Shown here: piece by piece, positions 1-64,000 of the stretch
How the letters are laid out: each line of letters opens with the position of its first letter
Position numbering within the stretch: position 1 is the first letter of the stretch
Origin: Blastococcus sp. Marseille-P5729
GTDB lineage: Bacteria > Actinomycetota > Actinomycetes > Mycobacteriales > Antricoccaceae
Direction: 5' to 3'
Assembly: GCF_900292035.1 (NCBI RefSeq)
Contig: NZ_OMPO01000002.1
Span: 558,001-622,000 of the forward strand
Length of the DNA: 64,000 nt
Position numbers and translations under genes: made by a program
Notes under the pieces: model-generated
The model's database searches: none
The model's input: only the letters and a program-made list of their open reading frames with translations
What the model was told of the DNA's origin: nothing

Positions 1-816
1 GATGACCGAGTGGAAACGCAGGATGTCGCGGCTCATCAGGTGGGTCGGCGGCCACACCTCGGCGAACTCGCCAGGATCGTCGTAGATCTGCGCCGCGCTG
101 CTGTAGTTCAGCAGCGCGTCGATCCAGACGTACAGCACCTGGGTCTCGTCCCACGGCACCTTGATGCCCCAGTCGAACGACGAGCGGCTGATCGACAGGT
201 CGTTCAGGCCGGACTTGACGTAGTTGATGATCTCGTTGCGGCTCGCGGTGGGCGCGATGAAGTCTGGAACCTCGTCGTACAAGGCGAGCAGCCGATCGCC
301 GAACTCGCTGAGCCGGAAGAAGTAGTTCTTCTCGGTGAAGTGCTCGGCAGGGCGCTCGTGCACCAGGCAGTTGCCCTCGGCGTCGAGGTCGTCGTCGGAC
401 TTGAACTCCTCACAGTCGACGCAGTAGTTGCCGGAGTACTCGCCCTCGTAGACGTGGCCCGCGTCGTACAGGCGCTGCCAGAACTCCTGGACCTGACGGA
501 CGTGGTCCTCGTCGGTGGTGCGGATGAACCGGTCGTACTCGATGTCGAGCAGCCTCCAGGCGGGCTTCCACTCGGACTCGACCAGGCCGTCCACGAACTC
601 CTGCGGCGACTTGCCGTTCTTCTCCGCAGTGCGCATCACCTTCTGGCCGTGCTCGTCGGTCCCGGTGAGGAAGTACACGTTCTCACCGCGGTGCCGGTGC
701 CAACGGGCGAGCACGTCGGCCGCCGTCGTTGTGTACGAGCTTCCGATGTGCGGAGCAGCGGTCACGTAATAGATGGGCGTCGTGATGAAGAAGGACGTCG
801 CCGAGGTTTCAGGCAT
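1..816 (-). CDS. metG: methionyl-tRNA synthetase, N-terminal part (runs off window)
   Basis: Cytosolic class I synthetase that charges tRNA-Met. The 272 codons visible run from the ATG at 816 to the left edge, so the C-terminal half with the KMSKS loop is outside. The N-terminal Rossmann core is clear: FITTPIYYV at residues 10-18, the HIGH-type motif HIGS at 23-26, the TGTDEHG motif soon after, and a zinc knuckle (CVDC, then a further Cys about 20 residues on). The start is supported by a -10 box (TAACCT) seven bases upstream, implying a leaderless transcript. The order metG - rsmI - pmt matches the arrangement known in mycobacteria. Identification is secure; nothing is odd apart from the truncation by the window. 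Confidence 0.97.
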   Translation of the reverse strand, partial: MPETSATSFFITTPIYYVTAAPHIGSSYTTTAADVLARWHRHRGENVYFLTGTDEHGQKVMRTAEKNGKSPQEFVDGLVESEWKPAWRLLDIEYDRFIRTTDEDHVRQVQEFWQRLYDAGHVYEGEYSGNYCVDCEEFKSDDDLDAEGNCLVHERPAEHFTEKNYFFRLSEFGDRLLALYDEVPDFIAPTASRNEIINYVKSGLNDLSISRSSFDWGIKVPWDETQVLYVWIDALLNYSSAAQIYDDPGEFAEVWPPTHLMSRDILRFHSVI

Positions 817-823
817 GCTGTCT

Positions 824-829
824 AGGTTA
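824..829 (-). promoter_or_regulatory. -10 box of metG (leaderless)
   Basis: TAACCT on the minus strand, with seven bases between it and the metG ATG at 816. That places the transcription start at or next to the start codon. There is no Shine-Dalgarno-like sequence, which fits leaderless expression. Confidence 0.5.
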
Positions 830-939
830 GTGCCGGGGGGGGGGAGCGGATGGACCATGGTGCGCAACACGACCGGAGGCGCGGGTAACCCGGCTGCATC
901 ACCGGCGGGGAGTCCGCGACCGCGCTGACCGGGGATTCG

Positions 940-1818
940 CTAGCGCCGGGGGTAGGCGTCAAAGACGGTGCGCTTCGGGGTTCCGGGGGCGGCCGCGACG
1001 AGCGCCACGGCGTCCTTCTTGCTCGAGCCTGAGGCGACCTCCTGCTCCACGAGGCGGACGAGCTCGTCGGCGTCCAGCTCACTCGCTGGCTCGGCGCCCG
1101 CGATGACGAGGGTGATCTCGCCGCGGACGCCGTCTCGCGACCACTCGACGAGCTCCCCGAGGGTGCCGCGGCGCACCTCCTCGTAGGTCTTGGTCAGCTC
1201 GCGGCAGACGGCCGCGCGGCGGTCCGCGCCGAAGGCCTCGACGCACGCCTCCAGCATCGCGGTGACCCGGTGCGGCGCCTCGAGCAGGACCATCGTGCGG
1301 CGCTCGTTGGCCAGCTCGGCGAGCAGCCGGGCCCGCTCGCCGGGTTTGCGCGGCGCGAACCCTTCGAAGCAGAACCGGTCGCTCGGCAGACCGGATAACG
1401 CCAGGGCGACGGTCACGGCCGACGGCCCCGGTAGGCAGGTGACGGGCAGTCCGGCGTTCACAGCCGCCTCGACGACGCGGTAGCCGGGGTCGGAGACAGA
1501 CGGCATGCCGGCGTCCGTCACCACGAGGACCGACTGTCCGGCCCGCAGCGCCTCGACGAGCTCCGGCGCTCGCTGCGCCTCGACCTGGTCGTAGTAGGAC
1601 AGGACGCGGCCGGCGATCCGAACGTCGAGGTCGGCGGCGAGTCGCCGCACCCGCCTGGTGTCCTCGGCCGCGACGACGTCCGCGGTGGCCAGGGCGGTGC
1701 GCAGCCGGTCGGTGGCATCACCCCTGTTGCCCAACGGCGTCCCCGCGAGCACGAGGGTGCCCGGCGGGACCGCCCAGCGGGCACTGGTCTCGGGCGTGCG
1801 GTCGTCCTGCTCGGTCAC
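940..1818 (-). CDS. rsmI: 16S rRNA (cytidine-2'-O)-methyltransferase RsmI
   Basis: Methylates the ribose 2'-O of C1402 in 16S rRNA using SAM. The 292-residue product has the tetrapyrrole-methylase fold signatures: GTPLGNRGDAT near residues 26-36, AAEDTRR near 54, a DAGMPSVSDPG loop near 103-113 and a GPSA loop further on, ending in an ITLVIAG segment and a C-terminal helix. The open frame extends much further upstream, but the GTG at 1818 is chosen because homologues start there, because extension would cross the pmt gene, and because a TAGGCT -10 box lies exactly seven bases upstream. It is divergent from pmt with only 24 bp between the two start codons. Confidence 0.95.
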   Translation of the reverse strand: MTEQDDRTPETSARWAVPPGTLVLAGTPLGNRGDATDRLRTALATADVVAAEDTRRVRRLAADLDVRIAGRVLSYYDQVEAQRAPELVEALRAGQSVLVVTDAGMPSVSDPGYRVVEAAVNAGLPVTCLPGPSAVTVALALSGLPSDRFCFEGFAPRKPGERARLLAELANERRTMVLLEAPHRVTAMLEACVEAFGADRRAAVCRELTKTYEEVRRGTLGELVEWSRDGVRGEITLVIAGAEPASELDADELVRLVEQEVASGSSKKDAVALVAAAPGTPKRTVFDAYPRR

Positions 1819-1825
1819 GCCGGTC

Positions 1826-1831
1826 AGCCTA
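1826..1831 (-). promoter_or_regulatory. -10 box of rsmI (leaderless)
   Basis: TAGGCT on the minus strand, seven bases before the rsmI GTG. It shares two base pairs (1830-1831) with the oppositely directed pmt -10 box. Confidence 0.55.
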
Positions 1832-1835
1832 CGAT
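1830..1835 (+). promoter_or_regulatory. -10 box of pmt (leaderless)
   Basis: TACGAT on the plus strand, seven bases before the pmt GTG at 1843. It overlaps the rsmI -10 box on the other strand, so the two polymerases should compete for the same site. Confidence 0.55.
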
Positions 1836-1842
1836 CTACTGC

Positions 1843-3393
1843 GTGACTACCGACGTGCGGACGACCGAGCCGGAGGAAGCGGCCTTCGCGACCGAGCCGT
1901 CGCCGCCGGCGTACGCCGAGGACGTCGACCGCGAGTACCGGGCGCTGGTCGCCCGCCGGCTGTTCCCGCCGATGCCGAAGGACCGGCTCGCGGCATGGCT
2001 GGGGACGCTGCTGATCGTGGCGGCCGCCGCCGTCGTCCGGCTGATGAACATCGGGTTCCCGAGCCGGCTGGCCTTCGACGAGGCGTACTACGTGCCCGAG
2101 GCCGACCAGATGCTGCGCTACGGCTTCGAGGAGAACCGGGCGTACTACTTCATCGTCCACCCGCCGTTCGGCAAGTGGAACATCGCACTCGGTCAATGGC
2201 TGTTCGGCTACTCCCCGCTCGGCTGGCGATTCGCCAGCGTGCTGGCCGGAGTGGTCGCCATAGCGCTGCTGTCCTTCGTGGTGCGGCGGTTGACCCGCTC
2301 GACCTTCCTGGGGCTGGCCGCGGCGTTGATGCTGGCCTGTGACGGGTTGGCCTTCGCGCTCAGCCGGACCGGCATCCTCGACATCTTCCTGCAGGTGTGG
2401 GTGCTGGCCGGCTTCACCTGTCTCGTGCTCGACCGGGACCGGTTCCGCCGTCAGCTCGCGGACGCGTACGTCGAGGACGAGATGCACGGGCCGCTGGGGC
2501 CGCGGGTGGGCTTCCGTTGGTGGCGGCTGGCCGCCGGCGTCTGCTTCGGCCTGGCGGCCTCGGTCAAGTGGAGCGGCGCCTACTTCCTCGCCCTGTTCGC
2601 GATCCTGAGCGTCTGGTGGGACGTCGGAGCGTACCGGCTGATCGGCTTACGGCGGCCGTATTGGGTCGGCGTACGCCGCTCCTTGCCGTTCGCGTTCTGG
2701 GATCTGGCGATCGTGCCCGTCCTGGCCTACATGCTGAGCTGGATCGGCTGGTTCGCTGGTGAAAGCTCACAGGGTCGGCACTGGGCCGAGGGACGCGAGA
2801 CGGCCTTCCCGTTCATTCCCGAGGCGATCCGTTCCTGGTGGCACATGCAGGGCGAGTGGCTGAAGTTCCACAACGGCCTGGACAGCCCGCACCCCTGGCA
2901 GTCGGAGCCCTGGTCGTGGCTGTTCGGAGGCCGCCCGGTGCTCATGATCAACGACCACCTGACCGGCGGTGAGGTGGAGACCTGGCGCACGATCACGATG
3001 ATCGGCAACCCCGCGCTCTGGTGGCTGTTCGTGATCGCCGCCGTGTGGTGCGTGTGGCGGCTGGTGACCCGCCGCGACTGGGTCGCCGGCACGGTGATCG
3101 CCGGGATCGTGGCCGGCTGGGCGCTGTGGCTGATCAACGCCGAGCGCACGATGTTCCTGTTCTACATGGCACCCGTGGTGCCGTTCTTCCTCATCGGGAT
3201 CACCCTGGGTCTGCAGGACGTGCTCGGCAAGCCCAGTGACTCCCTCCTGCGGCGCCGGCTGGGCGCGGCGGCCGTGGCGAGCTACCTGGCGGTCGTGGTC
3301 GTGCTGTTCGTGTTTTTCCTGCCGGTGCTCAACGGCACCGAGCTGACCGGGCCCGAGCGCGCCGCCCGGATGTGGCTGACCACCTGGGGCTGA
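1843..3393 (+). CDS. dolichyl-phosphate-mannose--protein mannosyltransferase (PMT family)
   Basis: Polytopic membrane glycosyltransferase of GT39 type. It transfers mannose from polyprenyl-phosphate-mannose to Ser/Thr of secreted proteins on the outer face of the membrane (family knowledge; the mycobacterial counterpart is Rv1002c). The 516 aa have about ten hydrophobic segments. The first extracytoplasmic loop carries the conserved FDEAYYVPEA motif with the catalytic Asp-Glu pair near residues 78-80, and a VHPPFGKW stretch follows near 106. A conserved C-terminal region with W and NAERTMFLFY is also present. The GTG start follows a leaderless -10 box and faces rsmI, as in mycobacteria. I see no frameshift or truncation. 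Confidence 0.93.
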   Translation: MTTDVRTTEPEEAAFATEPSPPAYAEDVDREYRALVARRLFPPMPKDRLAAWLGTLLIVAAAAVVRLMNIGFPSRLAFDEAYYVPEADQMLRYGFEENRAYYFIVHPPFGKWNIALGQWLFGYSPLGWRFASVLAGVVAIALLSFVVRRLTRSTFLGLAAALMLACDGLAFALSRTGILDIFLQVWVLAGFTCLVLDRDRFRRQLADAYVEDEMHGPLGPRVGFRWWRLAAGVCFGLAASVKWSGAYFLALFAILSVWWDVGAYRLIGLRRPYWVGVRRSLPFAFWDLAIVPVLAYMLSWIGWFAGESSQGRHWAEGRETAFPFIPEAIRSWWHMQGEWLKFHNGLDSPHPWQSEPWSWLFGGRPVLMINDHLTGGEVETWRTITMIGNPALWWLFVIAAVWCVWRLVTRRDWVAGTVIAGIVAGWALWLINAERTMFLFYMAPVVPFFLIGITLGLQDVLGKPSDSLLRRRLGAAAVASYLAVVVVLFVFFLPVLNGTELTGPERAARMWLTTWG

Positions 3394-3410
3394 CCACCTG
3401 CGGTGGGTTA
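3394..3410. repeat. short dyad with repeat copy elsewhere (CCACC-tgc-GGTGG)
   Basis: A 5-bp stem hairpin lies immediately after the pmt stop. The string CACCTGCGGTGGGTTA recurs just after the crotonase stop at 35038-35053, and GCGGTGGGTT recurs near 36385 after dinB. It is possibly a weak terminator or part of a dispersed 3'-end repeat. Confidence 0.4.
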
Positions 3411-3436
3411 CGAGCGCGCCCGGCCGGCTCTCGAAG

Positions 3437-4003
3437 CTAGTCGTCGGGACTCCCGGGCCCCCAGGACGGCGTGTCCTGCAGGGTTGTCCAGTGCTGGCGG
3501 CGCGCCTCGTACATCGCGATGGACGCCGCGGTCGCGACGTTCAGCGAGCCCACGCGTCCCACCTGCGGCAGGAACCCGACCGCGTCGCTGGCAGCGAGCG
3601 CGGCCGCCGTCACGCCCCGGTCCTCGTGCCCGAGCAGGAGCGCGACCGGACGCCGTAGGTCGAGCTGGTGCATCGGCGTCGACTCGTCGGCGAGCTCGAC
3701 GGCCACCACGTGGTAGCCGTCAGCCTGTGCCGCGGCGATGGCGGACGGTCCGTCGTCGTGCATGCTCCACCTCAGGTAGCGGTCAGTACCGAGCGCGGTC
3801 TTCTGCGTCTTGGCCGATCGGGGTGAGGCGGTCTCGCCCGCGAGATACAGGTGGGTGACGCCGAGCGCGGCGGCGGTCCGCACGATGGCGCCGACGTTCC
3901 ATGGCGAGGCCACCGACTCGAGGACCAGCGCGAGCTCGGGTGGCCCGGTGCGCTTCCAGCTGCGGTGCAGCCGTTTCAGGTCCGTTCCGCGCAGCTGGCT
4001 CAC
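3437..4003 (-). CDS. SpoU/TrmH-family RNA 2'-O-methyltransferase
   Basis: SAM-dependent RNA ribose methyltransferase of the trefoil-knot SPOUT class, 188 aa. It lacks an N-terminal substrate-binding extension and so resembles TrmL/TrmH-like minimal enzymes. Motif 1 (VLESVASPWNVGAIVRTAAALG, positions about 27-48) contains the catalytic Asn/Arg. Motif 2 (LLLGHEDRGV) and motif 3 (GSLNVATAASIAMYE) are intact. The GTG start overlaps the stop of the upstream methyltransferase gene by four bases, so the two are translationally coupled. The exact RNA target (tRNA wobble position or rRNA) cannot be read from sequence. Confidence 0.9.
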   Translation of the reverse strand: MSQLRGTDLKRLHRSWKRTGPPELALVLESVASPWNVGAIVRTAAALGVTHLYLAGETASPRSAKTQKTALGTDRYLRWSMHDDGPSAIAAAQADGYHVVAVELADESTPMHQLDLRRPVALLLGHEDRGVTAAALAASDAVGFLPQVGRVGSLNVATAASIAMYEARRQHWTTLQDTPSWGPGSPDD

Positions 4004-4611
4004 TGCTCACCACCCCCCACCTCGAGGACTCGATAGCTCTTGCGTGACGACCGTCGCTGCACCGAGAACCCTTGGCTGGCAAGCCATCTGGCCAGAGAGT
4101 CGGCGCCGAGATGCTTGCCGACGACGAGATGGGCGACGCCGCCGTCCTCCAGCCGGTGCAGCCAGTGCAGCAGCAGCCGCTGCATCGCCGCCTTCCCGAT
4201 CCGCACCGGCGGGTTGGAGTAGATGGCCCGGAACCGGAGCTCCTCGGGCACCGCCTCGGGAGCATAGGTCGTGACGTTCCGCAGCCCGTTGCGCGTGGCG
4301 TTCGCATCGGTCAGCCCGCGGGCGCGCCCATTGACGTCGACCGCGATCACCTGCGCCGCCGGCGATCGCGCCGCGAGGGCGAGCGCGATCGGTCCGTAGC
4401 CGCAGCCGAGGTCGAGCAGTACGCCGTCCGTCGGCGGTGCCGGCGCGGACTCGAGCAGGATCCGGGTCGCGTCGTCCAGCCGCCCATGACTGAACACCCC
4501 TGCGTCGCTGGACAGCGTCAAGGCCAGGCCCGGCAGCAGGACGTCGACGTCCTTCGGGTCGCTGGGGGCCTGCGGCGTGTCGCTGAAGTAGTGGTCGCCG
4601 CCCGGTCGCAT
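4000..4611 (-). CDS. class I SAM-dependent methyltransferase, RsmC/RlmG-like small domain
   Basis: 203-aa methyltransferase. It opens with a DHYFSDTPQ segment, followed by VLLPGLALTLSSDAGVFSHG, typical of the MTS/RsmC family. The SAM-binding motif I (LLDLGCGYGPIALALAA) lies near residues 66-82, and the catalytic NPP tetrad-like motif (YSNPPVRIG) lies near 135. Enzymes of this type methylate guanine N2 in rRNA or modify tRNA; a tRNA/rRNA role fits the coupling to the SpoU gene. The start at 4611 is preceded by TACGAT with a six-base gap (leaderless). The single-domain length is shorter than E. coli RsmC, which carries a pseudo-methyltransferase duplication. Confidence 0.88.
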   Translation of the reverse strand: MRPGGDHYFSDTPQAPSDPKDVDVLLPGLALTLSSDAGVFSHGRLDDATRILLESAPAPPTDGVLLDLGCGYGPIALALAARSPAAQVIAVDVNGRARGLTDANATRNGLRNVTTYAPEAVPEELRFRAIYSNPPVRIGKAAMQRLLLHWLHRLEDGGVAHLVVGKHLGADSLARWLASQGFSVQRRSSRKSYRVLEVGGGEQ

Positions 4612-4617
4612 CGCTCC

Positions 4618-4623
4618 ATCGTA
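4618..4623 (-). promoter_or_regulatory. -10 box of the methyltransferase operon (leaderless)
   Basis: TACGAT on the minus strand, six bases before the ATG at 4611, in the 35-bp gap after the lipoprotein gene. Confidence 0.5.
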
Positions 4624-4646
4624 GGCGAGCCGGCTGCGGCCGCGAC

Positions 4647-5789
4647 TCAGTCCGGCAGCTCGATCTCCAGGAAGAACGGCCGGTAGAGCGCGGGGTCGGC
4701 GAGCACGATCGACAGATCGTCGGAGTTGCGAGAGATCGACACGACGACCGAGTCGGGCTTGGCCAGCAGGTCGGGGTGCGCAATCGGCATGTAGACCCAC
4801 AGGTGCTTGTCGGGCTGGGAGGGGATGTAGGCCAGCGGATCGCTGGCGACGAACGGTCCCTGCGGCTGATCGCCCACCCAGGCGATCAGGTCCTCGCCCA
4901 GCGCCTCGTCCCGCTTGCTGATCAGGTAGGTCTTGCCGTCGCGGAAGACCACCGAGAAGGTCTGTGACACCCCGCCCACCGGCTGCACCAGGACCGCGGC
5001 CTGGGCCGGGTCGGGCTGCCACTCGACGCCGTTCCAGTAGGTCCACTTCTGCTGGTGCGGGACGTCGGCGACGGGCGCCCGGGCGACCTGCACGCCGTAC
5101 CCGAAGCTCGAGCCGTCGGCAGGCTTGAAGGTCCCGTAGAGGTAGACGAAGCCGTCGGGGCCGATCGCGGACGCCGCACCCCACGTCGGGTTCGCAGGCG
5201 AGGGATTGTCCGGACCGAGGTCGGTGACCTCGATCAGCTCCGGCAGCTCGCCGGGTTCGACCCGGAACACCGCGATCGCGGGACCAAGCGTCTGGAAGCT
5301 CCATGCGTTGCCGGATCCGGTGACCCGTTGCGCCATGACGCCGACGAGGTCGAAGCCCTTCTGCGGTACGACGGCGATCGACATCGGCCAGTAGCCGACC
5401 GTCGCGTCGCGGTCCGGGATCACTGCGCCGCCGTCGGGCGGCACCACCGGGCGCAGGCACCCGGGCTCGAACATCAGCATCGAGTTGCGCACCATCCGGT
5501 CACCGCCGACCTCGGCGCCGCGGACCGTGTCGCCGAAGACCCAGATCGACCGCCCGTCGGACAGTGGCACGCTCGCGCCCACGTCGGCGCCGAGGAAGTA
5601 CGGCGACGCCTTCGTCGTGGCGATCTGGGTGTTGAGCTGGTCGATCGAGCCGACGGGGTCGAAGGGCACACACTGCACCACCGGACCGATCGGCTCCGTG
5701 GTGTCGTCGATGCTCGTACACCCCGAGACCAGCGTGGCGAGGACGCAGGCGGCAGCCCACACCCGACCCCTGGGCCGCAGGCGCACCAC
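4647..5789 (-). CDS. secreted lipoprotein with DUF4185/beta-propeller-like domain
   Basis: 380-aa predicted lipoprotein. It has a basic N-terminus, a hydrophobic stretch and a lipobox LVSGC with Cys near residue 24, so the mature protein should be anchored on the outer face of the membrane. The remainder resembles the five-bladed-propeller-like DUF4185 family found in actinobacterial cell-wall proteins (repeated GDT, WVFGDTVRG, YLYGTF and ISKRDE patches). No catalytic assignment is possible. The GTG start directly abuts the TGA of the diacylglycerol kinase gene, so it is the last gene of a three-gene operon after the FAD oxidase and the lipid kinase. Function is unknown; a glycan- or lipid-related role is only suggested by its neighbours. 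Confidence 0.8.
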   Translation of the reverse strand: MVRLRPRGRVWAAACVLATLVSGCTSIDDTTEPIGPVVQCVPFDPVGSIDQLNTQIATTKASPYFLGADVGASVPLSDGRSIWVFGDTVRGAEVGGDRMVRNSMLMFEPGCLRPVVPPDGGAVIPDRDATVGYWPMSIAVVPQKGFDLVGVMAQRVTGSGNAWSFQTLGPAIAVFRVEPGELPELIEVTDLGPDNPSPANPTWGAASAIGPDGFVYLYGTFKPADGSSFGYGVQVARAPVADVPHQQKWTYWNGVEWQPDPAQAAVLVQPVGGVSQTFSVVFRDGKTYLISKRDEALGEDLIAWVGDQPQGPFVASDPLAYIPSQPDKHLWVYMPIAHPDLLAKPDSVVVSISRNSDDLSIVLADPALYRPFFLEIELPD

Positions 5790-6695
5790 TCAGCGAGCCT
5801 TGCGCGGGTGCGGGACGATGAGGCGGACGGCGCCGGGCAGCACCCCGACCTCCAGCGGTACGTCGGCGATCCGGTCGCCGTCGGCGAACATCGCCATCCG
5901 TCGCCGGTGCGCGCGGTTCCCGCCGTCGATCGACTCGATGCGTACGGTGCGTACCCGCTCGGTGCGTACCCGCGGGTTGTCGACGTGGGTGCCGTCGAAC
6001 ACCGACGGCAGGGACCGCAGGAACTCGAGCTTGCTGCCGTCCGCGATCGTGACGAGATCGAGCAGGCCGTCATCCACCTCGGCGTCCGGGCAGATCCTCA
6101 TGCCGCCGCCGTAGCGACCGGTGTTGCCGACGACGACCGACCAGCCGTGGACCTCGCGCGGCTGGCCGTCGACGACGAGGCCGAAGGTGACAGGTTTCCA
6201 CCGCGCGAGCGCCCGCAGCGCGCCCGCCGCGTAGACGACCTGGCCGCGCAGCCGGGAGGAGTTGGCGTTGTCGTTGGCGATCGAGTCGAACCCGATCGTG
6301 GCCACGCCGAGGAACACGCGTCCGTCGACGGCGCCGGCGTCGACCCGCCGCTCGACGTAGGTGGGGATGGCCAGCACCGCCTTCGGCAGGTCCAGGTGGA
6401 CGCCGAAGTACCGGCACAGGTCGTTGCCCCGGCCGCCGGGCAGCGGGATCAGCGCCGCGCCGCTGCGGACGGCTCCGCGGGCAGCCTCGGCGATCGTTCC
6501 GTCGCCACCCACCACCGCGACTCGATCCTGCTCTGAGAGGCCACCGACGTAGGTCTCGGCGTCACCGGGTGCGGTGGTCACGTGAGTGCGCACCTCGTGC
6601 CCCTGGGTACGCAGCATGCGCTCGACCAGGGCGCGGCGCTTCTCCCCGCCATGCCGGGACAGCGGGTTGACCAGCAGGTGCAGGGGGCTAGCCAC
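5790..6695 (-). CDS. diacylglycerol/lipid kinase, YegS/DagK family
   Basis: 301-aa lipid kinase that phosphorylates diacylglycerol or a related lipid using ATP. The family hallmarks are visible: LLVNPLSRHGG near the N-terminus, the nucleotide-binding GGDGTIAEAARG near residues 63-74, and LPGGRGNDLCR, the family GTgNDfAR motif, near 86-96. The C-terminal beta-sandwich domain has the usual DGLLDLV segment. The GTG at 6695 is preferred over upstream in-frame codons because homologues begin at the SPLHLLVNP strand and because it overlaps the oxidase stop by eight bases. In Mycobacterium, a similar kinase (Rv2252) sits beside an FAD oxidase (Rv2251) near glpD1, as here. Confidence 0.92.
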   Translation of the reverse strand: MASPLHLLVNPLSRHGGEKRRALVERMLRTQGHEVRTHVTTAPGDAETYVGGLSEQDRVAVVGGDGTIAEAARGAVRSGAALIPLPGGRGNDLCRYFGVHLDLPKAVLAIPTYVERRVDAGAVDGRVFLGVATIGFDSIANDNANSSRLRGQVVYAAGALRALARWKPVTFGLVVDGQPREVHGWSVVVGNTGRYGGGMRICPDAEVDDGLLDLVTIADGSKLEFLRSLPSVFDGTHVDNPRVRTERVRTVRIESIDGGNRAHRRRMAMFADGDRIADVPLEVGVLPGAVRLIVPHPRKAR

Positions 6696-8370
6696 GCGCG
6701 CCTCCCTCCATGAGCTTGCCGGGGTTGAGGATGCCGGCCGGGTCGAGCGTCGCCTTCGCGGCGCGCAGCACATCGAGCGCGAGCCCGCCGGTCTCGGTGA
6801 CCCAGCGGCCGGCGCGGGTGAGCTCGGCGGAGAGGTAGGGGGCATGGTCGGTGCCGACGGCGTGATGGTGGGTGATGGTCGCGCGGGTCGCCACGATCGC
6901 CTCGGACGCCGCCTTCTTCACCCGCTCCCACTGCGCGATTCCGTCCTCCTCGGCCTTCGCCAGGAAGGTGTAGTACAGCGACGCCCCGGTCTCGTAGACG
7001 TGCGAGATGTGGCACTGCACCGAGGCGTCCGGGCCGAGCGCTCCCTGGATCGCGGCCTGCACGGCGCGGTAGGTGGTCATCGACTCGCTCCAGGACTGCG
7101 CGGTCTCGAGCGTCTCGACGAGCATGCCGCGGCCCATGAGGTGATCGCGGAGGTAAGGCGCGTTGAAGCGGCCCTTCTCCCACGACCGCGCGGCCACCGG
7201 ACCGAGCCGGACGCCGCCGCGCCGGGTGAAGACGGACTCGCACCGGTGCTTGCCGAAGCCGGTGGACTCCTCGTCGCCCTCCCACAGGAAGATGCCGATG
7301 GCGGGGTTCGCCATGCCTCGCAGTGCGGCGTACCGCTGCACGAACGACGCCTTGGCGCCGCCGATCTGCGCGAGCGCGACACGCGTCTCCTCCTCGTCGG
7401 AGAGCCGGCAGACCGCGGGCATCTGCCCCGGTCCACACTCGTGCATGGCGTCCCGCAGCGCCTCACGGCCGATGTCGAACGACTCGAACAGCCAGGCGGC
7501 GTACCGCTTGTGGGCGGGCGCTCGGTGGATGCGCATGGTGACCTCGGTGATGATGCCGAGGGTTCCCTCGCTACCGATGACGAGGTCGATCAGCCGGGGC
7601 CCGGCAGCGGACGCCGGGGCCGAGCCGCCGAGGTCGAGGACGCCCTGCGGCGTGACGACGCGGACCCGCTCGACCAGCTCGTCGGAGCGTCCGTATCCGG
7701 TGGAGGCCTGGCCCGCGGAGCGGGTTGCTACATAGCCACCGATCGATGCTTGCTGGTGGCTCTGCGGATAGTGACCGAGAGTGAACCCGTGCGGCTGCAG
7801 AGCCGCCTCGAGCGCTGGGCCGCGCATGCCGGCACCGAAGGTCGCGCGGTGGTTCTCCGGCTCGATCGAGGTCATCTCGGCGAGGTGGCGGAGGTCGACG
7901 CTGATCACCGCGTCGTGCTCACCGGACAGCGGCTTGAGCCCACCGACGACGCTGGTGCCTCCGCCGTACGGGACGACGGCGATCCCACGCTCGACGCACG
8001 CCGCCAGGAGCGCCACCACCTCGGCCTCGTCGTGCGGGCACACGACGGCGTCCGGAGCCTCGGCGCAGTCGCCGGCGCGGCGGCGGTAGAGGTCGGGGTA
8101 GCTCTTGCCCCCGGAGTGCGCGGCGCGCTCCTCACGATCGGTGAGCACCTCGCAACCTGTGGCCCGCAAGGCCTGCAGAGCGTCGTCGGTGAGCCGAGGC
8201 TCGGGGATCCGCACATCGTCGAGACCGGCCGGCGGCTGCTCGTGCAGGCTCGCGCCGAACTCGTCGGCCAGCATCTGCGCCACGTGCTCCGGGACGCCGT
8301 GCGAGCGCGCGGGGTCACCCCAGCCCCACCAGACGGACGGCGGCACGACCTCGGTCAGGTTCTCGTTCAT
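6688..8370 (-). CDS. FAD-binding oxidase, alkyldihydroxyacetone-phosphate synthase-like
   Basis: 560-aa flavoprotein of the PCMH/VAO type. The FAD-binding half shows VVPYGGGTSVVGGL near residues 123-136, HYPQSHQQASIGGYVATRSAGQ further on, and LVIGSEGTLGIITEVTMRI, all as in alkyl-DHAP synthase and the mycobacterial Rv2251/Rv3107c group. The C-terminal half has the HHHAVGTDH motif with the histidine cluster of the ADPS active site. Alkyl-DHAP synthases exchange the acyl chain of acyl-DHAP for a fatty alcohol to start ether lipids; whether this one does so is an inference. A Shine-Dalgarno AGGAG precedes the ATG. First gene of an operon with the lipid kinase and lipoprotein, divergent from glpD. 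Confidence 0.88.
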   Translation of the reverse strand: MNENLTEVVPPSVWWGWGDPARSHGVPEHVAQMLADEFGASLHEQPPAGLDDVRIPEPRLTDDALQALRATGCEVLTDREERAAHSGGKSYPDLYRRRAGDCAEAPDAVVCPHDEAEVVALLAACVERGIAVVPYGGGTSVVGGLKPLSGEHDAVISVDLRHLAEMTSIEPENHRATFGAGMRGPALEAALQPHGFTLGHYPQSHQQASIGGYVATRSAGQASTGYGRSDELVERVRVVTPQGVLDLGGSAPASAAGPRLIDLVIGSEGTLGIITEVTMRIHRAPAHKRYAAWLFESFDIGREALRDAMHECGPGQMPAVCRLSDEEETRVALAQIGGAKASFVQRYAALRGMANPAIGIFLWEGDEESTGFGKHRCESVFTRRGGVRLGPVAARSWEKGRFNAPYLRDHLMGRGMLVETLETAQSWSESMTTYRAVQAAIQGALGPDASVQCHISHVYETGASLYYTFLAKAEEDGIAQWERVKKAASEAIVATRATITHHHAVGTDHAPYLSAELTRAGRWVTETGGLALDVLRAAKATLDPAGILNPGKLMEGGARG

Positions 8371-8472
8371 ATCGCTCCTGTCACTCGCGTCCTCAGTCTT
8401 GCATCCCGCACCACCGCGTACCTTGAGAAGCACCGACCGCCGTCGGAGATCCAACTTCCTTGGGAGAGCACC

Positions 8473-10074
8473 GTGCCCGCCACCGATGACCTTGCCCCCG
8501 ACGCGGCGAGAGAGCGTCCGCGTCACTGGATCAACGCCGCCACCCGGAGGGCGTCGCTTAAGGCCGTCGGGCAGTCCGGCTCCGAGCCGCTCGACCTGCT
8601 GGTCATCGGCGGCGGGATCACCGGCGCCGGCGTGGCACTGGACGCAGCGTCCCGAGGGCTGCGGGTAGCGCTGGTGGAGCGCCGCGATCTGGGTAGCGGC
8701 ACGAGCGGGTGGTCCTCCAAGCTGATCCACGGCGGGCTGCGATACCTGGCCAAGGGCGACATCGGCCTGGCCCGCGAGTCGGCGGTGGAGCGCCATCACC
8801 TCATCACCCGGATCGCACCGCACATCGTGCATCCCTACCAGAGCGTCATTCCGCTCGGTGACTACCTGCCGCGCAAGGACGCCGCGCTCGTCTACTCGGG
8901 GCTACGGCTGGCCGACCTGCTGCGCCGCTCCTGCCGTACGCCGTCGGACGTGCTGCCGGGCCCGAGCCGGATCAGCGCCCACGAGGTCGGCCTGCTGGCT
9001 CCCGCGGTCAGCCAGGTCGGGCTGCGTGGCGGCCTCACGTACTGGGACGGCCAGGTCGAGGACGACGTCCGACTCGTGGTGGCGGTCGCCCGCACCGCGG
9101 CCGCGCTTGGTGCGCACATCATCACCCACTGCGAGGCCGCCGACGTCAACCCGCGCTCTGCCACCCTCACCGACGCGCTCACCGGCGAGCAGCACATCGC
9201 GCACGCCGAGGTCGTGGTGAACGCCACCGGCGTCTGGGCCGGTGAGATCGCCCAGGGCATCCACACCGTGCCCAGCCGCGGCACCCACCTGATCGTGCGC
9301 AGCTCGCTGCTCGGCGACCCGAGAGCGATCGTCACCGTGCCGGTACCCGGGACCATCGGTCGCTATGTGTTCGCCATCCCGCAACCGGACGGCGTCTGCT
9401 ACGTCGGACTGACCGATGAGCCGGCACCGGGCGAGGACCCGTACGCGCCGAGCGTGCCGCCGTCCGACGAGAAGTTCCTGCTCGAGACGATCAGCACCGC
9501 CCTGAGCGTGCCGGTGCGACCGGAGGACGTCATCGGCCGGTTCGCCGGCCTGCGACCGCTGGTGTCCGACGGGTCGGGCGAGCACACCGCCGACATCTCC
9601 CGCAAGCACCTGCTCATTGACCAGCCCGGCCAGCCGCTGACGATCACCGGGGGCAAGCTCACCACCTACCGCAAGATGGCGCAGGAGACCGTCGACGCGG
9701 CACTGGCGCGGCTGGGCCGGTCCGCGGCGTGCGTGACCGAGGACCTCCCGCTGGTCGGAGCGGCCGACCGTACGACACTGCGCGCCATCGACGCACCCGC
9801 CCGTCTGGTACGCCGCTTCGGTACCGAGGCACCGGCGATCGCGGCGCTCGCGGACGGCGACCCGTCCCTGCTGGAGCCGATCTCCCCCCGCCTGCCGGTG
9901 CTGGGCGTCGAGGTGGTGCACGGCGTCCTCGCCGAAGGAGCGCTGAATGTCGATGACTTCCTCGATCGCCGGGTGCGGGTCGGTCTGGTCCCCGAGGATC
10001 GCGAGCGGATCCGCTGGGAATGCACCAAGCTCGTCGAGCAAGCCCTCGCGCGGGTCCGCTCCGCCAGCACGTGA
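8473..10074 (+). CDS. glpD: glycerol-3-phosphate dehydrogenase (FAD, quinone-linked)
   Basis: Membrane-associated flavoenzyme that oxidises sn-glycerol-3-phosphate to DHAP and passes electrons to quinone. The 533-aa protein has the N-terminal dinucleotide fold VIGGGITGAG (44-53), the family motif GTSGWSSKLIHGGLRYL, and the C-terminal TGGKLTTYRKMA signature followed by the DAO_C cap domain. The GTG at 8473 is chosen: GGGAG lies eight bases upstream and the N-terminus fits mycobacterial GlpD. The open frame extends far upstream only as antisense of the neighbouring oxidase. It is divergent from the alkyl-DHAP-synthase-like operon, so DHAP supply and use may be linked. Confidence 0.95.
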   Translation: MPATDDLAPDAARERPRHWINAATRRASLKAVGQSGSEPLDLLVIGGGITGAGVALDAASRGLRVALVERRDLGSGTSGWSSKLIHGGLRYLAKGDIGLARESAVERHHLITRIAPHIVHPYQSVIPLGDYLPRKDAALVYSGLRLADLLRRSCRTPSDVLPGPSRISAHEVGLLAPAVSQVGLRGGLTYWDGQVEDDVRLVVAVARTAAALGAHIITHCEAADVNPRSATLTDALTGEQHIAHAEVVVNATGVWAGEIAQGIHTVPSRGTHLIVRSSLLGDPRAIVTVPVPGTIGRYVFAIPQPDGVCYVGLTDEPAPGEDPYAPSVPPSDEKFLLETISTALSVPVRPEDVIGRFAGLRPLVSDGSGEHTADISRKHLLIDQPGQPLTITGGKLTTYRKMAQETVDAALARLGRSAACVTEDLPLVGAADRTTLRAIDAPARLVRRFGTEAPAIAALADGDPSLLEPISPRLPVLGVEVVHGVLAEGALNVDDFLDRRVRVGLVPEDRERIRWECTKLVEQALARVRSAST

Positions 10075-10136
10075 CCCGTTTTGCGGGGCATTCGAGCACG
10101 CTACGGCGCCCATAGCGGGCTGTACTGTCCCGCAGG

Positions 10137-10637
10137 TCACATCAGCGTGGGGGTGCCGCCCATGACCCGGGTCTCCAGCTCCAGCAGGTAGCGCTTGCGC
10201 TCGACGCCGCCGGCGTACCCGGTCAGCGCTCCCGTGCCCGCGACCACCCGGTGGCACGGGACGATGATGCTGACCGGATTGCTGCCGTTGGCGGCGCCGA
10301 CCGCGCGTACCGACCTCGGGTCGCCGAGGTCGGCGGCAATCTGGCCGTAGGAGCGACGTTGCCCGTACGGGATCCGCAGCAGCTGCTCCCACACCGCGAG
10401 CTGGAAGCCGGTGCCGCGTAAGTCCAGGGGCAGGTCGAACTCGCGCCGCCGGCCCACGAAGTACTCGCGCAGCTGTCGCCGCGTCTCGCCGGCCACGGCG
10501 TCGTCCCGCGGACCGATGATCGCCGGCGTCAGCGGCCGCTTGGTCTGCTCCATGTACAGGCCCCGCAGACCGCGGTCGGACTCGACCAGCGTGAGCACGC
10601 CCACCGGCGTATCCATGACGGCGTGACGGAGCGACAT
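10137..10637 (-). CDS. ogt: methylated-DNA--protein-cysteine methyltransferase
   Basis: Suicide DNA repair protein that removes O6-alkyl groups from guanine. 166 aa with an N-terminal RNase-H-like domain and a C-terminal HTH domain. The active-site motif PCHRV is present with the acceptor Cys at about residue 128. The helix-turn-helix arginine finger region (RSVRAVGAANGSNP) is intact and the closing GYAGGVERKRYLLELE segment is typical. A second in-frame ATG lies 12 bases upstream, but the one at 10637 has TATGCT exactly seven bases before it. It is convergent with glpD and divergent from gdhA. Confidence 0.95.
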   Translation of the reverse strand: MSLRHAVMDTPVGVLTLVESDRGLRGLYMEQTKRPLTPAIIGPRDDAVAGETRRQLREYFVGRRREFDLPLDLRGTGFQLAVWEQLLRIPYGQRRSYGQIAADLGDPRSVRAVGAANGSNPVSIIVPCHRVVAGTGALTGYAGGVERKRYLLELETRVMGGTPTLM

Positions 10638-10644
10638 GGATAGC

Positions 10645-10650
10645 AGCATA
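10645..10650 (-). promoter_or_regulatory. -10 box of ogt (leaderless)
   Basis: TATGCT on the minus strand, seven bases before the ATG at 10637. This spacing decides between the two candidate starts. Confidence 0.5.
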
Positions 10651-10680
10651 GGATCGTCCGGTAGTGCATCGGCTTAGTGA

Positions 10681-12042
<1,362 letters not shown>

Positions 12043-12091
12043 AGCCGGCTGCACGACACCCGCGGGAGCGGGCCAGGAAGGGACGACGCTC

Positions 12092-13108
12092 ATGACGCAG
12101 AAACCGCTTCGGCTGGGATACAAGGCATCCTCCGAGCAGTTCGCTCCTTCGGAGCTGCTGGCGTACGCCGTCGAGGCCGAGCAGGTCGGCTTCGACTCGG
12201 TGTTCATCTCCGACCACCTGCAACCGTGGCGGCACACCGGAGGGCACTCCCCGGCCGCCCTGCCGTGGCTCGGCGCGCTCGGCGCCCGTACCGAGCGGAT
12301 CCAGATCGGCACCTCGGTGCTCACCCCCACCTTCCGGTATCACCCTGCGGTGATCGCGCAGGCCTTCGCCACGCTCGGTTGCCTCTTCCCTGGCCGCGTC
12401 ATTCTCGGCGTCGGGTCCGGTGAGTCGCTCAACGAGGCGCCGCTGGGGCTGGAGTGGCCCGCCGGCAAGGAGCGCTTCGCCCGCCTCAAGGAGGCGCTGC
12501 AGCTGATCGATGCACTGTGGTCGGGCGAGCGGGTCAACTTCGATGGCACCTACTACCAGACAGCGAACGCCACGATCTACGACCGCCCGGAGCAGAAGGT
12601 GCCGGTGTACGTCGCGGCGTCCGGCCCGGCCGCCACGCGGCTCGCCGGACGGGTCGGCGACGGCTTCATCACCACCTCCGGCAAGCCTCGCGAGCTCTAC
12701 ACCGACACGCTGCTCCCGGCGCTCGACGAGGGCGCCAAGAAGGTCGGCCGCACCGTGCACGACATGGACCTGATGATCGAGATGAAGGTCTCCTACGATC
12801 ACGACGCGGCCCGCGCGCTGGAGGACACCCGGCACTGGGGTGCACTGGCGCTCTCCAGCGACGAGAAGACCGGGGTCGAGGACCCGATGGAGATGGAGCG
12901 GCTGGCCGACGCGCTGCCGGTCGAGCGCACGAAGTCCCGCTGGATCGTCTCCACCGAGCCCGACGAGCACGTCGAGAAGATCATGCAGTACGTCGAGTGG
13001 GGCTTCACCCACCTCGTCTTCCACGCGCCCGGCCCCGACCAGTCGCGGTTCCTGCAGCTGTACGGCGAGGAAGTGCTCCCCCGGCTGCGCAACATCGGCG
13101 TCGCATGA
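12092..13108 (+). CDS. fgd: F420-dependent glucose-6-phosphate dehydrogenase
   Basis: Luciferase-like TIM-barrel enzyme that oxidises glucose-6-phosphate and reduces coenzyme F420, the main source of F420H2 in mycobacteria. At 338 aa it matches Mycobacterium FGD1 through its length by eye (KASSEQFAP, SDHLQPWRHTGGH, TSVLTPTFRYHPAVIAQAFAT, the GSGESLNE loop, LVFHAPGPDQSRFL). The catalytic His42 and Glu111 are present, equivalent to His40 and Glu109 of FGD1. The ATG at 12092 has a GGAAGGGA ribosome-binding region upstream. The stop overlaps the next start as ATGA, so the Nudix gene is coupled. This implies an F420-making organism. Confidence 0.95.
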   Translation: MTQKPLRLGYKASSEQFAPSELLAYAVEAEQVGFDSVFISDHLQPWRHTGGHSPAALPWLGALGARTERIQIGTSVLTPTFRYHPAVIAQAFATLGCLFPGRVILGVGSGESLNEAPLGLEWPAGKERFARLKEALQLIDALWSGERVNFDGTYYQTANATIYDRPEQKVPVYVAASGPAATRLAGRVGDGFITTSGKPRELYTDTLLPALDEGAKKVGRTVHDMDLMIEMKVSYDHDAARALEDTRHWGALALSSDEKTGVEDPMEMERLADALPVERTKSRWIVSTEPDEHVEKIMQYVEWGFTHLVFHAPGPDQSRFLQLYGEEVLPRLRNIGVA

Positions 13109-13710
13109 GCCGGGAGCTCAGTCGCGAGGAGGTCACCGAGCGGCTGCTGTCCTTCAAGTACGTCACCGTCGACCACGGCGTCCGCCGCCGCGCCGCCGTC
13201 GTCATCGCGATCGCCGAGGACGACGGCGTGCAGGGCATCTGGCTGACCAAGCGGCAGCCGACGCTGCGCTCGCACTCGGGCCAGTGGGCGCTGCCCGGCG
13301 GACGCATTGACGAGGGCGAGACCGCAGAGCAGGCAGCATTACGAGAGCTTGCCGAGGAGGTCGGCTACCTCGCCGAGCCCACCGACATCCTCGGTCGGCT
13401 CGATGATTACGTGACCCGTTCGGGCTACGTGATGACGCCGTACGTCGTGTGGGTCGGCGCGGGCGCGCAGTACCGGGTGAACCCCGACGAGGTCGTGCAC
13501 CTGTTCGACATCCCGTTCGACGAGCTGGATGTCGACCCGATCTTCCTGCAGATCCCCGAGTCCGATCGTCCGGTGATCCAGCTGCCGCTGCTCGGGCGCA
13601 GGATCCACGCCCCCACCGCGGCGGTGATGTACCAGTTCCGCGAGGTCGTGCTGCGTGGCCGGCCGACGCGCGTGGGCCACCTCGAGCAGCCCGTCTTCGC
13701 CTGGAAGTAG
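13105..13710 (+). CDS. Nudix hydrolase
   Basis: 201-aa pyrophosphohydrolase of the CoA-pyrophosphatase-like or general Nudix class. The Nudix box is complete: GGRIDEGETAEQAALREL continuing into AEEVGY, near residues 66-88, with the metal-binding REXXEE. The substrate could be a nucleotide sugar, NAD derivative or CoA; the sequence does not decide. The start codon overlaps the fgd stop (ATGA), indicating translational coupling, so a link to F420/NADP or sugar-phosphate metabolism is plausible but unproven. Confidence 0.9.
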   Translation: MSRELSREEVTERLLSFKYVTVDHGVRRRAAVVIAIAEDDGVQGIWLTKRQPTLRSHSGQWALPGGRIDEGETAEQAALRELAEEVGYLAEPTDILGRLDDYVTRSGYVMTPYVVWVGAGAQYRVNPDEVVHLFDIPFDELDVDPIFLQIPESDRPVIQLPLLGRRIHAPTAAVMYQFREVVLRGRPTRVGHLEQPVFAWK

Positions 13711-13730
13711 CGGCCGGAAGGACCCGACGC

Positions 13731-14456
13731 ATGGAGCTGCCGGCCACGGTCTCGCACTGGCTCTCGTCGCTGACCGCCAAGTCGAATCGGATCTGGCTCA
13801 CGCCGGCGGTCTGGTCGGTGCTGGCGGTCGTCTTCGCGCTGCTGGCCTCCTGGCTGGGTCGCGTCGACCCCGAGGTGGGTCCCCGAGATCGAGCTAGCCA
13901 CCCTCGAGGGCCTGCTGGACGTCGTCGCGTCGAGCATGCTGGCGGTCACGACCTTCTCGCTGTCCATCATGGTCGGCGCGTTCGCCAACGCGGCATCATC
14001 CACGACGCCGAGGGCCACAACGGTGGTCATGAGCGACGACGTCACGCACGCCGCGATCGCGAGCTTCCTGTCCGCCTTCGTCTACGCGGTCATCGCCAAG
14101 ACGGCCCTCGGGCTGGGCTACTACGGCAACGCCGGCGGCTGGTGCTGCTGATCGGCACGCTCATGGTGCTGGTGCTGCTGATCGGCACGCTCATGGTGCT
14201 GGTGTGGCTGATCGTGATGCTGATCCGCTGGGTCAAGGCCCTGTCGTCGCTCGGCCTGGTCAGCAACACTCTCGACAAGCTCGAGCGCCAGGCCCGCGAG
14301 ACGCTCGAGTAGCACCGCCGCGATCCGGCCATAGCTGACGAGGCCCGCAGGCAGTCGTCGCTGGCGATGGAACGTGCCCGCGAGAAGATCCCTACCGGCC
14401 ACGAGCTCGAGTGGGTGAGCTCGGCGCAGCGTGCGGCGTGGGCGATGCCCACCTAG
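13731..14456 (+). pseudogene. DUF2254 membrane protein, frameshifted and truncated
   Basis: Remnant of a DUF2254 inner-membrane protein. From the ATG at 13731 frame 1 reads a first TM segment (LAVVFALLASWLG). Homology then moves to another frame from about 13880 to 14150 (EIELATLEGLLDVVASSMLAVTTF, FSLSIMVGAFANAASSTTPRAT) and returns to frame 1 (LIVMLIRWVKALSSLGLVSNT), so two compensating frameshifts are needed. An in-frame TAG at 14310-14312 and a very short tail to 14456 leave it far below the usual 400-plus residues. A 30-bp exact tandem duplication sits at the second shift. No good ribosome-binding site is obvious. Confidence 0.8.
14141..14200. repeat. exact 30-bp tandem duplication in DUF2254 remnant
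   Basis: The 30 bases at 14141-14170 are repeated exactly at 14171-14200. They encode ten extra residues (LIGTLMVLVL-like) in a transmembrane segment. Together with the adjacent frameshift this marks local slippage damage. Confidence 0.9.
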
Positions 14457-14480
14457 CCTGACCGGCGTCGGCCGGCGCGC

Positions 14481-15200
14481 TCAGCGCTCGCCGGGCTCGC
14501 CGAGCCCCAGCAGGTCGAGGATCTCCAGCAGGCGCCCTTCGAAGAACTCCTCGGCATCCTCCAGCGCCCAGTTCAGGTGCCCGAACGCCTCGGTGCACAC
14601 CGCGCCGTACAGGCTCTGCCAGCAGTACAGGAACAGCACCGCGGCGTCGGTCGAGGCCGGCATGCCCATCCGCTTGATGAGCGCGTCGACCTGGTCGGTC
14701 AGCCGCTGCGGCAGCGGGTGGGGCCATCTCGGGCTGGCTCCCGAGGCGTAGATCTCTGCGAATAGCTCGAGCCACACCTGACCGAACGACGGCCCGGCTG
14801 CGTCGTGCTGATCCTTGTCGACCACGACCCCCGGGATCGGCGCGCCGAACAGCAGACCGAACTCGGACCGGTGCTCCAGCGCCCAACGCCTGAAGGCGCG
14901 TGAGGTCGCGACGAGCCTGGCGCGCACGCTCTCGCCGGGGGCGGCGTCCCGCGCCTGAACCAGGTAGTCGGCCAGCTCGAGGTAGAGGTCGCGGATGACC
15001 CGCTCGAGCAGGGCCTCGCGGCTCGGGAAGTACCGGTAGATCGCCGGACCGGTCATCCCGGCCCGCGCGGCGACCTCCCGAATCGTCACTGCTTCCGGGC
15101 CCCCGTCCACGACCAGCTCGCGAGCTGCGGCAGCGAGTTCGTTCTGGGTGTCACCGAATATTCGCTCTCGACGGGTCTGCGGGGGGTTGACGGCGGCCAT
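14481..15200 (-). CDS. TetR-family transcriptional regulator
   Basis: 239-aa regulator. The N-terminal HTH is clear at about residues 20-65: AARELVVDGGPEAVTIREVA, then ARAGMTGPAIYRYFPSREAL with the typical IYRYF. The C-terminal ligand domain resembles the WHG (TetR_C) group of mycobacterial efflux regulators (RRWALEHRSEFGLLFGAPIPG). It is divergent from an MMPL transporter with 70 bp between the starts, where an AT-rich inverted repeat is visible. It probably represses the transporter and itself. The ligand is unknown. Confidence 0.93.
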   Translation of the reverse strand: MAAVNPPQTRRERIFGDTQNELAAAARELVVDGGPEAVTIREVAARAGMTGPAIYRYFPSREALLERVIRDLYLELADYLVQARDAAPGESVRARLVATSRAFRRWALEHRSEFGLLFGAPIPGVVVDKDQHDAAGPSFGQVWLELFAEIYASGASPRWPHPLPQRLTDQVDALIKRMGMPASTDAAVLFLYCWQSLYGAVCTEAFGHLNWALEDAEEFFEGRLLEILDLLGLGEPGER

Positions 15201-15209
15201 CTGCTTATT

Positions 15210-15243
15210 ATAGTTGATCGCGTACGTGAACAGCGTTAACTAT
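15210..15243. promoter_or_regulatory. putative TetR operator between regulator and MMPL gene
   Basis: ATAGTT at 15210-15215 and AACTAT at 15238-15243 form the outer arms, with CGTACG (a 6-bp palindrome) between them. The stretch is conspicuously AT-rich for this genome and lies between the two divergent starts. Confidence 0.45.
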
Positions 15244-15270
15244 CGATTACATCGTTCATTGGAGAAACCA

Positions 15271-17499
15271 ATGTTCAACTGGCTCGCCGCTATCACCATC
15301 CGCTTCCGCAAGGCGCTGCTCGCGCTCACCGTCGTCGGCGCCGTGGCCTCCGCGGTCTGGGGGCTCGGCGTGTTCGACCGGCTCGGCGCCGGCGGCTTCG
15401 ATGATCCCGCCGACGAGGCAATCCTGGCCGTCGAGCACCTCGACGAGTCCCTCGGACGGGACGCCGCCGACCTGGTGCTGATCATCGAGTCCCCCACCCA
15501 GACCGTCGACGACCCGGCGTACCGCGCAGACGTCCAGGCGGCTCTTGACCAGATTCCGCCGGACGCCTACGGATCGGCGCGCTCCTACTGGAGCACCGGT
15601 GCCGAGACCTTCGTCGGCGACGACCGACACGACACCTACGTCGTCGTCAGCCTGAGCTCGCCCACCGCTCTCGAGGGACGGACGCACGTGGTCCAAGACG
15701 TCGAGCAGGTCCTCGCCGACCGTGGCTACGAGGTGGCCGCGGGCGGCCAGGCCGCCACCTTCGCCGCGATCAACGAGCGAGTCGGGGCAGACATCGGCCG
15801 CGCGGAGGGCATCTCTGCGCCCGTGCTGCTGATCCTGCTGATCGTCGTGCTCGGCGGCGTGATCGCCGCATCCCTGCCGCTGGTGATCGGGGCGCTGTCG
15901 ATTGTCGGCTCCTTCGCCGCACTCCGGCTGATCAGCGAGTTCACCGACGTGAGCTCCTTCGCCATCAACATCATCACGATCCTCGGGCTGGGTCTGGCCA
16001 TCGACTACGGCCTGCTGATCGTGGGCCGCTGCCGCGAAGAGCTCGCGGGCGGGCACGATTCGAGGGAGGCCCCCCGCCGCACGGTGCTCACGGCGGGCAA
16101 GACGGTTGCCGTCTCGGCACTCACGGTGGCCGCGGCGCTCTCGGGCCTGCTACTGTTCCCGCTGACCTTCCTGCGCAGCATGGGCTTCGGCGGGGTCAGC
16201 GCGGGGCTGATCGCGGCATTCGCCGCGGGCGTGGTGCGGCCGGCGATCCTGGCCTCGATCGGCACCGGCGTGAACCGCTGGACGGTGCGCAAGGTCCGCA
16301 GCACCGAGTCTCCTGATGGTCGGTGGGCGCGGCTCGCCCGGACAGTGATGCGGCGTCCCGTCGTCTTCCTCCTCGCGGCCCTGGCCTTCCTGATGTTCCT
16401 GGCCGCACCGTTCCTCGGCGTCCGCTTCGGCGGCGTCGACGAGCGGGTGCTGCCGGCAGACGCCGAACCGCGCCAGGTCAGCGCCCAGCTCGAGGACCAG
16501 TACGGCGTGGTCGGCACCGACCCCATCGTTGTGGCGCTCGACCTGCACGAGCAGGCCACCTCGGGCGGCGGACAGCAGGCGATCGCCGGCTACCTCACCG
16601 ACCTGCAGCAGCTGCCGGACGTCGAGACGGCGCAGCTCACCGGTGCCGCCGGGACGGTCGCCCGGGTCGAGATCGGCTACGCCGGAGAGGGCCTCGACGA
16701 CGCGGCGAGGTCCGCGGTCGACCAGGTTCGCGAGCTCGGCCCGACCGCCGGCATCGAGCGTGTTCAGGTCGGCGGTCCGACGGCGGCGCTGATGGATCGT
16801 CTGGACACCATCGGCGAGATGCTCCCGTGGATGGCGCTGGTGGTGTTCGGTGCGACGTTCGTCGTGCTGTTCCTCGCCTTCGGGTCGGTGCTGCTGCCGC
16901 TGAAGGCGATCGCGTTGAACCTGGTGACGCTGGCCGCGACGCTGGGCGTCGTCACCTGGATTTTTCAGGATGGCAACGGTGCCGGCCTGCTGGACTTCAC
17001 CTCGACCGGTTTCGTCGAGGCGAGCATGCCGCTGCTGGTGATGACGATCGTGTTCGGGCTCAGCATGGACTACGAGGTGTTCCTGCTGTCCCGTATTCGC
17101 GAGCAGTACGACCGCACCGGCGACAACTCCACGGCGGTCGCCACCGGGTTGCAGCGCACCGGCCGCATCATCACCTCCGCCGCGCTGCTGATCCTCGTCG
17201 TGATCGCGCTCTTCTCGACGTCGTCGATCTCGTTCATCAAGCTGATCGGCGTGGCGATGATCGTCGCGATCCTGCTTGATGCGCTCTTGGTCCGGATGAT
17301 CGTCGTCCCGGCGGCGATGCGTCTGATGGGCGGGCTGAACTGGTGGCTGCCCGGGCCGCTGCGGCGGCTGTACGACCGGATCGGGTTCCGCGAGGAGCTG
17401 CCCGACGGCGACCGGCCGCGAGGATCTTCGCCGACGGATGCCGATGAACCCCACAGCGGTGGACTGCAGGCGCCCGAGCCCGAGCTCGCGACTCGCTGA
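15271..17499 (+). CDS. MMPL-family (RND superfamily) transporter
   Basis: 742-aa polytopic membrane transporter with two homologous halves of about six TM helices, each preceded by an extracytoplasmic loop. The Asp/Tyr proton-relay signatures are visible: GLGLAIDYGLLIVGRCREEL in TM4 of half one and IVFGLSMDYEVFLLSRIREQYD in half two. Such proteins export lipids or drugs. The ATG at 15271 is chosen over an in-frame GTG 57 bases upstream because GGAG lies six bases before it and the upstream codons overlap the operator. It is divergently paired with the TetR regulator, which suggests inducible efflux. A strong bidirectional terminator follows. Confidence 0.93.
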   Translation: MFNWLAAITIRFRKALLALTVVGAVASAVWGLGVFDRLGAGGFDDPADEAILAVEHLDESLGRDAADLVLIIESPTQTVDDPAYRADVQAALDQIPPDAYGSARSYWSTGAETFVGDDRHDTYVVVSLSSPTALEGRTHVVQDVEQVLADRGYEVAAGGQAATFAAINERVGADIGRAEGISAPVLLILLIVVLGGVIAASLPLVIGALSIVGSFAALRLISEFTDVSSFAINIITILGLGLAIDYGLLIVGRCREELAGGHDSREAPRRTVLTAGKTVAVSALTVAAALSGLLLFPLTFLRSMGFGGVSAGLIAAFAAGVVRPAILASIGTGVNRWTVRKVRSTESPDGRWARLARTVMRRPVVFLLAALAFLMFLAAPFLGVRFGGVDERVLPADAEPRQVSAQLEDQYGVVGTDPIVVALDLHEQATSGGGQQAIAGYLTDLQQLPDVETAQLTGAAGTVARVEIGYAGEGLDDAARSAVDQVRELGPTAGIERVQVGGPTAALMDRLDTIGEMLPWMALVVFGATFVVLFLAFGSVLLPLKAIALNLVTLAATLGVVTWIFQDGNGAGLLDFTSTGFVEASMPLLVMTIVFGLSMDYEVFLLSRIREQYDRTGDNSTAVATGLQRTGRIITSAALLILVVIALFSTSSISFIKLIGVAMIVAILLDALLVRMIVVPAAMRLMGGLNWWLPGPLRRLYDRIGFREELPDGDRPRGSSPTDADEPHSGGLQAPEPELATR

Positions 17500-17504
17500 G
17501 ACAA

Positions 17505-17541
17505 CGACGACGCCCCGGCCGGTTCGGCCGGGGCGTCGTCG
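17505..17541. terminator. bidirectional terminator hairpin
   Basis: A 16-bp perfect stem (17505-17520 with 17526-17541) around a 5-nt loop (GGTTC), between the convergent MMPL and universal stress protein genes. There is no U-tract on either side, as is common in actinobacteria. Confidence 0.8.
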
Positions 17542-17555
17542 AGCTTGGATCGGCG

Positions 17556-17948
17556 CTAGGGCTTGACCGCGAGCACGTCGCAGTTGGCATCGAGCAGGAT
17601 GCGCTGCGAGTTGGAGCCCATGATGAGCTTGCCGACCGGCGAGCGGCGGCGCAGCCCGATCACGATCAGCTTGGCGCCGATTCGGTCGGCTACCTCGACC
17701 AGGTCACCGGCCGGGTCCTTGCCACGCACCAGGCCATGGACCTCGTGGTCGACACCGTCAGCCTTGAGCTGCTCGGTGATCTTCTCGAGCTCCTCGTCGA
17801 ACTTCGCGCCTTCCTTGGCAAAGGCCTCCCCGCCCTTGCTGGACTCGACGACCACGAGCTTCTCGCTGCGAAGCTTGGCTTCCTCGATCGCACGATCGAG
17901 AGCGGCGCGGCCTTCCTTGGTGGGGATGAATCCAACGACTACGGGCAT
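17556..17948 (-). CDS. universal stress protein (UspA-like)
   Basis: 130-aa single-domain Usp protein. It begins with the MPVVVGFIPTKEG strand and contains GAKLIVIGLRRRSPVGKLIMGSNSQRILLDANCDVLAVKP. The G-2x-G-9x-G(S/T) nucleotide-binding pattern appears as G..R..PVGKLIMGSNSQ, so ATP binding is plausible. These cytosolic proteins respond to stress and dormancy. It is monocistronic, convergent with the MMPL gene and separated from eccC by about 100 bp. No further role can be read. Confidence 0.93.
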   Translation of the reverse strand: MPVVVGFIPTKEGRAALDRAIEEAKLRSEKLVVVESSKGGEAFAKEGAKFDEELEKITEQLKADGVDHEVHGLVRGKDPAGDLVEVADRIGAKLIVIGLRRRSPVGKLIMGSNSQRILLDANCDVLAVKP

Positions 17949-18050
17949 CTGAGCGTCCTCCTTGCCGGGCCGGAGGCGATCGCTCCGGCAGCTGGTGCCT
18001 GTGGGCGGTACTGCCGCAATGCTGTCACATGCGCTGTGGAATCGAAAACA

Positions 18051-21000
18051 CTATGCGCGCCCGGCAGGCGGCCCGGGTGCCACGACCGCCTGGACGTCGA
18101 GCATCGGACGACCCGGCCGCACGATCGTCCCTCTACCGGGTGGCAGGGACGCGGGTCGTACGCCGAGTATCGGCCCCTCCTCCCCCGCGTTGCTGAGCAC
18201 GAGGGCGTGGGCGCCGAGGTCCCGCAGCAGCGAGAGGGTGTCGTCATACAGCGCTCGACCGGCCCCGGCCGAGCGCCGGGCGATGCTCACCCGCAGGCCG
18301 ATGTCCCCGGCGTACGGCAGGTATGCCCGCAGCGGCGCGAGCGTGGTCCCGCCGAGGGTGAGCAGGTCGTAGTCGTCCACGATCAGGTGCAGCTGCGGGC
18401 CGTTCCACCACGACCGGTCGCGGAGCTGCTCGGCGCTGAGGTCCGCCGGCGGCATGCGTCGCTGCAGCCCGGTCACCAGCCCGGCGAGGGCGTCGGACGC
18501 GGCTGCCGGGGTCGGGGCGTGCGCGAGCACGGCGTCCGCGGGCAGGTCCCCCAGCAGGGTGCGCCGTGGGTCGAGGACGACGAGGCGGGTGCCGCGTGCG
18601 GCGTCCTGGTGCCCCAACGACCGCAGCACGGAGGTGCGCCCGGAGCCTGGGTCCCCCACGACGAGCAGGAAGGGGTTTCGTGCGTCCAAGGTGATCGCGC
18701 CCAGGGTCGGCCGCTCGACGGCGATGCACAACCCGTCGTCGAGGACCTCGGGGGCGATGTTGGCCGGGGTGATCATCGCGGGGAGATATGGCAGCCCGGG
18801 AGCGCGCGGACCGCTCCAGCACCGGGTGATGGCCGCCGGTAGGTCGAGCCGTTGATCCTGTGGGCGCCCGCCGTGGGCGAGGATCAACGGCCGGCCGTCG
18901 GGACCGATGCCGTGCCCGGGCCGGCCCACCGGAACGAGGGCGGCCGCGCGGCGGTCGATCTCCGACTCGATCGGGTCGCCGAGCCGTAGCTCGATGCGGC
19001 TGGCCAGCTGGTCGCGTAGGGGGGCTCGTAGATCGAGCCACCGATGGGCGGTGCACAGCAGGTGTACCTGCACCCGTAGCCCGCGACGCGCGATATCGAC
19101 GAGCACCGCCTCGAGGTCCTCGTGCTCGGCCCGTAACCGCGCCATCCCGTCGACGGCGAGGACCACGTCAGGGTGCGGCCCCGGATCGCGCTCGCGGTCG
19201 TCGATGATCCGCGCGACGTGGCGGATCACCGCCCGCACTCGCTCGGGCCGGCCGCCGGTGGCCAGCGCACCGACGTGCGGCAGAGCGGCCAGCGCGCCGA
19301 GCTCCCCACCCGACAGGTCGACCAGGTACAGGTGCAGCTCCTCCGGCGTGCTGCGCAGCGCGAGCGACAGCAGCAGGGCGTGCGCTGCGCAGCTCACCCC
19401 GCTGCGGGTCGCACCGGCGATGCCGACATGCCCACCACCCCCGCGCAGGTCGATCCGCCAGACGTCGATCGACTGCCGGTCCGGCCGGTCGACCCACCCG
19501 ACGGGGACGACGAGCCGGTCGCCGGCGACGCTCCCGAAACCGCGACCGGGCCGCTCCTGCAGGTCGTCGTACAACTCGTCGAGCGTCGGTGAGCGGGTCG
19601 GTGGCGGCACCCAGATCGGTCGCGCCCGGGAGGTCGCGCCTCGGGCCGCCTCGACGGCGGAATCCAGGATGCTCGCTGCCTCGGGCTGCTGCCCGGCTGC
19701 CAGCGGCCGGCCGTTGGCATAGTGCAGCCGCCGCGTGCGCGCCGAGGGCGAGATTGCTGGGCGCTGCTCCGGCGACCCGCTGTATCCCGCGGTGAACCGG
19801 ATTGGCTTGCCCCCGGCCGCGAGATAGCCGTGTCCGGGAATCATGGGCAGCTCGGCCGCCAGCGTGCGGCCGATGACCGCACGGGACTCGGCGGGGCTCT
19901 GGCAGCGCAGGGCGATCCGGTACGACAGGTGCGAGTCGAGCCCCTTCAGGCGTCCTTCCTCGAGCCGCTGGCTGGCCACGAGCAGGTGCACCCCGAGCGA
20001 ACGGCCCAGCCGCCCGATCTGGGCGAGCACGTCGATCATCTCGGGTTGCTGCACGAGCAGCTCGCTGAACTCGTCGACGATGACCAGCAGCCGTGGCAGC
20101 ACTCCGGGCGGGAGGCCGGCGATCGAGGCGGCCCCGTGGCCCTTGATCACCCGTTGCCTGCGGACGAGCTCGGCCGCCAGCGCCTGCTGGGCGCGCAGGA
20201 CCAGCCCGGGGTCGTCCTCGAGGTTGGTGATCGCTGCCGCCACGTGCGGCAGACCCTCGAAGGGCGCGAAGGTAGCGCCGCCCTTGAAGTCGACGAACGC
20301 CATCGTCAGCTGGTCCGGCGAGTGCGTCTGCAGCAGCCGGCAGACCAGCAGCCGCAGCAGCTCGGACTTGCCCGAGCCGGTGGCGCCGATCAGCAGGCCG
20401 TGCGGGCCGACCCCGCCCTCGCCGGCCTCCCGCAGGTCCAGGACGACGGGACGGCCGGCGGCGTCGGCGCCGATGACCGGGCGCATCGGCTCGGACGTCG
20501 TCGTCCACGCCGGGGCTTCCGCGGGCGCGCCACCGCCGTCGCCGGTCGCCGCGGCCGCGCGCGCGGCGCTCTCCAGACGTGCCGGGCTGCACAGCCGCGG
20601 CACCGCCTCGGGGACCGCCGTCCCGTCGAGGCGGAGGACGCCGTCGGCGTACGCGATCGACGGGGTCTCGCCTTCGATCGCGGCCCGCACCGTCCACGTC
20701 ACCCGCAGCGCGGCAGCGGAATCAGGGCGCGGGCGGTCATCGATGAGCAGCACTGGGCCCGGGACGTCGTCGAGCAGTGCCGAGAGCTCGGCGGTGGTGC
20801 GCGCGGCGAGGCGCAGCGGCCCGACATCATCACTGCGTCGGGGGTGTCGGTGGTGCGGCGCCCACTGCAGCATGCGCCAGCGCGAGATCTGCTCGGCGAG
20901 GACGGCCACCCGGACCGCCGCGCACGACGGCGACTGCAGCACCTCCGCCACGACCTGACGCAGAAGTGCGCTGCGCTCGGGACCACCCGCGTGCAGGGTG

Positions 21001-21545
21001 AGCGCTTCGCGGGCGGCCGCCTGCAGCGGCACCTCGGCGACCTGCTTTCGGCGCTCGACGAGAAGACTCGCCTTGGTCGCGCAGAAGGGATCCGCGTCCT
21101 GGTCGATCTCGACGGCGAGCGGCGGGTGCCGGGTGGCCGGACCGTCCGCGACCGTCACATAGAGCAGCTCCCCGTCGATGACTGCAGCGCCGCCCGCCCG
21201 GTGACGTTCGTCGTCGTCCGCGAGCAGCCCCCGGAAGGTCGCGAGCTCGGCGAGGTAACGACGCCGAATCGACCCGATGGACTCGCGCCGCTGCGCGCGT
21301 CCCCGGACCACGATCGCCACCACCATGCCCAGAGTGGTCAGCAGGAACAGCACGCCCGCTATATAGATGAACGGCGATCTAGGGGCCATCGCGAGCAAGC
21401 CGATCGATCCGAGGCCGCCGAGGGCCGGGAGTGCGCTCAGCCACAGCGGCGTTGCTGCGCCCGGCACCACTGCAGGCGGCGTCGGCACCTCCAGAGCGCC
21501 GGCGGGCGATCCCGCGGGCGCTGTCGCCATCCCTTGGACCTGCAT
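18051..21545 (-). CDS. eccC: type VII secretion ATPase EccC (fused EccCa/EccCb type)
   Basis: 1164-aa FtsK/SpoIIIE-type motor. It has two N-terminal TM helices (about residues 33-80), a conserved linker region, and three ATPase domains. Domain 1 has an intact Walker A GATGSGKS (387-394), Walker B LLVIVDEF and the AFVDFKGG motif. Domain 2 has a degenerate P-loop GATRSGVS (711-718) without the lysine. Domain 3 has GDPGSGRT (964-971) with Arg for Lys. That is the known EccC pattern in which only domain 1 hydrolyses strongly. The ATG at 21545 has TACGGT seven bases upstream. It is divergent from eccD/eccB, and no WXG100 substrate gene is adjacent. Confidence 0.93.
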   Translation of the reverse strand: MQVQGMATAPAGSPAGALEVPTPPAVVPGAATPLWLSALPALGGLGSIGLLAMAPRSPFIYIAGVLFLLTTLGMVVAIVVRGRAQRRESIGSIRRRYLAELATFRGLLADDDERHRAGGAAVIDGELLYVTVADGPATRHPPLAVEIDQDADPFCATKASLLVERRKQVAEVPLQAAAREALTLHAGGPERSALLRQVVAEVLQSPSCAAVRVAVLAEQISRWRMLQWAPHHRHPRRSDDVGPLRLAARTTAELSALLDDVPGPVLLIDDRPRPDSAAALRVTWTVRAAIEGETPSIAYADGVLRLDGTAVPEAVPRLCSPARLESAARAAAATGDGGGAPAEAPAWTTTSEPMRPVIGADAAGRPVVLDLREAGEGGVGPHGLLIGATGSGKSELLRLLVCRLLQTHSPDQLTMAFVDFKGGATFAPFEGLPHVAAAITNLEDDPGLVLRAQQALAAELVRRQRVIKGHGAASIAGLPPGVLPRLLVIVDEFSELLVQQPEMIDVLAQIGRLGRSLGVHLLVASQRLEEGRLKGLDSHLSYRIALRCQSPAESRAVIGRTLAAELPMIPGHGYLAAGGKPIRFTAGYSGSPEQRPAISPSARTRRLHYANGRPLAAGQQPEAASILDSAVEAARGATSRARPIWVPPPTRSPTLDELYDDLQERPGRGFGSVAGDRLVVPVGWVDRPDRQSIDVWRIDLRGGGGHVGIAGATRSGVSCAAHALLLSLALRSTPEELHLYLVDLSGGELGALAALPHVGALATGGRPERVRAVIRHVARIIDDRERDPGPHPDVVLAVDGMARLRAEHEDLEAVLVDIARRGLRVQVHLLCTAHRWLDLRAPLRDQLASRIELRLGDPIESEIDRRAAALVPVGRPGHGIGPDGRPLILAHGGRPQDQRLDLPAAITRCWSGPRAPGLPYLPAMITPANIAPEVLDDGLCIAVERPTLGAITLDARNPFLLVVGDPGSGRTSVLRSLGHQDAARGTRLVVLDPRRTLLGDLPADAVLAHAPTPAAASDALAGLVTGLQRRMPPADLSAEQLRDRSWWNGPQLHLIVDDYDLLTLGGTTLAPLRAYLPYAGDIGLRVSIARRSAGAGRALYDDTLSLLRDLGAHALVLSNAGEEGPILGVRPASLPPGRGTIVRPGRPMLDVQAVVAPGPPAGRA

Positions 21546-21552
21546 GGCCGCG

Positions 21553-21558
21553 ACCGTA
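21553..21558 (-). promoter_or_regulatory. -10 box of eccC (leaderless)
   Basis: TACGGT on the minus strand, seven bases before the eccC ATG at 21545. Confidence 0.5.
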
Positions 21559-21715
21559 CGTGCGCCGCTGCACCGGCGGTGCGGTCATCCACAGGACTGC
21601 GGGTGGGACGCCGGTTGTCCACAGCCCGGCTCGTCCGGACACGTCCCAGGTCGCTCCCGCGGGCTAGCGTCCTGCAGGCCGGCGCAGCATCAGCCGGCAG
21701 GAAGGGGGATACGCG

Positions 21716-22594
21716 GTGGAGCTCACCTTGCTCGTGGCCGACCGGCAGCTCGACCTCTCGCTGCCGCCGCAGCTGCCGATCGTGCTGCTCGAGCCCGATC
21801 TGCGTTCGCTGACCGGGTTGAGCCGGCTGCGGTTGTGCTCGCTCACCGGTGCGCCGCTCGATCACGACCGGTCGTTGTCCGAGAACGGGGTGCGCAGTGG
21901 GGCGTTGGTGCGATGCGAGCCCGCCGAAGCCCGGCTGATGGTCTACGACGACCCGGTAGACGTGGCCCCGCGGCGCGAGACCGCGGCACCGAGCGTCCCG
22001 TTCACCGGCGGCGGGGTGTTCGCGGCCGTGCTCGCAGCTCACCTGCTGAGTGGGCTCACGGCCCCGATCGCGGAGGCTCTGGTGCTGCTCGGCGCGAGCG
22101 CGACCGGGTGGTGGCAACGCGGCGCGGTGCGGCTCTCCGGCGCGACACCCGACGACGATCCTCGAGACCCTCGGGCCCTCGGCCGGCTGGCGGTCGCCTC
22201 CCGCGCGGCCACGTGGGGTCGATGGGCCCTGGAGCTGCTGGCGCTCGCCGGCGGGCTGGCGCTGCTCACCCGGCCGGGCGCGTGGAGTGCGCCGGCCGGC
22301 TGGTGCTGCCTGGCGATGATCACCCTGCGCGCTCATGGGTCGGATCCGACGATGCTCCGAGTCGGTCTCGGTGCGCTGGCGGCCGGGCTGGCGCTGACCC
22401 TCCAGCTCGGCGTCCTCCCGGGCCCGGTCCTCACCGGGCTGGTCGGCGTCCTGGGCGTGCTGCTGGCGATCGTCGCCCGTCCGTCCGCCGGGCCGACCTG
22501 CGAGCTGTGGACGGAGCGGGGCGCTCTCGCGCTCACCATCGCCGCTCCGGCGCTCGCGCTCGTCGGTAGCGGGTTGCTGCCTGGGGTGCCGTGA
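21716..22594 (+). CDS. EccD-like type VII secretion membrane protein, short form
   Basis: 292-aa protein. The N-terminus (about residues 1-75, MELTLLVADRQLDLSLPPQ, ending GALVRCEPA) looks like the ubiquitin-like domain of EccD. Six or seven hydrophobic helices follow to the end. Canonical EccD has eleven helices in about 470 residues, so this is a reduced version. The GTG start has an AAGGGGG ribosome-binding site. One base separates its stop from eccB, so the two are co-transcribed. In ESX machines EccD forms the membrane vestibule around EccB/EccC. Assignment rests on domain order and neighbourhood rather than strong motif identity. Confidence 0.7.
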   Translation: MELTLLVADRQLDLSLPPQLPIVLLEPDLRSLTGLSRLRLCSLTGAPLDHDRSLSENGVRSGALVRCEPAEARLMVYDDPVDVAPRRETAAPSVPFTGGGVFAAVLAAHLLSGLTAPIAEALVLLGASATGWWQRGAVRLSGATPDDDPRDPRALGRLAVASRAATWGRWALELLALAGGLALLTRPGAWSAPAGWCCLAMITLRAHGSDPTMLRVGLGALAAGLALTLQLGVLPGPVLTGLVGVLGVLLAIVARPSAGPTCELWTERGALALTIAAPALALVGSGLLPGVP

Positions 22595-22595
22595 G

Positions 22596-23609
22596 GTGGT
22601 CGACCGCCTGATGACCAGCCAGCTGCGCGCGAGTGAGGCGAGCCGATTCGGGCGGCGCCGGCTCCGGACGGCGATCGCCGGCCCGGCTCCCCGCGGCGGG
22701 ATCGCTGCGCTCGTCGTCGCCGGCCTGCTCGCCGCTGCCCTGCTGGTCAACGACGCGGTTCGCTCTCGTTCTGCAGTCCCCTCGATCGAGGACGGCGCTG
22801 TGGTGCTGACCGAGCACGGCGAGCTCTACCTCGTCGAGGACGGCATCGCGCACCCGCTGCCGAACGTGACCTCGGCACGGCTGCTCGCCGACCAGGTCCG
22901 CAGCGTGCCGGGCGCGGCGATCGAGGGGCTGCCGCGCGGGCGGCCCCTCGGCATTCCCGGTGCACCGTCGTCCCTGCCCGCCCCGTCGGCACTGCTGGAT
23001 GGCAGCTGGCAGCTCTGCTCGGACGCGGCGGCGGACGGCCCCGGGATCACGCTGACCTTCGGTGCCGCACCCTACCTCTCACCGGCGTCCGGTGAGGCAG
23101 TCGTGCTGGACGACGGCCAGCAGCGCTGGCTGGTGCACGACGGGCATCGCACGCCGGCATCGTCGACATCCACCGCGCCGGTGATCGTGACGATCCCGGA
23201 GATCGCGGAGGCGCTCCCGCTCGCTCCCGCCGGCTCGACCGGGAGTGACCTGAGGGCCGGCAGCCCCGGCACCATCGCGTGCGTGCAGTCCGACCCGGCC
23301 GCGCCCTTCGCGCGGCCGTCGGTCGCGGCCGTCGTCCGCTCACGCAGCAGCGACGGCGTCGTCATCGAAGGCATCCGCGGGCGGGTACGGCTGGTCATCC
23401 CCCGCGGCGCCGGAGTCGTCGCCCGTCAGCCGGACGGCGAGGGCTACTGGCTGCTTACGTCGTCCGGCGAGCTCGCGCCGGTCGCCGACGACCGTGCGCT
23501 GACCCAGCTCGGCTATCACCCTGCCTCGTCGGTGCGCATCCCGGTCGACCTGACCGCCCTGCTCCCGGCCGGGCCGGAGCTCAGCGTGCAGGCCGCTGCG
23601 GATGGCTAG
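22596..23609 (+). CDS. EccB-like type VII secretion protein, short form
   Basis: 337-aa single-pass protein. It has a short cytoplasmic N-terminus (TSQLRASEASRFGRRRLRTA, resembling the EccB start), one TM helix at about residues 34-53, and an extracytoplasmic repeat-rich domain (LYLVEDGIAHPLPNV, QRWLVHDGHRTP, YWLLTSSGELAPV). These follow EccB's beta-hairpin repeats. Canonical EccB is about 470-500 aa, so this is reduced. The GTG start at 22596 directly follows the eccD stop. Its TAG sits in a CTAG shared with the convergent gene's stop codon. Probable role: periplasmic part of an ESX-like pore. Confidence 0.72.
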   Translation: MVDRLMTSQLRASEASRFGRRRLRTAIAGPAPRGGIAALVVAGLLAAALLVNDAVRSRSAVPSIEDGAVVLTEHGELYLVEDGIAHPLPNVTSARLLADQVRSVPGAAIEGLPRGRPLGIPGAPSSLPAPSALLDGSWQLCSDAAADGPGITLTFGAAPYLSPASGEAVVLDDGQQRWLVHDGHRTPASSTSTAPVIVTIPEIAEALPLAPAGSTGSDLRAGSPGTIACVQSDPAAPFARPSVAAVVRSRSSDGVVIEGIRGRVRLVIPRGAGVVARQPDGEGYWLLTSSGELAPVADDRALTQLGYHPASSVRIPVDLTALLPAGPELSVQAAADG

Positions 23610-24274
23610 CCACAGGCCGCCTGGTGCAAGGTCTCCCAGGTCTTCGGTCCGACGATGCCGTCGGCTTCGAGACCGAAGTCCCCCTGGAAGTCCTTGGCGA
23701 CCTGCTCCACCCCGGCGGTGTACTGGCCGGTGGGGGTGATGTCGTACCCGAGGTAGGCCAGCAGGGTGGTCAGCGCCTCCACGGGCGCACCGCTGTCAGT
23801 CCCCCATTGCGGGTCGCTCGACACCCGGTTGCCTTCGCCGTCCGCGGCCCGCTTGCAGGCCGCGACCCGCTGCTGCTCGCTGATCCCGTTCGTCGTCTGC
23901 GGCGGTGTGCTCCCGGGACCGCTCGGCTCCGCGGCGGGCGGTTCCACGGTCGATGATTCCGCGGGCGGCACCTCGGACGACGGGGTCGGGTTCGGGGCGG
24001 CCGTGAACTGGTCGCCGGCCGAGGGGCTGGCGGACGGATCGCTCACGGAGGCTGCTGCAGAGGCGCTCTCACCCGACGTCCCGCCCGCAGACTTCTCGTC
24101 GTCACCGGGCCAGAGCAGCACCGCAGCGAGCGCGATCGCGGCGAGCAGGAAGACAACGAGGGCGGCGAGCAGCCAGGGCCGCACCGGATCTCTGCGGGGC
24201 GGCGGCGGGCCGGGCGCCGGAATGGCGGGCAGCGACGGCAGCGGCTCGCCGTACGGGTTGTTCGGGTTCACCAC
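23606..24274 (-). CDS. membrane-anchored peptidoglycan-binding domain protein
   Basis: About 222 aa. A Pro-rich cytoplasmic start (NPNNPYGEPLPSLPAIP) is followed by one TM helix (WLLAALVVFLLAAIALAAVLLW), a long Ser/Pro/Ala-rich extracytoplasmic linker, and a C-terminal PG_binding_1 domain (ALTTLLAYLGYDITPTGQYT, DFQGDFGLEADGIVGPKTWETL). It is likely anchored in the membrane and bound to the wall. The GTG start is chosen for the GGAGG/AGGAG upstream; longer in-frame forms lack one. It is convergent with eccB and their stops share the palindrome CTAG. It could fix the ESX-like complex to the wall; this is inferred from position only. Confidence 0.82.
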   Translation of the reverse strand: MVNPNNPYGEPLPSLPAIPAPGPPPPRRDPVRPWLLAALVVFLLAAIALAAVLLWPGDDEKSAGGTSGESASAAASVSDPSASPSAGDQFTAAPNPTPSSEVPPAESSTVEPPAAEPSGPGSTPPQTTNGISEQQRVAACKRAADGEGNRVSSDPQWGTDSGAPVEALTTLLAYLGYDITPTGQYTAGVEQVAKDFQGDFGLEADGIVGPKTWETLHQAACG

Positions 24275-24343
24275 TCCTACCTCCGGTGCATCGAGCGTAT
24301 CGCTCTGCCTTGGAGTGCCCTCACGACATTCCAGATCCATTTC

Positions 24344-24381
24344 TGCAACTTATTGCAAAGAGCGTTCGGCGGACGTTATCG
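24344..24381 (+). promoter_or_regulatory. candidate promoter with overlapping dyad upstream of nitronate monooxygenase
   Basis: TTGCAA (24353-24358), 17 bases, then TTATCG (24376-24381) can be read as -35 and -10. The dyad TGCAA-ctta-TTGCA (24344-24357) overlaps the -35 and is a candidate PadR operator for the downstream operon. Confidence 0.4.
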
Positions 24382-24413
24382 TCGATCCATCCGCCCGACT
24401 CCAAGGAGCACAC

Positions 24414-25406
24414 ATGGCGCTGCCCGCCGCCCTCACCCGACCGATGTCCCTGCCAGTGCTCGGCTCCCCGCTGTTCATCATCTCCGGCCCCGAGCTCGTC
24501 ATCGCCCAGTGCCAGGCCGGGGTGATCGGCTCCTTTCCCGCGCTCAACGCTCGCCCTCAGCCGCTGCTGAACGAGTGGCTCGAGCGGATCGAGGACGAGC
24601 TCGCCAGGTTCGCAACCGAGCACCCCGACAAGCCGGTCGCGCCGTACGCCGTGAACCAGATCGTGCACCGCTCGAACGACCGGCTCGATCAGGACGTGCA
24701 GTCCTGCGTCGACTTCAAGGTGCCGATCGTGATCACCTCGCTCGGCGCCCGCACCGAGGTGTACGACGCGATCCACTCCTACGGCGGCATCGTGCTGCAC
24801 GACGTGATCAACAACGAGTTCGCGCACAAGGCGATCGACAAGGGCGCCGACGGCCTGATCGCGGTGGCTGCGGGAGCCGGTGGGCACGCGGGCACCCAGT
24901 CCCCGTTCGCGCTGCTGCAGGAGATCCGGCAGTGGTTCGACGGGCCGCTGCTGCTGTCCGGCGCCATCGCGCACGGCCGGAACATCCTGGCCGCGCAGGC
25001 CGCCGGTGCCGACTTGGCCTACATCGGCTCGGCGTTCATCGCGACCGAGGAGGCCAACGCCGACCCCGGCTACAAGCGGATGCTGGTGGACTCGGACGCT
25101 TCGGACATCGTGTACTCGAACCTGTTCACCGGCGTCCACGGGAACTACCTGCGCGGCTCGATCGTGAACGCCGGCCTTGATCCGGTCGCGCTGCCGGAGT
25201 CCGACCCGTCGAAGATGAACTTCGGCTCCGGCGGCAACATGAAGTCCAAGGCCTGGAAGGACATCTGGGGCGCCGGCCAGGGCATCGGGGCGATCAAGGA
25301 CGTGCCACCGGTCGCCGAGGTGGTCGCCCGGCTCGCGCGGGAGTACGACGACGCGCGGGAGTCGCTGCTCGGCGCGGCGTCCGTCCAGCCCGCCCTCGCC
25401 GTCTGA
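24414..25406 (+). CDS. nitronate monooxygenase / 2-nitropropane dioxygenase family
   Basis: 330-aa FMN-dependent TIM-barrel enzyme. Characteristic patches are SPLFIISGPELVIAQCQAGVIGSFPALNAR near the N-terminus, AGAGGHAGTQSPFALL with the catalytic-type His region, and LLLSGAIAHGRNILAAQAAGADLAYIGSAFIATEEANA for phosphate binding. Family members oxidise alkyl nitronates or reduce quinones, and the true substrate is often unknown. The ATG has AAGGAG seven bases upstream. A PadR regulator gene follows two bases after the stop, so they form an operon. Confidence 0.9.
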   Translation: MALPAALTRPMSLPVLGSPLFIISGPELVIAQCQAGVIGSFPALNARPQPLLNEWLERIEDELARFATEHPDKPVAPYAVNQIVHRSNDRLDQDVQSCVDFKVPIVITSLGARTEVYDAIHSYGGIVLHDVINNEFAHKAIDKGADGLIAVAAGAGGHAGTQSPFALLQEIRQWFDGPLLLSGAIAHGRNILAAQAAGADLAYIGSAFIATEEANADPGYKRMLVDSDASDIVYSNLFTGVHGNYLRGSIVNAGLDPVALPESDPSKMNFGSGGNMKSKAWKDIWGAGQGIGAIKDVPPVAEVVARLAREYDDARESLLGAASVQPALAV

Positions 25407-25408
25407 GC

Positions 25409-25948
25409 GTGTCGCTGCGGTTCGCGATCCTCACGGCACTCTCCGAGAAGTCATCGTCCGGGATCGAGCTCGCCCGCCGGTTCGACCGGTCCATCGGCTA
25501 CTTCTGGCCGGCTTCGCACCAGCAGATCTACCGCGAGCTCGACACGCTGCTCGGCGACGGGCTGATCGAGCAGCTGGACGACGGCACACCGCCCTCGCGA
25601 GGCAACCCGCGCACCTTCCGGGTCACCGCCGACGGGACGGCCGCGCTCCGCGCGTGGGCCGGCCGGCTTGAGGACCGGCCCAAGGTGCGGGACGCGCTGA
25701 TGGTGCGGATCCGGGCAGCAGCGGCACTCTCGGACGTCGACCCGCGGGCGGCCCTGGAGCACCGGCTCGCCACCCACGAGCGCACGCTCGAGGCGTACGA
25801 GGCAATAGATGCTCGGCAGTTCACCGGCCCGCTCAACCGAGCCGCTCGTCTGCAACGCCAGGTGCTGCGCGCCGGCATCGCTTCCGAGCGAATGTGGGTC
25901 GCGTGGTGCCGCGATGCCCTCGCCGAGCTCGACCGGGCCGAATCCTGA
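25409..25948 (+). CDS. PadR-family transcriptional regulator
   Basis: 179-aa regulator. The winged-HTH domain is in the first 90 residues (MSLRFAILTALSEKSSSGIELARRFDRSIGYFWPASHQQIYREL, then GLIEQ and RVTADGTAALRAWA). A C-terminal helical PadR/Vir_act_alpha_C dimerisation domain follows. The GTG start lies two bases after the nitronate monooxygenase stop. It probably controls its own operon through the dyad at 24344-24357. The ligand is unknown; phenolic or nitro compounds are typical of the family. Confidence 0.92.
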   Translation: MSLRFAILTALSEKSSSGIELARRFDRSIGYFWPASHQQIYRELDTLLGDGLIEQLDDGTPPSRGNPRTFRVTADGTAALRAWAGRLEDRPKVRDALMVRIRAAAALSDVDPRAALEHRLATHERTLEAYEAIDARQFTGPLNRAARLQRQVLRAGIASERMWVAWCRDALAELDRAES

Positions 25949-25981
25949 GGCACCTCCGGACGCGGCGCCGCGGCGGAACCA

Positions 25982-26662
25982 TTAGGTATCGATCTTGGCC
26001 AGGCCAACCGAGCGGCTGCCGTCGTCCGCGGTCTGCACCATCAGGCCGACCTGGGCGCGGGCCTGCTCCAGCACCGGGGTGCTCGGATCGAGCACGCCGA
26101 GGTACTCCTGATGCTCGGCGAGCGAACGCACCGCCGCCTCGACGTCGTCCTCGGTCACCTCGACGCGGTGAGTGGGGTACGGCCCGTTCTCGAAGGCCTG
26201 GACGCTGATGCCACTCTCACCGATCGCCTGTACGACGGCGTTTCCGAGCTCGGTGTGGTCGCTCTGGTTGGGCTGCCCAGGAGCCCACTCCGGGCCGCGG
26301 TACAGCGTGAGCACGACCTGCGGACGGCGCTCGGTGAGGGCATCGATGATGTGCCTGCGCAGCTCGGCGGAATTCTCGATGGCGCTGTCGGGGAATCCGA
26401 GAAAGTCCACTCGCGACACCCCGACGACCCGCGCCGAGCGCCGCTGCTCCTCCTCGCGCACCGGGCCAGCCTTCGACGGATCCATGCCCTCGATGCCGGC
26501 CTCCCCGCTCGAGGCGAGGAGGTAGTCGACCTCCTTGCCCTCGCGGGTCCAGCGGTTGACCGCCGCCGCCATGCCGTACTCCGGGTCGTCCGGATGGGCG
26601 ACGACCACGAGGGCCCGCTGCCAGTCGGCGGGGAAGGTCTGCTGCTGCGTGGGAGTGCTCAT
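25982..26662 (-). CDS. PIG-L family deacetylase
   Basis: 226-aa zinc-dependent N-acetylglucosamine-type deacetylase fold (LmbE-like). The zinc motif AHPDDPEYG lies near residues 24-32, and a later SDHTELG supplies the third ligand His. In actinobacteria such enzymes include MshB (mycothiol synthesis) and Mca, but this one lacks their distinctive length (about 300) and its specific substrate is unclear. The ATG at 26662 has GGAGG six bases upstream. It is monocistronic and convergent with padR. Confidence 0.9.
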   Translation of the reverse strand: MSTPTQQQTFPADWQRALVVVAHPDDPEYGMAAAVNRWTREGKEVDYLLASSGEAGIEGMDPSKAGPVREEEQRRSARVVGVSRVDFLGFPDSAIENSAELRRHIIDALTERRPQVVLTLYRGPEWAPGQPNQSDHTELGNAVVQAIGESGISVQAFENGPYPTHRVEVTEDDVEAAVRSLAEHQEYLGVLDPSTPVLEQARAQVGLMVQTADDGSRSVGLAKIDT

Positions 26663-26845
26663 TCCTCCAGGCTCCCGCAAGCCCCATAGCCTGTCCAGGG
26701 ATCGTCGGTGATCGACGTCGCGCGCTTCTTCGCGCTGATCCCGACGCTCGCGGACGGCTCGGCCGCGACCGTCACCGGGACGACGGTCGCGACCGGGCAG
26801 TTCACGAAGGTGATCACCCGCGCGGCGGGGTGATCCGGACGCCGG

Positions 26846-27718
26846 TCACGACTGGCTGGTCGCGACCTGCTTGCCCTCCTTGGCCTCGCTCATGTCGATG
26901 ATCTTGTCCCAGTTGTCGGCCATCTCCGCGAGCGTGGCGACGTGGTCGAACTGGTGGCCCTTGCTGGCGTAGTAGGCCACCCGCTGCACGAACCCGCCCC
27001 CGGCGATCAGCACCGACGCCGTGTCGGTCGACTCGTCGCTCATCAGGTAGCCGACGACCGGGGCGACGTGATCCGAGCCGAGCTGCTTGAGCCGCTCCTC
27101 GGGCATGAGATCGTTGGTCATCCGGGTGGCGGCGATCGGCGCGATCGCGTTGGCGTTGATGTTGTACTTCGCGCCCTCGATCGCCAGCGTGTTGATCAAG
27201 CCGACGAGGCCGAGCTTGGCCGCACCGTAGTTCGCCTGGCCGAAGTTGCCGTAGATGCCGCTGGTCGAGGTGGCGACGACGACGCGCCCGTACTTCTGCT
27301 CGCGGAAGTGCGGCCACGCGGCGCGGATGACGTTGTAGCCGCCGTAGAGGTGCACCTGTAGGACGGCGTCCCAGGCGGCGGAGTCCATCTTGCCGAACGA
27401 CACGTCGCGCAGGATGCCCGCGTTGGCGACCACGCCGTCGATGCCTCCGAAGGCGTCGACGCAGGTCTGCACGATCGCCTTGCCACCCTCCTCAGTGGCC
27501 ACGCTGTCGTAGTTGGCGACGGCCTCGCCACCCTCGTCCTTGATCTCCTGTACGACGGCGTCCGCCATGGCCGAGCCGCCGCCCGAGCCGTCACGCGCGC
27601 CCCCGAGGTCGTTCACCACGACCTGGGCTCCCTCCCGCGCCAGCAGCATGGCGTAGTCGCGGCCGAGGCCACCCCCGGCCCCGGTCACCACGATCCGTCG
27701 TCCGGCAACTCCGGTCAT
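26846..27718 (-). CDS. SDR-family oxidoreductase, MFE-2-like 3-hydroxyacyl-CoA dehydrogenase type
   Basis: 290-aa short-chain dehydrogenase. The cofactor motif TGAGGGLGRDYA (12-23) with VVNDLGG shortly after is typical of peroxisomal multifunctional enzyme type 2 N-terminal domains. NAG (NAGILRD), a catalytic Ser and YGAAK are present. The C-terminal segment HFD-like (ASKGHQFDHVATLAEMADNWDKI) also matches that group. Such enzymes oxidise (3R)-hydroxyacyl-CoA in fatty-acid or steroid side-chain degradation. An AAGGGA site precedes the ATG. It is probably NAD-dependent given Asp after the second strand. Confidence 0.9.
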   Translation of the reverse strand: MTGVAGRRIVVTGAGGGLGRDYAMLLAREGAQVVVNDLGGARDGSGGGSAMADAVVQEIKDEGGEAVANYDSVATEEGGKAIVQTCVDAFGGIDGVVANAGILRDVSFGKMDSAAWDAVLQVHLYGGYNVIRAAWPHFREQKYGRVVVATSTSGIYGNFGQANYGAAKLGLVGLINTLAIEGAKYNINANAIAPIAATRMTNDLMPEERLKQLGSDHVAPVVGYLMSDESTDTASVLIAGGGFVQRVAYYASKGHQFDHVATLAEMADNWDKIIDMSEAKEGKQVATSQS

Positions 27719-27813
27719 CTGTTCGTCCCTTCACATCGGGTTCGTTGTCTCTCCTAGAGCATCGTCGGTGGGCGCCAGCACGGCAAGCCGTGGCCGAACT
27801 GCGAGACGGCGCC

Positions 27814-27819
27814 TACGCT
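27814..27819 (+). promoter_or_regulatory. -10 box of MoxR-like/VWA operon (leaderless)
   Basis: TACGCT, six bases before the ATG at 27826. It supports that start over in-frame codons further upstream. Confidence 0.5.
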
Positions 27820-27825
27820 CGTGTG

Positions 27826-29229
27826 ATGGCAGGCACAGACCATCCCGAAATCTCGACTGTCGGCGCGCTGCGCGCCAGCGGGCATCAGCACCGCACCGTC
27901 AAGCAGGAGCTGCGCGAGAACCTCGTCGCTCGCCTGCGCGCGGGTGAGACCACCATGCCGGGCATGGTCGGGCTCGACGACACCGTCCTCCCGGAGGTCG
28001 AGCGCGCCGTCCTCGCGGGCCACGACTTCGTCCTGCTCGGCGAGCGCGGGCAGGGCAAGACTCGCCTGATGCGCACCCTGGTCGGCCTGCTGGACGAGTG
28101 GACGCCGGTGATCGAGGGCTCGGAGATCAACGAGCATCCCTACGAGCCGGTGACGCTCGGCAGCATCGAGCGAGCAGCGCAGCTGGGCGATGACCTCCCG
28201 GTGGCCTGGTGGCACCGCAGCGAGCGGTACGGCGAGAAGCTGGCCACGCCCGATACCAGCGTCGGCGACCTCATCGGCGACATCGACCCGACCAAGATCG
28301 CTGAGGGGCGGCGCCTGGGTGATCCGGAGACGGTGCACTACGGCCTGCTGCCCCGCTTCAACCGGGGCATCTTCGGCATCAACGAGCTGCCCGACCTCGC
28401 CGAGCGGATCCAGGTCGGGCTGTTCAATGTGCTGGAGGAGCGCGACATCCAGATCCGCGGCTACGCGCTGCGGCTGCCGCTGGACCTGATGGTCATCGCG
28501 TCCGCCAACCCGGAGGACTACACGAACCGTGGCCGGATCATCACACCGCTGAAGGACCGCTTCGGCGCCGAGATCCGCACCCACTACCCCGAGGACATCG
28601 ACGCGGACGTCGCGCTCATCGCCCAGGAGGCCGACCTCGCTGCCGCCGTCCCGGCGCATGTGCTCCGGGTGATCGCCGAGCTCACCTCCCAGCTGCGGGA
28701 CTCGACCGCGATCGACCACCGTTCGGGCGTGTCGGCGCGGTTCGCGGTGGCGGCCGCCGAGGCGGTGGCGGCCTCCGCCCTGCGCCGTGGCGCGATCGTC
28801 GGCGAGAGCGGGCCGGTCGCGCGGATCGGCGACCTGCCGGCCGTGCTCGGCACGCTGCGAGGAAAGCTGGAGTTCGAGATGGGCGAGGAAGGCCGGGAGG
28901 ACGAGATACTCGACCACCTCGGGCGCAGCGCCACCGCAGCGGTCTTTCGGGACCGGCTGGCCGGCATCGATCTGTCGCCGTTCACGGCGATCTTCGCCGA
29001 CGACGACACCACCGTCGAGACCGGCGCGCTGGTACCGGCTGCCACGCTGCTTCAGCAGTTCGGCCGGGTCGAGGGGCTGTCACAGGTGCTCAGCGCGCTC
29101 GGCGTCAGCGAGGACGACGTCACGCCGGGCCAGGTCGCCGCCGCGATCGAGTTCGTGCTCGAAGGCCTGTATCTCACCCGCCGCATCTCCAAGCAGTCGG
29201 TCGACGGCTTGACGGTGTACGGCAGCTGA
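27826..29229 (+). CDS. AAA+ ATPase, magnesium-chelatase subunit I-like (MoxR/BchI group)
   Basis: 467-aa AAA+ protein. The Walker A motif GERGQGKTRL lies near residues 72-81. The Walker B region is GIFGINELPDL, sensor 1 is IASANPEDYTNRG, and DRFGAEIRTHYP is the arginine-finger region, all as in BchI-type Mg-chelatase ATPases and Rv0958. It is followed two bases later by a VWA protein, the usual MoxR/VWA chaperone pairing. No chelatase H subunit is nearby, so a protein-remodelling or metal-insertion chaperone role is more likely than bacteriochlorophyll synthesis. Confidence 0.9.
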   Translation: MAGTDHPEISTVGALRASGHQHRTVKQELRENLVARLRAGETTMPGMVGLDDTVLPEVERAVLAGHDFVLLGERGQGKTRLMRTLVGLLDEWTPVIEGSEINEHPYEPVTLGSIERAAQLGDDLPVAWWHRSERYGEKLATPDTSVGDLIGDIDPTKIAEGRRLGDPETVHYGLLPRFNRGIFGINELPDLAERIQVGLFNVLEERDIQIRGYALRLPLDLMVIASANPEDYTNRGRIITPLKDRFGAEIRTHYPEDIDADVALIAQEADLAAAVPAHVLRVIAELTSQLRDSTAIDHRSGVSARFAVAAAEAVAASALRRGAIVGESGPVARIGDLPAVLGTLRGKLEFEMGEEGREDEILDHLGRSATAAVFRDRLAGIDLSPFTAIFADDDTTVETGALVPAATLLQQFGRVEGLSQVLSALGVSEDDVTPGQVAAAIEFVLEGLYLTRRISKQSVDGLTVYGS

Positions 29230-29230
29230 G

Positions 29231-31180
29231 ATGGCACACCGCCCGAGCCGCTACCGATACGGCGCCTGGCGTGAGGGGCCTGATCCGCTCGCCTCGCCGT
29301 TTGACGTCCGCGAGGCGGTCGAGCGGCTCGGGCGGGAGATGCTCGGCGGCCGCAACGTGCGCGAGGCGCTGCGGGAGCTGCTTCGCCGCGGTGTCGGCGA
29401 TCGGCCCGGTCTTGACGCGCTGCGCGAGCAGCTGCGCCGGCGGCGAGAGGAGCTGCGTCGCCGCGGCAACCTCGGTGGCGCGGTCGATCGGGCGCGCGCA
29501 CAGCTCGACCAGGCCCTGGCGCTGGAGCGCGACCAGCTCGCGTCCGAGGACGGCGACGACGCTCGGTTCGCCGAGCTCGAGCTCGACACGCTACCGGACT
29601 CCGTCGCCTCCGCGATGCAGGCGCTGCAGCCGTACCAGTGGCACTCGGACGAGGCCCGCCAGATCTACGAGCAGATCAACGAGGGCCTGCGCAACGAGGT
29701 GATGCAGCAGCAGTTCGCCGGCCTGCGCGATGCCTTGCAGAACCCTGATCCGGCGGCGATGCAGCAGATCCGCGACATGATGGCCGATCTGAACTCGCTG
29801 CTGGCAGCGCACGCGCGCGGCGAGGACACGACCGACCAGTTCCGCGAGTTCATGGACGAGCATGGCGAGTTCTTCCCGGAGAACCCCAAGGACGTCGACG
29901 AGCTCATCGACCAGCTGGCGCGTCGCCAGGCCGAGACGGAGCGGCTCATGCGCTCGCTCACCGAGGAACAGCGCGAAGAGCTGCGATCGCTGATGCAGCA
30001 GGCATTGCAGGACGCCGACTTCGCCAGCCAGATGTCGCAGCTCCGTGACAACCTCCGCGCCCTGCGTCCTGGGATGATGCGCGGGCCGGGGATGCGCTCG
30101 ACCGGCTCGGAGCCCCTGGGCTACGGGGAGGCTACCGGCGTGATGGGCGAGCTGTCGGACCTCGAGTCGCTGGAGCGCCAGCTCGCCCAGAACGACTTCG
30201 GCTCGACGCTAGACGACATCGACGTCGACGCGCTGGAACGACAGCTCGGCAGCGGGGCGGTCGCGGAGCTCGACGCCTTACGCGAGCTCGAGGCGCAGCT
30301 GCAGCAGCAGGGATGGCTGCGCCGCGAGGGCGACCGGCTGCACCTCACGCCGAAGGCGCTGCGGCAGCTGGGCGAGGTCACGCTGCGCCGGATCTTCGCC
30401 AACCTCGACGCACACCGGGCGGGCGATCACGACGATCAGCGGGCCGGCGCGGCCGATGAGCGCACCGGCGCCTTCCTGCCCTGGCGATTCGGCGTGGAGC
30501 GGCCGATCGACGCCGTCCGTACTGCCACAAATGCCGTGCTGCGCCGGGCTTCCGGCGAGGACGAACCGATGCTGCAACCCGAGGACTTCGTCGTCGCCGA
30601 GACAGAGAGCCGCACCCAGGCCGCCGTCGCGCTCTGCGTGGACCTCTCGTTCTCGATGGTGCAGCAGGAGCGCTGGGAGCCGATGAAGCAGACCGCGCTC
30701 GCCCTGGCCCACCTGGTGGACTCACGATTCCGCCAGGACGCCCTCCAGATAATCGGCTTCAACCTGGCAGCCCGCCCGCTGACGGCGCTCGAGCTCGCCG
30801 AGGTGGAGCCGGAGTGGGTGCAGGGCACGAATCTCGAGCACGCGCTGCTGCTCGCGGGGAGGCATGTGCGGCGCTTCGCGAGCGCGGAGCCCGTCGTCCT
30901 CGTGGTGACGGACGGCGAGCCGACCGCGCATCTGCTTGGGGGCGATCCGTGGTTCGAGTACCCGCCCAGCCCGGAGTGTATCCGCGCGACGGTCGCCCAG
31001 GTCGACGCGCTCAGCCGCTACGGCGCCACGCTGAACTTCTTCCGCCTCGGCGACGATCCCGGCCTCGCGCGGTTCATGGACGCCATCGCCCGCCGTGCTG
31101 GCGGCCGGGTGTTCGCGCCGTCCGTCGACCGGCTCGGTGAGTACGTCGTCGCCGACTATCTCCGCTCCCGCCGCCGCTGA
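29231..31180 (+). CDS. VWA-domain protein partner of the MoxR-like ATPase
   Basis: 649-aa protein. The first 400 residues are highly charged and helical with extended coiled-coil character (Arg/Glu-rich, for example ELLRRGVGDRPGLDALREQL). The C-terminal VWA domain has a MIDAS motif DLSFSM (DxSxS), a later Thr and TDGEPT. It is comparable to Rv0959 downstream of Rv0958. VWA partners contact the ATPase and the metal-dependent target. The ATG directly follows the ATPase stop, indicating a single operon. Confidence 0.9.
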   Translation: MAHRPSRYRYGAWREGPDPLASPFDVREAVERLGREMLGGRNVREALRELLRRGVGDRPGLDALREQLRRRREELRRRGNLGGAVDRARAQLDQALALERDQLASEDGDDARFAELELDTLPDSVASAMQALQPYQWHSDEARQIYEQINEGLRNEVMQQQFAGLRDALQNPDPAAMQQIRDMMADLNSLLAAHARGEDTTDQFREFMDEHGEFFPENPKDVDELIDQLARRQAETERLMRSLTEEQREELRSLMQQALQDADFASQMSQLRDNLRALRPGMMRGPGMRSTGSEPLGYGEATGVMGELSDLESLERQLAQNDFGSTLDDIDVDALERQLGSGAVAELDALRELEAQLQQQGWLRREGDRLHLTPKALRQLGEVTLRRIFANLDAHRAGDHDDQRAGAADERTGAFLPWRFGVERPIDAVRTATNAVLRRASGEDEPMLQPEDFVVAETESRTQAAVALCVDLSFSMVQQERWEPMKQTALALAHLVDSRFRQDALQIIGFNLAARPLTALELAEVEPEWVQGTNLEHALLLAGRHVRRFASAEPVVLVVTDGEPTAHLLGGDPWFEYPPSPECIRATVAQVDALSRYGATLNFFRLGDDPGLARFMDAIARRAGGRVFAPSVDRLGEYVVADYLRSRRR

Positions 31181-31217
31181 GCTTTCACGACGCCGTCCGA
31201 CGACGGCTCCGGGGATG

Positions 31218-31904
31218 TCAGCGACGCACCTCGGCGCGGTGGATCCACTCGGAGGCATCGGCGCGTTCGGAGCGCCAGTTGTTGATCGGGTGCGCGGTGT
31301 CCTCGTAGCCGATCGCCATCCCGCAGAAGATCATGACGTCCTCGGGGATGTCGATCATCTCGTAGGCGACCTGGTGCCAGCTGGTCCACGCCTCCTGGGC
31401 GCAGGTGCCGAGGCCGCGCTCTGTCGCCAGCAGCATGAAGGACTGCAGGAACATCCCGACGTCACTCCACTGCGGCGGACCCATCTTGCGCTCGATCCCC
31501 ACCAGAAAGGCGACCGGAGCGCCGAAGAACTCGAAGTTCTTGCCGAACTGGCCGATCCGTGCCGCTCTGTCCTCTCGGGGGATGTCGATCGCGGCGTAGA
31601 GTTGCTGGCCGTTCTCGAACCGCCGGGTGCGGTAGGGCTCCCAGAGGTCCGGCGGATAGATGTCGTACTCCGGCCCCTGCCCCATCGGGAACTCATCGCG
31701 CAGCTCGACGACCCGGGCCTTGAAGGCGGCCAGGTCCTCGCCGGCCAGCAGCCAGACCCGCCACGGCTGCAGGTTGCCGCCGGACGGCGCCCACGCCGCC
31801 TCCTTCAGCAGCTCCTCGACGACGGCGAGGTCGACCGGCTGGTCGGTGAAGGCGCGCACCGACTTGCGGGCGGCCACCGCCTGGGCGACGGACATGGTGG
31901 TCAT
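31218..31904 (-). CDS. nitroreductase family protein
   Basis: 228-aa FMN-dependent oxidoreductase of the NfsB/FRP fold. The N-terminal ARKSVRAFTDQPVD is the FMN phosphate-binding Arg-Ser motif, then APSGGNLQPWRVWLLAGED, and C-terminal FCGMAIGYED. It reduces nitroaromatics, quinones or flavins with NAD(P)H. The ATG overlaps the quinone reductase stop by ATGA, so the two oxidoreductases are translationally coupled. No distinctive substrate determinant is seen. Confidence 0.92.
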   Translation of the reverse strand: MTTMSVAQAVAARKSVRAFTDQPVDLAVVEELLKEAAWAPSGGNLQPWRVWLLAGEDLAAFKARVVELRDEFPMGQGPEYDIYPPDLWEPYRTRRFENGQQLYAAIDIPREDRAARIGQFGKNFEFFGAPVAFLVGIERKMGPPQWSDVGMFLQSFMLLATERGLGTCAQEAWTSWHQVAYEMIDIPEDVMIFCGMAIGYEDTAHPINNWRSERADASEWIHRAEVRR

Positions 31905-33034
31905 GGAGTGTCCCTTCGTGGTGGATCGTGGCGTGCAGGAGGGCTTCGCCTGAGCGAGCGGGGATTATTGCCCTCTCGCTCGGGATTTCCCCTCTCGCTC
32001 AGGATTTCCCCTCCTGCTCCGGATTTCCCCTCCTGCGTAGGCGAACCCTGATCGACGTCGAGGTCCGCGACGCGGACGACGACCTTGCCCGTTGCCCGGC
32101 GCTCGGCCATCCGCGCGAACCCCTCGACGACGTCATCGAGGTCGACGACGTCGTCCAACGCGGGCTGCAGCCTGCCCGCAGCGAGCCACTGCGCCAGCTG
32201 CTGGTTGATCGCCGCCCAGGTCTCCGGCTCGCGGGCGGCGACCTGCGCGATGTCGACGCCGACCAGCGCGGCCCCCTTCAGCAGCGCGATGTTGTAGCGC
32301 GCCGAGGGGATCTCCCCGGAGGCGAAGCCGATCACCAGAAGCCGCCCCCGCCACTCGAGCGCCCGGAAGGCCTCGGCGCCAAGGTCGCCGCCGACCGGGT
32401 CGAACACGATGTCGACCGCGATGCCGCGGTCCTTCAGCGCGGCCCGCCAGCCCGGGTCCGTCGTGTCGATGACCTCGTCGGCCCCGGCGTCCAGCGCGAA
32501 CTGTCGCTTCTGATCGGTGGACGCCGCCGCGATCACGCGGAGGCCGAGGAGCCCCGCGACCGCGATCGCCGCCGTGCCAGTACCTCCCGCCGCGCCGAGC
32601 ACGAGCATCGTCTCCCCCGCCTGTGCCTGCGCACGGTGCCGCAGGGCGAACAGCGCGGTCAGGTAGTTGACGCGGACGGCGGCGCCGACCTCGAACGAGA
32701 TGCCGTCCGGAAGGCGATCGACCACGGACGCGGGCGCCACGGCGTACTCCGCGAGACCGCCCCGATCGATCTGTGCACTCACGCGGTCTCCCGGCGCGAG
32801 CCCGGCGACCCCGTCGCCGACCTGCGCGATCACGCCCGCGATCTCCGAGCCCGGCACGAACGGCAGCGGATCCTTGGTCTGGTAGCTGCCCTGCACCTTC
32901 AAGCCGTCGACGAAGCCGAGCCCGACCGAGGCGATCTGCACGAGCACCTCGCCGGGGCCGGGTGTCGGCCGCGGAGCCACGCCGACGGCGAGGGACTCGA
33001 CTGGGCCGTACGCCGGGACGACCACCGCCCTCAT
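31901..33034 (-). CDS. NADPH:quinone oxidoreductase (MDR family) with repeat-derived C-terminal tail
   Basis: 377-aa zinc-independent medium-chain reductase. It has the GroES-like N-terminus (MRAVVVPAYGPVESL) and the NADPH fold LVLGAAGGTGTAAIAVAGLLG, and the body ends at a typical GKVVVRV near residue 330. About 45 further residues (GKSGAGGEILSERGNPEREG and beyond, Pro/Arg-rich) are encoded by a tandem GGATTTCCCCTC-type repeat and look like read-through into a dispersed repeat, not enzyme. The GGGGGAG before the ATG at 33034 supports the start. The stop overlaps the nitroreductase ATG. Confidence 0.88.
   Translation of the reverse strand: MRAVVVPAYGPVESLAVGVAPRPTPGPGEVLVQIASVGLGFVDGLKVQGSYQTKDPLPFVPGSEIAGVIAQVGDGVAGLAPGDRVSAQIDRGGLAEYAVAPASVVDRLPDGISFEVGAAVRVNYLTALFALRHRAQAQAGETMLVLGAAGGTGTAAIAVAGLLGLRVIAAASTDQKRQFALDAGADEVIDTTDPGWRAALKDRGIAVDIVFDPVGGDLGAEAFRALEWRGRLLVIGFASGEIPSARYNIALLKGAALVGVDIAQVAAREPETWAAINQQLAQWLAAGRLQPALDDVVDLDDVVEGFARMAERRATGKVVVRVADLDVDQGSPTQEGKSGAGGEILSERGNPEREGNNPRSLRRSPPARHDPPRRDTP
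31951..32045. repeat. palindromic/tandem REP-like element, copy 1
   Basis: Four imperfect 19-22-bp units, each GGATT(T/ATT) followed by CCCTC(T/C)(C/T)GCTC, at 31960-32037. They are flanked by inverted GCTTCGCCT (31943-31951) and AGGCGAACC (32039-32047). GAGCGAG/CTCGCTC arms form a hairpin. Related copies lie at about 40963-41040 and 60523-60580. Confidence 0.65.
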
Positions 33035-33062
33035 CGGCTCCCCCACGGCCAGCACTCTGCGG

Positions 33063-34037
33063 TCAGGCGAAGATCTGTGCGAGACGCTCGGTCGCGATCT
33101 GCTTGGCCTCTGCAACGGTCCGGTCGATGAGCTCCTTGACAGTCGGGATGTCGTGGATCAACCCCGCGACCATGCCGCAGGACCATGCGCCGGCGTCCAT
33201 GTCACCGTCCTGCATGACCTTCGGGTAGACACCAGCGACCTCGGGGGCGATGTCATCGAACTTGATGTCCTTGCCGAGCTCGGCTTCCTTCTGCAGCAGC
33301 CGCTCGACTGCTGCGTTGTTCAGCACTCGCTCGGTGTTGCGCAGCGGCCGCATGACCAGGCGGGTATCGAGCTCGGTGGCGTTCACGATCGCCTGCTTGA
33401 CGTTCTCGTGCACCGGGGCTTCCTTGGTGGCGATGAACCGGGTGCCCATGTTGATGCCCTCGGCGCCCATCGCGAGCGACGCGGCGAGGGAACGGCCGTC
33501 GGCCATGCCGCCGGAGGCGATGAACGGGATCTCGAGCTCGTCCTGCGCGCGCAGCAGCAGGATCATGTTCGGGATGTCGTCCTCGCCCGGGTGGCCGCCG
33601 CACTCGAATCCGTCGACGCTCACGGCGTCCACGCCGATCGACTGCGCCTTCAGGGAGTGGCGCACGGTCGTGCACTTGTGGATCACCTTGATGCCGGCGT
33701 CCTTCAGCATCGGCATGAACTGCGACGGGTTGTTGCCCGCGGTCTCGACGATCTTCACGCCACCGTCGATCACGGCCTGAACGTACGCCGGGTAGTCCGG
33801 CGGGTTCAGCATCGGCAGGAACGTGAGGTTGACCGCGAACGGCTTGTCGGTCATGTCCCGGCACTTGGCGATCTCGTTGGCCAGGTCCGGCGCGCTCTTC
33901 TGGGTCAGCGCAGTGATGGTGCCCAGACCGCCCGCGTTGGACACCGCCGCCGCGAGCTCGGCGAATCCGACGTAGTGCATCCCACCCTGGATGATGGGGT
34001 AATCAATGCCGAGCATCTCGGTGATCTTGGTCTTCAC
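33063..34037 (-). CDS. nitronate monooxygenase-family flavoprotein
   Basis: 324-aa FMN TIM-barrel protein. Hallmarks are YPIIQGGMHYVGFAELAAAVSNAGGLGTI at the N-terminus, DGFECGGHPGEDDIPN with the catalytic-type His, and FIASGGMADGRSLAASLAMGAEGINMGTRFIATKEA for FMN phosphate binding. It is closer to enoyl-reductase/NMO class I than the protein at 24414. The GTG at 34037 has AAGGAGA six bases upstream; the longer in-frame start lacks a site. It is divergent from a crotonase gene with a short palindrome between them, so a shared degradative function is possible. Confidence 0.92.
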   Translation of the reverse strand: MKTKITEMLGIDYPIIQGGMHYVGFAELAAAVSNAGGLGTITALTQKSAPDLANEIAKCRDMTDKPFAVNLTFLPMLNPPDYPAYVQAVIDGGVKIVETAGNNPSQFMPMLKDAGIKVIHKCTTVRHSLKAQSIGVDAVSVDGFECGGHPGEDDIPNMILLLRAQDELEIPFIASGGMADGRSLAASLAMGAEGINMGTRFIATKEAPVHENVKQAIVNATELDTRLVMRPLRNTERVLNNAAVERLLQKEAELGKDIKFDDIAPEVAGVYPKVMQDGDMDAGAWSCGMVAGLIHDIPTVKELIDRTVAEAKQIATERLAQIFA

Positions 34038-34049
34038 GGCTCTCCTTGG

Positions 34050-34059
34050 TTCTATAGAA
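34050..34059. promoter_or_regulatory. 10-bp perfect palindrome between divergent genes
   Basis: TTCTATAGAA lies in the 96-bp divergent gap between the nitronate monooxygenase and crotonase starts. A TACGAT -10-like box for the crotonase is at 34096-34101. It is a possible operator. Confidence 0.35.
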
Positions 34060-34133
34060 AATCTCACCTGCTGTCTACCATGACTGCCATCACACTACGA
34101 TCGCGCCCCGGGCCGACTGACAGAAAGAACCAC

Positions 34134-35036
34134 ATGACTGACTACTCCGACATCACCTACGACGTCACCGACGGCATCGCGACCATCACCCTCAATCGGC
34201 CCGACCGGCTCAACGCCTTCACCGGTGACATGGCGCGGGAGCTGATCTCGGCGTTCAAGGCGGCCGACGCGGACGACGCCGTACGGGTCGTCATCGTGAC
34301 CGGGGCGGGCCGCGGGTTCTGCGCCGGCGCCGACCTGGAACGCGGTGGGTCGACCTTCGACAACCAGGATGAGGCCCGCGCCGAGGAGCGCAAGGACTTC
34401 GGGACCATTGCCGGGGTCCCGCGGGACGGCGGTGGCGCGGTCACCATGACGATCGCCGCCTGCCGCAAGCCGGTCATCGCCGCGATCAACGGTCCCGCGG
34501 TCGGCATCGGCATCACGATGACCCTCCCGATGGACATCCGGCTCGCGGCCGAGTCGGCGAAGTTCGGGTTCGTGTTCGCCCGTCGCGGCATCGTTCCCGA
34601 GGCCGGGTCGAGCTGGTTCCTGCCGCGTATCGTCGGCATCTCCCAGGCCATGGAGTGGGTGGCCACCGGGCGGGTGTTCAGGCCAGACGAGGCGCTGGCC
34701 GGCCGCCTGGTCTCGCGGGTGCTGCCGGACGACGAGCTGCTGCCGAAGGCTCGGGAGATCGCCCGCGAGATCGCGGACAACACCTCGGCGATCTCAGTGT
34801 CGTTGGCCCGGCAGATGATGTGGTCGATGCTGAGCGCTGACTCTCCGTGGGACGGCCACCGCCTGGACTCGACCGCCATGTTCCACGTCGGCTCCGGCAA
34901 GGATGTCGCCGAGGGGGTCCAGTCCTTCCTGGAGAAGCGCCCTCCGGCCTTCCCGGCGAAGGTGTCGCTGGACTACCCCGCCGTCGTCGAGCCGCGGTGG
35001 CCGGCTCGACCGGACGACGTCGACTCCGACCTCTAA
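34134..35036 (+). CDS. enoyl-CoA hydratase/isomerase (crotonase) family
   Basis: 300-aa crotonase-fold protein. The sequence ITLNRPDRLNAFTGDM and the oxyanion-hole AGRGFCAGADLERGG are conserved, as is GPAVGIGITMTLPMDIRLA with FARRGIVPEAGSSWFLPRIVG. The catalytic Glu of the EAGSS region is retained, as in hydratases. It acts on acyl-CoA in beta-oxidation or a catabolic side pathway. It lies divergent from the NMO-family flavoprotein. The ATG at 34134 is preceded by AAAGAA and not a strong ribosome-binding site. Confidence 0.93.
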   Translation: MTDYSDITYDVTDGIATITLNRPDRLNAFTGDMARELISAFKAADADDAVRVVIVTGAGRGFCAGADLERGGSTFDNQDEARAEERKDFGTIAGVPRDGGGAVTMTIAACRKPVIAAINGPAVGIGITMTLPMDIRLAAESAKFGFVFARRGIVPEAGSSWFLPRIVGISQAMEWVATGRVFRPDEALAGRLVSRVLPDDELLPKAREIAREIADNTSAISVSLARQMMWSMLSADSPWDGHRLDSTAMFHVGSGKDVAEGVQSFLEKRPPAFPAKVSLDYPAVVEPRWPARPDDVDSDL

Positions 35037-35093
35037 GCACCTGCGGTGGGTTAGGGGACCCGCTTGGCGGTGTCGTGGGGCGGTGTCTACCCG

Positions 35094-35317
35094 TCAAGCC
35101 GAGGGAGGATCGCGCCGGAAGCACCACCGCGGGATCAGCCCAGGGGTGTCGAGGTGGCCGACCATCTCGAAGCCGAGGTACTCGTACAGAGCCACATTGC
35201 GCTCATTGTTGGTCTCCAGCCGTATCGGACGGTTCTCGGCGTCCGCCCGGGCGATACCGGAGTCGATCAGGCGTCGCGCCAGCCCGCCACCTCGTGCCGC
35301 CGGCACATGGCAGGATC
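35094..35317 (-). pseudogene. GNAT acetyltransferase, C-terminal remnant
   Basis: On the minus strand the last 70 or so codons read as the C-terminal half of a GNAT enzyme: motif A remnant VPAARGGGLARRLI, then LETNNERNVALYEYLGFEMVG and a normal C-terminus to the TGA at 35094-35096. The N-terminal half is missing because the dinB gene begins exactly where homology ends (about 35318). It has no start codon or ribosome-binding site and is presumably not functional. Confidence 0.7.
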
Positions 35318-35322
35318 GCCCC

Positions 35323-36375
35323 ATGCCCGCGAAGACACGGGACTTCTCGTACCTCCTCCACGTCGACCTGGACCAGTTCCAGGTCGCGGTCGAGCGCCAG
35401 CGTGACCCCTCGCTGCACGAGAAGGTGGTGATCGTCGGCGGCAACGGCGATCCGACGGAGCCGCGCAAGGTCGTCACCTGCGCGTCGTACGAGGCGCGGG
35501 CACTCGGCGTCCACGCCGGCATGCCGCTGCGCAGCGCACACCGCAAGGCGCCGGACGCCGTCTGGCTGCCCACCGACCACAAGACGTACGACGACTGGTC
35601 GGCCCGGGTGATGTCCACGCTGCGCGCAATCGCACCGGCCGTCGAGATCTGGGGCTGGGACGAGGCCTTCGCGGGCTGCGAGGACGACCCGGTGCAGCTG
35701 GCTTCCCAGGTGCGAGCCGCGATCGCCGACAGCACTGGGCTTTCGTGCGCGGTCGGCATCAGCGACAACAAGCAGCGCGCCAAGATGGCAACCGGTTTCG
35801 CGAAGCAGTCGATCGAGCGGGTGTTCGTGCTCGACGAGCACAACTGGCTGCCTCTCATGGGTGATCGGCCCTGCATCGACCTGTGGAGCGTCGGGCCGCG
35901 GATCTCCCGGCGGTTGGCTGCCCTCGGCGTCCACAGGGTTCACGACCTGATCGCCACCGACCGCGAGGACCTGGTGGCCGCCTTCGGCACACACCAGGGG
36001 AACTGGCTGTACGTCCTCGCTCGCGGCTGGGGTGATCGCAGCATCGTCGTCGAGCCGGAGGCGGCGAAGTCGCACAGCAAGGTCGAGACCTTCCCCCACG
36101 ACCTGGTGGAGCCCGCGGAGATGCGCCGCGAGCTGTCGCGCCTCACCGCCGAGCTGCGCGAGCAGGTCGTTGCCGAGGGCCGTGAGGTGTTCCGCGTCGC
36201 AGTGACGGTCCGGACGGCGTCCTTCTGGACCCGCACCAAGTCGCGCAAGCTTCCAGAGCCGACGACCGACCTCGCCGTCCTCGAACCCGCCGTCCTGGCG
36301 CTCCTGGAGAAGTTCGAGCTGGACCGGCCGGTGCGGCTGCTCGGGCCCCGCTTCGACCTGGTCCCGCTCGACTGA
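35323..36375 (+). CDS. dinB: Y-family DNA polymerase (DinB/Pol IV-like)
   Basis: 350-aa translesion polymerase. The N-terminal palm starts with YLLHVDLDQFQVAVE (first metal-binding Asp pair). The second catalytic motif is GWDEAFAG instead of the usual SIDE, still with D-E. The thumb/little-finger region is AFGTHQGNWLYVLARGWGDRSI, SHSKVETF, and a C-terminal domain without a clear beta-clamp peptide. It inserts nucleotides opposite lesions. A CAGGAT box lies six bases before the ATG, possibly a weak leaderless promoter; no SOS box is evident. It abuts a truncated GNAT gene. Confidence 0.92.
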   Translation: MPAKTRDFSYLLHVDLDQFQVAVERQRDPSLHEKVVIVGGNGDPTEPRKVVTCASYEARALGVHAGMPLRSAHRKAPDAVWLPTDHKTYDDWSARVMSTLRAIAPAVEIWGWDEAFAGCEDDPVQLASQVRAAIADSTGLSCAVGISDNKQRAKMATGFAKQSIERVFVLDEHNWLPLMGDRPCIDLWSVGPRISRRLAALGVHRVHDLIATDREDLVAAFGTHQGNWLYVLARGWGDRSIVVEPEAAKSHSKVETFPHDLVEPAEMRRELSRLTAELREQVVAEGREVFRVAVTVRTASFWTRTKSRKLPEPTTDLAVLEPAVLALLEKFELDRPVRLLGPRFDLVPLD

Positions 36376-36463
36376 CTTACCGGCACGCGGTGGGTTCTAC
36401 TACGCTAACGGCGATCTAGCTGTCAATAGCCACCGCATGCGAGGAACTGACGGGAGCCCGCCC

Positions 36464-36988
36464 ATGCCGTTGTACGAGTTCGAAGGCACGTCGCCGACCA
36501 TTCACGAGACCGCGTTCATCGCCCCGACCGCGAGCGTGATCGGGGATGTGACCATCGAGGAGGGCGCCTCGGTCTGGTACGGCACCGTCCTGCGAGCCGA
36601 CTTCGGCCCGATCTGGATCCGCCGCGGCGCCAACGTGCAGGACAACTCGACGCTGCACGGCGGCCCGGACGGCGTGGAGATCGGCGAGGGCGCCACCGTC
36701 GGGCACAACTGCGTCGTCCACGGCGCCCGCGTGGGCAAGGAGGCGCTGATCGGCAACGGAGCGATCGTGCTGGACGGCGCCGTGATCGGCGACGGCACCC
36801 TGGTCGCCGCCGGAGCAGTCGTCACGCCGAGCACCGAGATCCCATCGGACCGGCTGTGGGTCGGCGCGCCTGCGAAGGACAAGGGCGAGATCAGCGGCTG
36901 GCCGAAGCAGTGGGCGACCAGCAACCAGCAGACCTACCGCGACCTCGCGCAGCGGCACAAGTCCACGGTCACCGAGGTCGAGAACTAG
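36464..36988 (+). CDS. gamma-carbonic anhydrase family (left-handed beta-helix hexapeptide protein)
   Basis: 174-aa trimeric LbH protein. Hexapeptide repeats run from IAPTASVIGDVTIEEGASVWYG to GDGTLVAAGAVVTPSTEIP. The zinc-ligand histidines of the gamma-CA class appear as DNSTLHG and VGHNCVVHGA. The C-terminal helix follows (GWPKQWATSNQQTYRDLAQRHK). Family roles include CO2 hydration or ferripyochelin-binding-type functions. The inner ATG at 36464 is chosen: GGGAG lies upstream and homologues begin at this strand. It is divergent from nothing and sits before a perfect palindrome and lsr2. Confidence 0.9.
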   Translation: MPLYEFEGTSPTIHETAFIAPTASVIGDVTIEEGASVWYGTVLRADFGPIWIRRGANVQDNSTLHGGPDGVEIGEGATVGHNCVVHGARVGKEALIGNGAIVLDGAVIGDGTLVAAGAVVTPSTEIPSDRLWVGAPAKDKGEISGWPKQWATSNQQTYRDLAQRHKSTVTEVEN

Positions 36989-37006
36989 CCAACCGTCCCG
37001 GCCACA

Positions 37007-37070
37007 CCACCGGTTGTTTTGTGCACCTTCCGGGCGACGTCGCCCGGAAGGTGCACAAATTAACCGGTGG
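37007..37070. repeat. large perfect palindrome between gamma-CA and lsr2
   Basis: A 42-bp perfect palindrome with no loop occupies 37018-37059 (centre CGACGTCG), and a second perfect 9-bp pair CCACCGGTT/AACCGGTGG flanks it at 37007-37015 and 37062-37070. Its right end overlaps the lsr2 stop codon. It probably terminates both convergent transcripts, though there is no U-tract. Confidence 0.75.
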
Positions 37071-37392
37071 CGGCTTCGTAGGCCTCGACGATCGCGGCGG
37101 GGACCCGCCCGCGGTCGTTGACGTCGTAGCCGTTGGCGCGGGCCCACTCGCGGATCGCGCCCGTCTCCCCGGCGGACGACGAGGCTGCGCCCGACCGGCC
37201 GGACGTCGAGAGCAAGCGCGCACCGCCGACCTTTACTCCTGCCTCGATGAACTCGCCGAGCGCGGCCCGCAGCCGCTGCCGGTTGTGCTCGGCGAGGTCG
37301 ATCCGCCAGGTCTCGCCGTCCAGCGAGAAGGTCACCTCGCGGGCGTCCTCGCTGCCGTCGAGATCGTCGATGACGATGGTCTTGCGGGCCAT
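37060..37392 (-). CDS. lsr2: Lsr2-family nucleoid-associated protein
   Basis: 110-aa H-NS-like xenogeneic silencer of actinobacteria. The N-terminal dimerisation domain is MARKTIVIDDLDGSEDAREVTFSLDGETWRIDL. The C-terminal DNA-binding domain has AIREWARANGYDV and the AT-hook-like RGR (DRGRVPAAIVEAY). It bridges AT-rich, often horizontally acquired DNA and represses it. The ATG at 37392 has GGAG seven bases upstream. It is likely to bind AT-rich islands such as the intergenic region near 15.2 kb and the right-hand element. Confidence 0.95.
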   Translation of the reverse strand: MARKTIVIDDLDGSEDAREVTFSLDGETWRIDLAEHNRQRLRAALGEFIEAGVKVGGARLLSTSGRSGAASSSAGETGAIREWARANGYDVNDRGRVPAAIVEAYEAATG

Positions 37393-37488
37393 CCATTACT
37401 CCTTCGGATCGGTCTGCACCCCAGCCTACGCAACTCGGCGTTCGTGCTCAGCGGGACACGGGCCACCGCGGCTGACCCGCCGATCGCT

Positions 37489-37716
37489 CTACCGGGCGGG
37501 CACCGGCTGCGCGTCGTAGATGGCGGCCGTCAGCAGACGGCGCGCATCACGCTGGGTCAACGGTTCGAAAGAGGTCTCGACGTCCGGTACGTCCAGGCCC
37601 AGGTGCTGCGCGCGGGAGCGCAGCATGGTGCCCTTGCGACGCGGCGGACGACGCTCGGCCAGCATCACCCGATCGGCGAGCTGGATGTCGAAGATCCCGT
37701 CACCAGTCAGCTGCAT
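37489..37716 (-). CDS. small hypothetical protein
   Basis: 75-aa basic protein beginning MQLTGDGIFDIQLADRVMLAERRPPRRK and ending in a helical segment (EPLTQRDARRLLTAAIYDAQPVPAR). The ATG at 37716 is preferred because GGAGG lies six bases upstream. There is no recognisable domain or signal. It is encoded upstream of lsr2 on the same strand with a 96-bp gap, so it could be a small DNA- or protein-binding partner; this is not supported further. Confidence 0.6.
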   Translation of the reverse strand: MQLTGDGIFDIQLADRVMLAERRPPRRKGTMLRSRAQHLGLDVPDVETSFEPLTQRDARRLLTAAIYDAQPVPAR

Positions 37717-37890
37717 GTTCCACCTCCTCATGGTCTACGAGTGCTGCTAGTGCTTGACACGCCCAGTGTGCGGGCGGCGTGTTGCCGGCCGCGGCACCGA
37801 GCGTGTCATGTTGGTTAACACCTCGGGGATGCAAAAGATGCCCGCGCGGGCGATGATCCGCCTCACCTCTGGACGGATCGCGCCCTGCCG

Positions 37891-37896
37891 TACAGT
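37891..37896 (+). promoter_or_regulatory. -10 box of MFS gene (leaderless)
   Basis: TACAGT, eight bases before the GTG at 37905. Confidence 0.4.
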
Positions 37897-37904
37897 CTGG
37901 GTTC

Positions 37905-39158
37905 GTGAGCACTGCGAAATTTCCCGGCCGGCAGGTGATCGCCGGCGGCTTCCTGTCGCTCACCGTGACCTCGGGGCTGTCCTTCTACGGTCTCGCGGTC
38001 TATCTCAACGCCTTCAGCAACGAGCGCGGCTGGAGCCTGTCCTCGATCTCGCTGGCCACGACCGTATTCTTCGTGACCGGCGGAGTGATCGGGCTGGCGG
38101 TGGCGCGGGCGATCTCGCGCTTCGACGTCCGCCACGTCATGCTGGTCGGCGCGGTGCTGGGCGCTGCGGCGCTGGCGCTGCTCGGGCAGGTCACCTCGCC
38201 GTGGATGCTCTACCTCGACTACGTCGTCTTCGCGATCGGGTTCGCCGCCGCCGGGCTGATCCCGGTCACTACGGTGGTGACCCGGTGGTATGTCACGGGC
38301 CGGTCGGTGGCGCTGTCGATCGCCTCCACGGGGCTGTCCGTCGGCGGCATGGTGCTGACTCCCACGGCGAAATGGCTCACCGACCACATAGGGCTCGCCG
38401 CCGCGACCCCGATCCTCGCCGCGATCTGGCTCGTGGGCACGGTTCCGGTCATCGTGTGGATGATCAAGCCCGACCCCCGTCCTCTGGGCTGGTTGCCTGA
38501 CGGACGACGAGCGGCGCCCGATCACGTGCATCGTCCGCCGACCGGGGCGATCTTCGCCGAGGCGGTCCGCAGCCGGTTCTTCCGGCTCATCGCGGTGGCG
38601 TTCGTGCTGCTGATGGGCGCCCAGGTCGGCGGCCTGCAACAGGTCGTGAAGCTCACCGAGGAACGCGTGGGTTCGACGGCGGCGGCATTCATCGTGCTGG
38701 TCATCTCCGCGATGTCGGTGGTCGGGCGGTTGCTGGCCGGGCGCAACATCCACCGGGCGCCGATGGGGCTGGTCGCGGTCGTCCTCGGCGTGATCCAGGG
38801 CCTGATGCTCATCGCGCTGGCGTTCGCGACCGAGACCTGGCTGTTCTTCGCGATCGCGGCGGTCTTCGGCGCCACCATCGGCAATGTTCTGATGCTCCAG
38901 TCGCTGATCATCGGGCAGCACTTCGGCGTCCGCGACTACGCGCGCCTGTTCAGCCGGCTGCAGCTGGTGGTCGTCATCGGGACGGCCGGTGGGCCCTTCC
39001 TGCTCGGCTGGCTCTACGACCTCTCGGGCAACTACGTCGTGTCGTACGCCGTCGCCGGTGTCCTATCGATCCTGGGCGCTGCCGTCATGTGGCTCGCCGG
39101 CCCGGTCGACGACTACCCGGTCGACGACGACGAGGCCCCGTCGCAGTCACTCCCGTGA
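37905..39158 (+). CDS. MFS transporter, monocarboxylate-type
   Basis: 417-aa twelve-TM major facilitator. The N-terminal half begins GGFLSLTVTSGLSFYGLAVYLNAFSNERGWSLSSIS, the signature of the oxalate/formate or monocarboxylate porter group. FDVRHVMLVGAVLG is the loop 2-3 motif. The C-terminal half contains GATIGNVLMLQSLIIGQHFG and FSRLQLVVVIGTAGGPFLLGWLYDLSGNY. It probably carries small organic acids. It has no partner gene; the GTG start follows a leaderless -10 box. Confidence 0.92.
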   Translation: MSTAKFPGRQVIAGGFLSLTVTSGLSFYGLAVYLNAFSNERGWSLSSISLATTVFFVTGGVIGLAVARAISRFDVRHVMLVGAVLGAAALALLGQVTSPWMLYLDYVVFAIGFAAAGLIPVTTVVTRWYVTGRSVALSIASTGLSVGGMVLTPTAKWLTDHIGLAAATPILAAIWLVGTVPVIVWMIKPDPRPLGWLPDGRRAAPDHVHRPPTGAIFAEAVRSRFFRLIAVAFVLLMGAQVGGLQQVVKLTEERVGSTAAAFIVLVISAMSVVGRLLAGRNIHRAPMGLVAVVLGVIQGLMLIALAFATETWLFFAIAAVFGATIGNVLMLQSLIIGQHFGVRDYARLFSRLQLVVVIGTAGGPFLLGWLYDLSGNYVVSYAVAGVLSILGAAVMWLAGPVDDYPVDDDEAPSQSLP

Positions 39159-39220
39159 GCCGGCCCGCGGCCGCTAGATCGAACGGGTGGTTCGGATAGG
39201 CAGAGTGCATCGCGGGACGG

Positions 39221-39302
39221 CCCCAGCACGCACCGGACCGTCGTCCTCTGATCGGAGCGCTCGATGTCCAGCTGCTCCACGATGCGGCGCACGATCGCCA
39301 AC
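39221..39302 (-). pseudogene. anti-sigma-factor ATPase (RsbW-like) remnant
   Basis: A short minus-strand stretch translates as GLAIVRRIVEQLDIE then TTVRCVL, like the C-terminal G2 box and last strand of RsbW/SpoIIAB kinases. The rest of the gene is absent and the reading frame is not bounded by a start. The gap 39159-39461 otherwise holds a hairpin (39301-39341) and no other gene I can support. Confidence 0.35.
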
Positions 39303-39341
39303 CCCGTGCATCGACTCGTCACCGAGGTCGATGCACGGGGT
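39301..39341. repeat. 15-bp stem hairpin in the MFS/DUF4112 gap
   Basis: The perfect arms 39301-39315 and 39327-39341 (ACCCCGTGCATCGAC and its complement) enclose an 11-base loop. It could serve as a terminator for the convergent MFS and DUF4112 transcripts. Confidence 0.65.
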
Positions 39342-39461
39342 GCCCGCCGCGGGCGGTCGGGTCGGTGTCATAGATCGCGACGATGCCGCACATGCTCGTT
39401 CTCAGTCTTCAGCTCGAAGGGGCCAACCTGCAGCCTACGTCGCACCGCGGCGGCATCCGGG

Positions 39462-39971
39462 CTAGATCGCACCGATCAGCTTGAGCACCCCGAACACCAG
39501 CAGCCCGACCATCACGAGCGCTGCGACGACGAACGCAACGACCATGAGCACCGCTCGCGTCACGTAGGCGCGGACGTCGGCATCGACGTGCTTCCCTTCT
39601 GCGACAGTCTTCTCGAGCAAGCGGTAGTTCTTGCGGTTGGCACGATGCGCGACGTCCGCGGCATCACCCACGACCGGCACGAATCCCAATCCGGTGTCGA
39701 TCAGCATGTTGAATCCCATGCGCGCCAGGATGTGCAACGGAACCCGCTGACGGACGGCGTCCACCAGGATCGCGCTCGACAGGCCGGTGCCCACGAGATC
39801 GCCGACGCCTGGGACGAGCCCGATCAGGCCGTCCAGCCCGACTCCGAACTGGGTGCCGGGGACCTTGACGAGATCGTCGGTCAGCCGGGCCAGTGCACGG
39901 GAGGTGCTGATGTCGCCGTACTGCCGGGCCGGCGCCGATGCGGCCGACGGCACGGGCCGCGGGGATGTCAT
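39462..39971 (-). CDS. DUF4112 membrane protein
   Basis: 169-aa protein of the DUF4112 family. Typical motifs are GVGLDGLIGLVPGVGDLVG near residues 43-61, RMGFNMLIDTGLGFVPVVGDAADVAHRANRKNYRLLE, then one strongly hydrophobic C-terminal helix (LMVVAFVVAALVMVGLLVFGVLKLIG). It is probably membrane-associated with no known activity. The ATG at 39971 has TACCGT seven bases before it. It is divergent from the LLM oxidoreductase with only 39 bp between starts. Confidence 0.9.
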   Translation of the reverse strand: MTSPRPVPSAASAPARQYGDISTSRALARLTDDLVKVPGTQFGVGLDGLIGLVPGVGDLVGTGLSSAILVDAVRQRVPLHILARMGFNMLIDTGLGFVPVVGDAADVAHRANRKNYRLLEKTVAEGKHVDADVRAYVTRAVLMVVAFVVAALVMVGLLVFGVLKLIGAI

Positions 39972-39978
39972 GAGTCAG

Positions 39979-39984
39979 ACGGTA
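39979..39984 (-). promoter_or_regulatory. -10 box of DUF4112 gene (leaderless)
   Basis: TACCGT on the minus strand, seven bases before the ATG at 39971. Confidence 0.5.
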
Positions 39985-39998
39985 GTGCACCACGGCGC

Positions 39999-40004
39999 TA
40001 GGCT
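39999..40004 (+). promoter_or_regulatory. -10 box of LLM gene (leaderless)
   Basis: TAGGCT, six bases before the ATG at 40011. With the TACCGT box at 39979-39984 it makes a tight divergent promoter pair. Confidence 0.55.
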
Positions 40005-40010
40005 GCGGAC

Positions 40011-40904
40011 ATGGACATCAGCTTGTGGCTGCCACCCGACCGCCCGTGGCAGGAGCTTCGCGACCTGGCCACGCGCGCCGAGCAGGCCGGCTGGGACGGC
40101 TTGTGGCTCGCCGACCACTTCATGGCCAACACGCCGGAGCCGAACGACACGCCGGTCGGCGAGTGCCTGGCCCAGCTGGCGGCGCTCGCGGCCGTCGTAC
40201 CGCGGGTCCGCATCGGCCCACTCGTCGTGGGCAACACCTACCGGCATCCGGCGGTGCTGATGAAGACCGCCGCCGCGATCGACGAGGTCAGCGGCGGGCG
40301 TTTCGTCCTCGGCGTCGGGGCCGGCTGGCAGGTCAACGAGCATGCGGCGTACGGCATCGACCTGGGCACCGTGCGCGAGCGGCTGGCGTGGTTCCGCGAG
40401 GCATGCCAGATCTGGACGTCGCTGCGCGACCAGCAGCGCACCACCGTCGCCGGCGAGCGCTACCAGCTCACCGATGCGCCGCTGCAGCCCAAGCCGGTCG
40501 GCCCGATGCCGCTGCTCATCGGCGCCAGCGGCGAGAAGGTGATGGCGCGGATCGTCGCCGAGTACGCCGACGAGTGGAACACCTGGGCGACGCCGGAGAT
40601 CTTCGCCCACAAGACGGCGGCGTACTCGCGGGCCTGTGAGCAGCGCGGCCGGGACCCTCAGTCGTTGCGCCGCTCCACCCAGGCGCTCATCTTCATCGGC
40701 GAGGGCGCGGCGGCGAAGGCCGCGGAGGTCTCGAGGAAGCGGCCGGCGATCGGCGGCACCACGACCGAGCTGGTCGACATCCTGGGCCGGTACGCCGAGC
40801 TCGGCGTCGACGAGTTCATCGTGCCCACCATGGGCCGCGGTAGCACCGCCGAGATCAACGAATTCGCCGACCAGTTCCGCCAGGACGTCGCCGCCCAGCT
40901 CTAG
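40011..40904 (+). CDS. LLM-class F420-dependent oxidoreductase
   Basis: 297-aa luciferase-like monooxygenase fold. Motifs include GWDGLWLADHFM (the coenzyme-binding region with the DH pair), IGPLVVGNTYRHPAVLMKTAAAIDEVSGGRFVLGVGAGWQVNEH, and PLLIGASGEKVMARIVAEYADEWNTW. The pattern fits F420-using mycobacterial enzymes and not flavin monooxygenases. It agrees with the fgd gene at 12 kb that supplies F420H2. The substrate is unknown. The start follows a leaderless -10 box. Confidence 0.9.
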   Translation: MDISLWLPPDRPWQELRDLATRAEQAGWDGLWLADHFMANTPEPNDTPVGECLAQLAALAAVVPRVRIGPLVVGNTYRHPAVLMKTAAAIDEVSGGRFVLGVGAGWQVNEHAAYGIDLGTVRERLAWFREACQIWTSLRDQQRTTVAGERYQLTDAPLQPKPVGPMPLLIGASGEKVMARIVAEYADEWNTWATPEIFAHKTAAYSRACEQRGRDPQSLRRSTQALIFIGEGAAAKAAEVSRKRPAIGGTTTELVDILGRYAELGVDEFIVPTMGRGSTAEINEFADQFRQDVAAQL

Positions 40905-40962
40905 GACGTCGTTCGGCCCGCTCTAGGACGGCGTCCGCCCCGGGGCGGCGGGCGGCCCCGGG

Positions 40963-41040
40963 CGAGCGGGCTTCGCGCGAGCGAGAGGGCTTACGGTGAG
41001 CAGGCGGAGATTAAAGCCCTCCTGCTGCCGACTACCCCTC
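40963..41040. repeat. REP-like element, copy 2
   Basis: GAGCGAGAGGGCTTACGGTG, GAGATTAAAGCCCTCCTGCTG and TACCCCTCTTGCCG blocks lie in the convergent gap between the LLM and thioesterase genes. They resemble the units at 31951-32045 and 60523-60580 (GAGCRAG, GGG, ATTAWT, CCCYCYYGC). Confidence 0.5.
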
Positions 41041-41076
41041 TTGCCGACCACGAGTCCGCCCGACGGGATCGCCTCG

Positions 41077-41889
41077 TCAGCCCTTGTAGTAGACGATCTG
41101 ATGGCTGCTGGCCAGCAGCGTGCCGTCGTGGCCCCACAGCTGCGCGGACTGGTCAAAGAACCCCCGGTCGAAACGCGCCCCCTTCGCGGTGGCGAGTAGA
41201 TGCTCGCTGCCCTGCGCGGCGACCTCTGCAGCATCGGCATGGAAATAGACCGTCATCGATACCGTGCCGATCGGCATCTGCTGGCCGGTGCGCACGTAGA
41301 CCCGTGGAAAGAACACATCGCACAGCGCCGTCAGCGAGGCGAAGTCCAGCGGACGCGGCGGCTGGTCCCGGGTCCACATGATCGTCGTCGAGCTGTCGTT
41401 GGGCTGGCCGGTGAAGCTGAGCGGGCCTTGAACGAAGCGCATCTCGTACTGCTGCGGCCACGCCATCGGCGGCTTCTCCGCCAGCGGGACGGCGTCCGGC
41501 TCGGGTGCCTGCGGAGGCCTCGCCTCCGTCTCGGACCAGGTATCGCGGTGGACGCCGGTCACCGCGGTGGCCGTCGCCACGACGTGGTCCTCCTGGGTCA
41601 TCTCGATGATCCAGTGCTGGGTCGAGCGGTTGGTGCGCACGCACCGGGTGAGGATGTCGAACTCCCCCGGCGAGACGGCAGCGACGAAGTTCGTGGTGAA
41701 TGCGACCGGGTCGCCCAGCCGCTCGTCCTGCAGCTCCACCGCGCGGAGCATCACCGCGGCGGTGACACCGCCGAACGGCCCGATCATGTTGGCGTAGGGC
41801 TCGGTCGTCCGCCCCCGCATGCGGCCCTCTCCGACGGCCTCCAGCGCCATCGCATCGTCGAACGCGTGGATGTCGGGCTGGTCAGGCAT
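41077..41889 (-). CDS. acyl-CoA thioesterase (double hot-dog, TesB-like)
   Basis: 270-aa thioesterase-superfamily protein. The N-terminal half contains YANMIGPFGGVTAAVMLRAVELQDERLGDPVAFTTNFVAAVSPGEFDI. The C-terminal half has TVSMTVYFHADAAEVAAQGSEHLLATAKGARFDRGFFDQSAQLW, both typical of actinobacterial acyl-CoA thioesterases. It would hydrolyse acyl-CoA or an aromatic CoA. The ATG at 41889 has GGAG five bases upstream. It is divergent from the nitroreductase at 42044. Confidence 0.85.
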   Translation of the reverse strand: MPDQPDIHAFDDAMALEAVGEGRMRGRTTEPYANMIGPFGGVTAAVMLRAVELQDERLGDPVAFTTNFVAAVSPGEFDILTRCVRTNRSTQHWIIEMTQEDHVVATATAVTGVHRDTWSETEARPPQAPEPDAVPLAEKPPMAWPQQYEMRFVQGPLSFTGQPNDSSTTIMWTRDQPPRPLDFASLTALCDVFFPRVYVRTGQQMPIGTVSMTVYFHADAAEVAAQGSEHLLATAKGARFDRGFFDQSAQLWGHDGTLLASSHQIVYYKG

Positions 41890-42043
41890 GAGGATCTCCG
41901 TCGGCGCCGGTGTCGGTTCTCGACCGCCAAGGTATCGCAGACCGCTCTGACGGAGACGTCGCCGTCGTCCCGAGCATGGCATCCTGGCCTCGGCACTGTC
42001 CCAGTGCGAATCGAGCAGCTCGAGCGAAAGGTCAAGAACCACA

Positions 42044-42721
42044 GTGAAGTACGACGAGGTGGTGCTCGGACGGCGCAGCATTCGCGGGTACAAGCCCGAC
42101 CCGGTGCCCCGCGCGGTCATCCGAGAGGTGATCGAGATGGCGATGCGGGCGCCGTCCTCCCTGAACACACAGCCGTGGCACTTCTACGTCGTCACCGGTG
42201 AGCCGCTGGATCGCATCCGCGCCGGCAATACCGAGCGCAACCTCGCCGGCGTTCCGCACTCCCGGGAGTTCCGGGTCAGCGAGCAGTACCAGGGGGAGCA
42301 CCGCGAGCGGCAGATCGAGATCGCCAAGCAGCTCTTCGCGGCGATGAGCATCGAGCGACACGACAAGGCAGCCCGGCAGGACTGGGTGCTTCGCGGCTTC
42401 CGTCAGTTCGACGCACCGGTCTCGATCGTGATCACCTACGACCGAGAGCTGCTCGACAACGACATCGCGCCCTTCGACTGCGGCGCGGTCACGAACGCTC
42501 TGGTGAACGCCGCGTGGTCGCGGGGTCTCGGCTGCGTGATCAACAGCCAGGGCATCATGCAGTCACCGGTCGTACGCGAGCACGCCGGTATCGCCGACGA
42601 CGAGGTCATCATGATCTGCGTGGCCATGGGCTATCCCGATGAGACCTTCCCGGCGAATGATGTCGTCTCGCGCCGTAAATCAATCGAGGACGCCGCCGTC
42701 TGGGTCGGCTTCGATTCCTAA
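42044..42721 (+). CDS. nitroreductase family protein
   Basis: 225-aa FMN oxidoreductase. VVLGRRSIRGYKPDPVP has the FMN-binding RRSIR, followed by RAPSSLNTQPWHFYVVTG. GLGCVINSQGIMQSP and ICVAMGYPDETFPANDVVSRRKSIED form the C-terminal flavin-binding part. It is related to the BluB/RutE-type group by the C-terminal VSRRKS. The GTG start is used. It may reduce nitro compounds, quinones or flavins; the specific substrate cannot be told. It is divergent from the thioesterase. Confidence 0.92.
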   Translation: MKYDEVVLGRRSIRGYKPDPVPRAVIREVIEMAMRAPSSLNTQPWHFYVVTGEPLDRIRAGNTERNLAGVPHSREFRVSEQYQGEHRERQIEIAKQLFAAMSIERHDKAARQDWVLRGFRQFDAPVSIVITYDRELLDNDIAPFDCGAVTNALVNAAWSRGLGCVINSQGIMQSPVVREHAGIADDEVIMICVAMGYPDETFPANDVVSRRKSIEDAAVWVGFDS

Positions 42722-42854
42722 GCGTGGCCGGCTCGTGGTCCTTAGCATCGCGAATGAACTGAGACGGACGCCTCGACGTTAAATTCTTGTTTACCCCCGA
42801 GTAGCCTGCGAACCTGACATCGATGTAAAGAAACTATCGACGTCTGGAGCACAC

Positions 42855-44110
42855 ATGGGTCGCCTCGTCCGCACCACCGCCGGCCTCGGAATGGCCGCCA
42901 CCCTCGTTCTCACCGGCTGCTCGACCAAGGCGAGCAACCAAGGTGGCGGTGACGGCGGTGATTTCAAGACGGACTTCGGCGTCACCGACTCCGAGATTCA
43001 CCTGCTCGAGATCGAAGACCTTTCCGGCGTCTTCCGGGTGCAGTCCCTCGCCTACACGTACGGCATCAAGATCTGGGCCGACGAGGTCAACGAGGCCGGT
43101 GGCATCTGCGAGCGCGACATCGTCGTCAACGTCAAGGACTCCAACTACAAGACCGATCTGGCGGTGAGCCTCTACGAGGCCGAGAAGGGCAACTCCCTGG
43201 GCATGGTCAGCCTAGTCGGCTCCCGATGCTCGCCGCGCTGAAGACCAAGATCGATGCCGACAAGATGCTCACGGTGCCCGGCTCGTGGGCCTCAGTGAAC
43301 CTGGACTCCGACGCGATCCTGATGCTCGGCCAGACCTACGACGTCGAGATGATCAACGGCCTTGCGTACCTACAGAAGGAGGGCCTCATCGCGGACGGCG
43401 ACACCGTCGGGCACATCTACGTCGACTCGGAGTTCGGCCAGAACGGATTCCTCGGCGCGACCGAGTACGCCAAGCACCACGACATCAACCTGATCGGCGC
43501 CAAGATCTCGGCTACCGACACCGACATGACGGCGACCATCACAAAGCTGAAGGCGGACGGTGTCAAGGCGATCGCGTTGTCGGTGCCGCCGGCAGCCACC
43601 GGCTCCGTCGCGATCCAGAACCAGGTGCAGGGCCTGAACGTGCCACTGGTCGGCAACAACCCGGCGTACGCCCCGACCCTGCTCACCGACGCGGCCGTCG
43701 AGGCGGGCCTGGAGAACTTCTATCTCGTGCAGTCGACCGCTCCGGTCAGCACCGACATCGAGAAGGCGAAGGATCTGCTCGAGAAGTACAAGGGCATGTC
43801 GCAGGACCCGCCGAACATCGGCACCAACATGGCCTACGTGTGGGGCCTGACCTACGGCCAGGTTCTCAATACCGCGTGCGAGGACGGCGACATGACCCGC
43901 CAGGGCCTGCTCGACGCGCGCAAGAAGATCACCTCGGTGACCAGCGACGGACTGATGGGCGAGCAGGATCTCTCCGACCCGGGTGCGCCGTCCACCCGAG
44001 AGGCGTACATCCTCGAGGCCGACAAGGCCGCGGAGGGCGGCCTGAGCATCGTCGAGGATCTGCATGCATCCGACGAGGCCAAGGAGTACAAGACGCCGTA
44101 CCAGAAGTAG
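42855..44110 (+). pseudogene. branched-chain amino-acid-type ABC substrate-binding protein, single frameshift
   Basis: Leu/Ile/Val-type periplasmic binding lipoprotein. From the ATG at 42855 it reads a signal peptide with lipobox LVLTGC (Cys about residue 22) then FGVTDSEIHLLEIEDLSGVF. Near 43215-43230 the frame must shift: before it reads VSLVGSRCSPR-stop, after it MLAALKTKIDADK and the full second half to 44110 (GHIYVDSEFGQNGFLGATEYA, LVGNNPAYAPTLLTDAAVEA). The expected join VGSPMLAALKTK suggests one base lost in the coding sequence or in the assembly. No permease genes are adjacent. Confidence 0.85.
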
Positions 44111-44191
44111 CGGGCTACGACGAGAACTCACGATGCGGGGCTGAGAGCGAATCACAGCCCCGCATCGCGTTCGTTGCTCGGACCGACCGCG

Positions 44192-44386
44192 CTAGTCCTC
44201 GATCGTGATGGCCTGCTTCGGGCAGCGCACCGCGGCCTGCTCGACTGCGTCGTACAGGTCCTCGGAGGGGTTCTCCTGCAGCACGTGGAGGTAGTCCTCG
44301 TCGTCCAGCCTGAAGACCTCGGGTGCGGTCTCCATGCAGATCCCGTTCGACTCGCACACGTCGAAGTCAACGATCACCTTCATCAC
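44192..44386 (-). CDS. [3Fe-4S]/[4Fe-4S] ferredoxin
   Basis: 64-aa ferredoxin with the pattern CESNGIC-METAPEVF then a distal CPKQAI. The short spacing with a missing fourth Cys in the first motif is typical of actinobacterial 3Fe-4S ferredoxins that feed cytochrome P450s. The ATG at 44386 overlaps the P450 stop by ATGA, so it is translated with the P450. It donates electrons to the P450 directly upstream in the operon. Confidence 0.93.
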   Translation of the reverse strand: MMKVIVDFDVCESNGICMETAPEVFRLDDEDYLHVLQENPSEDLYDAVEQAAVRCPKQAITIED

Positions 44387-45681
44387 AGCGCCTTTCCCGT
44401 ACCACCTGGGGTGAACTGAACCTTGAGTCGCTTCACCCCGGTCACCAAGGGCATCGCGGCCGGGTCGAGCAGCTCGGGCGGCTCGATTGCCTGAATATCG
44501 GGCAACCGGGCGAACAGCTTCTGGAACATGACCGACAGCTCGCGACGAGCGAGGTGCGCGCCGAGGCAGAAGTGCGGTCCCGGTCCCCCGAACCCGACGT
44601 GCGGATTGTGCTTGCGCAGCACGTCGAACCTGTCCGGGTCGCTGAACACCGCCTCGTCGCGGTTCGCCGAGCCGTAGAACATGACGACCTTCTCGCCCTT
44701 CGTGAACTCGCGACCGCCCAGCGTCGTGTCTCGCGTGGCGGTGCGGCGCATGAACACCACCGGAGCCCCGTAGCGGACGATCTCCTCCACTGCCGTCGGT
44801 GCGACCCCGGCCGGATCCTGCTGCCAGATTCGCCGCTGGTCGGGGTTTTGGCTCAGGTAGTGCATACCGTGGCTGATCGCGGTGCGGGTGGTGTCGTTGC
44901 CCGCCACGGCGAGCAGGATGAAGAACGGCGCTAGCTCCTCAGGGGTCAGCACGTCCTCGCCGACGTCCGCGTTCACCAGCTGGGAAGTCAGGTCGTCGGT
45001 AGGGTTCTTACGACGGTGCTCAGCGAGCTCCTGCATGAGCGCAACGAGTGTCAGCGCGCCGTTGAACGCGGCTTGCATGGGGTCTTCTTCGGTCCGGAAC
45101 TCCGAATCACCGGCGCCCAGGATCTTGTTCGTGGCGTCGGCGACGGTCTTGAACTCGCTGCGCGGGATGCCCATCATGTCGCAGATGATGAGCAGCGGGA
45201 ACGGGATCGACACCGACTCGACGAGGTCGATCTCGCCCTTGTCGATGATGCCGTCGATGATCTCGTCGGCGACGTCCGAGACATTGTCGAGCACCTTGGC
45301 GAGCTGGCGGGGAGTGAAGCGACGCGCGACGATGCCGCGCTGGCGCTTGTGCTTCGGGTCGTCCATCACGATGAACGACCCGAAGAACTCGTTGGCCTCG
45401 GCCGACAGATCGGTGACGGACGTCGATCCGAGCCCGGAGCACCAGACCTCCGGGGTGCGGCTGACCTCCATGACGTCGGCGTAGCGGGTGAGTGCCCAGT
45501 AACCGGGCCCCCTCGGGATGCCGAGCACGGGCGCGGGCTCAGGCTCTTCGAAGAACGCGATGGGTTTGTGGCGACGCAAGGCGGCGAAGCCGGCCTGACG
45601 CTGCTCGAGCGGCAATCGCCAGAAGTCCGGGTCGGTCAGGTTGATCGACTCGACGTCGATCTCGTTCTCGGTGGTCGTCAT
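44383..45681 (-). CDS. cytochrome P450
   Basis: 432-aa P450. The heme-binding motif is FGGPGPHFCLGAHLAR with proximal Cys at about residue 372. The I-helix is AGNDTTRTAIS and the ExxR is EEIVRYGAP. MDDPKHKRQRGIVARRFTPRQLAKV matches CYP125/CYP124/CYP142-like actinobacterial families that hydroxylate sterol or terpenoid side chains; the exact substrate is inferred. The ATG at 45681 has AAGGAG eight bases upstream. It is the first gene of a P450-ferredoxin operon. Confidence 0.95.
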   Translation of the reverse strand: MTTTENEIDVESINLTDPDFWRLPLEQRQAGFAALRRHKPIAFFEEPEPAPVLGIPRGPGYWALTRYADVMEVSRTPEVWCSGLGSTSVTDLSAEANEFFGSFIVMDDPKHKRQRGIVARRFTPRQLAKVLDNVSDVADEIIDGIIDKGEIDLVESVSIPFPLLIICDMMGIPRSEFKTVADATNKILGAGDSEFRTEEDPMQAAFNGALTLVALMQELAEHRRKNPTDDLTSQLVNADVGEDVLTPEELAPFFILLAVAGNDTTRTAISHGMHYLSQNPDQRRIWQQDPAGVAPTAVEEIVRYGAPVVFMRRTATRDTTLGGREFTKGEKVVMFYGSANRDEAVFSDPDRFDVLRKHNPHVGFGGPGPHFCLGAHLARRELSVMFQKLFARLPDIQAIEPPELLDPAAMPLVTGVKRLKVQFTPGGTGKAL

Positions 45682-45948
45682 CGAGGGTTGCTCCTTCTCG
45701 GGCCCCAGCGGCAGACCGCACGACCGGGTTACCGGGTTGACGCCCCGCGGCTGCGATCGGCATCGGTGTGGCGTAGATCGCACCTTAGTTCGGGGTGCGC
45801 CCCGAGACAAGGCCGGCTCTGGGGCAGCGCCACCTCCGACGCGGAGGCGGGCCGACGCGGTGAAGGTACCCTTGCCTGGGAGGCGAGGAGGGCTCATGCG
45901 ACCGGTAGGCGGGACGCCGCGCCACTGGCCTCGTGGTGACGCACGCTG

Positions 45949-46458
45949 ATGTTCGACGAGATCCTCTCCTGGCCGTTCGCGTTCGTTCTGCCGACACTCT
46001 GGGCGATCGGGTTCGCTCGGGCGAACGGCACCTATTGGGTCGGCCGCGGCGCCAACCGCGGCTACCGCGAGGTCCGTTCCGAGCGCCGGGAGAACCCGAC
46101 CTACCAGCGCGCGATCGTACTGCTGCATCGGTACGGCGTCGTCGCCGTCGCGCTGTGCTTCGTCACCATCGGGCTGCAGACAGCGGTCCTGCTGGCCGCC
46201 GGCGCCACCCGCATGCCGCTGCGGCGGTTCATCCCCGCCACGGCGGTCGGCGCGACGCTCTGGTCAGTTCTCTACTCGACCGTCGGCCTGGCCGTCGTCC
46301 ACGCCTGGCTGCTGGCGGTCGCCGGCAGCTGGTGGGCGGCCATTGGGCTCGTCGCCCTGGTATTCCTCGGCGGGGTAGCGCTGTTGCTGCGCCGCCGCCG
46401 GCAGCGCATCGACGACGCCGTCGCAGCCGAGACGGCCAAGCACATCCCCGCCGACTAA
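45949..46458 (+). CDS. DedA/SNARE-associated-like membrane protein
   Basis: 169-aa membrane protein with about four hydrophobic helices and basic, RRRRQR C-terminus. It begins FAFVLPTLWAIGFARANGTYWVGRGANRGYREVR; LHRYGVVAVALCFVTIGLQTAVLLAAGATRMPLRRFIPATAVGA is the VTT/DedA-type core with Arg and a Gly-rich motif. DedA proteins support undecaprenyl-phosphate or lipid flipping. Length is a little shorter than usual (about 200). The 267-bp gap before it holds no other gene that I can support. Confidence 0.8.
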   Translation: MFDEILSWPFAFVLPTLWAIGFARANGTYWVGRGANRGYREVRSERRENPTYQRAIVLLHRYGVVAVALCFVTIGLQTAVLLAAGATRMPLRRFIPATAVGATLWSVLYSTVGLAVVHAWLLAVAGSWWAAIGLVALVFLGGVALLLRRRRQRIDDAVAAETAKHIPAD

Positions 46459-46472
46459 GCCGGCGCGATGAA

Positions 46473-46533
46473 AACTACGCAGATCCGGCACCCAAAGAGC
46501 ACATTGCACTCGACGGTCCAGATCTGCGTAGTT
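46473..46533. repeat. long-loop inverted repeat (13-bp arms)
   Basis: AACTACGCAGATC (46473-46485) and its exact complement (46521-46533) flank a 35-base loop in the convergent gap between the DedA-like gene and the acyl-CoA synthetase. Possibly a terminator or a dispersed mobile palindrome. Confidence 0.6.
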
Positions 46534-46568
46534 ACGGTCGACACCCGACCCGATGACCGCCCTGGGAG

Positions 46569-48107
46569 CTAGCCAGCACTGCCGTCGTACAGCGCGACCA
46601 CCTGCCGCTTGACGAGCTTGCCGGTCGGGGTCCGCGGTAGCTCGTCGACGAAGTCCACCGAGCGCGGAAGCTTGAAGCCGGCGATCCGCTCACGCAGGAA
46701 GTCCACGATCTCCCGGGCCAGCTCGTCCGATGGCGTCACATCCTCGCGGGGCTGGACGACCGCCTTGACCTGCTGGCCCATCTCTGGGTCGGGCAGGCCG
46801 ATCACCGCGACGTCGTACACCGCCGGGTGCAGGGCCAGCGCGTTCTCGATCTCCTGCGGATAGATGTTGACGCCGCCGGAGATGATCATGAACGCCTTGC
46901 GGTCGGTCAGGAACAGGAAGCCGTCCTCGTCGAGGTACCCGATGTCGCCGACCGTCGTCCACAGCGGGTTCTTCGGGTTGCGCGACTCCTGGGTCTTCTC
47001 CGGTGAGTTGTGGTACTCGAAGATCTCCTCATCCCGCTCGAAGTAGACCATGCCCGCCTCGCCAGTCGGCAGCTCGTTGCCCTCATCGTCACAGATGCGC
47101 ACGGTTCCCAGGGCTGCTTTCCCGACGGTGCCCGGCTTCTGGAGCCAGGCCTCCGAGGTCACGATCGTCATGCCGGCACCCTCGGTCGAGGCGTAGTACT
47201 CGACCAGCACCGGTCCCCACCAGTCGATCATCGCCTGCTTGACCTCGGGCGGGCAGGGAGCGGCGGCGTGGATGCACACCCGGAGCGTCGAGTGGTCGTA
47301 CTGCTCGCGCACCTCCTCCGGTAGCTGCAGCATGCGCACGAACATGGTGGGCACGACCTGGGTCGCGGTGATCTGGTACTTCTCAATCGCGGCCAGCATC
47401 GGCTCCGCCTCGAAGCGCTCCATCATCACCACCGTGCCGCCGAGCGCCTGGACGGTGGCACACCACCGCAACGGCGCGGCATGATACACCGGCGCGGGGC
47501 TGAGGTACACGGTCTGGTCGTCCATTCCGAAGAACATGGAGGCGAGCACGACCAACGCGTTGCCGGGCTCGTCGATCCGCCGGTCGGGGAGGGCGGCCTT
47601 GATCCCCTTAGGACGACCGGTCGTGCCCGAGGAGTACAGCATGTCTGCTCCGCTGGGCATGTCCTCCAACGGCTCCCCCGCGCCCGCGATCAGGGCATCC
47701 ATGTCGGTAAAGCCCTCGATGGATCCAGCGAACGCGATCCGGTGCTCCACCGCGGCGACCTGGTCCGCCGATCGGCTGGCGAGCTCGCCGACCGAGCCGC
47801 TGGCGAAGACGGCCTTGGCGCCGCAATCCTCAAGTATGTAGGCGATCTCGCCGTCCGTCAGGTGAAAGTTAATGGCCGTGATGTAGAGCCCGGAGCGCAA
47901 TGCTGCCCAGTAGGCAACGAAGCACTCGGCCTGGTTGTCCGACACCATCGCGAACACGTCACCCTTGCGCAGCCCCAGGTCGTGCAGCGCCCGGGCCAGC
48001 TTGGCCGACTTCTCCTCGAGCTCGGCGTAGGTCAGCTGCTCGCCGGAACCGGCCATGATGATCGCCGGCTTATCCGGGGTGGTCTGGGCATGGGCACCTG
48101 GGTACAT
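46569..48107 (-). CDS. acyl-CoA synthetase (AMP-binding, FadD type)
   Basis: 512-aa adenylate-forming ligase. The P-loop is LYSSGTTGRPKGIK, with YYASTEGAGM (A5), GDIGYLDEDGFLFLTDRKAFMIISGG (A7-A8) and C-terminal PRTPTGKLVKRQV with the catalytic Lys. It activates a carboxylic acid as acyl-AMP and transfers it to CoA. The chain is not defined. The ATG at 48107 has GGAG seven bases upstream; the longer open frame lacks a site. It lies near P450 and thioesterase genes, perhaps a catabolic neighbourhood. Confidence 0.93.
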   Translation of the reverse strand: MYPGAHAQTTPDKPAIIMAGSGEQLTYAELEEKSAKLARALHDLGLRKGDVFAMVSDNQAECFVAYWAALRSGLYITAINFHLTDGEIAYILEDCGAKAVFASGSVGELASRSADQVAAVEHRIAFAGSIEGFTDMDALIAGAGEPLEDMPSGADMLYSSGTTGRPKGIKAALPDRRIDEPGNALVVLASMFFGMDDQTVYLSPAPVYHAAPLRWCATVQALGGTVVMMERFEAEPMLAAIEKYQITATQVVPTMFVRMLQLPEEVREQYDHSTLRVCIHAAAPCPPEVKQAMIDWWGPVLVEYYASTEGAGMTIVTSEAWLQKPGTVGKAALGTVRICDDEGNELPTGEAGMVYFERDEEIFEYHNSPEKTQESRNPKNPLWTTVGDIGYLDEDGFLFLTDRKAFMIISGGVNIYPQEIENALALHPAVYDVAVIGLPDPEMGQQVKAVVQPREDVTPSDELAREIVDFLRERIAGFKLPRSVDFVDELPRTPTGKLVKRQVVALYDGSAG

Positions 48108-48273
48108 GGGCACGCTCCGCTGGTCGGTCGAGTGGATTGTTTGACCGCAGCATAGACATAACGTGGGCTGCGCCACACCCTTCGCCGCGCTTCAGTTATG
48201 ATTGAAATATCAACCAAGTGTCTAGGGGGAGGATCGCCTCACCTCCTCCAACCAGCTCAGCCTCACTACGCGA

Positions 48274-48317
48274 CATTGGCGCCGACGCCACCGATGTTGG
48301 TGGCGTAGGCGCCAATG
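48274..48317. terminator. 19-bp stem hairpin after the GalT-like gene
   Basis: Arms 48274-48292 and 48299-48317 pair with a single mismatch around a 6-base loop (GATGTT). It lies downstream of the galT-like stop at 48349 on the minus strand and probably terminates it. The 240-bp gap also holds the near-palindrome TTGAAATATCAA at 48202-48213, a candidate operator for the acyl-CoA synthetase. Confidence 0.7.
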
Positions 48318-48348
48318 CCCTTTGGGCGGCGGGGATCAGCGGCGGGCG

Positions 48349-49365
48349 TCAGGTCGTGAAGCGGTCCCGGACGGCGGCTGCGACCGCTTCCGGGGTCGTG
48401 TCCACCATGGCCTCGTCGTGCAGCTTCTCGAAGTAGGTCACATCGCTGCGGTACATGGGATCGGCGTTCGAGCGGCTCACGATCCGCCACAGCAGCGAGT
48501 ACTTGTCGCTGCGCCGGGGCCCACCTCCGTACAGCGCCCAGTTGAACGAGGTCAGATTGAGCTCGTAGTAGGTGCCGAAGACCGCCGACATGGTCGCCGC
48601 GAGGTCGGCCACGTCGTACTCGGTGAGGTCGGTGATGTCCTCGCAGCCGTCGACGATCGCCCACACCTCGTGAAAGCCCAGCGGCGCCCACGGGGTGAGC
48701 ACCGACACCCGACCGCTCTGCCCGATCCACCGCGGGCCACCCTCCTCTGCCTCGATCAGGTCGGACCAGTACGACTCGCCCGACCACTCGTTAGACAGCT
48801 GGACCAGCCGCCGCTGCGTCGATGTGCCGAAGTCGTCGTGCGCGGACTGCGCATGCGGGTGCACCAGGCTGCTGCCGCTCGGCGGGAGGTAGTTGGCGTT
48901 GACCGACGACCACATCGGACGCAGGGCGTGGACGCCCTTGGTGTAGGCGACGAACCCGTTCATGAGGTCCTCGACCCGCTCGGCAGTCAGCTCGTCGAGA
49001 TCGACGAAGTGTCGCGTGGTGTCGTACAGGCCGACCGACGAGAACTCGGAGTACGCCATAACGTTGGGCACGATCGCGCTCGCGCCGCGCCGGATTCGGC
49101 CCTCGTCCGTGATCGCCGCGTCGAAGATGCCGGTCGCCATCTCGATCTTGCTCTCGCAGAACGGGCAGAACGGCGGCTCGGCGATAAGTGCGGAAAGGTC
49201 GGGGCGCTCGGTCGGGGCCAGCTTGGTGCCGGTGATCAGGCGCGAGCTGCGGCCCGACAACGGATCGATGCGGATCGTGAGGGGCACCTCGATGATCGAC
49301 GTCGGGTTGGTGAGCTCGGGGACGCGCGCGGTGATCTCATGCTGAACGAATGCGATGTCGGCCAT
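48349..49365 (-). CDS. galactose-1-phosphate uridylyltransferase-like protein
   Basis: 338-aa HIT-superfamily protein of GalT type. The first zinc-like motif CPFCESK lies near residues 67-73. The nucleotidyl-transfer motif is HPHAQ instead of the classical HPHGQ, in SLVHPHAQSAHDDFG. A later FHEVWAIVD supplies a second His. It is not certain that it acts on galactose-1-phosphate; no galK or galE is nearby. The ATG at 49365 has TAGGGT six bases upstream. It faces the amidohydrolase/DUF1704/ATP-grasp operon 165 bp away, possibly functionally linked. Confidence 0.78.
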   Translation of the reverse strand: MADIAFVQHEITARVPELTNPTSIIEVPLTIRIDPLSGRSSRLITGTKLAPTERPDLSALIAEPPFCPFCESKIEMATGIFDAAITDEGRIRRGASAIVPNVMAYSEFSSVGLYDTTRHFVDLDELTAERVEDLMNGFVAYTKGVHALRPMWSSVNANYLPPSGSSLVHPHAQSAHDDFGTSTQRRLVQLSNEWSGESYWSDLIEAEEGGPRWIGQSGRVSVLTPWAPLGFHEVWAIVDGCEDITDLTEYDVADLAATMSAVFGTYYELNLTSFNWALYGGGPRRSDKYSLLWRIVSRSNADPMYRSDVTYFEKLHDEAMVDTTPEAVAAAVRDRFTT

Positions 49366-49371
49366 GCGTTC

Positions 49372-49377
49372 ACCCTA
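49372..49377 (-). promoter_or_regulatory. -10 box of GalT-like gene (leaderless)
   Basis: TAGGGT on the minus strand, six bases before the ATG at 49365. Confidence 0.5.
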
Positions 49378-49529
49378 TCCGCAGGACGCCGCTGCACAAC
49401 TGGATCGTCCGCGCGGCCCGACGGGCCGTCTGGCCGGCTGGGCGGCCGGTCGCTTGGCGGGTGTGAGGCTGCGCCGCGATCTGCGGGTTCGGCGGGCGAC
49501 GCCGTCCGAGAGATGGTAGTTCTGGTTGC

Positions 49530-50348
49530 ATGCCCCGATCCAGTAGCGATTCTCCGTCCCACGACTCAGTATTCGAGCTGATCGGTGACTGGAGCGGACA
49601 GCTCGTCACCACCGCCATCCACACCGGCCACGACCTACGCAGCGCGGTCGCCGATGCGATGGTGCTCGACGAGCAGACCAGATTCCGCGAAGAGGACCCC
49701 TTCACCGACCGGATCGGTGAGCGGATGCCCGCCCGGGTGATCGTGCATCGCTCTCGCTTCGAGATCGACCTGAACCGTTCCCGCGAGGAGGCCGTCTACC
49801 GCACGCCGGAGGACTGCTGGGACCTGGAGGTCTGGCGCGAGAACCCGCTCGACGAGAAGCTGGTCGAGGGCAGCCTCGAGCTGTACGACGACTTCTACTC
49901 GAAGCTGGCGGCGCGGCTCGACGAGGTCGCGGCCCGCGGGCCGTTCGTGCTGTACGACGTCCACTCCTATAACCACCGGCGGGACGGCGCCGAGGGCGAC
50001 CCTTCTCCGCAAGAGGACAACCCCGACGTCAACGTCGGCACCGGCTCGCTCGATCGGGACCGGTTCGGCCCGGTGGTCGATGCGTTCATGACAAGCCTCG
50101 GGCAGGTCGAGACCTCCACTGGGCAGATGGACGTGCGCGAGAACGTCCGCTTCAAGGGCGCCAACCTGGCCCGGTGGACGCACGAGCGCTACCCGGGCGT
50201 CGGCTGCGCCCTCGCCTTGGAGTTCAAGAAGACGTTCATGGACGAATGGACCGGCGTCCCCGACGAGGCCCGGCTCGACGAGCTGGCGGCCGCGCTGGAG
50301 AAGACGGCTGCGCCGGTACTCGAGGCACTGAAGCAGATCCGTGGATAG
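49530..50348 (+). CDS. N-formylglutamate amidohydrolase family protein
   Basis: 272-aa zinc-dependent amidohydrolase (PF05013-like). Zinc/catalytic patches seen are IHTGHDLR near residues 31-38, RSRFEIDLNRSREEAVY near 73-89, and VLYDVHSYNHRRDG near 135. The C-terminal part contains LALEFKKTFMDEWTG. The known family reaction hydrolyses N-formyl-glutamate or other N-acyl amino acids. The stop overlaps the start of the DUF1704 gene by eight bases. First gene of a three-gene operon. The ATG at 49530 lacks an obvious ribosome-binding site. Confidence 0.85.
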   Translation: MPRSSSDSPSHDSVFELIGDWSGQLVTTAIHTGHDLRSAVADAMVLDEQTRFREEDPFTDRIGERMPARVIVHRSRFEIDLNRSREEAVYRTPEDCWDLEVWRENPLDEKLVEGSLELYDDFYSKLAARLDEVAARGPFVLYDVHSYNHRRDGAEGDPSPQEDNPDVNVGTGSLDRDRFGPVVDAFMTSLGQVETSTGQMDVRENVRFKGANLARWTHERYPGVGCALALEFKKTFMDEWTGVPDEARLDELAAALEKTAAPVLEALKQIRG

Positions 50349-51513
50349 AAAAGGGACGACACTCTCTGAGCACGACCTGCAGATCGACGCCCAGCTGGCA
50401 GAGCTCGCGGGCAGTTTCCAGTTCCTGCTCGGCGTGTCGCCGACCAACGCCGATCACTTCCGGGACGAGTTCGTCGCCGGCAAGCTCACCGAGCCGGACT
50501 TCGACTACCGTCCGCTCGCGATCGACCCGGCAGAGCTCAAGCGGCGGCTGGCGAGGATCGACGTCTCGCAAGTCGAGGACAGCACGCTGGGCAGCCTGCT
50601 GCGCGCCAAGCACCATGAGATCGAGCTGCAGCTCGACATGCTCGAGGCTCGCTGCACGGAGGACTTCCTGACGTTGAGCATCGAGCTGTACGGCGCGATC
50701 ACCCCGACGCTGCGCAGGCAGGCGGAAGGAGTGCTGCAGGCAGTCAGCGCACCCTCGCCGAAGCAGAACGTCCTGAACGCCCATGAGTTCCTAGACATGG
50801 CCTGCGACGAGCTCAACCGCTACCGGGCCGAGGCGCCGGGAATCGACGTGGACGCCGAGATCCGCGACGACGTGGTCGGCGTGATGGTCTCGGGCAACAT
50901 GCTGCTCATCGGAGCCGACCTTACGGTGACCGGTCAGCGCGCGTACGCCCTGCTGCAGCACGAGGTCGGCACGCACCTGGTCACCCAGATCAACGGGGCC
51001 GACCAGCCGATCACCTGCCTGGGAACGGGGCTGGCCGGCTACGACGAGACCCAGGAAGGTTTGGCCGTCCTCGCCGAGATCGCCTGCGCGGGCCTGACTA
51101 CCGCGCGGCTGCGTCAGCTCGCCGGCCGAGTGCTGACCGCGCACCGGCGGGTCCACGGGGCGAGCTTCGTTGAGGCCTTCCAGGCGCTGCTGGACGACGG
51201 CTTTCAGAGCCGCGGCGCGTTCATCACGACGATGCGCGCCTACCGCGCCGGCGGGATGACCAAGGACGCGATCTACCTCCGCGGGCTGGTCGACCTCCTG
51301 GGGCACCTCCGCAACGGCGGCCCTCTTGAGCTGTTGTGGCGCGGCAAGTTCGCCCTTGAGGATCTCCCGCATATCGAGGATCTCGCCGAGCGCGGCATCC
51401 TCCGGCCCGCTTTGGTACGACCGCACTATCTGGAGGATCCGAAGAGCACCACCCGCCTCGTCGAGGCGGCACGGGTCACCGACCTGACAGCCCTCACTCA
51501 AGGAGCAGCATGA
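50341..51513 (+). CDS. DUF1704 (QEGLA-motif) metallopeptidase, MATCAP-like
   Basis: 390-aa protein of the family annotated 'flavohemoglobin expression-modulating QEGLA motif protein'. A zinc-site HEVGTH at residues 207-212 and QEGLAVLAE at 238-246 make an HExxxH...E metallopeptidase. Eukaryotic relatives are the tyrosine carboxypeptidases MATCAP, which suggests a C-terminal amino-acid or peptide-bond hydrolase. An N-terminal helical part (about 1-150) is family-typical. The GTG start overlaps the amidohydrolase stop, and its own stop overlaps the ATP-grasp start by ATGA. The substrate is unknown. Confidence 0.85.
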   Translation: MDRKGTTLSEHDLQIDAQLAELAGSFQFLLGVSPTNADHFRDEFVAGKLTEPDFDYRPLAIDPAELKRRLARIDVSQVEDSTLGSLLRAKHHEIELQLDMLEARCTEDFLTLSIELYGAITPTLRRQAEGVLQAVSAPSPKQNVLNAHEFLDMACDELNRYRAEAPGIDVDAEIRDDVVGVMVSGNMLLIGADLTVTGQRAYALLQHEVGTHLVTQINGADQPITCLGTGLAGYDETQEGLAVLAEIACAGLTTARLRQLAGRVLTAHRRVHGASFVEAFQALLDDGFQSRGAFITTMRAYRAGGMTKDAIYLRGLVDLLGHLRNGGPLELLWRGKFALEDLPHIEDLAERGILRPALVRPHYLEDPKSTTRLVEAARVTDLTALTQGAA

Positions 51514-52550
51514 AGATCGGCTTCGTCGTAAACGACGTCAGCACCGAGAAGCACGTCTACACCACCACCCGGCTCGCGATGACCGCTACTAACCTCGGCC
51601 ACGAGGCCTGGCTGATGGGCATCGGCGACTTCGCCTACGAGCCGGATGGGTCGCTCTCGGCGATGTGCCGCAAGAGCACCGCGAAGTCGTACAAGTCGCT
51701 GGAGAAGTACCTCGCCGACGTCCAGAAGGGGCGCGGTCACCAAAAGTGCATCGACGAGTTCGACGTCGTGATGCTGCGCAGCGACCCGGCGGACGACGCC
51801 GAGAGCGCTCCGTGGGCGAACAACGCGGGAGTCGCATTCGGCCAGCTGTTCGCGGCGGCCGGCGTCCTCGTGGTGAATGATCCGAACAGCCTCGCTAACG
51901 CGCTGTCGAAGGCCTACTTTCAGCACTTCCCGGAGATCGTCCGGCCGCGGACGCTGATCTCCCGGGACGAGGGCATGATCAGTGACTTCGTGAAGGACCT
52001 GGGCGGCAGGGCCGTGCTCAAGCCGCTGCAGGGCTCTGGCGGCAGTGGCGTCTTCCTCGTCAACAGCAAGGAGTCGCCCAACCTGTCGCAGATCATCGAG
52101 GCGATCTCGCGCGACGGTTACGTGGTCGCGCAGGAGTTCCTGCCCGAGGCCAAGAACGGCGACATCCGGATGTTCGTGATGAACGGCAGCCCGCTGAAGG
52201 TCGACGGGAACTATGCCGCGTTCCGGCGGGTCAGCCAGAGCGCCGACATCCGCTCGAACATGTCGGCGGGCGGCACCGCGGAGGCGGTCGAGGTCACCGA
52301 CGAGATGCTGCAGATGGTGGACGTCGTCCGCCCGAAGCTGATCGCCGACGGCATGTTCCTGGTCGGGCTGGACATCGTGGGCGACAAGCTCATGGAGGTC
52401 AACGTCTTCTCCCCCGGCGGGCTCGGTAGCTGCCAGTCGCTGTACAAGACCGACTTCGCGCCGGCGATCATCGAGGATCTCGCCCGCAAGGTAGCGATCC
52501 GGCAGCACTACGGCATCTCGCTGGACAACTCCCAGCTCGCCACCATCTAA
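51510..52550 (+). CDS. ATP-grasp ligase, glutathione synthetase/RimK-like
   Basis: 346-aa ATP-grasp enzyme. It begins MKIGFVVNDVSTEKHVYTTTRLA. The ATP-grasp core is FVKDLGGRAVLKPLQGSGGSGVFLV (adenine/phosphate loop), followed by GDIRMFVMNG and a metal-binding MEVNVFSPGGLG near residue 295. It ligates an amino group to an activated carboxylate, as in glutathione synthetase or RimK. AGGAG precedes the ATG, which overlaps the DUF1704 stop. Last gene of the amidohydrolase/peptidase/ligase operon. True GshB would need a partner GshA, which is not seen here. Confidence 0.85.
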   Translation: MKIGFVVNDVSTEKHVYTTTRLAMTATNLGHEAWLMGIGDFAYEPDGSLSAMCRKSTAKSYKSLEKYLADVQKGRGHQKCIDEFDVVMLRSDPADDAESAPWANNAGVAFGQLFAAAGVLVVNDPNSLANALSKAYFQHFPEIVRPRTLISRDEGMISDFVKDLGGRAVLKPLQGSGGSGVFLVNSKESPNLSQIIEAISRDGYVVAQEFLPEAKNGDIRMFVMNGSPLKVDGNYAAFRRVSQSADIRSNMSAGGTAEAVEVTDEMLQMVDVVRPKLIADGMFLVGLDIVGDKLMEVNVFSPGGLGSCQSLYKTDFAPAIIEDLARKVAIRQHYGISLDNSQLATI

Positions 52551-52573
52551 CGACACGCTCCTCTATGTCGGCT

Positions 52574-52614
52574 GGCCGGCAGAGACGTCTCAGCGTCAAC
52601 GATGCCAGCAACCA
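52574..52614. repeat. dispersed 40-bp repeat, copy 1
   Basis: GGCCGGCAGAGACG, then AACGATGCC and ACCA, in the gap after the ATP-grasp gene. Copy 2 is at 58383-58422 after the topoisomerase gene; the 14-base and 9-base blocks are identical. Confidence 0.4.
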
Positions 52615-52698
52615 GGTCGCTGAGCGCTCGTGGTTAGCACTCGGTCGATCGGGTAGAAGTACCTGCAGACCTGAACCCGAGACTGATCGGAGCGTTCC

Positions 52699-53226
52699 AT
52701 GGCACGCAAGATCGCATTCCTCGTCGCCCCTGAAGGTATCGAGCAGCAGGAGCTCATCGATCCGTGGCAGGCGGTCACGGATGCCGGTCACGAGCCGGTG
52801 CTGCTGAGCACCGAATCCGGCGAGGTGCAGATGTTCAAGCATCTGGACAAGGCCGACACTCAGCAGGTCGACGCGCTCGTTGCGGACGCCGAGCCTGCGG
52901 AGTACGACGCGCTTGTACTGCCGGGCGGGGTGGCCAATCCCGACGCGCTGCGCATGGACGAGAACGCCGTCGAGTTCGTGCGTGAGTTCGTCGGCAGCGG
53001 TCGACCGGTCGCCGTGATCTGCCACGCGGCCTGGATGCTGGTCGAGGCGGACGTTGTGTCCGGACGCAAGCTCACCTCGTGGCCGAGTCTGCAGACCGAC
53101 GTCCGCAATGCCGGCGGCGAGTGGGTCGACGAGGAGGTCGTCATCGACGAGAACCTCATTACCAGCCGCAAGCCCGACGACCTGCCTGCGTTCTGCGACG
53201 CACTGCTGGAGGCGATCGGCGAGTAG
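52699..53226 (+). CDS. DJ-1/PfpI family protein
   Basis: 175-aa class I glutamine-amidotransferase-like protein. It has IAFLVAPEGIEQQEL (conserved Glu near 12), YDALVLPGGVANPD, and the nucleophile elbow AVICHAAW with Cys108 followed by His109, plus an RKPDDLPAFCDALLEA C-terminus. Such proteins act as proteases, deglycases or chaperones; the specific role is unresolved. It is monocistronic, followed by the thioesterase gene 43 bp later. Confidence 0.92.
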   Translation: MARKIAFLVAPEGIEQQELIDPWQAVTDAGHEPVLLSTESGEVQMFKHLDKADTQQVDALVADAEPAEYDALVLPGGVANPDALRMDENAVEFVREFVGSGRPVAVICHAAWMLVEADVVSGRKLTSWPSLQTDVRNAGGEWVDEEVVIDENLITSRKPDDLPAFCDALLEAIGE

Positions 53227-53256
53227 GCCGACCGGGTGCTCGGCACGAGGATCCCC

Positions 53257-53262
53257 TAGGCT
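53257..53262 (+). promoter_or_regulatory. -10 box of thioesterase gene (leaderless)
   Basis: TAGGCT, seven bases before the ATG at 53270. It supports this start over the in-frame codons inside the PfpI gene. Confidence 0.5.
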
Positions 53263-53269
53263 CTCGACC

Positions 53270-54106
53270 ATGCGCCCTGCCGAGCACCGCGATAACGACT
53301 CACCCTTCGAACGATTCGCCGCCGCCACCGCGATGAGTAGATCGGCCGGCGGCGAGTGGGCCGGGCGCATTCACGACGGCTGGGACATCGTGGGCAACGC
53401 CAACGGCGGCTACCTGCTCAGTCTGCTGGCGCGGGCGTTGCGCGACGAGAGTGGCCGCCCGGACGTCGTGTCGATGACCGCGCACTATCTCTCCCCCGGC
53501 CGACCGGGTCCGGTCTTGGCGCGGCCGCGGGTGCTGAAGTCGGGCAAGTCGTTCACGACGGTCACTGGTGAGATGTACGCCGGCGACCGACTATTGCTCC
53601 ACGCGACGGGCGCCTTCGGGGATCTGGACGAGACCTCTGGCAGTGTCGAGCGAGTGAATGCCGGGCCACCAGAGCTGCCTGCGCCGGAGCATTGCGTACG
53701 CGCCGTCCCGGGCGAGAAACCCTTCCCTCCGCCGGTTATGCACAACTATGAGCTGCGGTTGCATCCCGACGATGTCGGGTTCCTGCGTGGCGAGCCGCAC
53801 GGCGAAGCGCTCGTTCGCGGCTGGTTCCGGCTGCTGGACGACGAGCCGATGGACTCGATCGCTTTGCTGCTGGCGATCGACGCGTTCCCGCCGACTGCGT
53901 TCAACGCGGCGCTGCCGGTCTCGTGGACACCGACCGTCGAGCTCACCACGCACGTCCGCGCGCGGCCGCGGACCACCTGGCTGCGCTGCGAGTTCACCAC
54001 CCGGTTCGTCAGCAACGGCTTTCTCGAGGAGGACGGCGTGGCGTGGGACGACAACGGCTGGATGGTGGCGCAGAGTCGCCAGCTCGCCCTCGTCCCCCGC
54101 GGCTGA
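53270..54106 (+). CDS. acyl-CoA thioesterase (double hot-dog family)
   Basis: 278-aa thioesterase-superfamily protein resembling the one at 41077. The N-terminal half has IHDGWDIVGNANGGYLLSLLARALRD and MTAHYLSPGRPGPV. The C-terminal half has LLLAIDAFPPTAFNAALPVSWTPTVELTTHVRARP, DDNGWMVAQSRQLALVPRG. It hydrolyses acyl-CoA. The leaderless -10 box supports the ATG at 53270. The 71-bp tandem array starts almost immediately (54109) after the stop codon. Confidence 0.88.
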   Translation: MRPAEHRDNDSPFERFAAATAMSRSAGGEWAGRIHDGWDIVGNANGGYLLSLLARALRDESGRPDVVSMTAHYLSPGRPGPVLARPRVLKSGKSFTTVTGEMYAGDRLLLHATGAFGDLDETSGSVERVNAGPPELPAPEHCVRAVPGEKPFPPPVMHNYELRLHPDDVGFLRGEPHGEALVRGWFRLLDDEPMDSIALLLAIDAFPPTAFNAALPVSWTPTVELTTHVRARPRTTWLRCEFTTRFVSNGFLEEDGVAWDDNGWMVAQSRQLALVPRG

Positions 54107-54108
54107 CT

Positions 54109-54661
54109 CCACGGCCGTCGAGCGAGGGAGCGCCAGCGACCGACGCCGACACGCCGCACCCTCCCGGCAGCACCACACCCCACGGTCGCCGAGCGAGGGA
54201 GCGCCAGCGACCGACGCCGACACGCCGCACCCTCCCGGCAGCACCACACCCCACGGTCGCCGAGCGAGGGAGCGCCAGCGACCGACGCCGACACGCCACA
54301 ACCTCCCGGCAGCACCACACCCCACGGTCGTCGAGCGAGGGAGCGCCAGCGACCGACGCCGACACGCCGCACCCTCCCGGCAGCACCACACCCCACGGTC
54401 GTCGAGCGAGGGAGCGCCAGCGACCGACGCCGAGACGCCGCACCCTCCCGGCAGCACCACACCCCACGGTCGTCGAGCGAGGGAGCGCCAGCGACCGACG
54501 CCGAGACGCCACACCCTCCCGGCAGCACCACACCCCACGGCCGTCGAGCGAGGGAGCGCCAGCGACCGACACCGACACGCCACACCCTCCCGGCAGCACC
54601 ACACCCCACGGTCGTCGAGCGAGGGAGCGCCAGCGACCGACGCCGAGACGCCACAACCTTC
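54109..54661. repeat. 71-bp tandem repeat array (about 7.8 copies)
   Basis: GAGCGAGGGAGCGCCAGCGA recurs at 54120, 54191, 54262, 54333, 54404, 54475, 54546 and 54617, a strict 71-bp period. The copies differ at a few sites (CCGACAC or CCGAGAC; CCGCACC, CCACACC or CCACAAC; CGGTCGTC, CGGTCGCC or CGGCCGTC). It fills the convergent gap between the thioesterase and hydrolase genes. Because 71 is not a multiple of three it leaves no sustained coding sense; the long frames crossing it are artefacts. It is not a CRISPR: there are no unique spacers. Confidence 0.95.
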
Positions 54662-54663
54662 CG

Positions 54664-55554
54664 TCAGGACCACCTGCGGATGAACTCCGCTGTCGCGGCG
54701 TTGACCTCGGTCGGGTGCGAGGCGCTGAGGAAGTGCTGGCCGTCGTCGATCACCTTCAGCTCGGCGTTCTCGGATCGAGTGAACCGCGCGATGCCGTCCT
54801 CGGCGTTGGGCACCGAGTACACCGCGTCGGCCGTACCGTGCAGCCAGAGCATCGGGCAGCGCACTTGGTCGAGGCGGCCGAGGAGGCCGTCCCGGTCGCG
54901 GAGGTTGATGCTGATGGTGCGCAGCCGCTGGCGGCCGTCGTCTCCGCGGTAGTTCTGCTGGTGGGTCTCGTGCCAGAACGTACGGTCCTCGTCGCTGACC
55001 GTGTCGCCCAACCCGGCCTCGAGGACGGCGTCCACCAGTTCGGTCGGGATCACCCAGTCGTCACCGACCTCGACGGCGAGGGAGTCGATCGCGGGCGTGC
55101 AGAACTCGATGCCGTCCCAGCAGCCGAGCTCGCGGCTGCGCTCGCTCTCGTAGTCCATCGAGGTGCCGAGCGGCACGATTCCCTTGATCCGGCTCGGCGC
55201 CAGCATCGCCATCCTGGCGGCGATCCAGCCGCCCTGCGAGGTGCCGAGCACGAAGGCGTTCTCGATACGGAGCGCGTCGAGCACCTGGATGTTGGCGATC
55301 GCGCTGTCCCAGTAGGTGAAGTCGTGTAGGCCAGCGCGGGTCAGGCCGTGGCCGTAGGGCTCGATCGCCAGCAGGTTGGCGGTCTGGGCCAGCTCGTCGT
55401 CCTCGAACTGCGGACGGTAGAGCTCGGCCGAGGTGCTGAACGAGTTGGACATGACCAAGGTGGGCAGCGTCGGGTCGTATGCCTTGCCGAGCCGGTAGCC
55501 GAGGGCGGACCCGCCGAGGTGGGTGATCTCCATGGTCTCGCTGTCGCTGGTCAT
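54664..55554 (-). CDS. alpha/beta hydrolase
   Basis: 296-aa alpha/beta-fold hydrolase. The oxyanion region is LVMSNSFSTSAELYRPQF, the nucleophile elbow GTSQGG near residue 116 carries the catalytic Ser, and the acid and His lie in LHGTADAVYSVPNAEDGI and DDGQHFLSASHP. The family includes 3-oxoadipate enol-lactonase-like and haloperoxidase-like enzymes; the substrate is unknown. The ATG at 55554 has GGGAGGA upstream. The TGA stop lies three bases from the 71-bp array. Confidence 0.9.
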   Translation of the reverse strand: MTSDSETMEITHLGGSALGYRLGKAYDPTLPTLVMSNSFSTSAELYRPQFEDDELAQTANLLAIEPYGHGLTRAGLHDFTYWDSAIANIQVLDALRIENAFVLGTSQGGWIAARMAMLAPSRIKGIVPLGTSMDYESERSRELGCWDGIEFCTPAIDSLAVEVGDDWVIPTELVDAVLEAGLGDTVSDEDRTFWHETHQQNYRGDDGRQRLRTISINLRDRDGLLGRLDQVRCPMLWLHGTADAVYSVPNAEDGIARFTRSENAELKVIDDGQHFLSASHPTEVNAATAEFIRRWS

Positions 55555-55613
55555 GCTTCCTCCCAAAGTGGGCGGCGGACGCCCGAATGGATGAGTTGCT
55601 CTGCACAACCCTG

Positions 55614-55865
55614 TCAAGCGGTCGATCGAGCGTCAACCGCCGCCAACCCCCGTCGACCGGCGTCGTCCGACAGCAGACCCATCAGCTGGTCGTCGACCTC
55701 ACCGCGTCCGAAGGCGATCGTCGCGGCGTCCTGGCAGCGCCAGAACGGACTCGTGAGCAACTCGCCCGCGGTGATGGCGTGGGCCGTGAATGCTGCTCCC
55801 AGATTGGCCGCCTGCTGTTCTCCCTCGGCCGACAGTAGGCGTTGCTGCTCCCGCGGGTCGTTCAC
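55614..55865 (-). pseudogene. histidine-phosphatase family remnant
   Basis: The minus-strand frame reads LSAEGEQQAANLGAAFTAHAITAGELLTSPFWRCQDAATIAFGRGEVDDQLMGLL, the middle part of a phosphoglycerate-mutase-like domain. The catalytic N-terminal RHG motif and the C-terminal histidine part are missing, and frames break at both ends. I see no other gene in 55555-56014. Confidence 0.5.
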
Positions 55866-56002
55866 ATCGCCAACCCCGCCCCGGTCTGTCGCCGGATGTC
55901 GAAGAGAGCGTCAGACAGCGAGTCGTTGATGAGTCTTTGCCCCCAACCTATGAGCGCGCCGTGCCGGGCGTCGAATCCATCCGGACTTCACACGGCCCGG
56001 CC

Positions 56003-56008
56003 TAGCGT
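56003..56008 (+). promoter_or_regulatory. -10 box of GPP34 gene (leaderless)
   Basis: TAGCGT, six bases before the ATG at 56015. Confidence 0.5.
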
Positions 56009-56014
56009 GGGGGC

Positions 56015-56677
56015 ATGAGTCTTCCACTCACCCAGGAACTGCTGCTGATCGCGCTGGACGACGAGTCGGGCAAGAAGCATAAATCGGACACGATCGACTA
56101 CGGACTTGCCGGCGCCGTCGTCGCCGAGCTCGCCCTGCTCGGTCGAGTCGACCTGACCGATGGCCAGGTCACCGTCGTCGATCCGAGTCCTACCGGCGAT
56201 CCGGTCATCGACGAGCTGCTCGCCGCGGCGGGTGAGAAGCGCCGCAAGACGAAGTCCTTCGTCACCAAGTACGGACGGAAGATGAGCGCGAAGGTGGCCG
56301 AGCAGCTCATCGACGCGGGCATCGTGACGGAGGGGAGGCGCCACTTTTTCGGGATCATCCCGTCGAGTCGTCATCACCCCACGCAGGCCTCGCCGGAGCG
56401 GGAGATCCGGACCCGACTCAACGCCGTCGTGCTCCAGCAGATGCCGGCCGACCCGCGCACTGCCGCGCTGGTCGCGCTGATCGAGGCGACCGAGCTGCAC
56501 AAGCAGGCCTTCCCGGACGCCGACAAGCGCGACGTCAAGGAGCGGATGAAGGCCATAGCAGCCAGCGACGCGAGCGGACGGGCGGTTCGCAAGGCCATCG
56601 ACGACGTGCGCAGCGCGATCATCACCGCGGTCACCGTGTCGGCGGTGGCCACCACGACCTCGTCGGGCTCGCCCTAG
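56015..56677 (+). CDS. GPP34 (Golgi phosphoprotein 3-like) family protein
   Basis: 220-aa GPP34-domain protein. It begins SLPLTQELLLIALDDESGKKHKSDTIDYGLAGAVVAELALLGRVDL and continues with the helical GPP34 repeats. In actinobacteria the family is common and unstudied; eukaryotic homologues bind phosphoinositides. It is presumably cytosolic or peripheral to the membrane. The start fits a leaderless promoter. It is followed on the other strand by gene remnants. Confidence 0.9.
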   Translation: MSLPLTQELLLIALDDESGKKHKSDTIDYGLAGAVVAELALLGRVDLTDGQVTVVDPSPTGDPVIDELLAAAGEKRRKTKSFVTKYGRKMSAKVAEQLIDAGIVTEGRRHFFGIIPSSRHHPTQASPEREIRTRLNAVVLQQMPADPRTAALVALIEATELHKQAFPDADKRDVKERMKAIAASDASGRAVRKAIDDVRSAIITAVTVSAVATTTSSGSP

Positions 56678-56690
56678 CCCGCACCCGCGC

Positions 56691-56863
56691 TCAGTAGCGT
56701 TCGTCGTACGCTGCGGTGCGGCCTTCGGCGAGCTCCTCGTACGTCGCAGCGATAACGTGACCCTCAGCTCGAATGGCCGGATCGCTGGGATCCAGCAACG
56801 CGGCGGCGCGCGTCAGGGCCGAAGTCGAGAGGATGACCAGCAGCGCGACGGCCGCGGGAATCC
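56691..56863 (-). pseudogene. C-terminal remnant of a membrane protein
   Basis: The minus-strand frame from about 56863 to the TGA at 56691-56693 encodes one hydrophobic helix (IPAAVALLVILSTSALTRAAALL) then DPSDPAIRAEGHVIAATYEELAEG and a short end. It has no start. It is joined out of frame to the PstS remnant on its left flank. It is possibly the last TM helix and tail of a mycobacterial-type wall protein; I cannot name it. Confidence 0.4.
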
Positions 56864-57268
56864 GTCTCGTAGTCCGGCCGGATCGCCCCGGCCTCGCCCA
56901 CCACTGCCTCGGTGAAGTAGTCGAAGGTGCCTGACTCCTCCGGGCGGCCGTAGAGCCCGATTTCCTCGTCCGGCCAGTCGGGGTTGACGTCGGACCAGCT
57001 CGTCACCTCGGAGTCGGGTTCCCAGATCTGCTTGAGCTCGTCGAGGGTGATGTCGTCGACGTCGGTGTTCTCGGCGTTCACGACGATCGCCAACGAGTCG
57101 AGCGCGATTGGCAGCTCGCTGGTCATCATGGTGGTCTTCGGCGCGACCGTAGATGAGCCGGAGATCTGGATCGGACCCGTCTCGCTCTCCCTTGTTGGAG
57201 CTGGAGCAAGCGGTCAGCCCCGTGACGAGACCGATGATGGTGGCCGAGACGAGAACCTTGGTGCACAC
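56864..57268 (-). pseudogene. phosphate-binding protein PstS-like, frameshifted remnant
   Basis: The N-terminal lipoprotein signal (GTG at 57268; CTKVLVSATIIGLVTGLTAC with lipobox Cys) is in one frame. The PstS body (LPIALDSLAIVVNAENTDVDD, then LKQIWEPDSEVTSWSDVNPDWPDEEIGLYG, SGTFDYFTEAVVGEAG) is in another. About 50 codons expected between them are missing or scrambled, and the C-terminal domain is absent. A GGAGG site upstream of the GTG shows that it was once translated. It is now decayed. Confidence 0.75.
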
Positions 57269-57289
57269 GTCGTCCTCCTGTTGCAGACA

Positions 57290-57295
57290 TAGAGT
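57290..57295 (+). promoter_or_regulatory. -10 box of topoisomerase IB gene (leaderless)
   Basis: TAGAGT, seven bases before the ATG at 57303. Confidence 0.5.
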
Positions 57296-57302
57296 CGTGC
57301 GC

Positions 57303-58304
57303 ATGAGACTGAGACGGGTCGACCCTCGATCCCCCGGCTGGAGCCGGCGGCGGGCGGGACGGGGCTTCTCCTACCGCGACCAGCACGACAAGCCACTGTC
57401 CGCTGAGGACGTCGACCGGGTGAAGTCGCTGGCCATCCCGCCGGCCTGGAAGGACGTGTGGATCTGCCCGATCGCCAACGGCCACATCCAGGCGATCGGC
57501 ACCGACGACGCCGGACGGCGCCAGTACGTCTACCACCCTGCGTGGCGGACGAAGCGGGACGAGCTGAAGTTCGATCGCGTGAAGGACGCCGGCGTGCGGC
57601 TCGCGCGTGCCCGCACCCGCATGATCGCGGATCTCACGACAGACGGCATGCCGCTCAGTCGCGCAGCCGCGACGGCCACCCGGCTGCTGGATCTCGGCTA
57701 CTTCCGGATCGGCAGCGACGCGTACGCCGACGCGAACGGATCGTTCGGGCTGACCACCCTCCTACGCAAGCACGTTCGGCGGCGCGGTGACGATCTGGTG
57801 TTCTCCTTCGTCGGCAAGTCCGGGATCGAGCACTCGATCGTGATCAGCGACCCAGTCGTCATCGACTCGCTGAACCTGATGCGCAGGCGGCGCGGCGGGT
57901 CGGATCGGCTGCTGGCCTACAAGGGGGCCGCCGCGTGGGCCGACCTCGACGCGACCGCAGTGAACGAGTACATCTCGCAGATGGTCTCGGAGGATCTGAC
58001 GGCGAAGGACTTCCGCACCTGGCACGCCACGGTTATCGCCGCGACGGCGCTGGCCGAGAGCGACGAGCCGGGTGACACCAAGGCCTCTCGTAACCGGGCG
58101 ATCAAGGCCGCCGTCGAGGAGGTCGCGGCGTACCTGGGCAACACGCCGACGATCGCCAAGAAGTCCTACATCGACCCGCGAGTGATCGAGCAGTACGAGG
58201 ACGGGGTCACCATCGCGCCGACGTTGGCCCGCAAACTCAAGGATCCCGACAAGCACCTCGCCGCCATCGAGCGCGCGGTAGCGCGGCTCATCGACGGAGC
58301 ATAA
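57303..58304 (+). CDS. DNA topoisomerase IB
   Basis: 333-aa bacterial/poxvirus-type topoisomerase IB that relaxes supercoils through a 3'-phosphotyrosine intermediate. The N-terminal domain has GRGFSYRD and IPPAWKDVWICP. The catalytic domain shows FRIGSDAYADANGSFGLTTLLRKHV, FVGKSGIEHSI, and the C-terminal tyrosine motif SYIDPRVIEQYEDG. The conserved Arg-Lys-Arg residues are in place. The ATG at 57303 follows a leaderless -10 box; the upstream open frame runs through PstS debris. Confidence 0.93.
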   Translation: MRLRRVDPRSPGWSRRRAGRGFSYRDQHDKPLSAEDVDRVKSLAIPPAWKDVWICPIANGHIQAIGTDDAGRRQYVYHPAWRTKRDELKFDRVKDAGVRLARARTRMIADLTTDGMPLSRAAATATRLLDLGYFRIGSDAYADANGSFGLTTLLRKHVRRRGDDLVFSFVGKSGIEHSIVISDPVVIDSLNLMRRRRGGSDRLLAYKGAAAWADLDATAVNEYISQMVSEDLTAKDFRTWHATVIAATALAESDEPGDTKASRNRAIKAAVEEVAAYLGNTPTIAKKSYIDPRVIEQYEDGVTIAPTLARKLKDPDKHLAAIERAVARLIDGA

Positions 58305-58382
58305 AGGCCCCGCGCCCCACCCCCAGCTACGCCGTCCATCGGACGACCGGTCAGAGCCACACGCTCGTCGACGACGGCCGCA

Positions 58383-58422
58383 GGCCGGCAGAGACGACGC
58401 AGGACAACGATGCCCGCCACCA
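58383..58422. repeat. dispersed 40-bp repeat, copy 2
   Basis: Shares GGCCGGCAGAGACG and AACGATGCC with 52574-52614. It lies after the topoisomerase stop, in the convergent gap with the UGSC selenoprotein gene. Confidence 0.4.
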
Positions 58423-58466
58423 CCGACAACGACCGCCGGCGCTGGCGAACCAGCACGCGGGGCCGG

Positions 58467-58994
58467 CTAGGCCGTGATGGCCGCAACGATGTCGGCGTAC
58501 GCCGCCTCGGCGTAGGCGCGCATCTCGTCGTCTGTGCGGTCCTGGATCGGGTGCGGGGTGAAGACCCGCGCCGCAGAAGGAAAGCCGAGCGAGACGGCCT
58601 GCACCTCGGCAGCCGAGACGAACTCCGCTGAGGCGGCGAAGACGCCGGGGATGCCTCGCAGCTCGAGGTCGCTGATGTCATGCACACTGCACGACGTGCA
58701 GCTGCCTCAATCGGCGAGCGCCTCGATGACCGAGTCGCACTGGGTGGCGATCTCGTGGCGCAGGTCGACCGGCGCGGGCTTGGTGAAGGTCGGCTTGGCG
58801 TAGCGGGTGACGCGGGCGCCGTCCGCAGTCAGCAGTTCCTCAAGCCGGTCGAGGAAGACGTTGCCGCGGGGCTTGGAGATGTCCAGGAGCGCGATCCGGA
58901 GTCCGTCGATGGACGGTGGGCGATCCAGGAGCTGGCGCTCGGATACGTTGCGCTCTCCCGTTGGGTCGAGCACGAAGCGTCCGGCTGCACTCAT
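58467..58994 (-). CDS. UGSC-family selenoprotein (in-frame UGA read as selenocysteine)
   Basis: 175-residue protein if the UGA at 58709-58707 is decoded as Sec at residue 96. Before it the frame reads IATQCDSVIEALAD; after it, in the same frame, GSCTSCSVHDISDLELRGIPGV and on to a normal stop at 58467. This gives the motif U-G-S-C that names the (seleno)protein family. The first part contains IDGLRIALLDISKPRGNVFLDRLEELL, and the second FPSAARVFTPHPIQDRTDDEMR. The ATG overlaps the stop of the upstream thioredoxin-like gene (ATGA). A reading as two separate genes is unlikely because both halves are homologous to one family. Redox role inferred. Confidence 0.88.
58687..58709 (-). promoter_or_regulatory. 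selenocysteine UGA and candidate SECIS hairpin
   Basis: The UGA is at 58709-58707. A 6-bp stem CTGCAC/GTGCAG (58701-58696 and 58692-58687) closes the 3-base loop GUC; G and U in the loop fit bacterial SECIS elements. The loop begins 14 bases after the U of UGA, closer than the usual 16-37. A second hairpin CCTCG-agctg-CGAGG (58668-58654) lies about 41 bases downstream. Confidence 0.45.
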
Positions 58995-60466
58995 TTGACT
59001 ACCTCCTTGGTGACGGGGTCGGAGCCGGTGGCCCCGTTGACCCATCCGGCGATGATCTCAGAGAACAGGCCAGCCTCGCCGCCCGCGTACGCGAGCAGGA
59101 TCCCGTTCTTGCGGAACTTCGGGACGGTGCCTCCGGCGCTGTCGCCGGTATCGATGCTGCCACCGATCGCGCCGGACCCGGCCGCGACGTCGATGCCCTC
59201 AGCCATGCCGCCGGCGCCGATCGCCACCTCATCGAGGGGAAGCTGGAGGTGGGAATGCAGCTCGTCGAGGATCCGCTGTCTCGACCACCCGGCGTCGGTG
59301 AACACGCGCCCGTGCTCGGGCCCGATCACGAGAATCGCGTCGAATCCGAGCGGCAGCTTGGGGTGATGGACGGTGCGGAGCGACGCGGCCAGCGAGCGCA
59401 CGAGGCTCTCGGGGTCGCGTGACTTCTGGTCGACGACGCACCGGGGGCCTTCGCCGGCGAAGACGGTGAGAGCATCCCTGCCGGGGGCGGCGCCGCGGCT
59501 CTCAGCGAGGGTCCCGAACGGCGAGTCGGGGCGCTCGGCAAAGCAGAACGAGAGCTTCCCGGGGTTGCCGTGCGTGGCACGGTCCACCTCACCGGGACGT
59601 CCACCGCCGACGTTGCGGACGACGAGCTGGACGGCGCGCCCGATCGTGAGGTTCGCCCGATTGCCCTGACCGAGCGCGTTGACGCCGGAATTCATCCCGA
59701 TCGCCTGCGTGCCTGGGCCGCTGCAGACGATGACCGGGCCGACCGGCATCGTCGTGGCGAGCACGCCGTGCATGTTGAACTCGTCAGTGCAGACCGCTTC
59801 GAGCGCGGCAAGCACCCACGGGAGGTGCTCGGGCAAGCAGCCGGCCATGACGGCGGCGATGGCGACCTTCTCGACGGTGCACTCGACGAGATCGGGCGGG
59901 ACGAGGCAGACGACGTCCGACGGGTCACGCGTGGTGCCGTCGAGCATGCGGAGGACACGCTCCTCGGTGGGCGCGACGACGGGCAGGCCGTCGGTCCAGC
60001 CGCGGGCGAACATCGCCTCGTGCTCGTCCTCGAGGTCGGCCAGCTCGATCCGTCGCGCGTGCAGCACGCCTCCTTCGAAGCGCACCCGCAGCTCGTCGAC
60101 CTTGTCGGGATCGACCGACATCGACCCGCAGCCCGGGCGCATCACCGGGAGGTCCCTGCCCAGGTCAGCGATGCCGGTGATCCGCTGCCAGTCGTCCTGC
60201 GACCAGCCAATCGTGCGCTCGACCTCCTCGCCGTCCACGACACGGATCAGCGTCGGCACGGTCTCGATGTCGTGGTGCCAGCTGACGGCCAGATCGTCAT
60301 CGTGGATGGGATCGGTACCGGCAGGGAATGCCGGATCGTCCTGCGTGTAGACGGTCGCGCTGGGCAGCTCGGCAAGGAGCGGGGCGACGAGCTGACAGGT
60401 GGCGCACTCAGACTTCACAACCACCACCAGGCCGTCCGGAAGCGTAGGTGTCTCGCTCACTCGCAT
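58991..60466 (-). CDS. thioredoxin-fold protein, UGSC selenoprotein partner
   Basis: 491-aa protein. Residues 8-100 look thioredoxin-like: VVVVKSECATCQLVAPLL has a CATC active-site-like motif and ETVPTLIRV supplies the cis-Pro. The rest is a large Gly-rich domain (RPGCGSMSVDPDK, FARGWTDGLPVVAPTEERVLRML, VNALGQGNRANLTIGRAVQLVVRNVGG, GEAGLFSEIIAGWVNGAT) found next to UGSC proteins. GGAGG lies before the ATG at 60466. Its stop overlaps the UGSC start. Probably it reduces, or is reduced by, the selenoprotein; the substrate is unknown. Confidence 0.75.
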   Translation of the reverse strand: MRVSETPTLPDGLVVVVKSECATCQLVAPLLAELPSATVYTQDDPAFPAGTDPIHDDDLAVSWHHDIETVPTLIRVVDGEEVERTIGWSQDDWQRITGIADLGRDLPVMRPGCGSMSVDPDKVDELRVRFEGGVLHARRIELADLEDEHEAMFARGWTDGLPVVAPTEERVLRMLDGTTRDPSDVVCLVPPDLVECTVEKVAIAAVMAGCLPEHLPWVLAALEAVCTDEFNMHGVLATTMPVGPVIVCSGPGTQAIGMNSGVNALGQGNRANLTIGRAVQLVVRNVGGGRPGEVDRATHGNPGKLSFCFAERPDSPFGTLAESRGAAPGRDALTVFAGEGPRCVVDQKSRDPESLVRSLAASLRTVHHPKLPLGFDAILVIGPEHGRVFTDAGWSRQRILDELHSHLQLPLDEVAIGAGGMAEGIDVAAGSGAIGGSIDTGDSAGGTVPKFRKNGILLAYAGGEAGLFSEIIAGWVNGATGSDPVTKEVVK

Positions 60467-60522
60467 CGTCCTCCGTGTTGGGTGCCTGCTACACAGTGTC
60501 CATCGTGCAAGCGGGATTGTAC

Positions 60523-60580
60523 TGAGCAAGAGGGCATTATTCCCCCCGCTCACGCCCACCCCTCCCTCTCGCCCGATCCT
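60523..60580. repeat. REP-like element, copy 3
   Basis: GAGCAAGAGGGCATTATTCC, then CCCCCGCTCACGCCCACCCC and TCCCTCTCGCCC, immediately upstream of the thioredoxin-fold gene and overlapping the 3' end of the Pro-rich membrane protein gene. Confidence 0.5.
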
Positions 60581-61611
60581 CTCACCGCGCGCGGGCCTCC
60601 TTCTGACGGGATCGCAGGCTGCCGCCTGTCCCGGCCCGGGGCCGTGGGCTGGCGCCCCTTCTGACCGGGATCTCGTTCTGATGGAAATCTAGGCTGTGCC
60701 GCCGGACGCCGCAGCCGCAGGCCTGGGCCTCGGGGCGGGGAGGGAGGCTCGGGCGCCGGAGCGGTGGGCTCGGGAGCGGGCTGCTCGGTCCGTGCCGTCG
60801 GCGACACCGGTGGCGCCGTGGTTGGCGCCGGCTCCGAACGGCCGCCGGTCGGGCCGGACGGCGGAGCAGTGGTGCCCGACGCTGGCCCATCCGGATTCTG
60901 CGGGACGTCGGTCGACGTCTCGCCGCCATCAGGCCCGTCGTTGACCACCCGGGTGATGGAGGTTCCGCGCTCACCCGAGAGCGTCTGTCCGGCGATCGCC
61001 TCGTACGCGGTGATCAGCCCGAGAGCGACCAGAAAGGTAGCAGCGGCACCCAGCAGCACCAGGCGCCATCTCGATGCCGGAATCCTGTTCCACTTCCGCA
61101 GCGGGATGCGCTGCTCTTCGTCCACGGGCTCGTCCGCGGGACGTTGCGCCGTCGGGTCGGAGTCGCCAGTCGCGGCGGGCACATGCGGGCCCCCAGTCAT
61201 GACGCTCGTGCCTCTATCGCCGGACGACGCGAGCAGGTCGCCGCGCGTCCGCAACTGTGCCGCCCGGTCGTAGGCCTCGCGGAGGCGGGCGCGGCCATCC
61301 TGCAGCGAGACCCGGAAGATGGCGGCTGCGACGGCCGAGATGAGACTGCCTACGCCGGCGCCGATGATGGTGCCGGCGACGCCGAGCTGGGCACCGAGGG
61401 CAGCGGCGGTGATCGCGGCCAGCGATCCCGCAGTCAGGCTGCTAAGCGACAGGTCGAGCTTGCGCTTGGCGTCACGTGGTTCGTCGGACGGGGCTGCCGG
61501 TGTGGCGCCGGCCGCAGCCTCGGTAGTGGATGTTCGGTCGGACAAAGAGGACTGCTGGGTCATCAATGAATCAACTGTATCCGTCGCGCTGGGGTTCAGG
61601 TCGTCGTCCAT
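60550..61611 (-). CDS. Pro-rich membrane protein of unknown function
   Basis: 353-aa protein. A Gly/Ala-rich hydrophobic segment (SLTAGSLAAITAAALGAQLGVAGTIIGAGVGSLISAVAAAIF) near residues 55-100 is followed by a charged stretch, a single TM helix (WRLVLLGAAATFLVALGLITAYEAIAG) near 195-220, and a long Pro/Ser/Thr-rich extracytoplasmic tail. The C-terminal 50 residues (GQKGRQPTAPGRDRRQPAIP and EREGWA) are encoded by GC-rich repeat DNA including the REP-like element. An alternative ATG at 61563 also fits. The function is unknown. Confidence 0.65.
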   Translation of the reverse strand: MDDDLNPSATDTVDSLMTQQSSLSDRTSTTEAAAGATPAAPSDEPRDAKRKLDLSLSSLTAGSLAAITAAALGAQLGVAGTIIGAGVGSLISAVAAAIFRVSLQDGRARLREAYDRAAQLRTRGDLLASSGDRGTSVMTGGPHVPAATGDSDPTAQRPADEPVDEEQRIPLRKWNRIPASRWRLVLLGAAATFLVALGLITAYEAIAGQTLSGERGTSITRVVNDGPDGGETSTDVPQNPDGPASGTTAPPSGPTGGRSEPAPTTAPPVSPTARTEQPAPEPTAPAPEPPSPPRGPGLRLRRPAAQPRFPSERDPGQKGRQPTAPGRDRRQPAIPSEGGPRAVRGSGEREGWA

Positions 61612-61702
61612 CGGCGCCGTATGGCGCGCCTCGGACGGTCGACCACCATACGCCGTTTGATCACGGAATGGTAACGACCGTGAACGGCCTAACATCTCGC
61701 TG

Positions 61703-61727
61703 TAGGTCCAACCTCCGGTTGGACCTA
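61703..61727. promoter_or_regulatory. 11-bp inverted repeat between divergent genes
   Basis: TAGGTCCAACC (61703-61713), 3-base spacer TCC, GGTTGGACCTA (61717-61727). It lies between the start of the Pro-rich membrane protein and DUF523 and is a candidate operator. Confidence 0.45.
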
Positions 61728-61794
61728 ACCGCCGGGGGTCATCGAAGGCTGCCGGGCGACATCGAAGGCGATCGGCGAGAAGGTCGGGACCGCA

Positions 61795-61800
61795 TATTGT
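61795..61800 (+). promoter_or_regulatory. -10 box of DUF523 gene (leaderless)
   Basis: TATTGT, six bases before the GTG at 61807. Confidence 0.5.
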
Positions 61801-61806
61801 TGAAAC

Positions 61807-62274
61807 GTGCGACCTGAAGTCGTGCTGGTCAGCGCTTGCCTCGCGGGGCAACCCTGCCGTTATGACGGCAGGGCACGCCCTGACGATTCCATCGTGGAAG
61901 AGGTCAAGGCCGGTCGTGCGATTCCCGCATGCGCCGAACAACTCGGCGGGCTGCCGACACCAAGAGCTGCCGCTGAGATCTTCGGCGGTGACGGGCACGA
62001 TGTGCTTGACGGTGAAGCGAAGGTCCTAACCATCGACGGCGAAGACGTAACTGCCCCGTTTGTCGAGGGCGCCCAGATCGTTGCTGGCATTGCCGCTGAG
62101 CACGGCGCGACTCACGCAGTGCTCCAAGCCCGTAGCCCCTCGTGTGGGTGCGGTGCCGTCTACGACGGCACTCACACAGGTCAGCTCATGGAGGGTGACG
62201 GTGTTGTAGCGGCGTTGCTCAAACGGCAAGGCCTGATGATCACGACGGTCCGGGGTCGATCCCAGCATCGATAG
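61807..62274 (+). CDS. DUF523 family protein
   Basis: 155-aa protein of the DUF523 family. Conserved parts are VSACLAGQPCRYDGRARPDDS (CxxxxxC) at the N-terminus and ARSPSCGCGAVYDGTHTG with a second Cys pair, suggesting a metal or redox site. Related proteins are common in bacteria and lack a confirmed function. The GTG start is supported by a leaderless -10 box. A short terminator-like hairpin follows. Confidence 0.9.
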   Translation: MRPEVVLVSACLAGQPCRYDGRARPDDSIVEEVKAGRAIPACAEQLGGLPTPRAAAEIFGGDGHDVLDGEAKVLTIDGEDVTAPFVEGAQIVAGIAAEHGATHAVLQARSPSCGCGAVYDGTHTGQLMEGDGVVAALLKRQGLMITTVRGRSQHR

Positions 62275-62276
62275 TC

Positions 62277-62292
62277 GCTCTTCAAGAAGAGC
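62277..62292. terminator. small hairpin after DUF523
   Basis: GCTCTTC-aa-GAAGAGC: a 7-bp perfect stem, three bases after the DUF523 stop. Confidence 0.45.
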
Positions 62293-62370
62293 TCTCCGTG
62301 CCTGCCGAACCCGCCGTCCGCGTCCTCGCCCACGTGACGTCGACGTCCCAGGACGGCTGATCTCAGAAAC

Positions 62371-62402
62371 GAATCTGCCCCGCCACCAGGCGGGGCAGAT
62401 TC
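62371..62402 (-). terminator. strong terminator downstream of the tRNA-Ala fragment
   Basis: GAATCTGCCCCGCC-acca-GGCGGGGCAGATTC, a 14-bp perfect stem and 4-base loop, lies 15 bases past the tRNA 3' end on the minus strand and followed there by GTTTC. It is the original terminator of the tRNA gene. Confidence 0.75.
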
Positions 62403-62416
62403 AACTCTCCCAGCTG

Positions 62417-62458
62417 TGGAGCTAAGGGGATTCGAACCCCTGACCTTCTCATTGCGAA
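62417..62458 (-). other. tRNA-Ala(CGC) 3' half, integration-site (att) scar
   Basis: On the minus strand: anticodon loop TTCGCAA (anticodon CGC), 3' anticodon stem TGAGA, variable loop AGGTC, T-arm AGGGG-TTCGAAT-CCCCT, acceptor TAGCTCC and discriminator A. The 5' half is absent: the bases before the loop (ACGCC) cannot pair with TGAGA. This is the 3'-end duplicate left by site-specific integration into a tRNA gene. Host DNA is to the left and the element to the right. The intact tRNA is expected beyond the window. Confidence 0.85.
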
Positions 62459-62653
62459 GGCGTTGCGGCGAACTATTGGACGATTCCAGTGCCGTAGAAC
62501 CGGTTGCATCCGTTGCCTGAGATCGCTCGATTTCGTTGGCGGGGGCCACCGGGGGGCCACGAGCTGACGCTGACCTGTGTAAGCACGTTGGCGCGACAAC
62601 TGACTGGACTGGTTTGGGCGCTTCGACTTGATCGGGGCGCCTATCGTTGCGAC

Positions 62654-62716
62654 CGGTCTCCCGGCCCGCGCCCGGAACGGCCGAAGGCCGCACGCCCTGC
62701 ACGGGCCGGGAGACCG
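62654..62716. repeat. nested long hairpin near the att scar
   Basis: The outer arms 62654-62668 (CGGTCTCCCGGCCCG) and 62702-62716 pair perfectly over 15 bp. Inside is CGGCC-GAA-GGCCG (62678-62690). The region 62459-62836 has no gene that I can support; it holds this structure, perhaps a regulatory or recombination element. Confidence 0.55.
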
Positions 62717-62836
62717 TTGCGCGCGGAGCGCGCCTTGAATCAGTAAAGAAACTCCTAACACATGATGGCAGGCCGCAACGGGCATCTACCGAAATGGCTC
62801 GAATCAGCCTTCAAACAGCCCGATGCGGCCACCGTG

Positions 62837-63118
62837 TCACTTCAAACGGATCAACCGCAGCAGTAGGTCAGTCACACGTTCGCGACCGACCTTCGCGGTT
62901 AGCGATTCGCCGAACCAGTCGTACCACACCCTGTCGATGTCATCGGACGACAGCGAAGGCTTTGACCTAAGCAGGGTGGCAATATCTCGAGCTTCAAGGT
63001 CGTACTCGTTGGCAGGCGCCCCGCCCTCCGCTCCGGGGCGCAACCCATACGGATCGAGCGAAGCGAGTTCCAGTGAAACCAATTCGCTCAGCCGATCGTC
63101 TGGTCGTGTGCCATTCAT
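62837..63118 (-). CDS. DUF1871-like hypothetical protein, putative immunity protein
   Basis: 93-aa acidic protein. It reads MNGTRPDDRLSELVSLELA, then DPYGLRPGAEGGAPANEYDLEARDIATLL and WYDWFGESL, a pattern like small DUF1871-type proteins (DP-G-I/L, G-AP-DEYD-E, W-WF) that accompany polymorphic toxins. There is no signal peptide, so it is cytosolic. A GTG at 63127 that overlaps the stop of the preceding gene is an alternative start. It lies directly downstream of the secreted DUF4258-like gene: classic toxin-then-immunity order. The role as antitoxin/immunity is an inference. Confidence 0.6.
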   Translation of the reverse strand: MNGTRPDDRLSELVSLELASLDPYGLRPGAEGGAPANEYDLEARDIATLLRSKPSLSSDDIDRVWYDWFGESLTAKVGRERVTDLLLRLIRLK

Positions 63119-63126
63119 CGCGACCA

Positions 63127-63474
63127 CTAGTACACCGTTACGCAATAGCCGTTGGTGTTAAGTACAACGCGAAAGTTCGCCATTCCTGTTGGGTCATGGT
63201 ACAGCCACGTTGAATTGTCGGCTTGCCACTCGGCGGACAGGTAATGGTTAGCCACGAGCGACTGCAACTGCGTTGCGCTGATGTTGCGCTCGTTCATTCG
63301 GTCGTAGCAATGATTGGAGTATCCGCTGACGACGCGCGGTGCTGTCGACTGAACTTCCGCAGACGTCACTGGATCCGCTGATGCCGAAGGGGCAGTCGCT
63401 GGCCCAAAGCTCCATCCGAGAATCCCGAACGTCGCGACGACGAGCGCGCCCGCCTTAGTTGTGACGCGCCTCAT
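63127..63474 (-). CDS. secreted DUF4258-like protein, putative toxin
   Basis: 115-aa protein. A signal peptide (MRRVTTKAGALVVATFGILG, likely cut after ASA at about 33) precedes a small BECR/DUF4258-like domain: HCYDRMNERNISATQLQSLV (His55, Arg59, Arg63), STWLYHD, and C-terminal FRVVLNTNGYCVTVY. The H..R..(E)R.I pattern and closing strand match DUF4258 ribonuclease toxins. Cys56 and Cys111 could form a disulfide. The ATG overlaps the TGA of the upstream secreted gene (63471-63474). A toxin role is inferred from fold resemblance and the neighbour. Confidence 0.6.
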   Translation of the reverse strand: MRRVTTKAGALVVATFGILGWSFGPATAPSASADPVTSAEVQSTAPRVVSGYSNHCYDRMNERNISATQLQSLVANHYLSAEWQADNSTWLYHDPTGMANFRVVLNTNGYCVTVY

Positions 63475-63842
63475 GAAGATTGGACGTGCACAAGATAAGC
63501 GTCAGCGATCGAGCCGTAGCCAGTGAGGGCGAACTCTTTCGTTACTCCGTTCGGACAAGCCCGTGGGCTGTACTTAACGCTGCCGTCGGCAAAGTGGGCG
63601 CGCACGACAGCACACTGGCCATCTTCGTCCGTGTCCTTCACCCAACCCTTAACGGTGATTCCACCGCCATCGCATTCCAACTTCCAGTACGCCTCGCCAC
63701 CCGGGATCGTTGGATTGAAGGACTGTCCGCAAGAGCCCTGAGTGCCGGCCTCATCTGCGCTCGCTGTTACTGCTGGTCCGCAAATCAGTCCTGCCGCGCC
63801 TATCACGATGGTGCCGATCGTTCCGAATGCTCTTCGCTTCAT
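63471..63842 (-). CDS. small secreted protein, unknown function
   Basis: 123-aa protein with a signal peptide (MKRRAFGTIGTIVIGAAGLI, likely cut after ASA near 29). The mature part has five Cys (GSCGQSF, KLECDGGG, DGQCAVV, RACPNG) and beta-type sequence (ITVKGWVKDTDEDGQCAVVRAHFADGSVKY). It is comparable to small secreted actinobacterial proteins of unknown function. The stop overlaps the next start (ATGA). It is the first gene of the three-gene operon at the edge of the integrated element. It may be a secreted partner or carrier; not supported further. Confidence 0.6.
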   Translation of the reverse strand: MKRRAFGTIGTIVIGAAGLICGPAVTASADEAGTQGSCGQSFNPTIPGGEAYWKLECDGGGITVKGWVKDTDEDGQCAVVRAHFADGSVKYSPRACPNGVTKEFALTGYGSIADAYLVHVQSS

Positions 63843-63849
63843 GTCGCAC

Positions 63850-64000
63850 TACCTTCCGTTTGACCTGGGCTTCTCCGCATGTGAGCTACGTTACCTAGTT
63901 GTACTGACCACGGAGGTTGGGTACGGGATCGGGGTGTCGGCGTGACATGAGGAAGACCTCCGGGTGAGGTGTGGAGCTGTCAACGCAAACCACGCCATCA
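63850..64000. other. right window edge inside the integrated element
   Basis: No complete gene is visible. On the minus strand an ATG at about 63950 follows GGAGGTCTTCCTC, but the frame closes after 17 codons. DNA here is less GC-rich than the rest of the window and continues beyond it. The upstream operon region probably holds a promoter that I cannot place confidently. Confidence 0.4.

Follow-up and report, generated by a model that had tools for sequence, protein, structure and literature searches.

Four described systems come closest to the three-gene locus analysed here, which lies within a stretch of 64,000 nucleotides (the window) and which we call the triad of genes A, B and C (Table 1). 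MATCAP/TMCP1 (KIAA0895L) is presented in PMC10499314 as a carboxypeptidase for tyrosine and glutamate tails; B shares with it the Pfam MATCAP family, the HExxxH and E-G metal motifs and a fold match to 7z6s, but the gene for B stands in an operon with a ligase and an FGase. The NAGGN operon (AsnO, Ngg and an M42-type peptidase), which PMC8070244 describes as encoding a peptide ligase together with a peptidase, resembles the triad in being small and in combining a peptide ligase of the ATP-grasp type with a metallopeptidase, although its GNAT-ATP-grasp ligase, amidotransferase and M42 peptidase are all missing from the Pfam and NCBIfam matches of the triad. Glutathione synthetase of E. coli (GshB, 1gsa) has the families of its N- and C-terminal domains and the catalytic ATP-grasp residues in common with C, but C falls below the equivalog cut-offs, has changed invariant positions and extra residues, and is coupled to two hydrolases. 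HutG (2q7s, 2odf) shares the Pfam FGase family and its fold with A, yet A occurs outside any histidine-degradation setting and does not reach the TIGR02017 cut-off.

To our knowledge, bacteria have no tubulin tail of the kind that serves as substrate for MATCAP, and we know of no substrate or activity for any bacterial member of the triad. The comparative genomics of ATP-grasp amidoligases by Iyer et al. in 2009 reportedly drew attention to neighbourhoods containing DUF1704, and the triad neighbourhood may already have been noted then.

Families and active sites of the three proteins

The genes of the triad all lie on the + strand and overlap by 8 bases (A/B) and 4 bases (B/C) in the list of open reading frames, in agreement with the sequence-only reading, which had described three tightly overlapping genes. 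Third-position GC in the three reading frames is 0.87-0.94, and codon-position GC resembles that of the adjoining genes. A promoter scan at the triad found none. The family matches of all three proteins are far beyond chance.

Table 1. Genes of the triad and their assigned families
Gene	Position	Strand	Product and start	Assignment
A	49530-50348	+	272 aa, ATG start	FGase-family (N-formylglutamate amidohydrolase-like) metal-dependent amidohydrolase, M14-carboxypeptidase-like fold
B	50341-51513	+	390 aa, GTG start	MATCAP/DUF1704 ('QEGLA') HExxxH zinc carboxypeptidase homologue
C	51510-52550	+	346 aa, ATG start, ATGA overlap with B	GshB-like ATP-grasp ligase, PRK12458 subfamily

A matches Pfam FGase (PF05013) at E 6e-24, scoring 85.9 bits where the cut-off is 28.9, and its earlier assignment to the zinc amidohydrolases is borne out. 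The closest solved folds to its AlphaFold2 model (pLDDT 91.4), among the matches listed, are 2q7s (Z 25.1, rmsd 2.8, 241 aligned) and 2odf (Z 22.6, rmsd 2.7, 233 aligned). In an alignment of 23 rows, S75-R76-F77-E78, D80, N82, R83, D143, H145 and E231 are invariant, and H31 and H34 nearly so. The A of the window has no NCBIfam match at E 0.001, HutG TIGR02017 (cut-off 278.75) included, and rhizobial and planctomycete A proteins score only 22-24 bits with that HutG model.

For B, the match to Pfam MATCAP (PF08014) has an E value of 6.1e-80 (269.4 bits, gathering score 27), the motifs H207-E208-x3-H212 and Q238-E239-G240-L241-A242 show no variation across an alignment of 11 B proteins, and the profile of B recovers human MATCAP (7z5g, E 5.9e-16) across the HExxxH and QEGLA motifs, in line with the earlier claim of an HExxxH metallopeptidase with a QEGLA motif and MATCAP kinship. 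Judged by these matches, B is a bacterial relative of the MATCAP tubulin carboxypeptidase, with a predicted carboxypeptidase activity of its own. Against TIGR02421 (the QEGLA hypothetical equivalog) the window's B scores 304.8 bits, below the cut-off of 338.65, and an S. meliloti B scores 350.8 bits. Outside Actinomycetota, B carries an N-terminal extension with profile likeness to A (93.8%, E 1.7e-7, 178 columns), whose best fold match (model 50-254) is the FGase 2q7s (Z 12.8, rmsd 3.7, 181 aligned); this domain looks like a dead, degenerate copy of A. The model of an extended bacterial B matches 7z6s with Z 24.0 (rmsd 3.5, 295 aligned), and the fold matches of B that rank after MATCAP include, among the matches listed, M32 carboxypeptidases.

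C matches Pfam GSH-S_ATP (PF02955, 3.6e-49), RimK (PF08443, 4e-17) and GSH-S_N (PF02951, 3.9e-13). With the NF009110/PRK12458 'glutathione synthetase' subfamily it scores 449.2 bits, above the cut-off of 408, but it stays below those of canonical GshB in both NF003573 (201 bits against 272) and TIGR01380 (187.5 against 299.05), and below that of the RimK family TIGR00768 (82.4 against 143.4). On these scores C is to be classed as a GshB-type rather than a RimK-type ligase, and only the GshB half of the earlier label 'RimK/GshB-like' stands.

We compared residues in 47 C proteins, taking every eighth locus from L022-L099, with those of 7 canonical GshBs. The ATP-grasp catalytic residues (E. coli K125, K160, R210, R225, R233, N235, D273, E281 and N283) are kept in 46-47 of the 47 C proteins, that of the window included. 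Among sites invariant in the 7 canonical GshBs, D9 is replaced by N (47/47), T285 by F (43/47) and T288 by G (46/47), and the window's C has N8, A129, S133, F300 and G303 at the positions of D9, R120, E124, T285 and T288, which we take to have a role in substrate binding. Relative to canonical GshB, the alignment also contains extra residues around 97-105 and 230-236 of the window's C. The failed equivalog cut-offs and the altered positions both argue that C is not an ordinary GshB, the outcome on which the sequence-only reading had depended.

Conservation and distribution of the triad

Conservation of the triad had been set beforehand as a check, and it was found: of the 80 loci that represent the best 80 of 486 confirmed genome relatives of B, 78 show the gene order A-B-C. 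Among the 77 loci where the spacing could be measured, 63 have B's stop within 30 nt of C's start, and in most of these the two genes overlap by 4 bases. Pseudomonadota, Planctomycetota and Bacteroidota also have the triad, arranged as A-N-B-C or reordered as C'-A-B, where C' denotes a C-profile score below 300. In three loci (L137, L199 and L217) A and B are fused into one reading frame, with both Pfam domains present in the L137 fusion; at L015 and L016, both from the window's phylum, B and C occur without A. Among the best 80 of the 486 relatives, gene clustering yielded no fourth recurrent gene, families other than A, B and C occurring in at most 22 of the 80 loci, which we read as synteny among related genera. 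The window's flanking genes (PfpI, galT-like and thioesterase) find no counterpart at E 1e-8 among the remaining loci of the survey. The triad is thus compact, with three genes and no fourth recurrent partner, and broadly distributed, and the module is probably horizontally mobile.

B stands without A or C in 20 of 33 loci from Planctomycetota, 1 of 12 from Bacteroidota, 1 of 8 from plasmids and 3 of 10 phylum/class loci, in a tally restricted to domain matches above 25 bits; hence, B can serve without the ligase. The plasmid figure refers to 8 neighbourhoods surveyed out of 127 records with a relative of B, and of the 36 PF08014 matches in Planctomycetota all but one (G501, L145) entered the neighbour survey. 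Loci of this kind belong mostly to B clades other than the window's. Our B tree covers 79 of 144 B domains, the window included, with every sixth of the L022-L099 loci used; in it, the clade that contains the window has support of 100/99, and C is nearby in 46 of its 47 rows. Mirror-tree correlations are 0.91-0.94, a value confounded by shared ancestry. At one locus (L213) a stand-alone-type B adjoins an AstE/AspA hydrolase and a C-like ligase, which is the same logic as the triad with a different hydrolase.

We set aside two further readings. None of the three proteins matched a PADLOC-DB model at E 0.01 (0 families), which speaks against an anti-phage defence system. As to a phage origin, a viral-contig search gave no match, and one phage record stood at 27.9%.

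A proposed peptide module and its alternatives

We propose, with somewhat more confidence than doubt, that A, B and C form one translationally coupled module, complete in itself, for a small amide-linked peptide: C would build this molecule, and A and B would break it down or process it to its mature form. The observed basis consists of the families, the intact catalytic motifs, the conserved order and coupling, the A-B fusions and the degenerate A-like domain on B. Like GshB, C would use ATP to convert a carboxylate to an acyl phosphate and then form an amide bond with the amino group of an amino acid, at a substrate site that appears remodelled relative to GshB. B, as a zinc carboxypeptidase, would take off the C-terminal residue, and A, as an FGase-type enzyme, may hydrolyse the amide bond by which an acidic amino acid carries an acyl group (N-formyl-, succinyl- or gamma-glutamyl-like), so that the same molecule would be made and recycled, or made and matured, by ligase and hydrolases. 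The earlier suggestion of 'cyclic build-and-trim' chemistry, with A and B acting on the product of C, is a sound prediction from the order and overlap of the genes and from the fusion of A with B. Gene adjacency alone is no proof that the three proteins have a common substrate; that they do is our inference, and so are the nature of this substrate (a small peptide and not a protein tail), the donor in the reaction and the direction in which the pathway runs. Operons of ligases and hydrolases usually point to an uncharacterised peptide metabolite, and the triad occurs in culturable laboratory organisms such as Sinorhizobium meliloti, which makes the proposal directly testable.

If C were instead a divergent glutathione synthetase, A and B might degrade glutathione or its conjugates, B acting on the C-terminal residue and A on the gamma-glutamyl group. 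The name 'glutathione synthetase' of the NCBIfam subfamily that includes C speaks for this, as do the C' proteins from loci with the order C'-A-B, which pass both NF009110 and canonical NF003573 (293.5, 284.6 and 274.4 against 272; three of three tested). The window's genome also encodes a GCS2 glutamate-cysteine ligase (NF010043, 579.7 against 409), and full-length GCS2 is found in 17 of 20 triad genomes; however, it is missing or only a fragment in the other 3 and is as common in relatives without B (39/41, the window's own genome being the exception), so its presence is not informative on the thiol setting of the host, where an MshA search gave at best 308 bits, below 462.5. The window's C, moreover, fails both canonical GshB cut-offs, with D9, T285 and T288 altered in 43-47 of the 47 C proteins, and rhizobia have a canonical GshB besides the triad ligase: that of Sinorhizobium sp. 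M103 (H48) is 44% identical to the E. coli enzyme, and the triad ligase of Sinorhizobium pSymB-type replicons about 32-34%. On balance we consider a glutathione role unlikely. Still less do we expect an osmolyte system that builds and degrades a compatible-solute peptide in the manner of the NAGGN operon, and we rate it very improbable. That operon is a precedent, and a NAGGN synthetase gene lies elsewhere in the window's genome (TIGR03103, 766 against 569); a plasmid B (L103) adjoins choline-betaine genes and one triad (L102) a Na+/H+ antiporter operon, but the L103 B is of the stand-alone type, and the 80 loci (best 80 of 486 relatives) contain no recurrent osmotic gene. A QEGLA gene of Photobacterium damselae, according to PMC10308900, is 27.5-fold up at 1% versus 3% NaCl, and hence rises at low, not high, salt.

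The remaining alternative is a reversible modification of a protein C-terminus, with C attaching an amino acid that B takes off again and A acting on the modified residue, a bacterial counterpart of the tubulin tyrosination cycle of TTL ligase and MATCAP. B is a bacterial relative of a tyrosine/glutamate tail carboxypeptidase, and the eukaryotic cycle likewise couples this peptidase with an ATP-grasp-type ligase, the fold of TTL being of that type. A human MATCAP fragment also scores higher against ligase-linked B clades (40-45 bits) than against the two stand-alone clades (22-26), but human MATCAP cannot be placed on the B tree (branch 4.17). C is nearest to GshB, a small-molecule ligase, and not to RimK; the substrates of FGase-family enzymes are, as a matter of general knowledge, small N-acyl amino acids; and the surveyed neighbourhoods hold no recurrent gene for a candidate protein substrate. 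We hold this explanation to be distinctly doubtful. Equally speculative is a variant in which the triad would be a bacterial tail-ligation and tail-trimming cycle, C adding and B removing the C-terminal residue of a peptide while A hydrolyses its acyl end, with B of a lineage ancestral to eukaryotic MATCAP. If this were true, the detyrosination side of the tubulin cycle would have its evolutionary source in the trimming side of a bacterial module of ligase and peptidase. The better scores of human MATCAP with ligase-linked than with stand-alone B proteins provide a bacterial handle on the origin of the tubulin-tail carboxypeptidases.

Organization and conservation of the triad

Genes A, B and C (the triad) overlap by 8 bases (A/B) and 4 bases (B/C) according to the ORF calls in the window, and their codon-position GC is similar to that of the genes around them.

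Features of the window at and near the triad
Feature	Position	Strand	Description
galT-like gene (weak)		opposite to triad	upstream of triad
A	49530-50348	+	FGase family
B	50341-51513	+	MATCAP/DUF1704
C	51510-52550	+	GshB-like ATP-grasp
DJ-1/PfpI gene			downstream of triad
71-bp tandem array	54109-54673		8 copies, 96% matches; flanked by thioesterase-family and alpha/beta-hydrolase genes

A scan of genome contigs for B gave 486 relatives, and among the best 80 of these, whose neighbourhoods we surveyed, A, B and C occur together in 78. In one of the two exceptions (L081) the start of B and the end of the available stretch are 202 bases apart; in the other (L096) B was matched in part only and C was not found. 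The gap between B and C is at most 30 nt in 63 of 77 measurable loci, and 56 of these 63 have the 4-base overlap. The window's galT-like and DJ-1/PfpI flanking genes gave no match (E 1e-8) in the other surveyed loci. Only the window's own genome carries B among the 41 nearest genomes; counting that genome, B occurs in 6 of 296 genomes of the class and 6 of 149 of the phylum. Because it is rare in close kin, intact where found and differently flanked, the triad looks horizontally mobile. Across 107 loci, pairwise distances among A, B and C correlate at 0.91-0.94, above all 200 permutations (maximum 0.27), and these correlations mostly reflect shared ancestry.

Searches of open-licence literature on DUF1704/QEGLA, on N-formylglutamate amidohydrolase with ATP-grasp or glutathione synthesis, and on flavohemoglobin expression-modulating yielded no entry describing the triad. 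Iyer et al. 2009 may contain an account of this gene neighbourhood.

Architectures in other phyla and replicons

Profile annotation was used to assign locus architectures, with N denoting an additional N-terminal domain of B and C' a C-type ligase scoring under 300 against the C profile. Genome searches found B in 29 of the 149 genomes drawn from Planctomycetota and in 12 of the 198 drawn from Bacteroidota, the seed genome being part of each draw. Among 33 planctomycete loci B stands alone in 20 and is accompanied by A and/or C in 13; among 12 Bacteroidota loci it is alone in one, and the 11 with C comprise four A-N-B-C, four C'-A-B, two C'-A-N-B-C and one N-B-C. The phylum and class searches gave ten loci (five A-B-C, two B-C, three B alone), and plasmids eight (five A-N-B-C, one broken A-N-B-C, one C'-A-B, one B alone). 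A triad copy on a Phyllobacterium plasmid (L104) is split over several reading frames and is decaying.

At L137, L199 and L217 one ORF encodes both A and B as a fusion, with Pfam confirmation for L137. At L213 a C-like ligase and an AstE/AspA hydrolase (PF24827, 3.2e-34) accompany a stand-alone-type B. Several Planctomycetota carry two or three tandem C paralogues (L101, L193 and L196, 3595-6730 in the last), which suggests successive additions or diversified substrates. Sigma-54 activator-type regulator genes adjoin the ligase at the planctomycete loci L213 and L199, and genes of a glutamate/dicarboxylate symporter-type family, one member of which is named, adjoin C' in five Bacteroidota loci (L215, L216, L218, L219, L221), which may be plain synteny.

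The peptidase and its N-terminal domain

B retains intact HExxxH and QEG motifs. In a tree of 79 B domains the window falls in a 47-row clade (support 100/99), in which C is nearby in 46; a 6-row clade is C'-A-B, and 24 of the 25 rows in two further clades are without A and C. A human MATCAP fragment scored 44.9, 42.6 and 39.9 bits against three ligase-linked B profiles and 22.4 and 25.6 bits against stand-alone profiles, the set sizes being unequal (6 to 83), and no placement of human MATCAP was obtained on the tree with B domains. A Pseudomonas phage Y1 record, marked unverified (L232, 58515-69606), holds a MATCAP-family protein with 27.9% identity to B.

Most B proteins from outside Actinomycetota have an N-terminal extension of about 250 residues, the N domain, for which Pfam and NCBIfam gave no match above cut-off (sole Pfam entry DUF6256, E 0.039). 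A profile of 24 N domains aligned with the A profile over 178 columns (93.8% probability, E 1.7e-7) and not with those of B or C. GGRLHIDR of N stands opposite SRFEVDLNR of A; N is without the histidine of A's DVHSYN motif, and A's H31/H34 region falls outside the alignment. When a planctomycete N-B protein was modelled with AlphaFold2 (pLDDT 85.0), the B part matched MATCAP (Z 24.0, rmsd 3.5, 295 aligned), and the top N-domain match, for residues 50-254, was FGase 2q7s (Z 12.8, rmsd 3.7, 181 aligned), with carboxypeptidases close behind (Z 10-11). N is probably a degenerate, inactive copy of A.

The ligase and the predicted chemistry

Compared with seven canonical GshBs, the 47 C and eight C' proteins retain the ATP-grasp residues. 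Among canonical invariants, some of them putative substrate contacts, D9 is N in all 47 C proteins, T285 is F in 43, T288 is G in 46 and R120 is A or S in 45. C' retains some of these positions, including R120 in 8/8, and all three C' proteins tested pass the NF003573 cut-off but not that of TIGR01380; therefore C' is intermediate between GshB and C. Both types of ligase occur in rhizobia: Sinorhizobium sp. M103 has a canonical GshB, and other pSymB-type replicons of Sinorhizobium carry the triad ligase. Across the 13 actinobacterial genomes surveyed for PF02955, C is the sole strong match, the others having E 4e-18 or weaker.

The families, motifs, coupling, fusion and co-occurrence of A, B and C are direct observations, and from them a chemistry may be proposed in which C would couple a carboxylate with an amino acid, B would take off a C-terminal residue and A would cleave the amide of an acyl-amino-acid, with one small peptide as the putative common substrate. 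PMC10499314 describes tubulin carboxypeptidases (TMCPs) as also removing glutamates of tubulin. A role in glutathione metabolism is a less likely alternative; we keep it in consideration because C' approaches canonical GshB and the window's genome encodes a GCS2 glutamate-cysteine ligase, but GCS2 is just as frequent in relatives without the triad.

Two further loci of the same genome encode ligases. On contig C2, around 341,000 (L108), a GCS2 gene overlaps an M20 amidohydrolase gene and so forms a second pairing of ligase and hydrolase; on contig C1, around 284,000 (L107), an N-acetylglutaminylglutamine synthetase gene (TIGR03103, 766 bits) has next to it a sequence that matches the NAGGN M42 peptidase in part (191 bits against a cut-off of 397.75).

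Follow-up and report, generated by a model that had tools for sequence, protein, structure and literature searches.

The UGSC gene and its reading frame

Two overlapping genes occupy the minus strand between positions 58,467 and 60,466 of the window, by which we mean the whole 64,000-nucleotide stretch of DNA from Blastococcus sp. Marseille-P5729 that was analysed. The features discussed below are as follows.

58467..58994, minus strand: very probable UGSC-family selenoprotein gene, 175 aa, with Sec at residue 96 (full-length Pfam and NCBIfam match through the TGA; TGA in close relatives, Cys in distant ones)
58707..58709, minus strand: in-frame TGA, very probably selenocysteine U96 of the U-G-S-C motif (TGA conservation, Sec/Cys exchange, frozen synonymous codons, Sec machinery)
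58677..58695, minus strand: predicted bacterial-type SECIS hairpin GUCGUGCA-GUG-UGCAUGAC, 8 bp, with an apical G in the loop (fold z, frozen codons, compensatory pairs)
58998..59009, approximate, minus strand: Shine-Dalgarno sequence (AAGGAGG) upstream of the ATG at 58994 (read from sequence)
58991..60466, minus strand: partner gene, 491 aa from the ATG at 60466 (upstream in 81/85 loci, CxxC invariant, thioredoxin matches, core unmatched)

When TGA is translated as U, the minus-strand frame from 58994 to 58467 yields 175 residues and a single terminal TAG. Its sole internal stop is the TGA at 58709-58707, at residue 96 in the context ALAD-U-GSCTSC, and here the original prediction was exact in both coordinates and residues. 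The read-through product matches Pfam family UGSC (PF24696) over residues 8-174 (E 7.7e-45; 153.5 bits against a cut-off of 25) and NCBIfam UGSC_fam (NF041046) over residues 30-173 (E 1.4e-45; 154.9 bits against a cut-off of 125), which bears out the family assignment made in that prediction, and it carries the U/C-G-S-C family motif as UGSC at residues 96-99. Because both halves align with one family over the whole length, the in-frame TGA is not there by chance. We therefore consider it very likely that 58467-58994 encodes a UGSC-family selenoprotein in which UGA is decoded as selenocysteine.

The family is already known, and the Blastococcus gene is a new member of it. It was described as a UGSC-containing selenoprotein family from the Global Ocean Sampling data, with no function assigned (PMC2398784), and it is still listed without function (PMC13188914). 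The Blastococcus protein has the same full-length sequence, U-G-S-C motif and TGA-encoded Sec as PF24696 and NF041046, and we found nothing that sets it apart from the rest of the family.

A strong Shine-Dalgarno sequence, AAGGAGG, precedes the ATG, and the start of the UGSC gene and the stop of the upstream partner gene overlap in a shared ATGA; the UGSC gene is probably the translationally coupled second cistron of this pair. It is also a clear example for annotation, as mechanical callers truncate the protein at the TGA. The original prediction had expected such callers to split the gene into two short ones: the first open reading frame does end at the TGA (58707-59045, 112 aa), while the 3' half is absent from the list, which has a cut-off of 80 aa.

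Conservation of the TGA and the predicted SECIS hairpin

All 85 loci whose UGSC gene is a close relative have TGA as the Sec codon; this set is 66-78% identical outside the window's own copies. More distant relatives either retain the TGA or show, in the same column, a codon for Cys (three genes, L120, L127 and L128), which answers the question of what homologues carry at residue 96; none of the homologues examined stopped short of the U, the pattern named beforehand as counter-evidence. In the alignment that includes distant relatives Cys99 is retained throughout and Cys102 is not. A single scan of viral contigs found no UGSC relatives.

Around the TGA, synonymous sites hardly vary from codon -1 to codon +11: Thr+4 (ACG), Ser+7 (AGT), Val+8 (GTG) and Asp+10 (GAC), for example, are each the same in 84/84 sequences. 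Outside this stretch, invariant residues use most of their synonymous codons. The fixed codons fold as GUCGUGCA-GUG-UGCAYGAC, a hairpin that spans 14-32 nt after the T of the TGA and has GU in its loop; the fold z is -2.95 for 45 nt including the UGA. Covariation among 40 close sequences rests on one pair. With distant relatives included (19 sequences), four of the eight pairs show compensatory changes, and the observed counts were reached by 0 of 500 shuffles. One example is a C-G to G-C exchange that turns Cys into Trp in L025, L129, L130 and L134. In the three Cys-type genes the hairpin is not maintained in register, and an Rfam search around the TGA returned matches at chance level only.

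In bacteria, a SECIS element is a hairpin that immediately follows the UGA and has a small apical loop containing a G (PMC1088965), and this is the arrangement found in the UGSC gene. It is thus strongly supported that the hairpin, as predicted from sequence, is a SECIS element of the kind expected in bacteria.

Selenocysteine machinery of the host genome

The Sec machinery was sought in the assembly to which the window belongs (3.33 Mb, 5 contigs). We found selD, a tRNA-Sec gene, selA and selB clustered within 3.6 kb (C2:883932-887440), about 270 kb from the UGSC gene (selD, E 1.7e-115; tRNA-Sec, 81 bits; selA, E 1.7e-121; selB, E 6.5e-74); the original prediction that the organism makes selenocysteine is upheld by the presence of all four. 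Just upstream of selD lies the gene for a formate dehydrogenase large subunit (G000:C2:878247-881600; L019 2247-5600) with a TGA at the usual Sec position, QARI-U-HSATVPG, as read by eye. Together with the UGSC gene, this gives the organism at least two selenoprotein genes.

In the phylum sample, a selA match is present in 22 of the 23 genomes with a TGA-type UGSC gene, compared with 236 of all 396 genomes (Fisher p 1e-4, a guide only, as the genomes are mutually related). The one genome lacking a match, G040, is a 94%-complete assembly. Among genomes with Cys-type UGSC genes, G154 and G106 have no selA match and G298 has one. Decoding of the UGA at 58709-58707 by SelB with Sec-tRNA(Sec), which would read it thanks to the downstream SECIS hairpin, is strongly supported by these sequence features.

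The thioredoxin-fused partner

The partner gene lies upstream of the UGSC gene in 81 of the 85 loci. Three of the four remaining loci have less than 700 bases of upstream sequence available, and L092 alone has room yet no partner; in L031 the partner sits about 1.1 kb further away. The UGSC/partner pair is directly preceded by selA and selB in about a dozen acidimicrobial loci. Besides the ATG at 60466, an upstream GTG at 60559 is also a possible start of the Blastococcus partner.

The N-terminus of the partner is a thioredoxin-like domain with a CATC motif (C21 and C24 of P0002). The CxxC is invariant (72/72), and a fold search with the partner led from its N-terminus to thioredoxins. A fumarase match for the whole chain (probability 0.57, TM 0.17) was too weak and was rejected. 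The core, about residues 147-490, matched no Pfam or NCBIfam family.

Distant UGSC genes also have a core gene next to them, on either side, and in most cases it lacks the thioredoxin domain; in L026 the core is fused behind UGSC in a single frame. A fusion of UGSC to a domain called Unknown_1 has been reported (PMC2398784); the Blastococcus neighbour differs in that it stands as a gene of its own and carries an additional thioredoxin domain. Two further, divergent UGSC genes, L025 and L026 (G001:C2:292691-294842), each with a core-domain partner, are present in a relative from the same family.

Predicted fold and probable remote kinship with PrdB and GrdB

AlphaFold2 gave a model of the UGSC protein, computed with Cys in place of Sec96, at moderate confidence (pLDDT 78, pTM 0.75). 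It consists of five alternating strand-helix units in a Rossmann-like arrangement and places Sec96 between the third strand and the next helix. A fold search of the PDB with this model gave weak matches, largely of Rossmann or flavodoxin type and none specific (TM <0.57), and a sequence search of the PDB gave nothing significant.

In profile comparison against a PrdB-like profile, built from 16 selenoproteins that are PF07355 relatives from the same phylum, the UGSC protein aligned Sec on Sec with a probability of 88.7% and a score of 45.7. The best of 100 column shuffles scored 25.2 and the reversed profile 11.8, and masking of UGSCTSC left a score of 40.2. The direct comparison with a GrdB profile was weaker (46.4%, score 33.6), yet above all shuffles, and the PrdB-like and GrdB profiles matched each other at 99.8%. 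The segment after the Sec is also similar, with E-x-x-G-I-P followed by HP or FP. These comparisons, together with the predicted fold, suggest that UGSC is remotely related to PrdB (D-proline reductase) and GrdB (glycine reductase) of the PF07355 superfamily. We claim kinship and not membership because the UGSC protein does not match PF07355: UGSC was its only match in a Pfam search to E 10. The window's own genome also contains no PF07355 match.

The UGSC protein further differs from PrdB and GrdB in being shorter (175 aa) and in having a partner whose core is unlike GrdE; the core reached 0.1% against a GrdE-like profile and showed no similarity to the GrdB profile. By analogy with those enzymes, a partner subunit and thiol-fed recycling would be expected for UGSC. 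The two-subunit likeness to glycine reductase would thus be a functional one. As far as a limited literature search shows, neither the anatomy of the partner nor the PrdB/GrdB kinship of UGSC has been described before. Numerous short PrdB-like selenoproteins with a U-P-x-C or similar motif (L156-L171) occur in Actinomycetota, outside the classical amino-acid-fermenting clostridia.

Origin of the operon

Order- and class-level relatives of the window's genome mostly lack a UGSC gene. When UGSC and partner are taken together in one tree, the pairs from the window and from other members of its family nest inside Acidimicrobiia sequences, with Desertimonas flava as the nearest. Because the operon nests among Acidimicrobiia and the host genome belongs to another class, the tree suggests horizontal transfer of the UGSC operon. 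Identity to the acidimicrobial proteins is only 40-46% for the window's SelA, as against 66-78% for UGSC. This gap would fit a transfer in which the operon entered a lineage that had Sec machinery of its own; alternatively, SelA and UGSC may simply differ in evolutionary rate. This likely horizontal origin, like the SECIS hairpin, the thioredoxin-fused partner and the link to PrdB and GrdB, goes beyond the original prediction.

Proposed function of the UGSC/partner pair

Our proposal starts from features that can be read at the locus itself, namely the predicted Sec decoding signals, the UxxC motif, a partner with CxxC, and the overlapping start and stop. The Sec96 selenolate, positioned at a helix N-terminus in the alpha/beta Rossmann-like domain, would attack a small-molecule substrate bound or presented by the partner core, and the reaction would be a reductive cleavage or a reduction. 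A selenenylsulfide would then form between Sec96 and Cys99, to be recycled by the CxxC (CATC) thioredoxin domain of the partner. We put this function forward tentatively as a whole, and judge it somewhat short of probable.

PrdB and GrdB are catalytic subunits, and this bears on where the chemistry of the pair resides. A different possibility is that the partner core is the catalyst of a biosynthetic or detoxifying enzyme, and that UGSC only relays to it the reducing equivalents of the thioredoxin domain. The core, which is the larger protein part, is well conserved, with C210 and C308 kept in at least 90% of a diverse set, and distant groups have the core next to UGSC without any thioredoxin domain. 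Against this, Sec is the most reactive group of the pair, and the relatives of UGSC are themselves the catalytic components of their enzymes. We regard catalysis by the core as unlikely, although a serious alternative.

It was suggested for the family in 2008 that UGSC is a thioredoxin-fold thiol-disulfide oxidoreductase, that is, a general redox protein. UGSC does share the UxxC redox motif with thioredoxin-fold selenoproteins (Trx-like, Prx-like and SelW-like), and its fusion to another domain is in keeping with such a role. The predicted fold differs, however: in the model strands and helices alternate and Sec follows the third strand, and among the listed best PDB matches a thioredoxin structure appears only for the partner and none for UGSC. 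Moreover, UGSC compared with the partner profile, thioredoxin domain included, reached 0.6% without aligning UxxC to CxxC, and the partner already fills the thioredoxin role. We reject a thioredoxin fold for UGSC on the topology of the moderate-confidence model and on the PDB comparison, and consider it improbable.

The end of the mechanical ORF call at the TGA might suggest a plain stop, a sequencing error or a mutation in a pseudogene. This is exceedingly improbable and is rejected as contradicted by the comparative data: all 85 relatives, taken from many independent assemblies, have the TGA, homology and coding constraint run on for 79 residues, Cys replaces U in distant homologues, the hairpin covaries and the Sec machinery is present.

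Returning to Sec96 as the attacking group, UGSC and its partner may constitute a third, so far unrecognised branch of the PrdB/GrdB kind: a compact two-subunit, thioredoxin-fed Sec reductase for a small substrate, widespread in Acidimicrobiia and horizontally spread, whose core would be a new protein family. We hold this broader reading with a little less than even confidence. With a linked partner whose CxxC is invariant, gene fusion in occasional cases and a relation to PrdB and GrdB, what was an 'unknown redox protein' becomes a reductase hypothesis that can be tested and that names its reductant.

Other features of the window

A bacterial DNA topoisomerase IB gene (PF01028, PF21338; 57153-58304, plus strand) is convergent with the UGSC operon, and a 2-thiouracil desulfurase family protein (PF04463) is encoded at 61807-62274 on the plus strand. 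At 56764-57304 on the minus strand, a phosphate-binding-protein-like ORF (PF12849) matches only part of the profile and is overlapped by ORFs in another frame; it may be frameshifted or a remnant. Between two genes at 54109-54673, a 71-bp unit is repeated eight times head-to-tail with 96% likeness, and this array yields long spurious ORFs on both strands.
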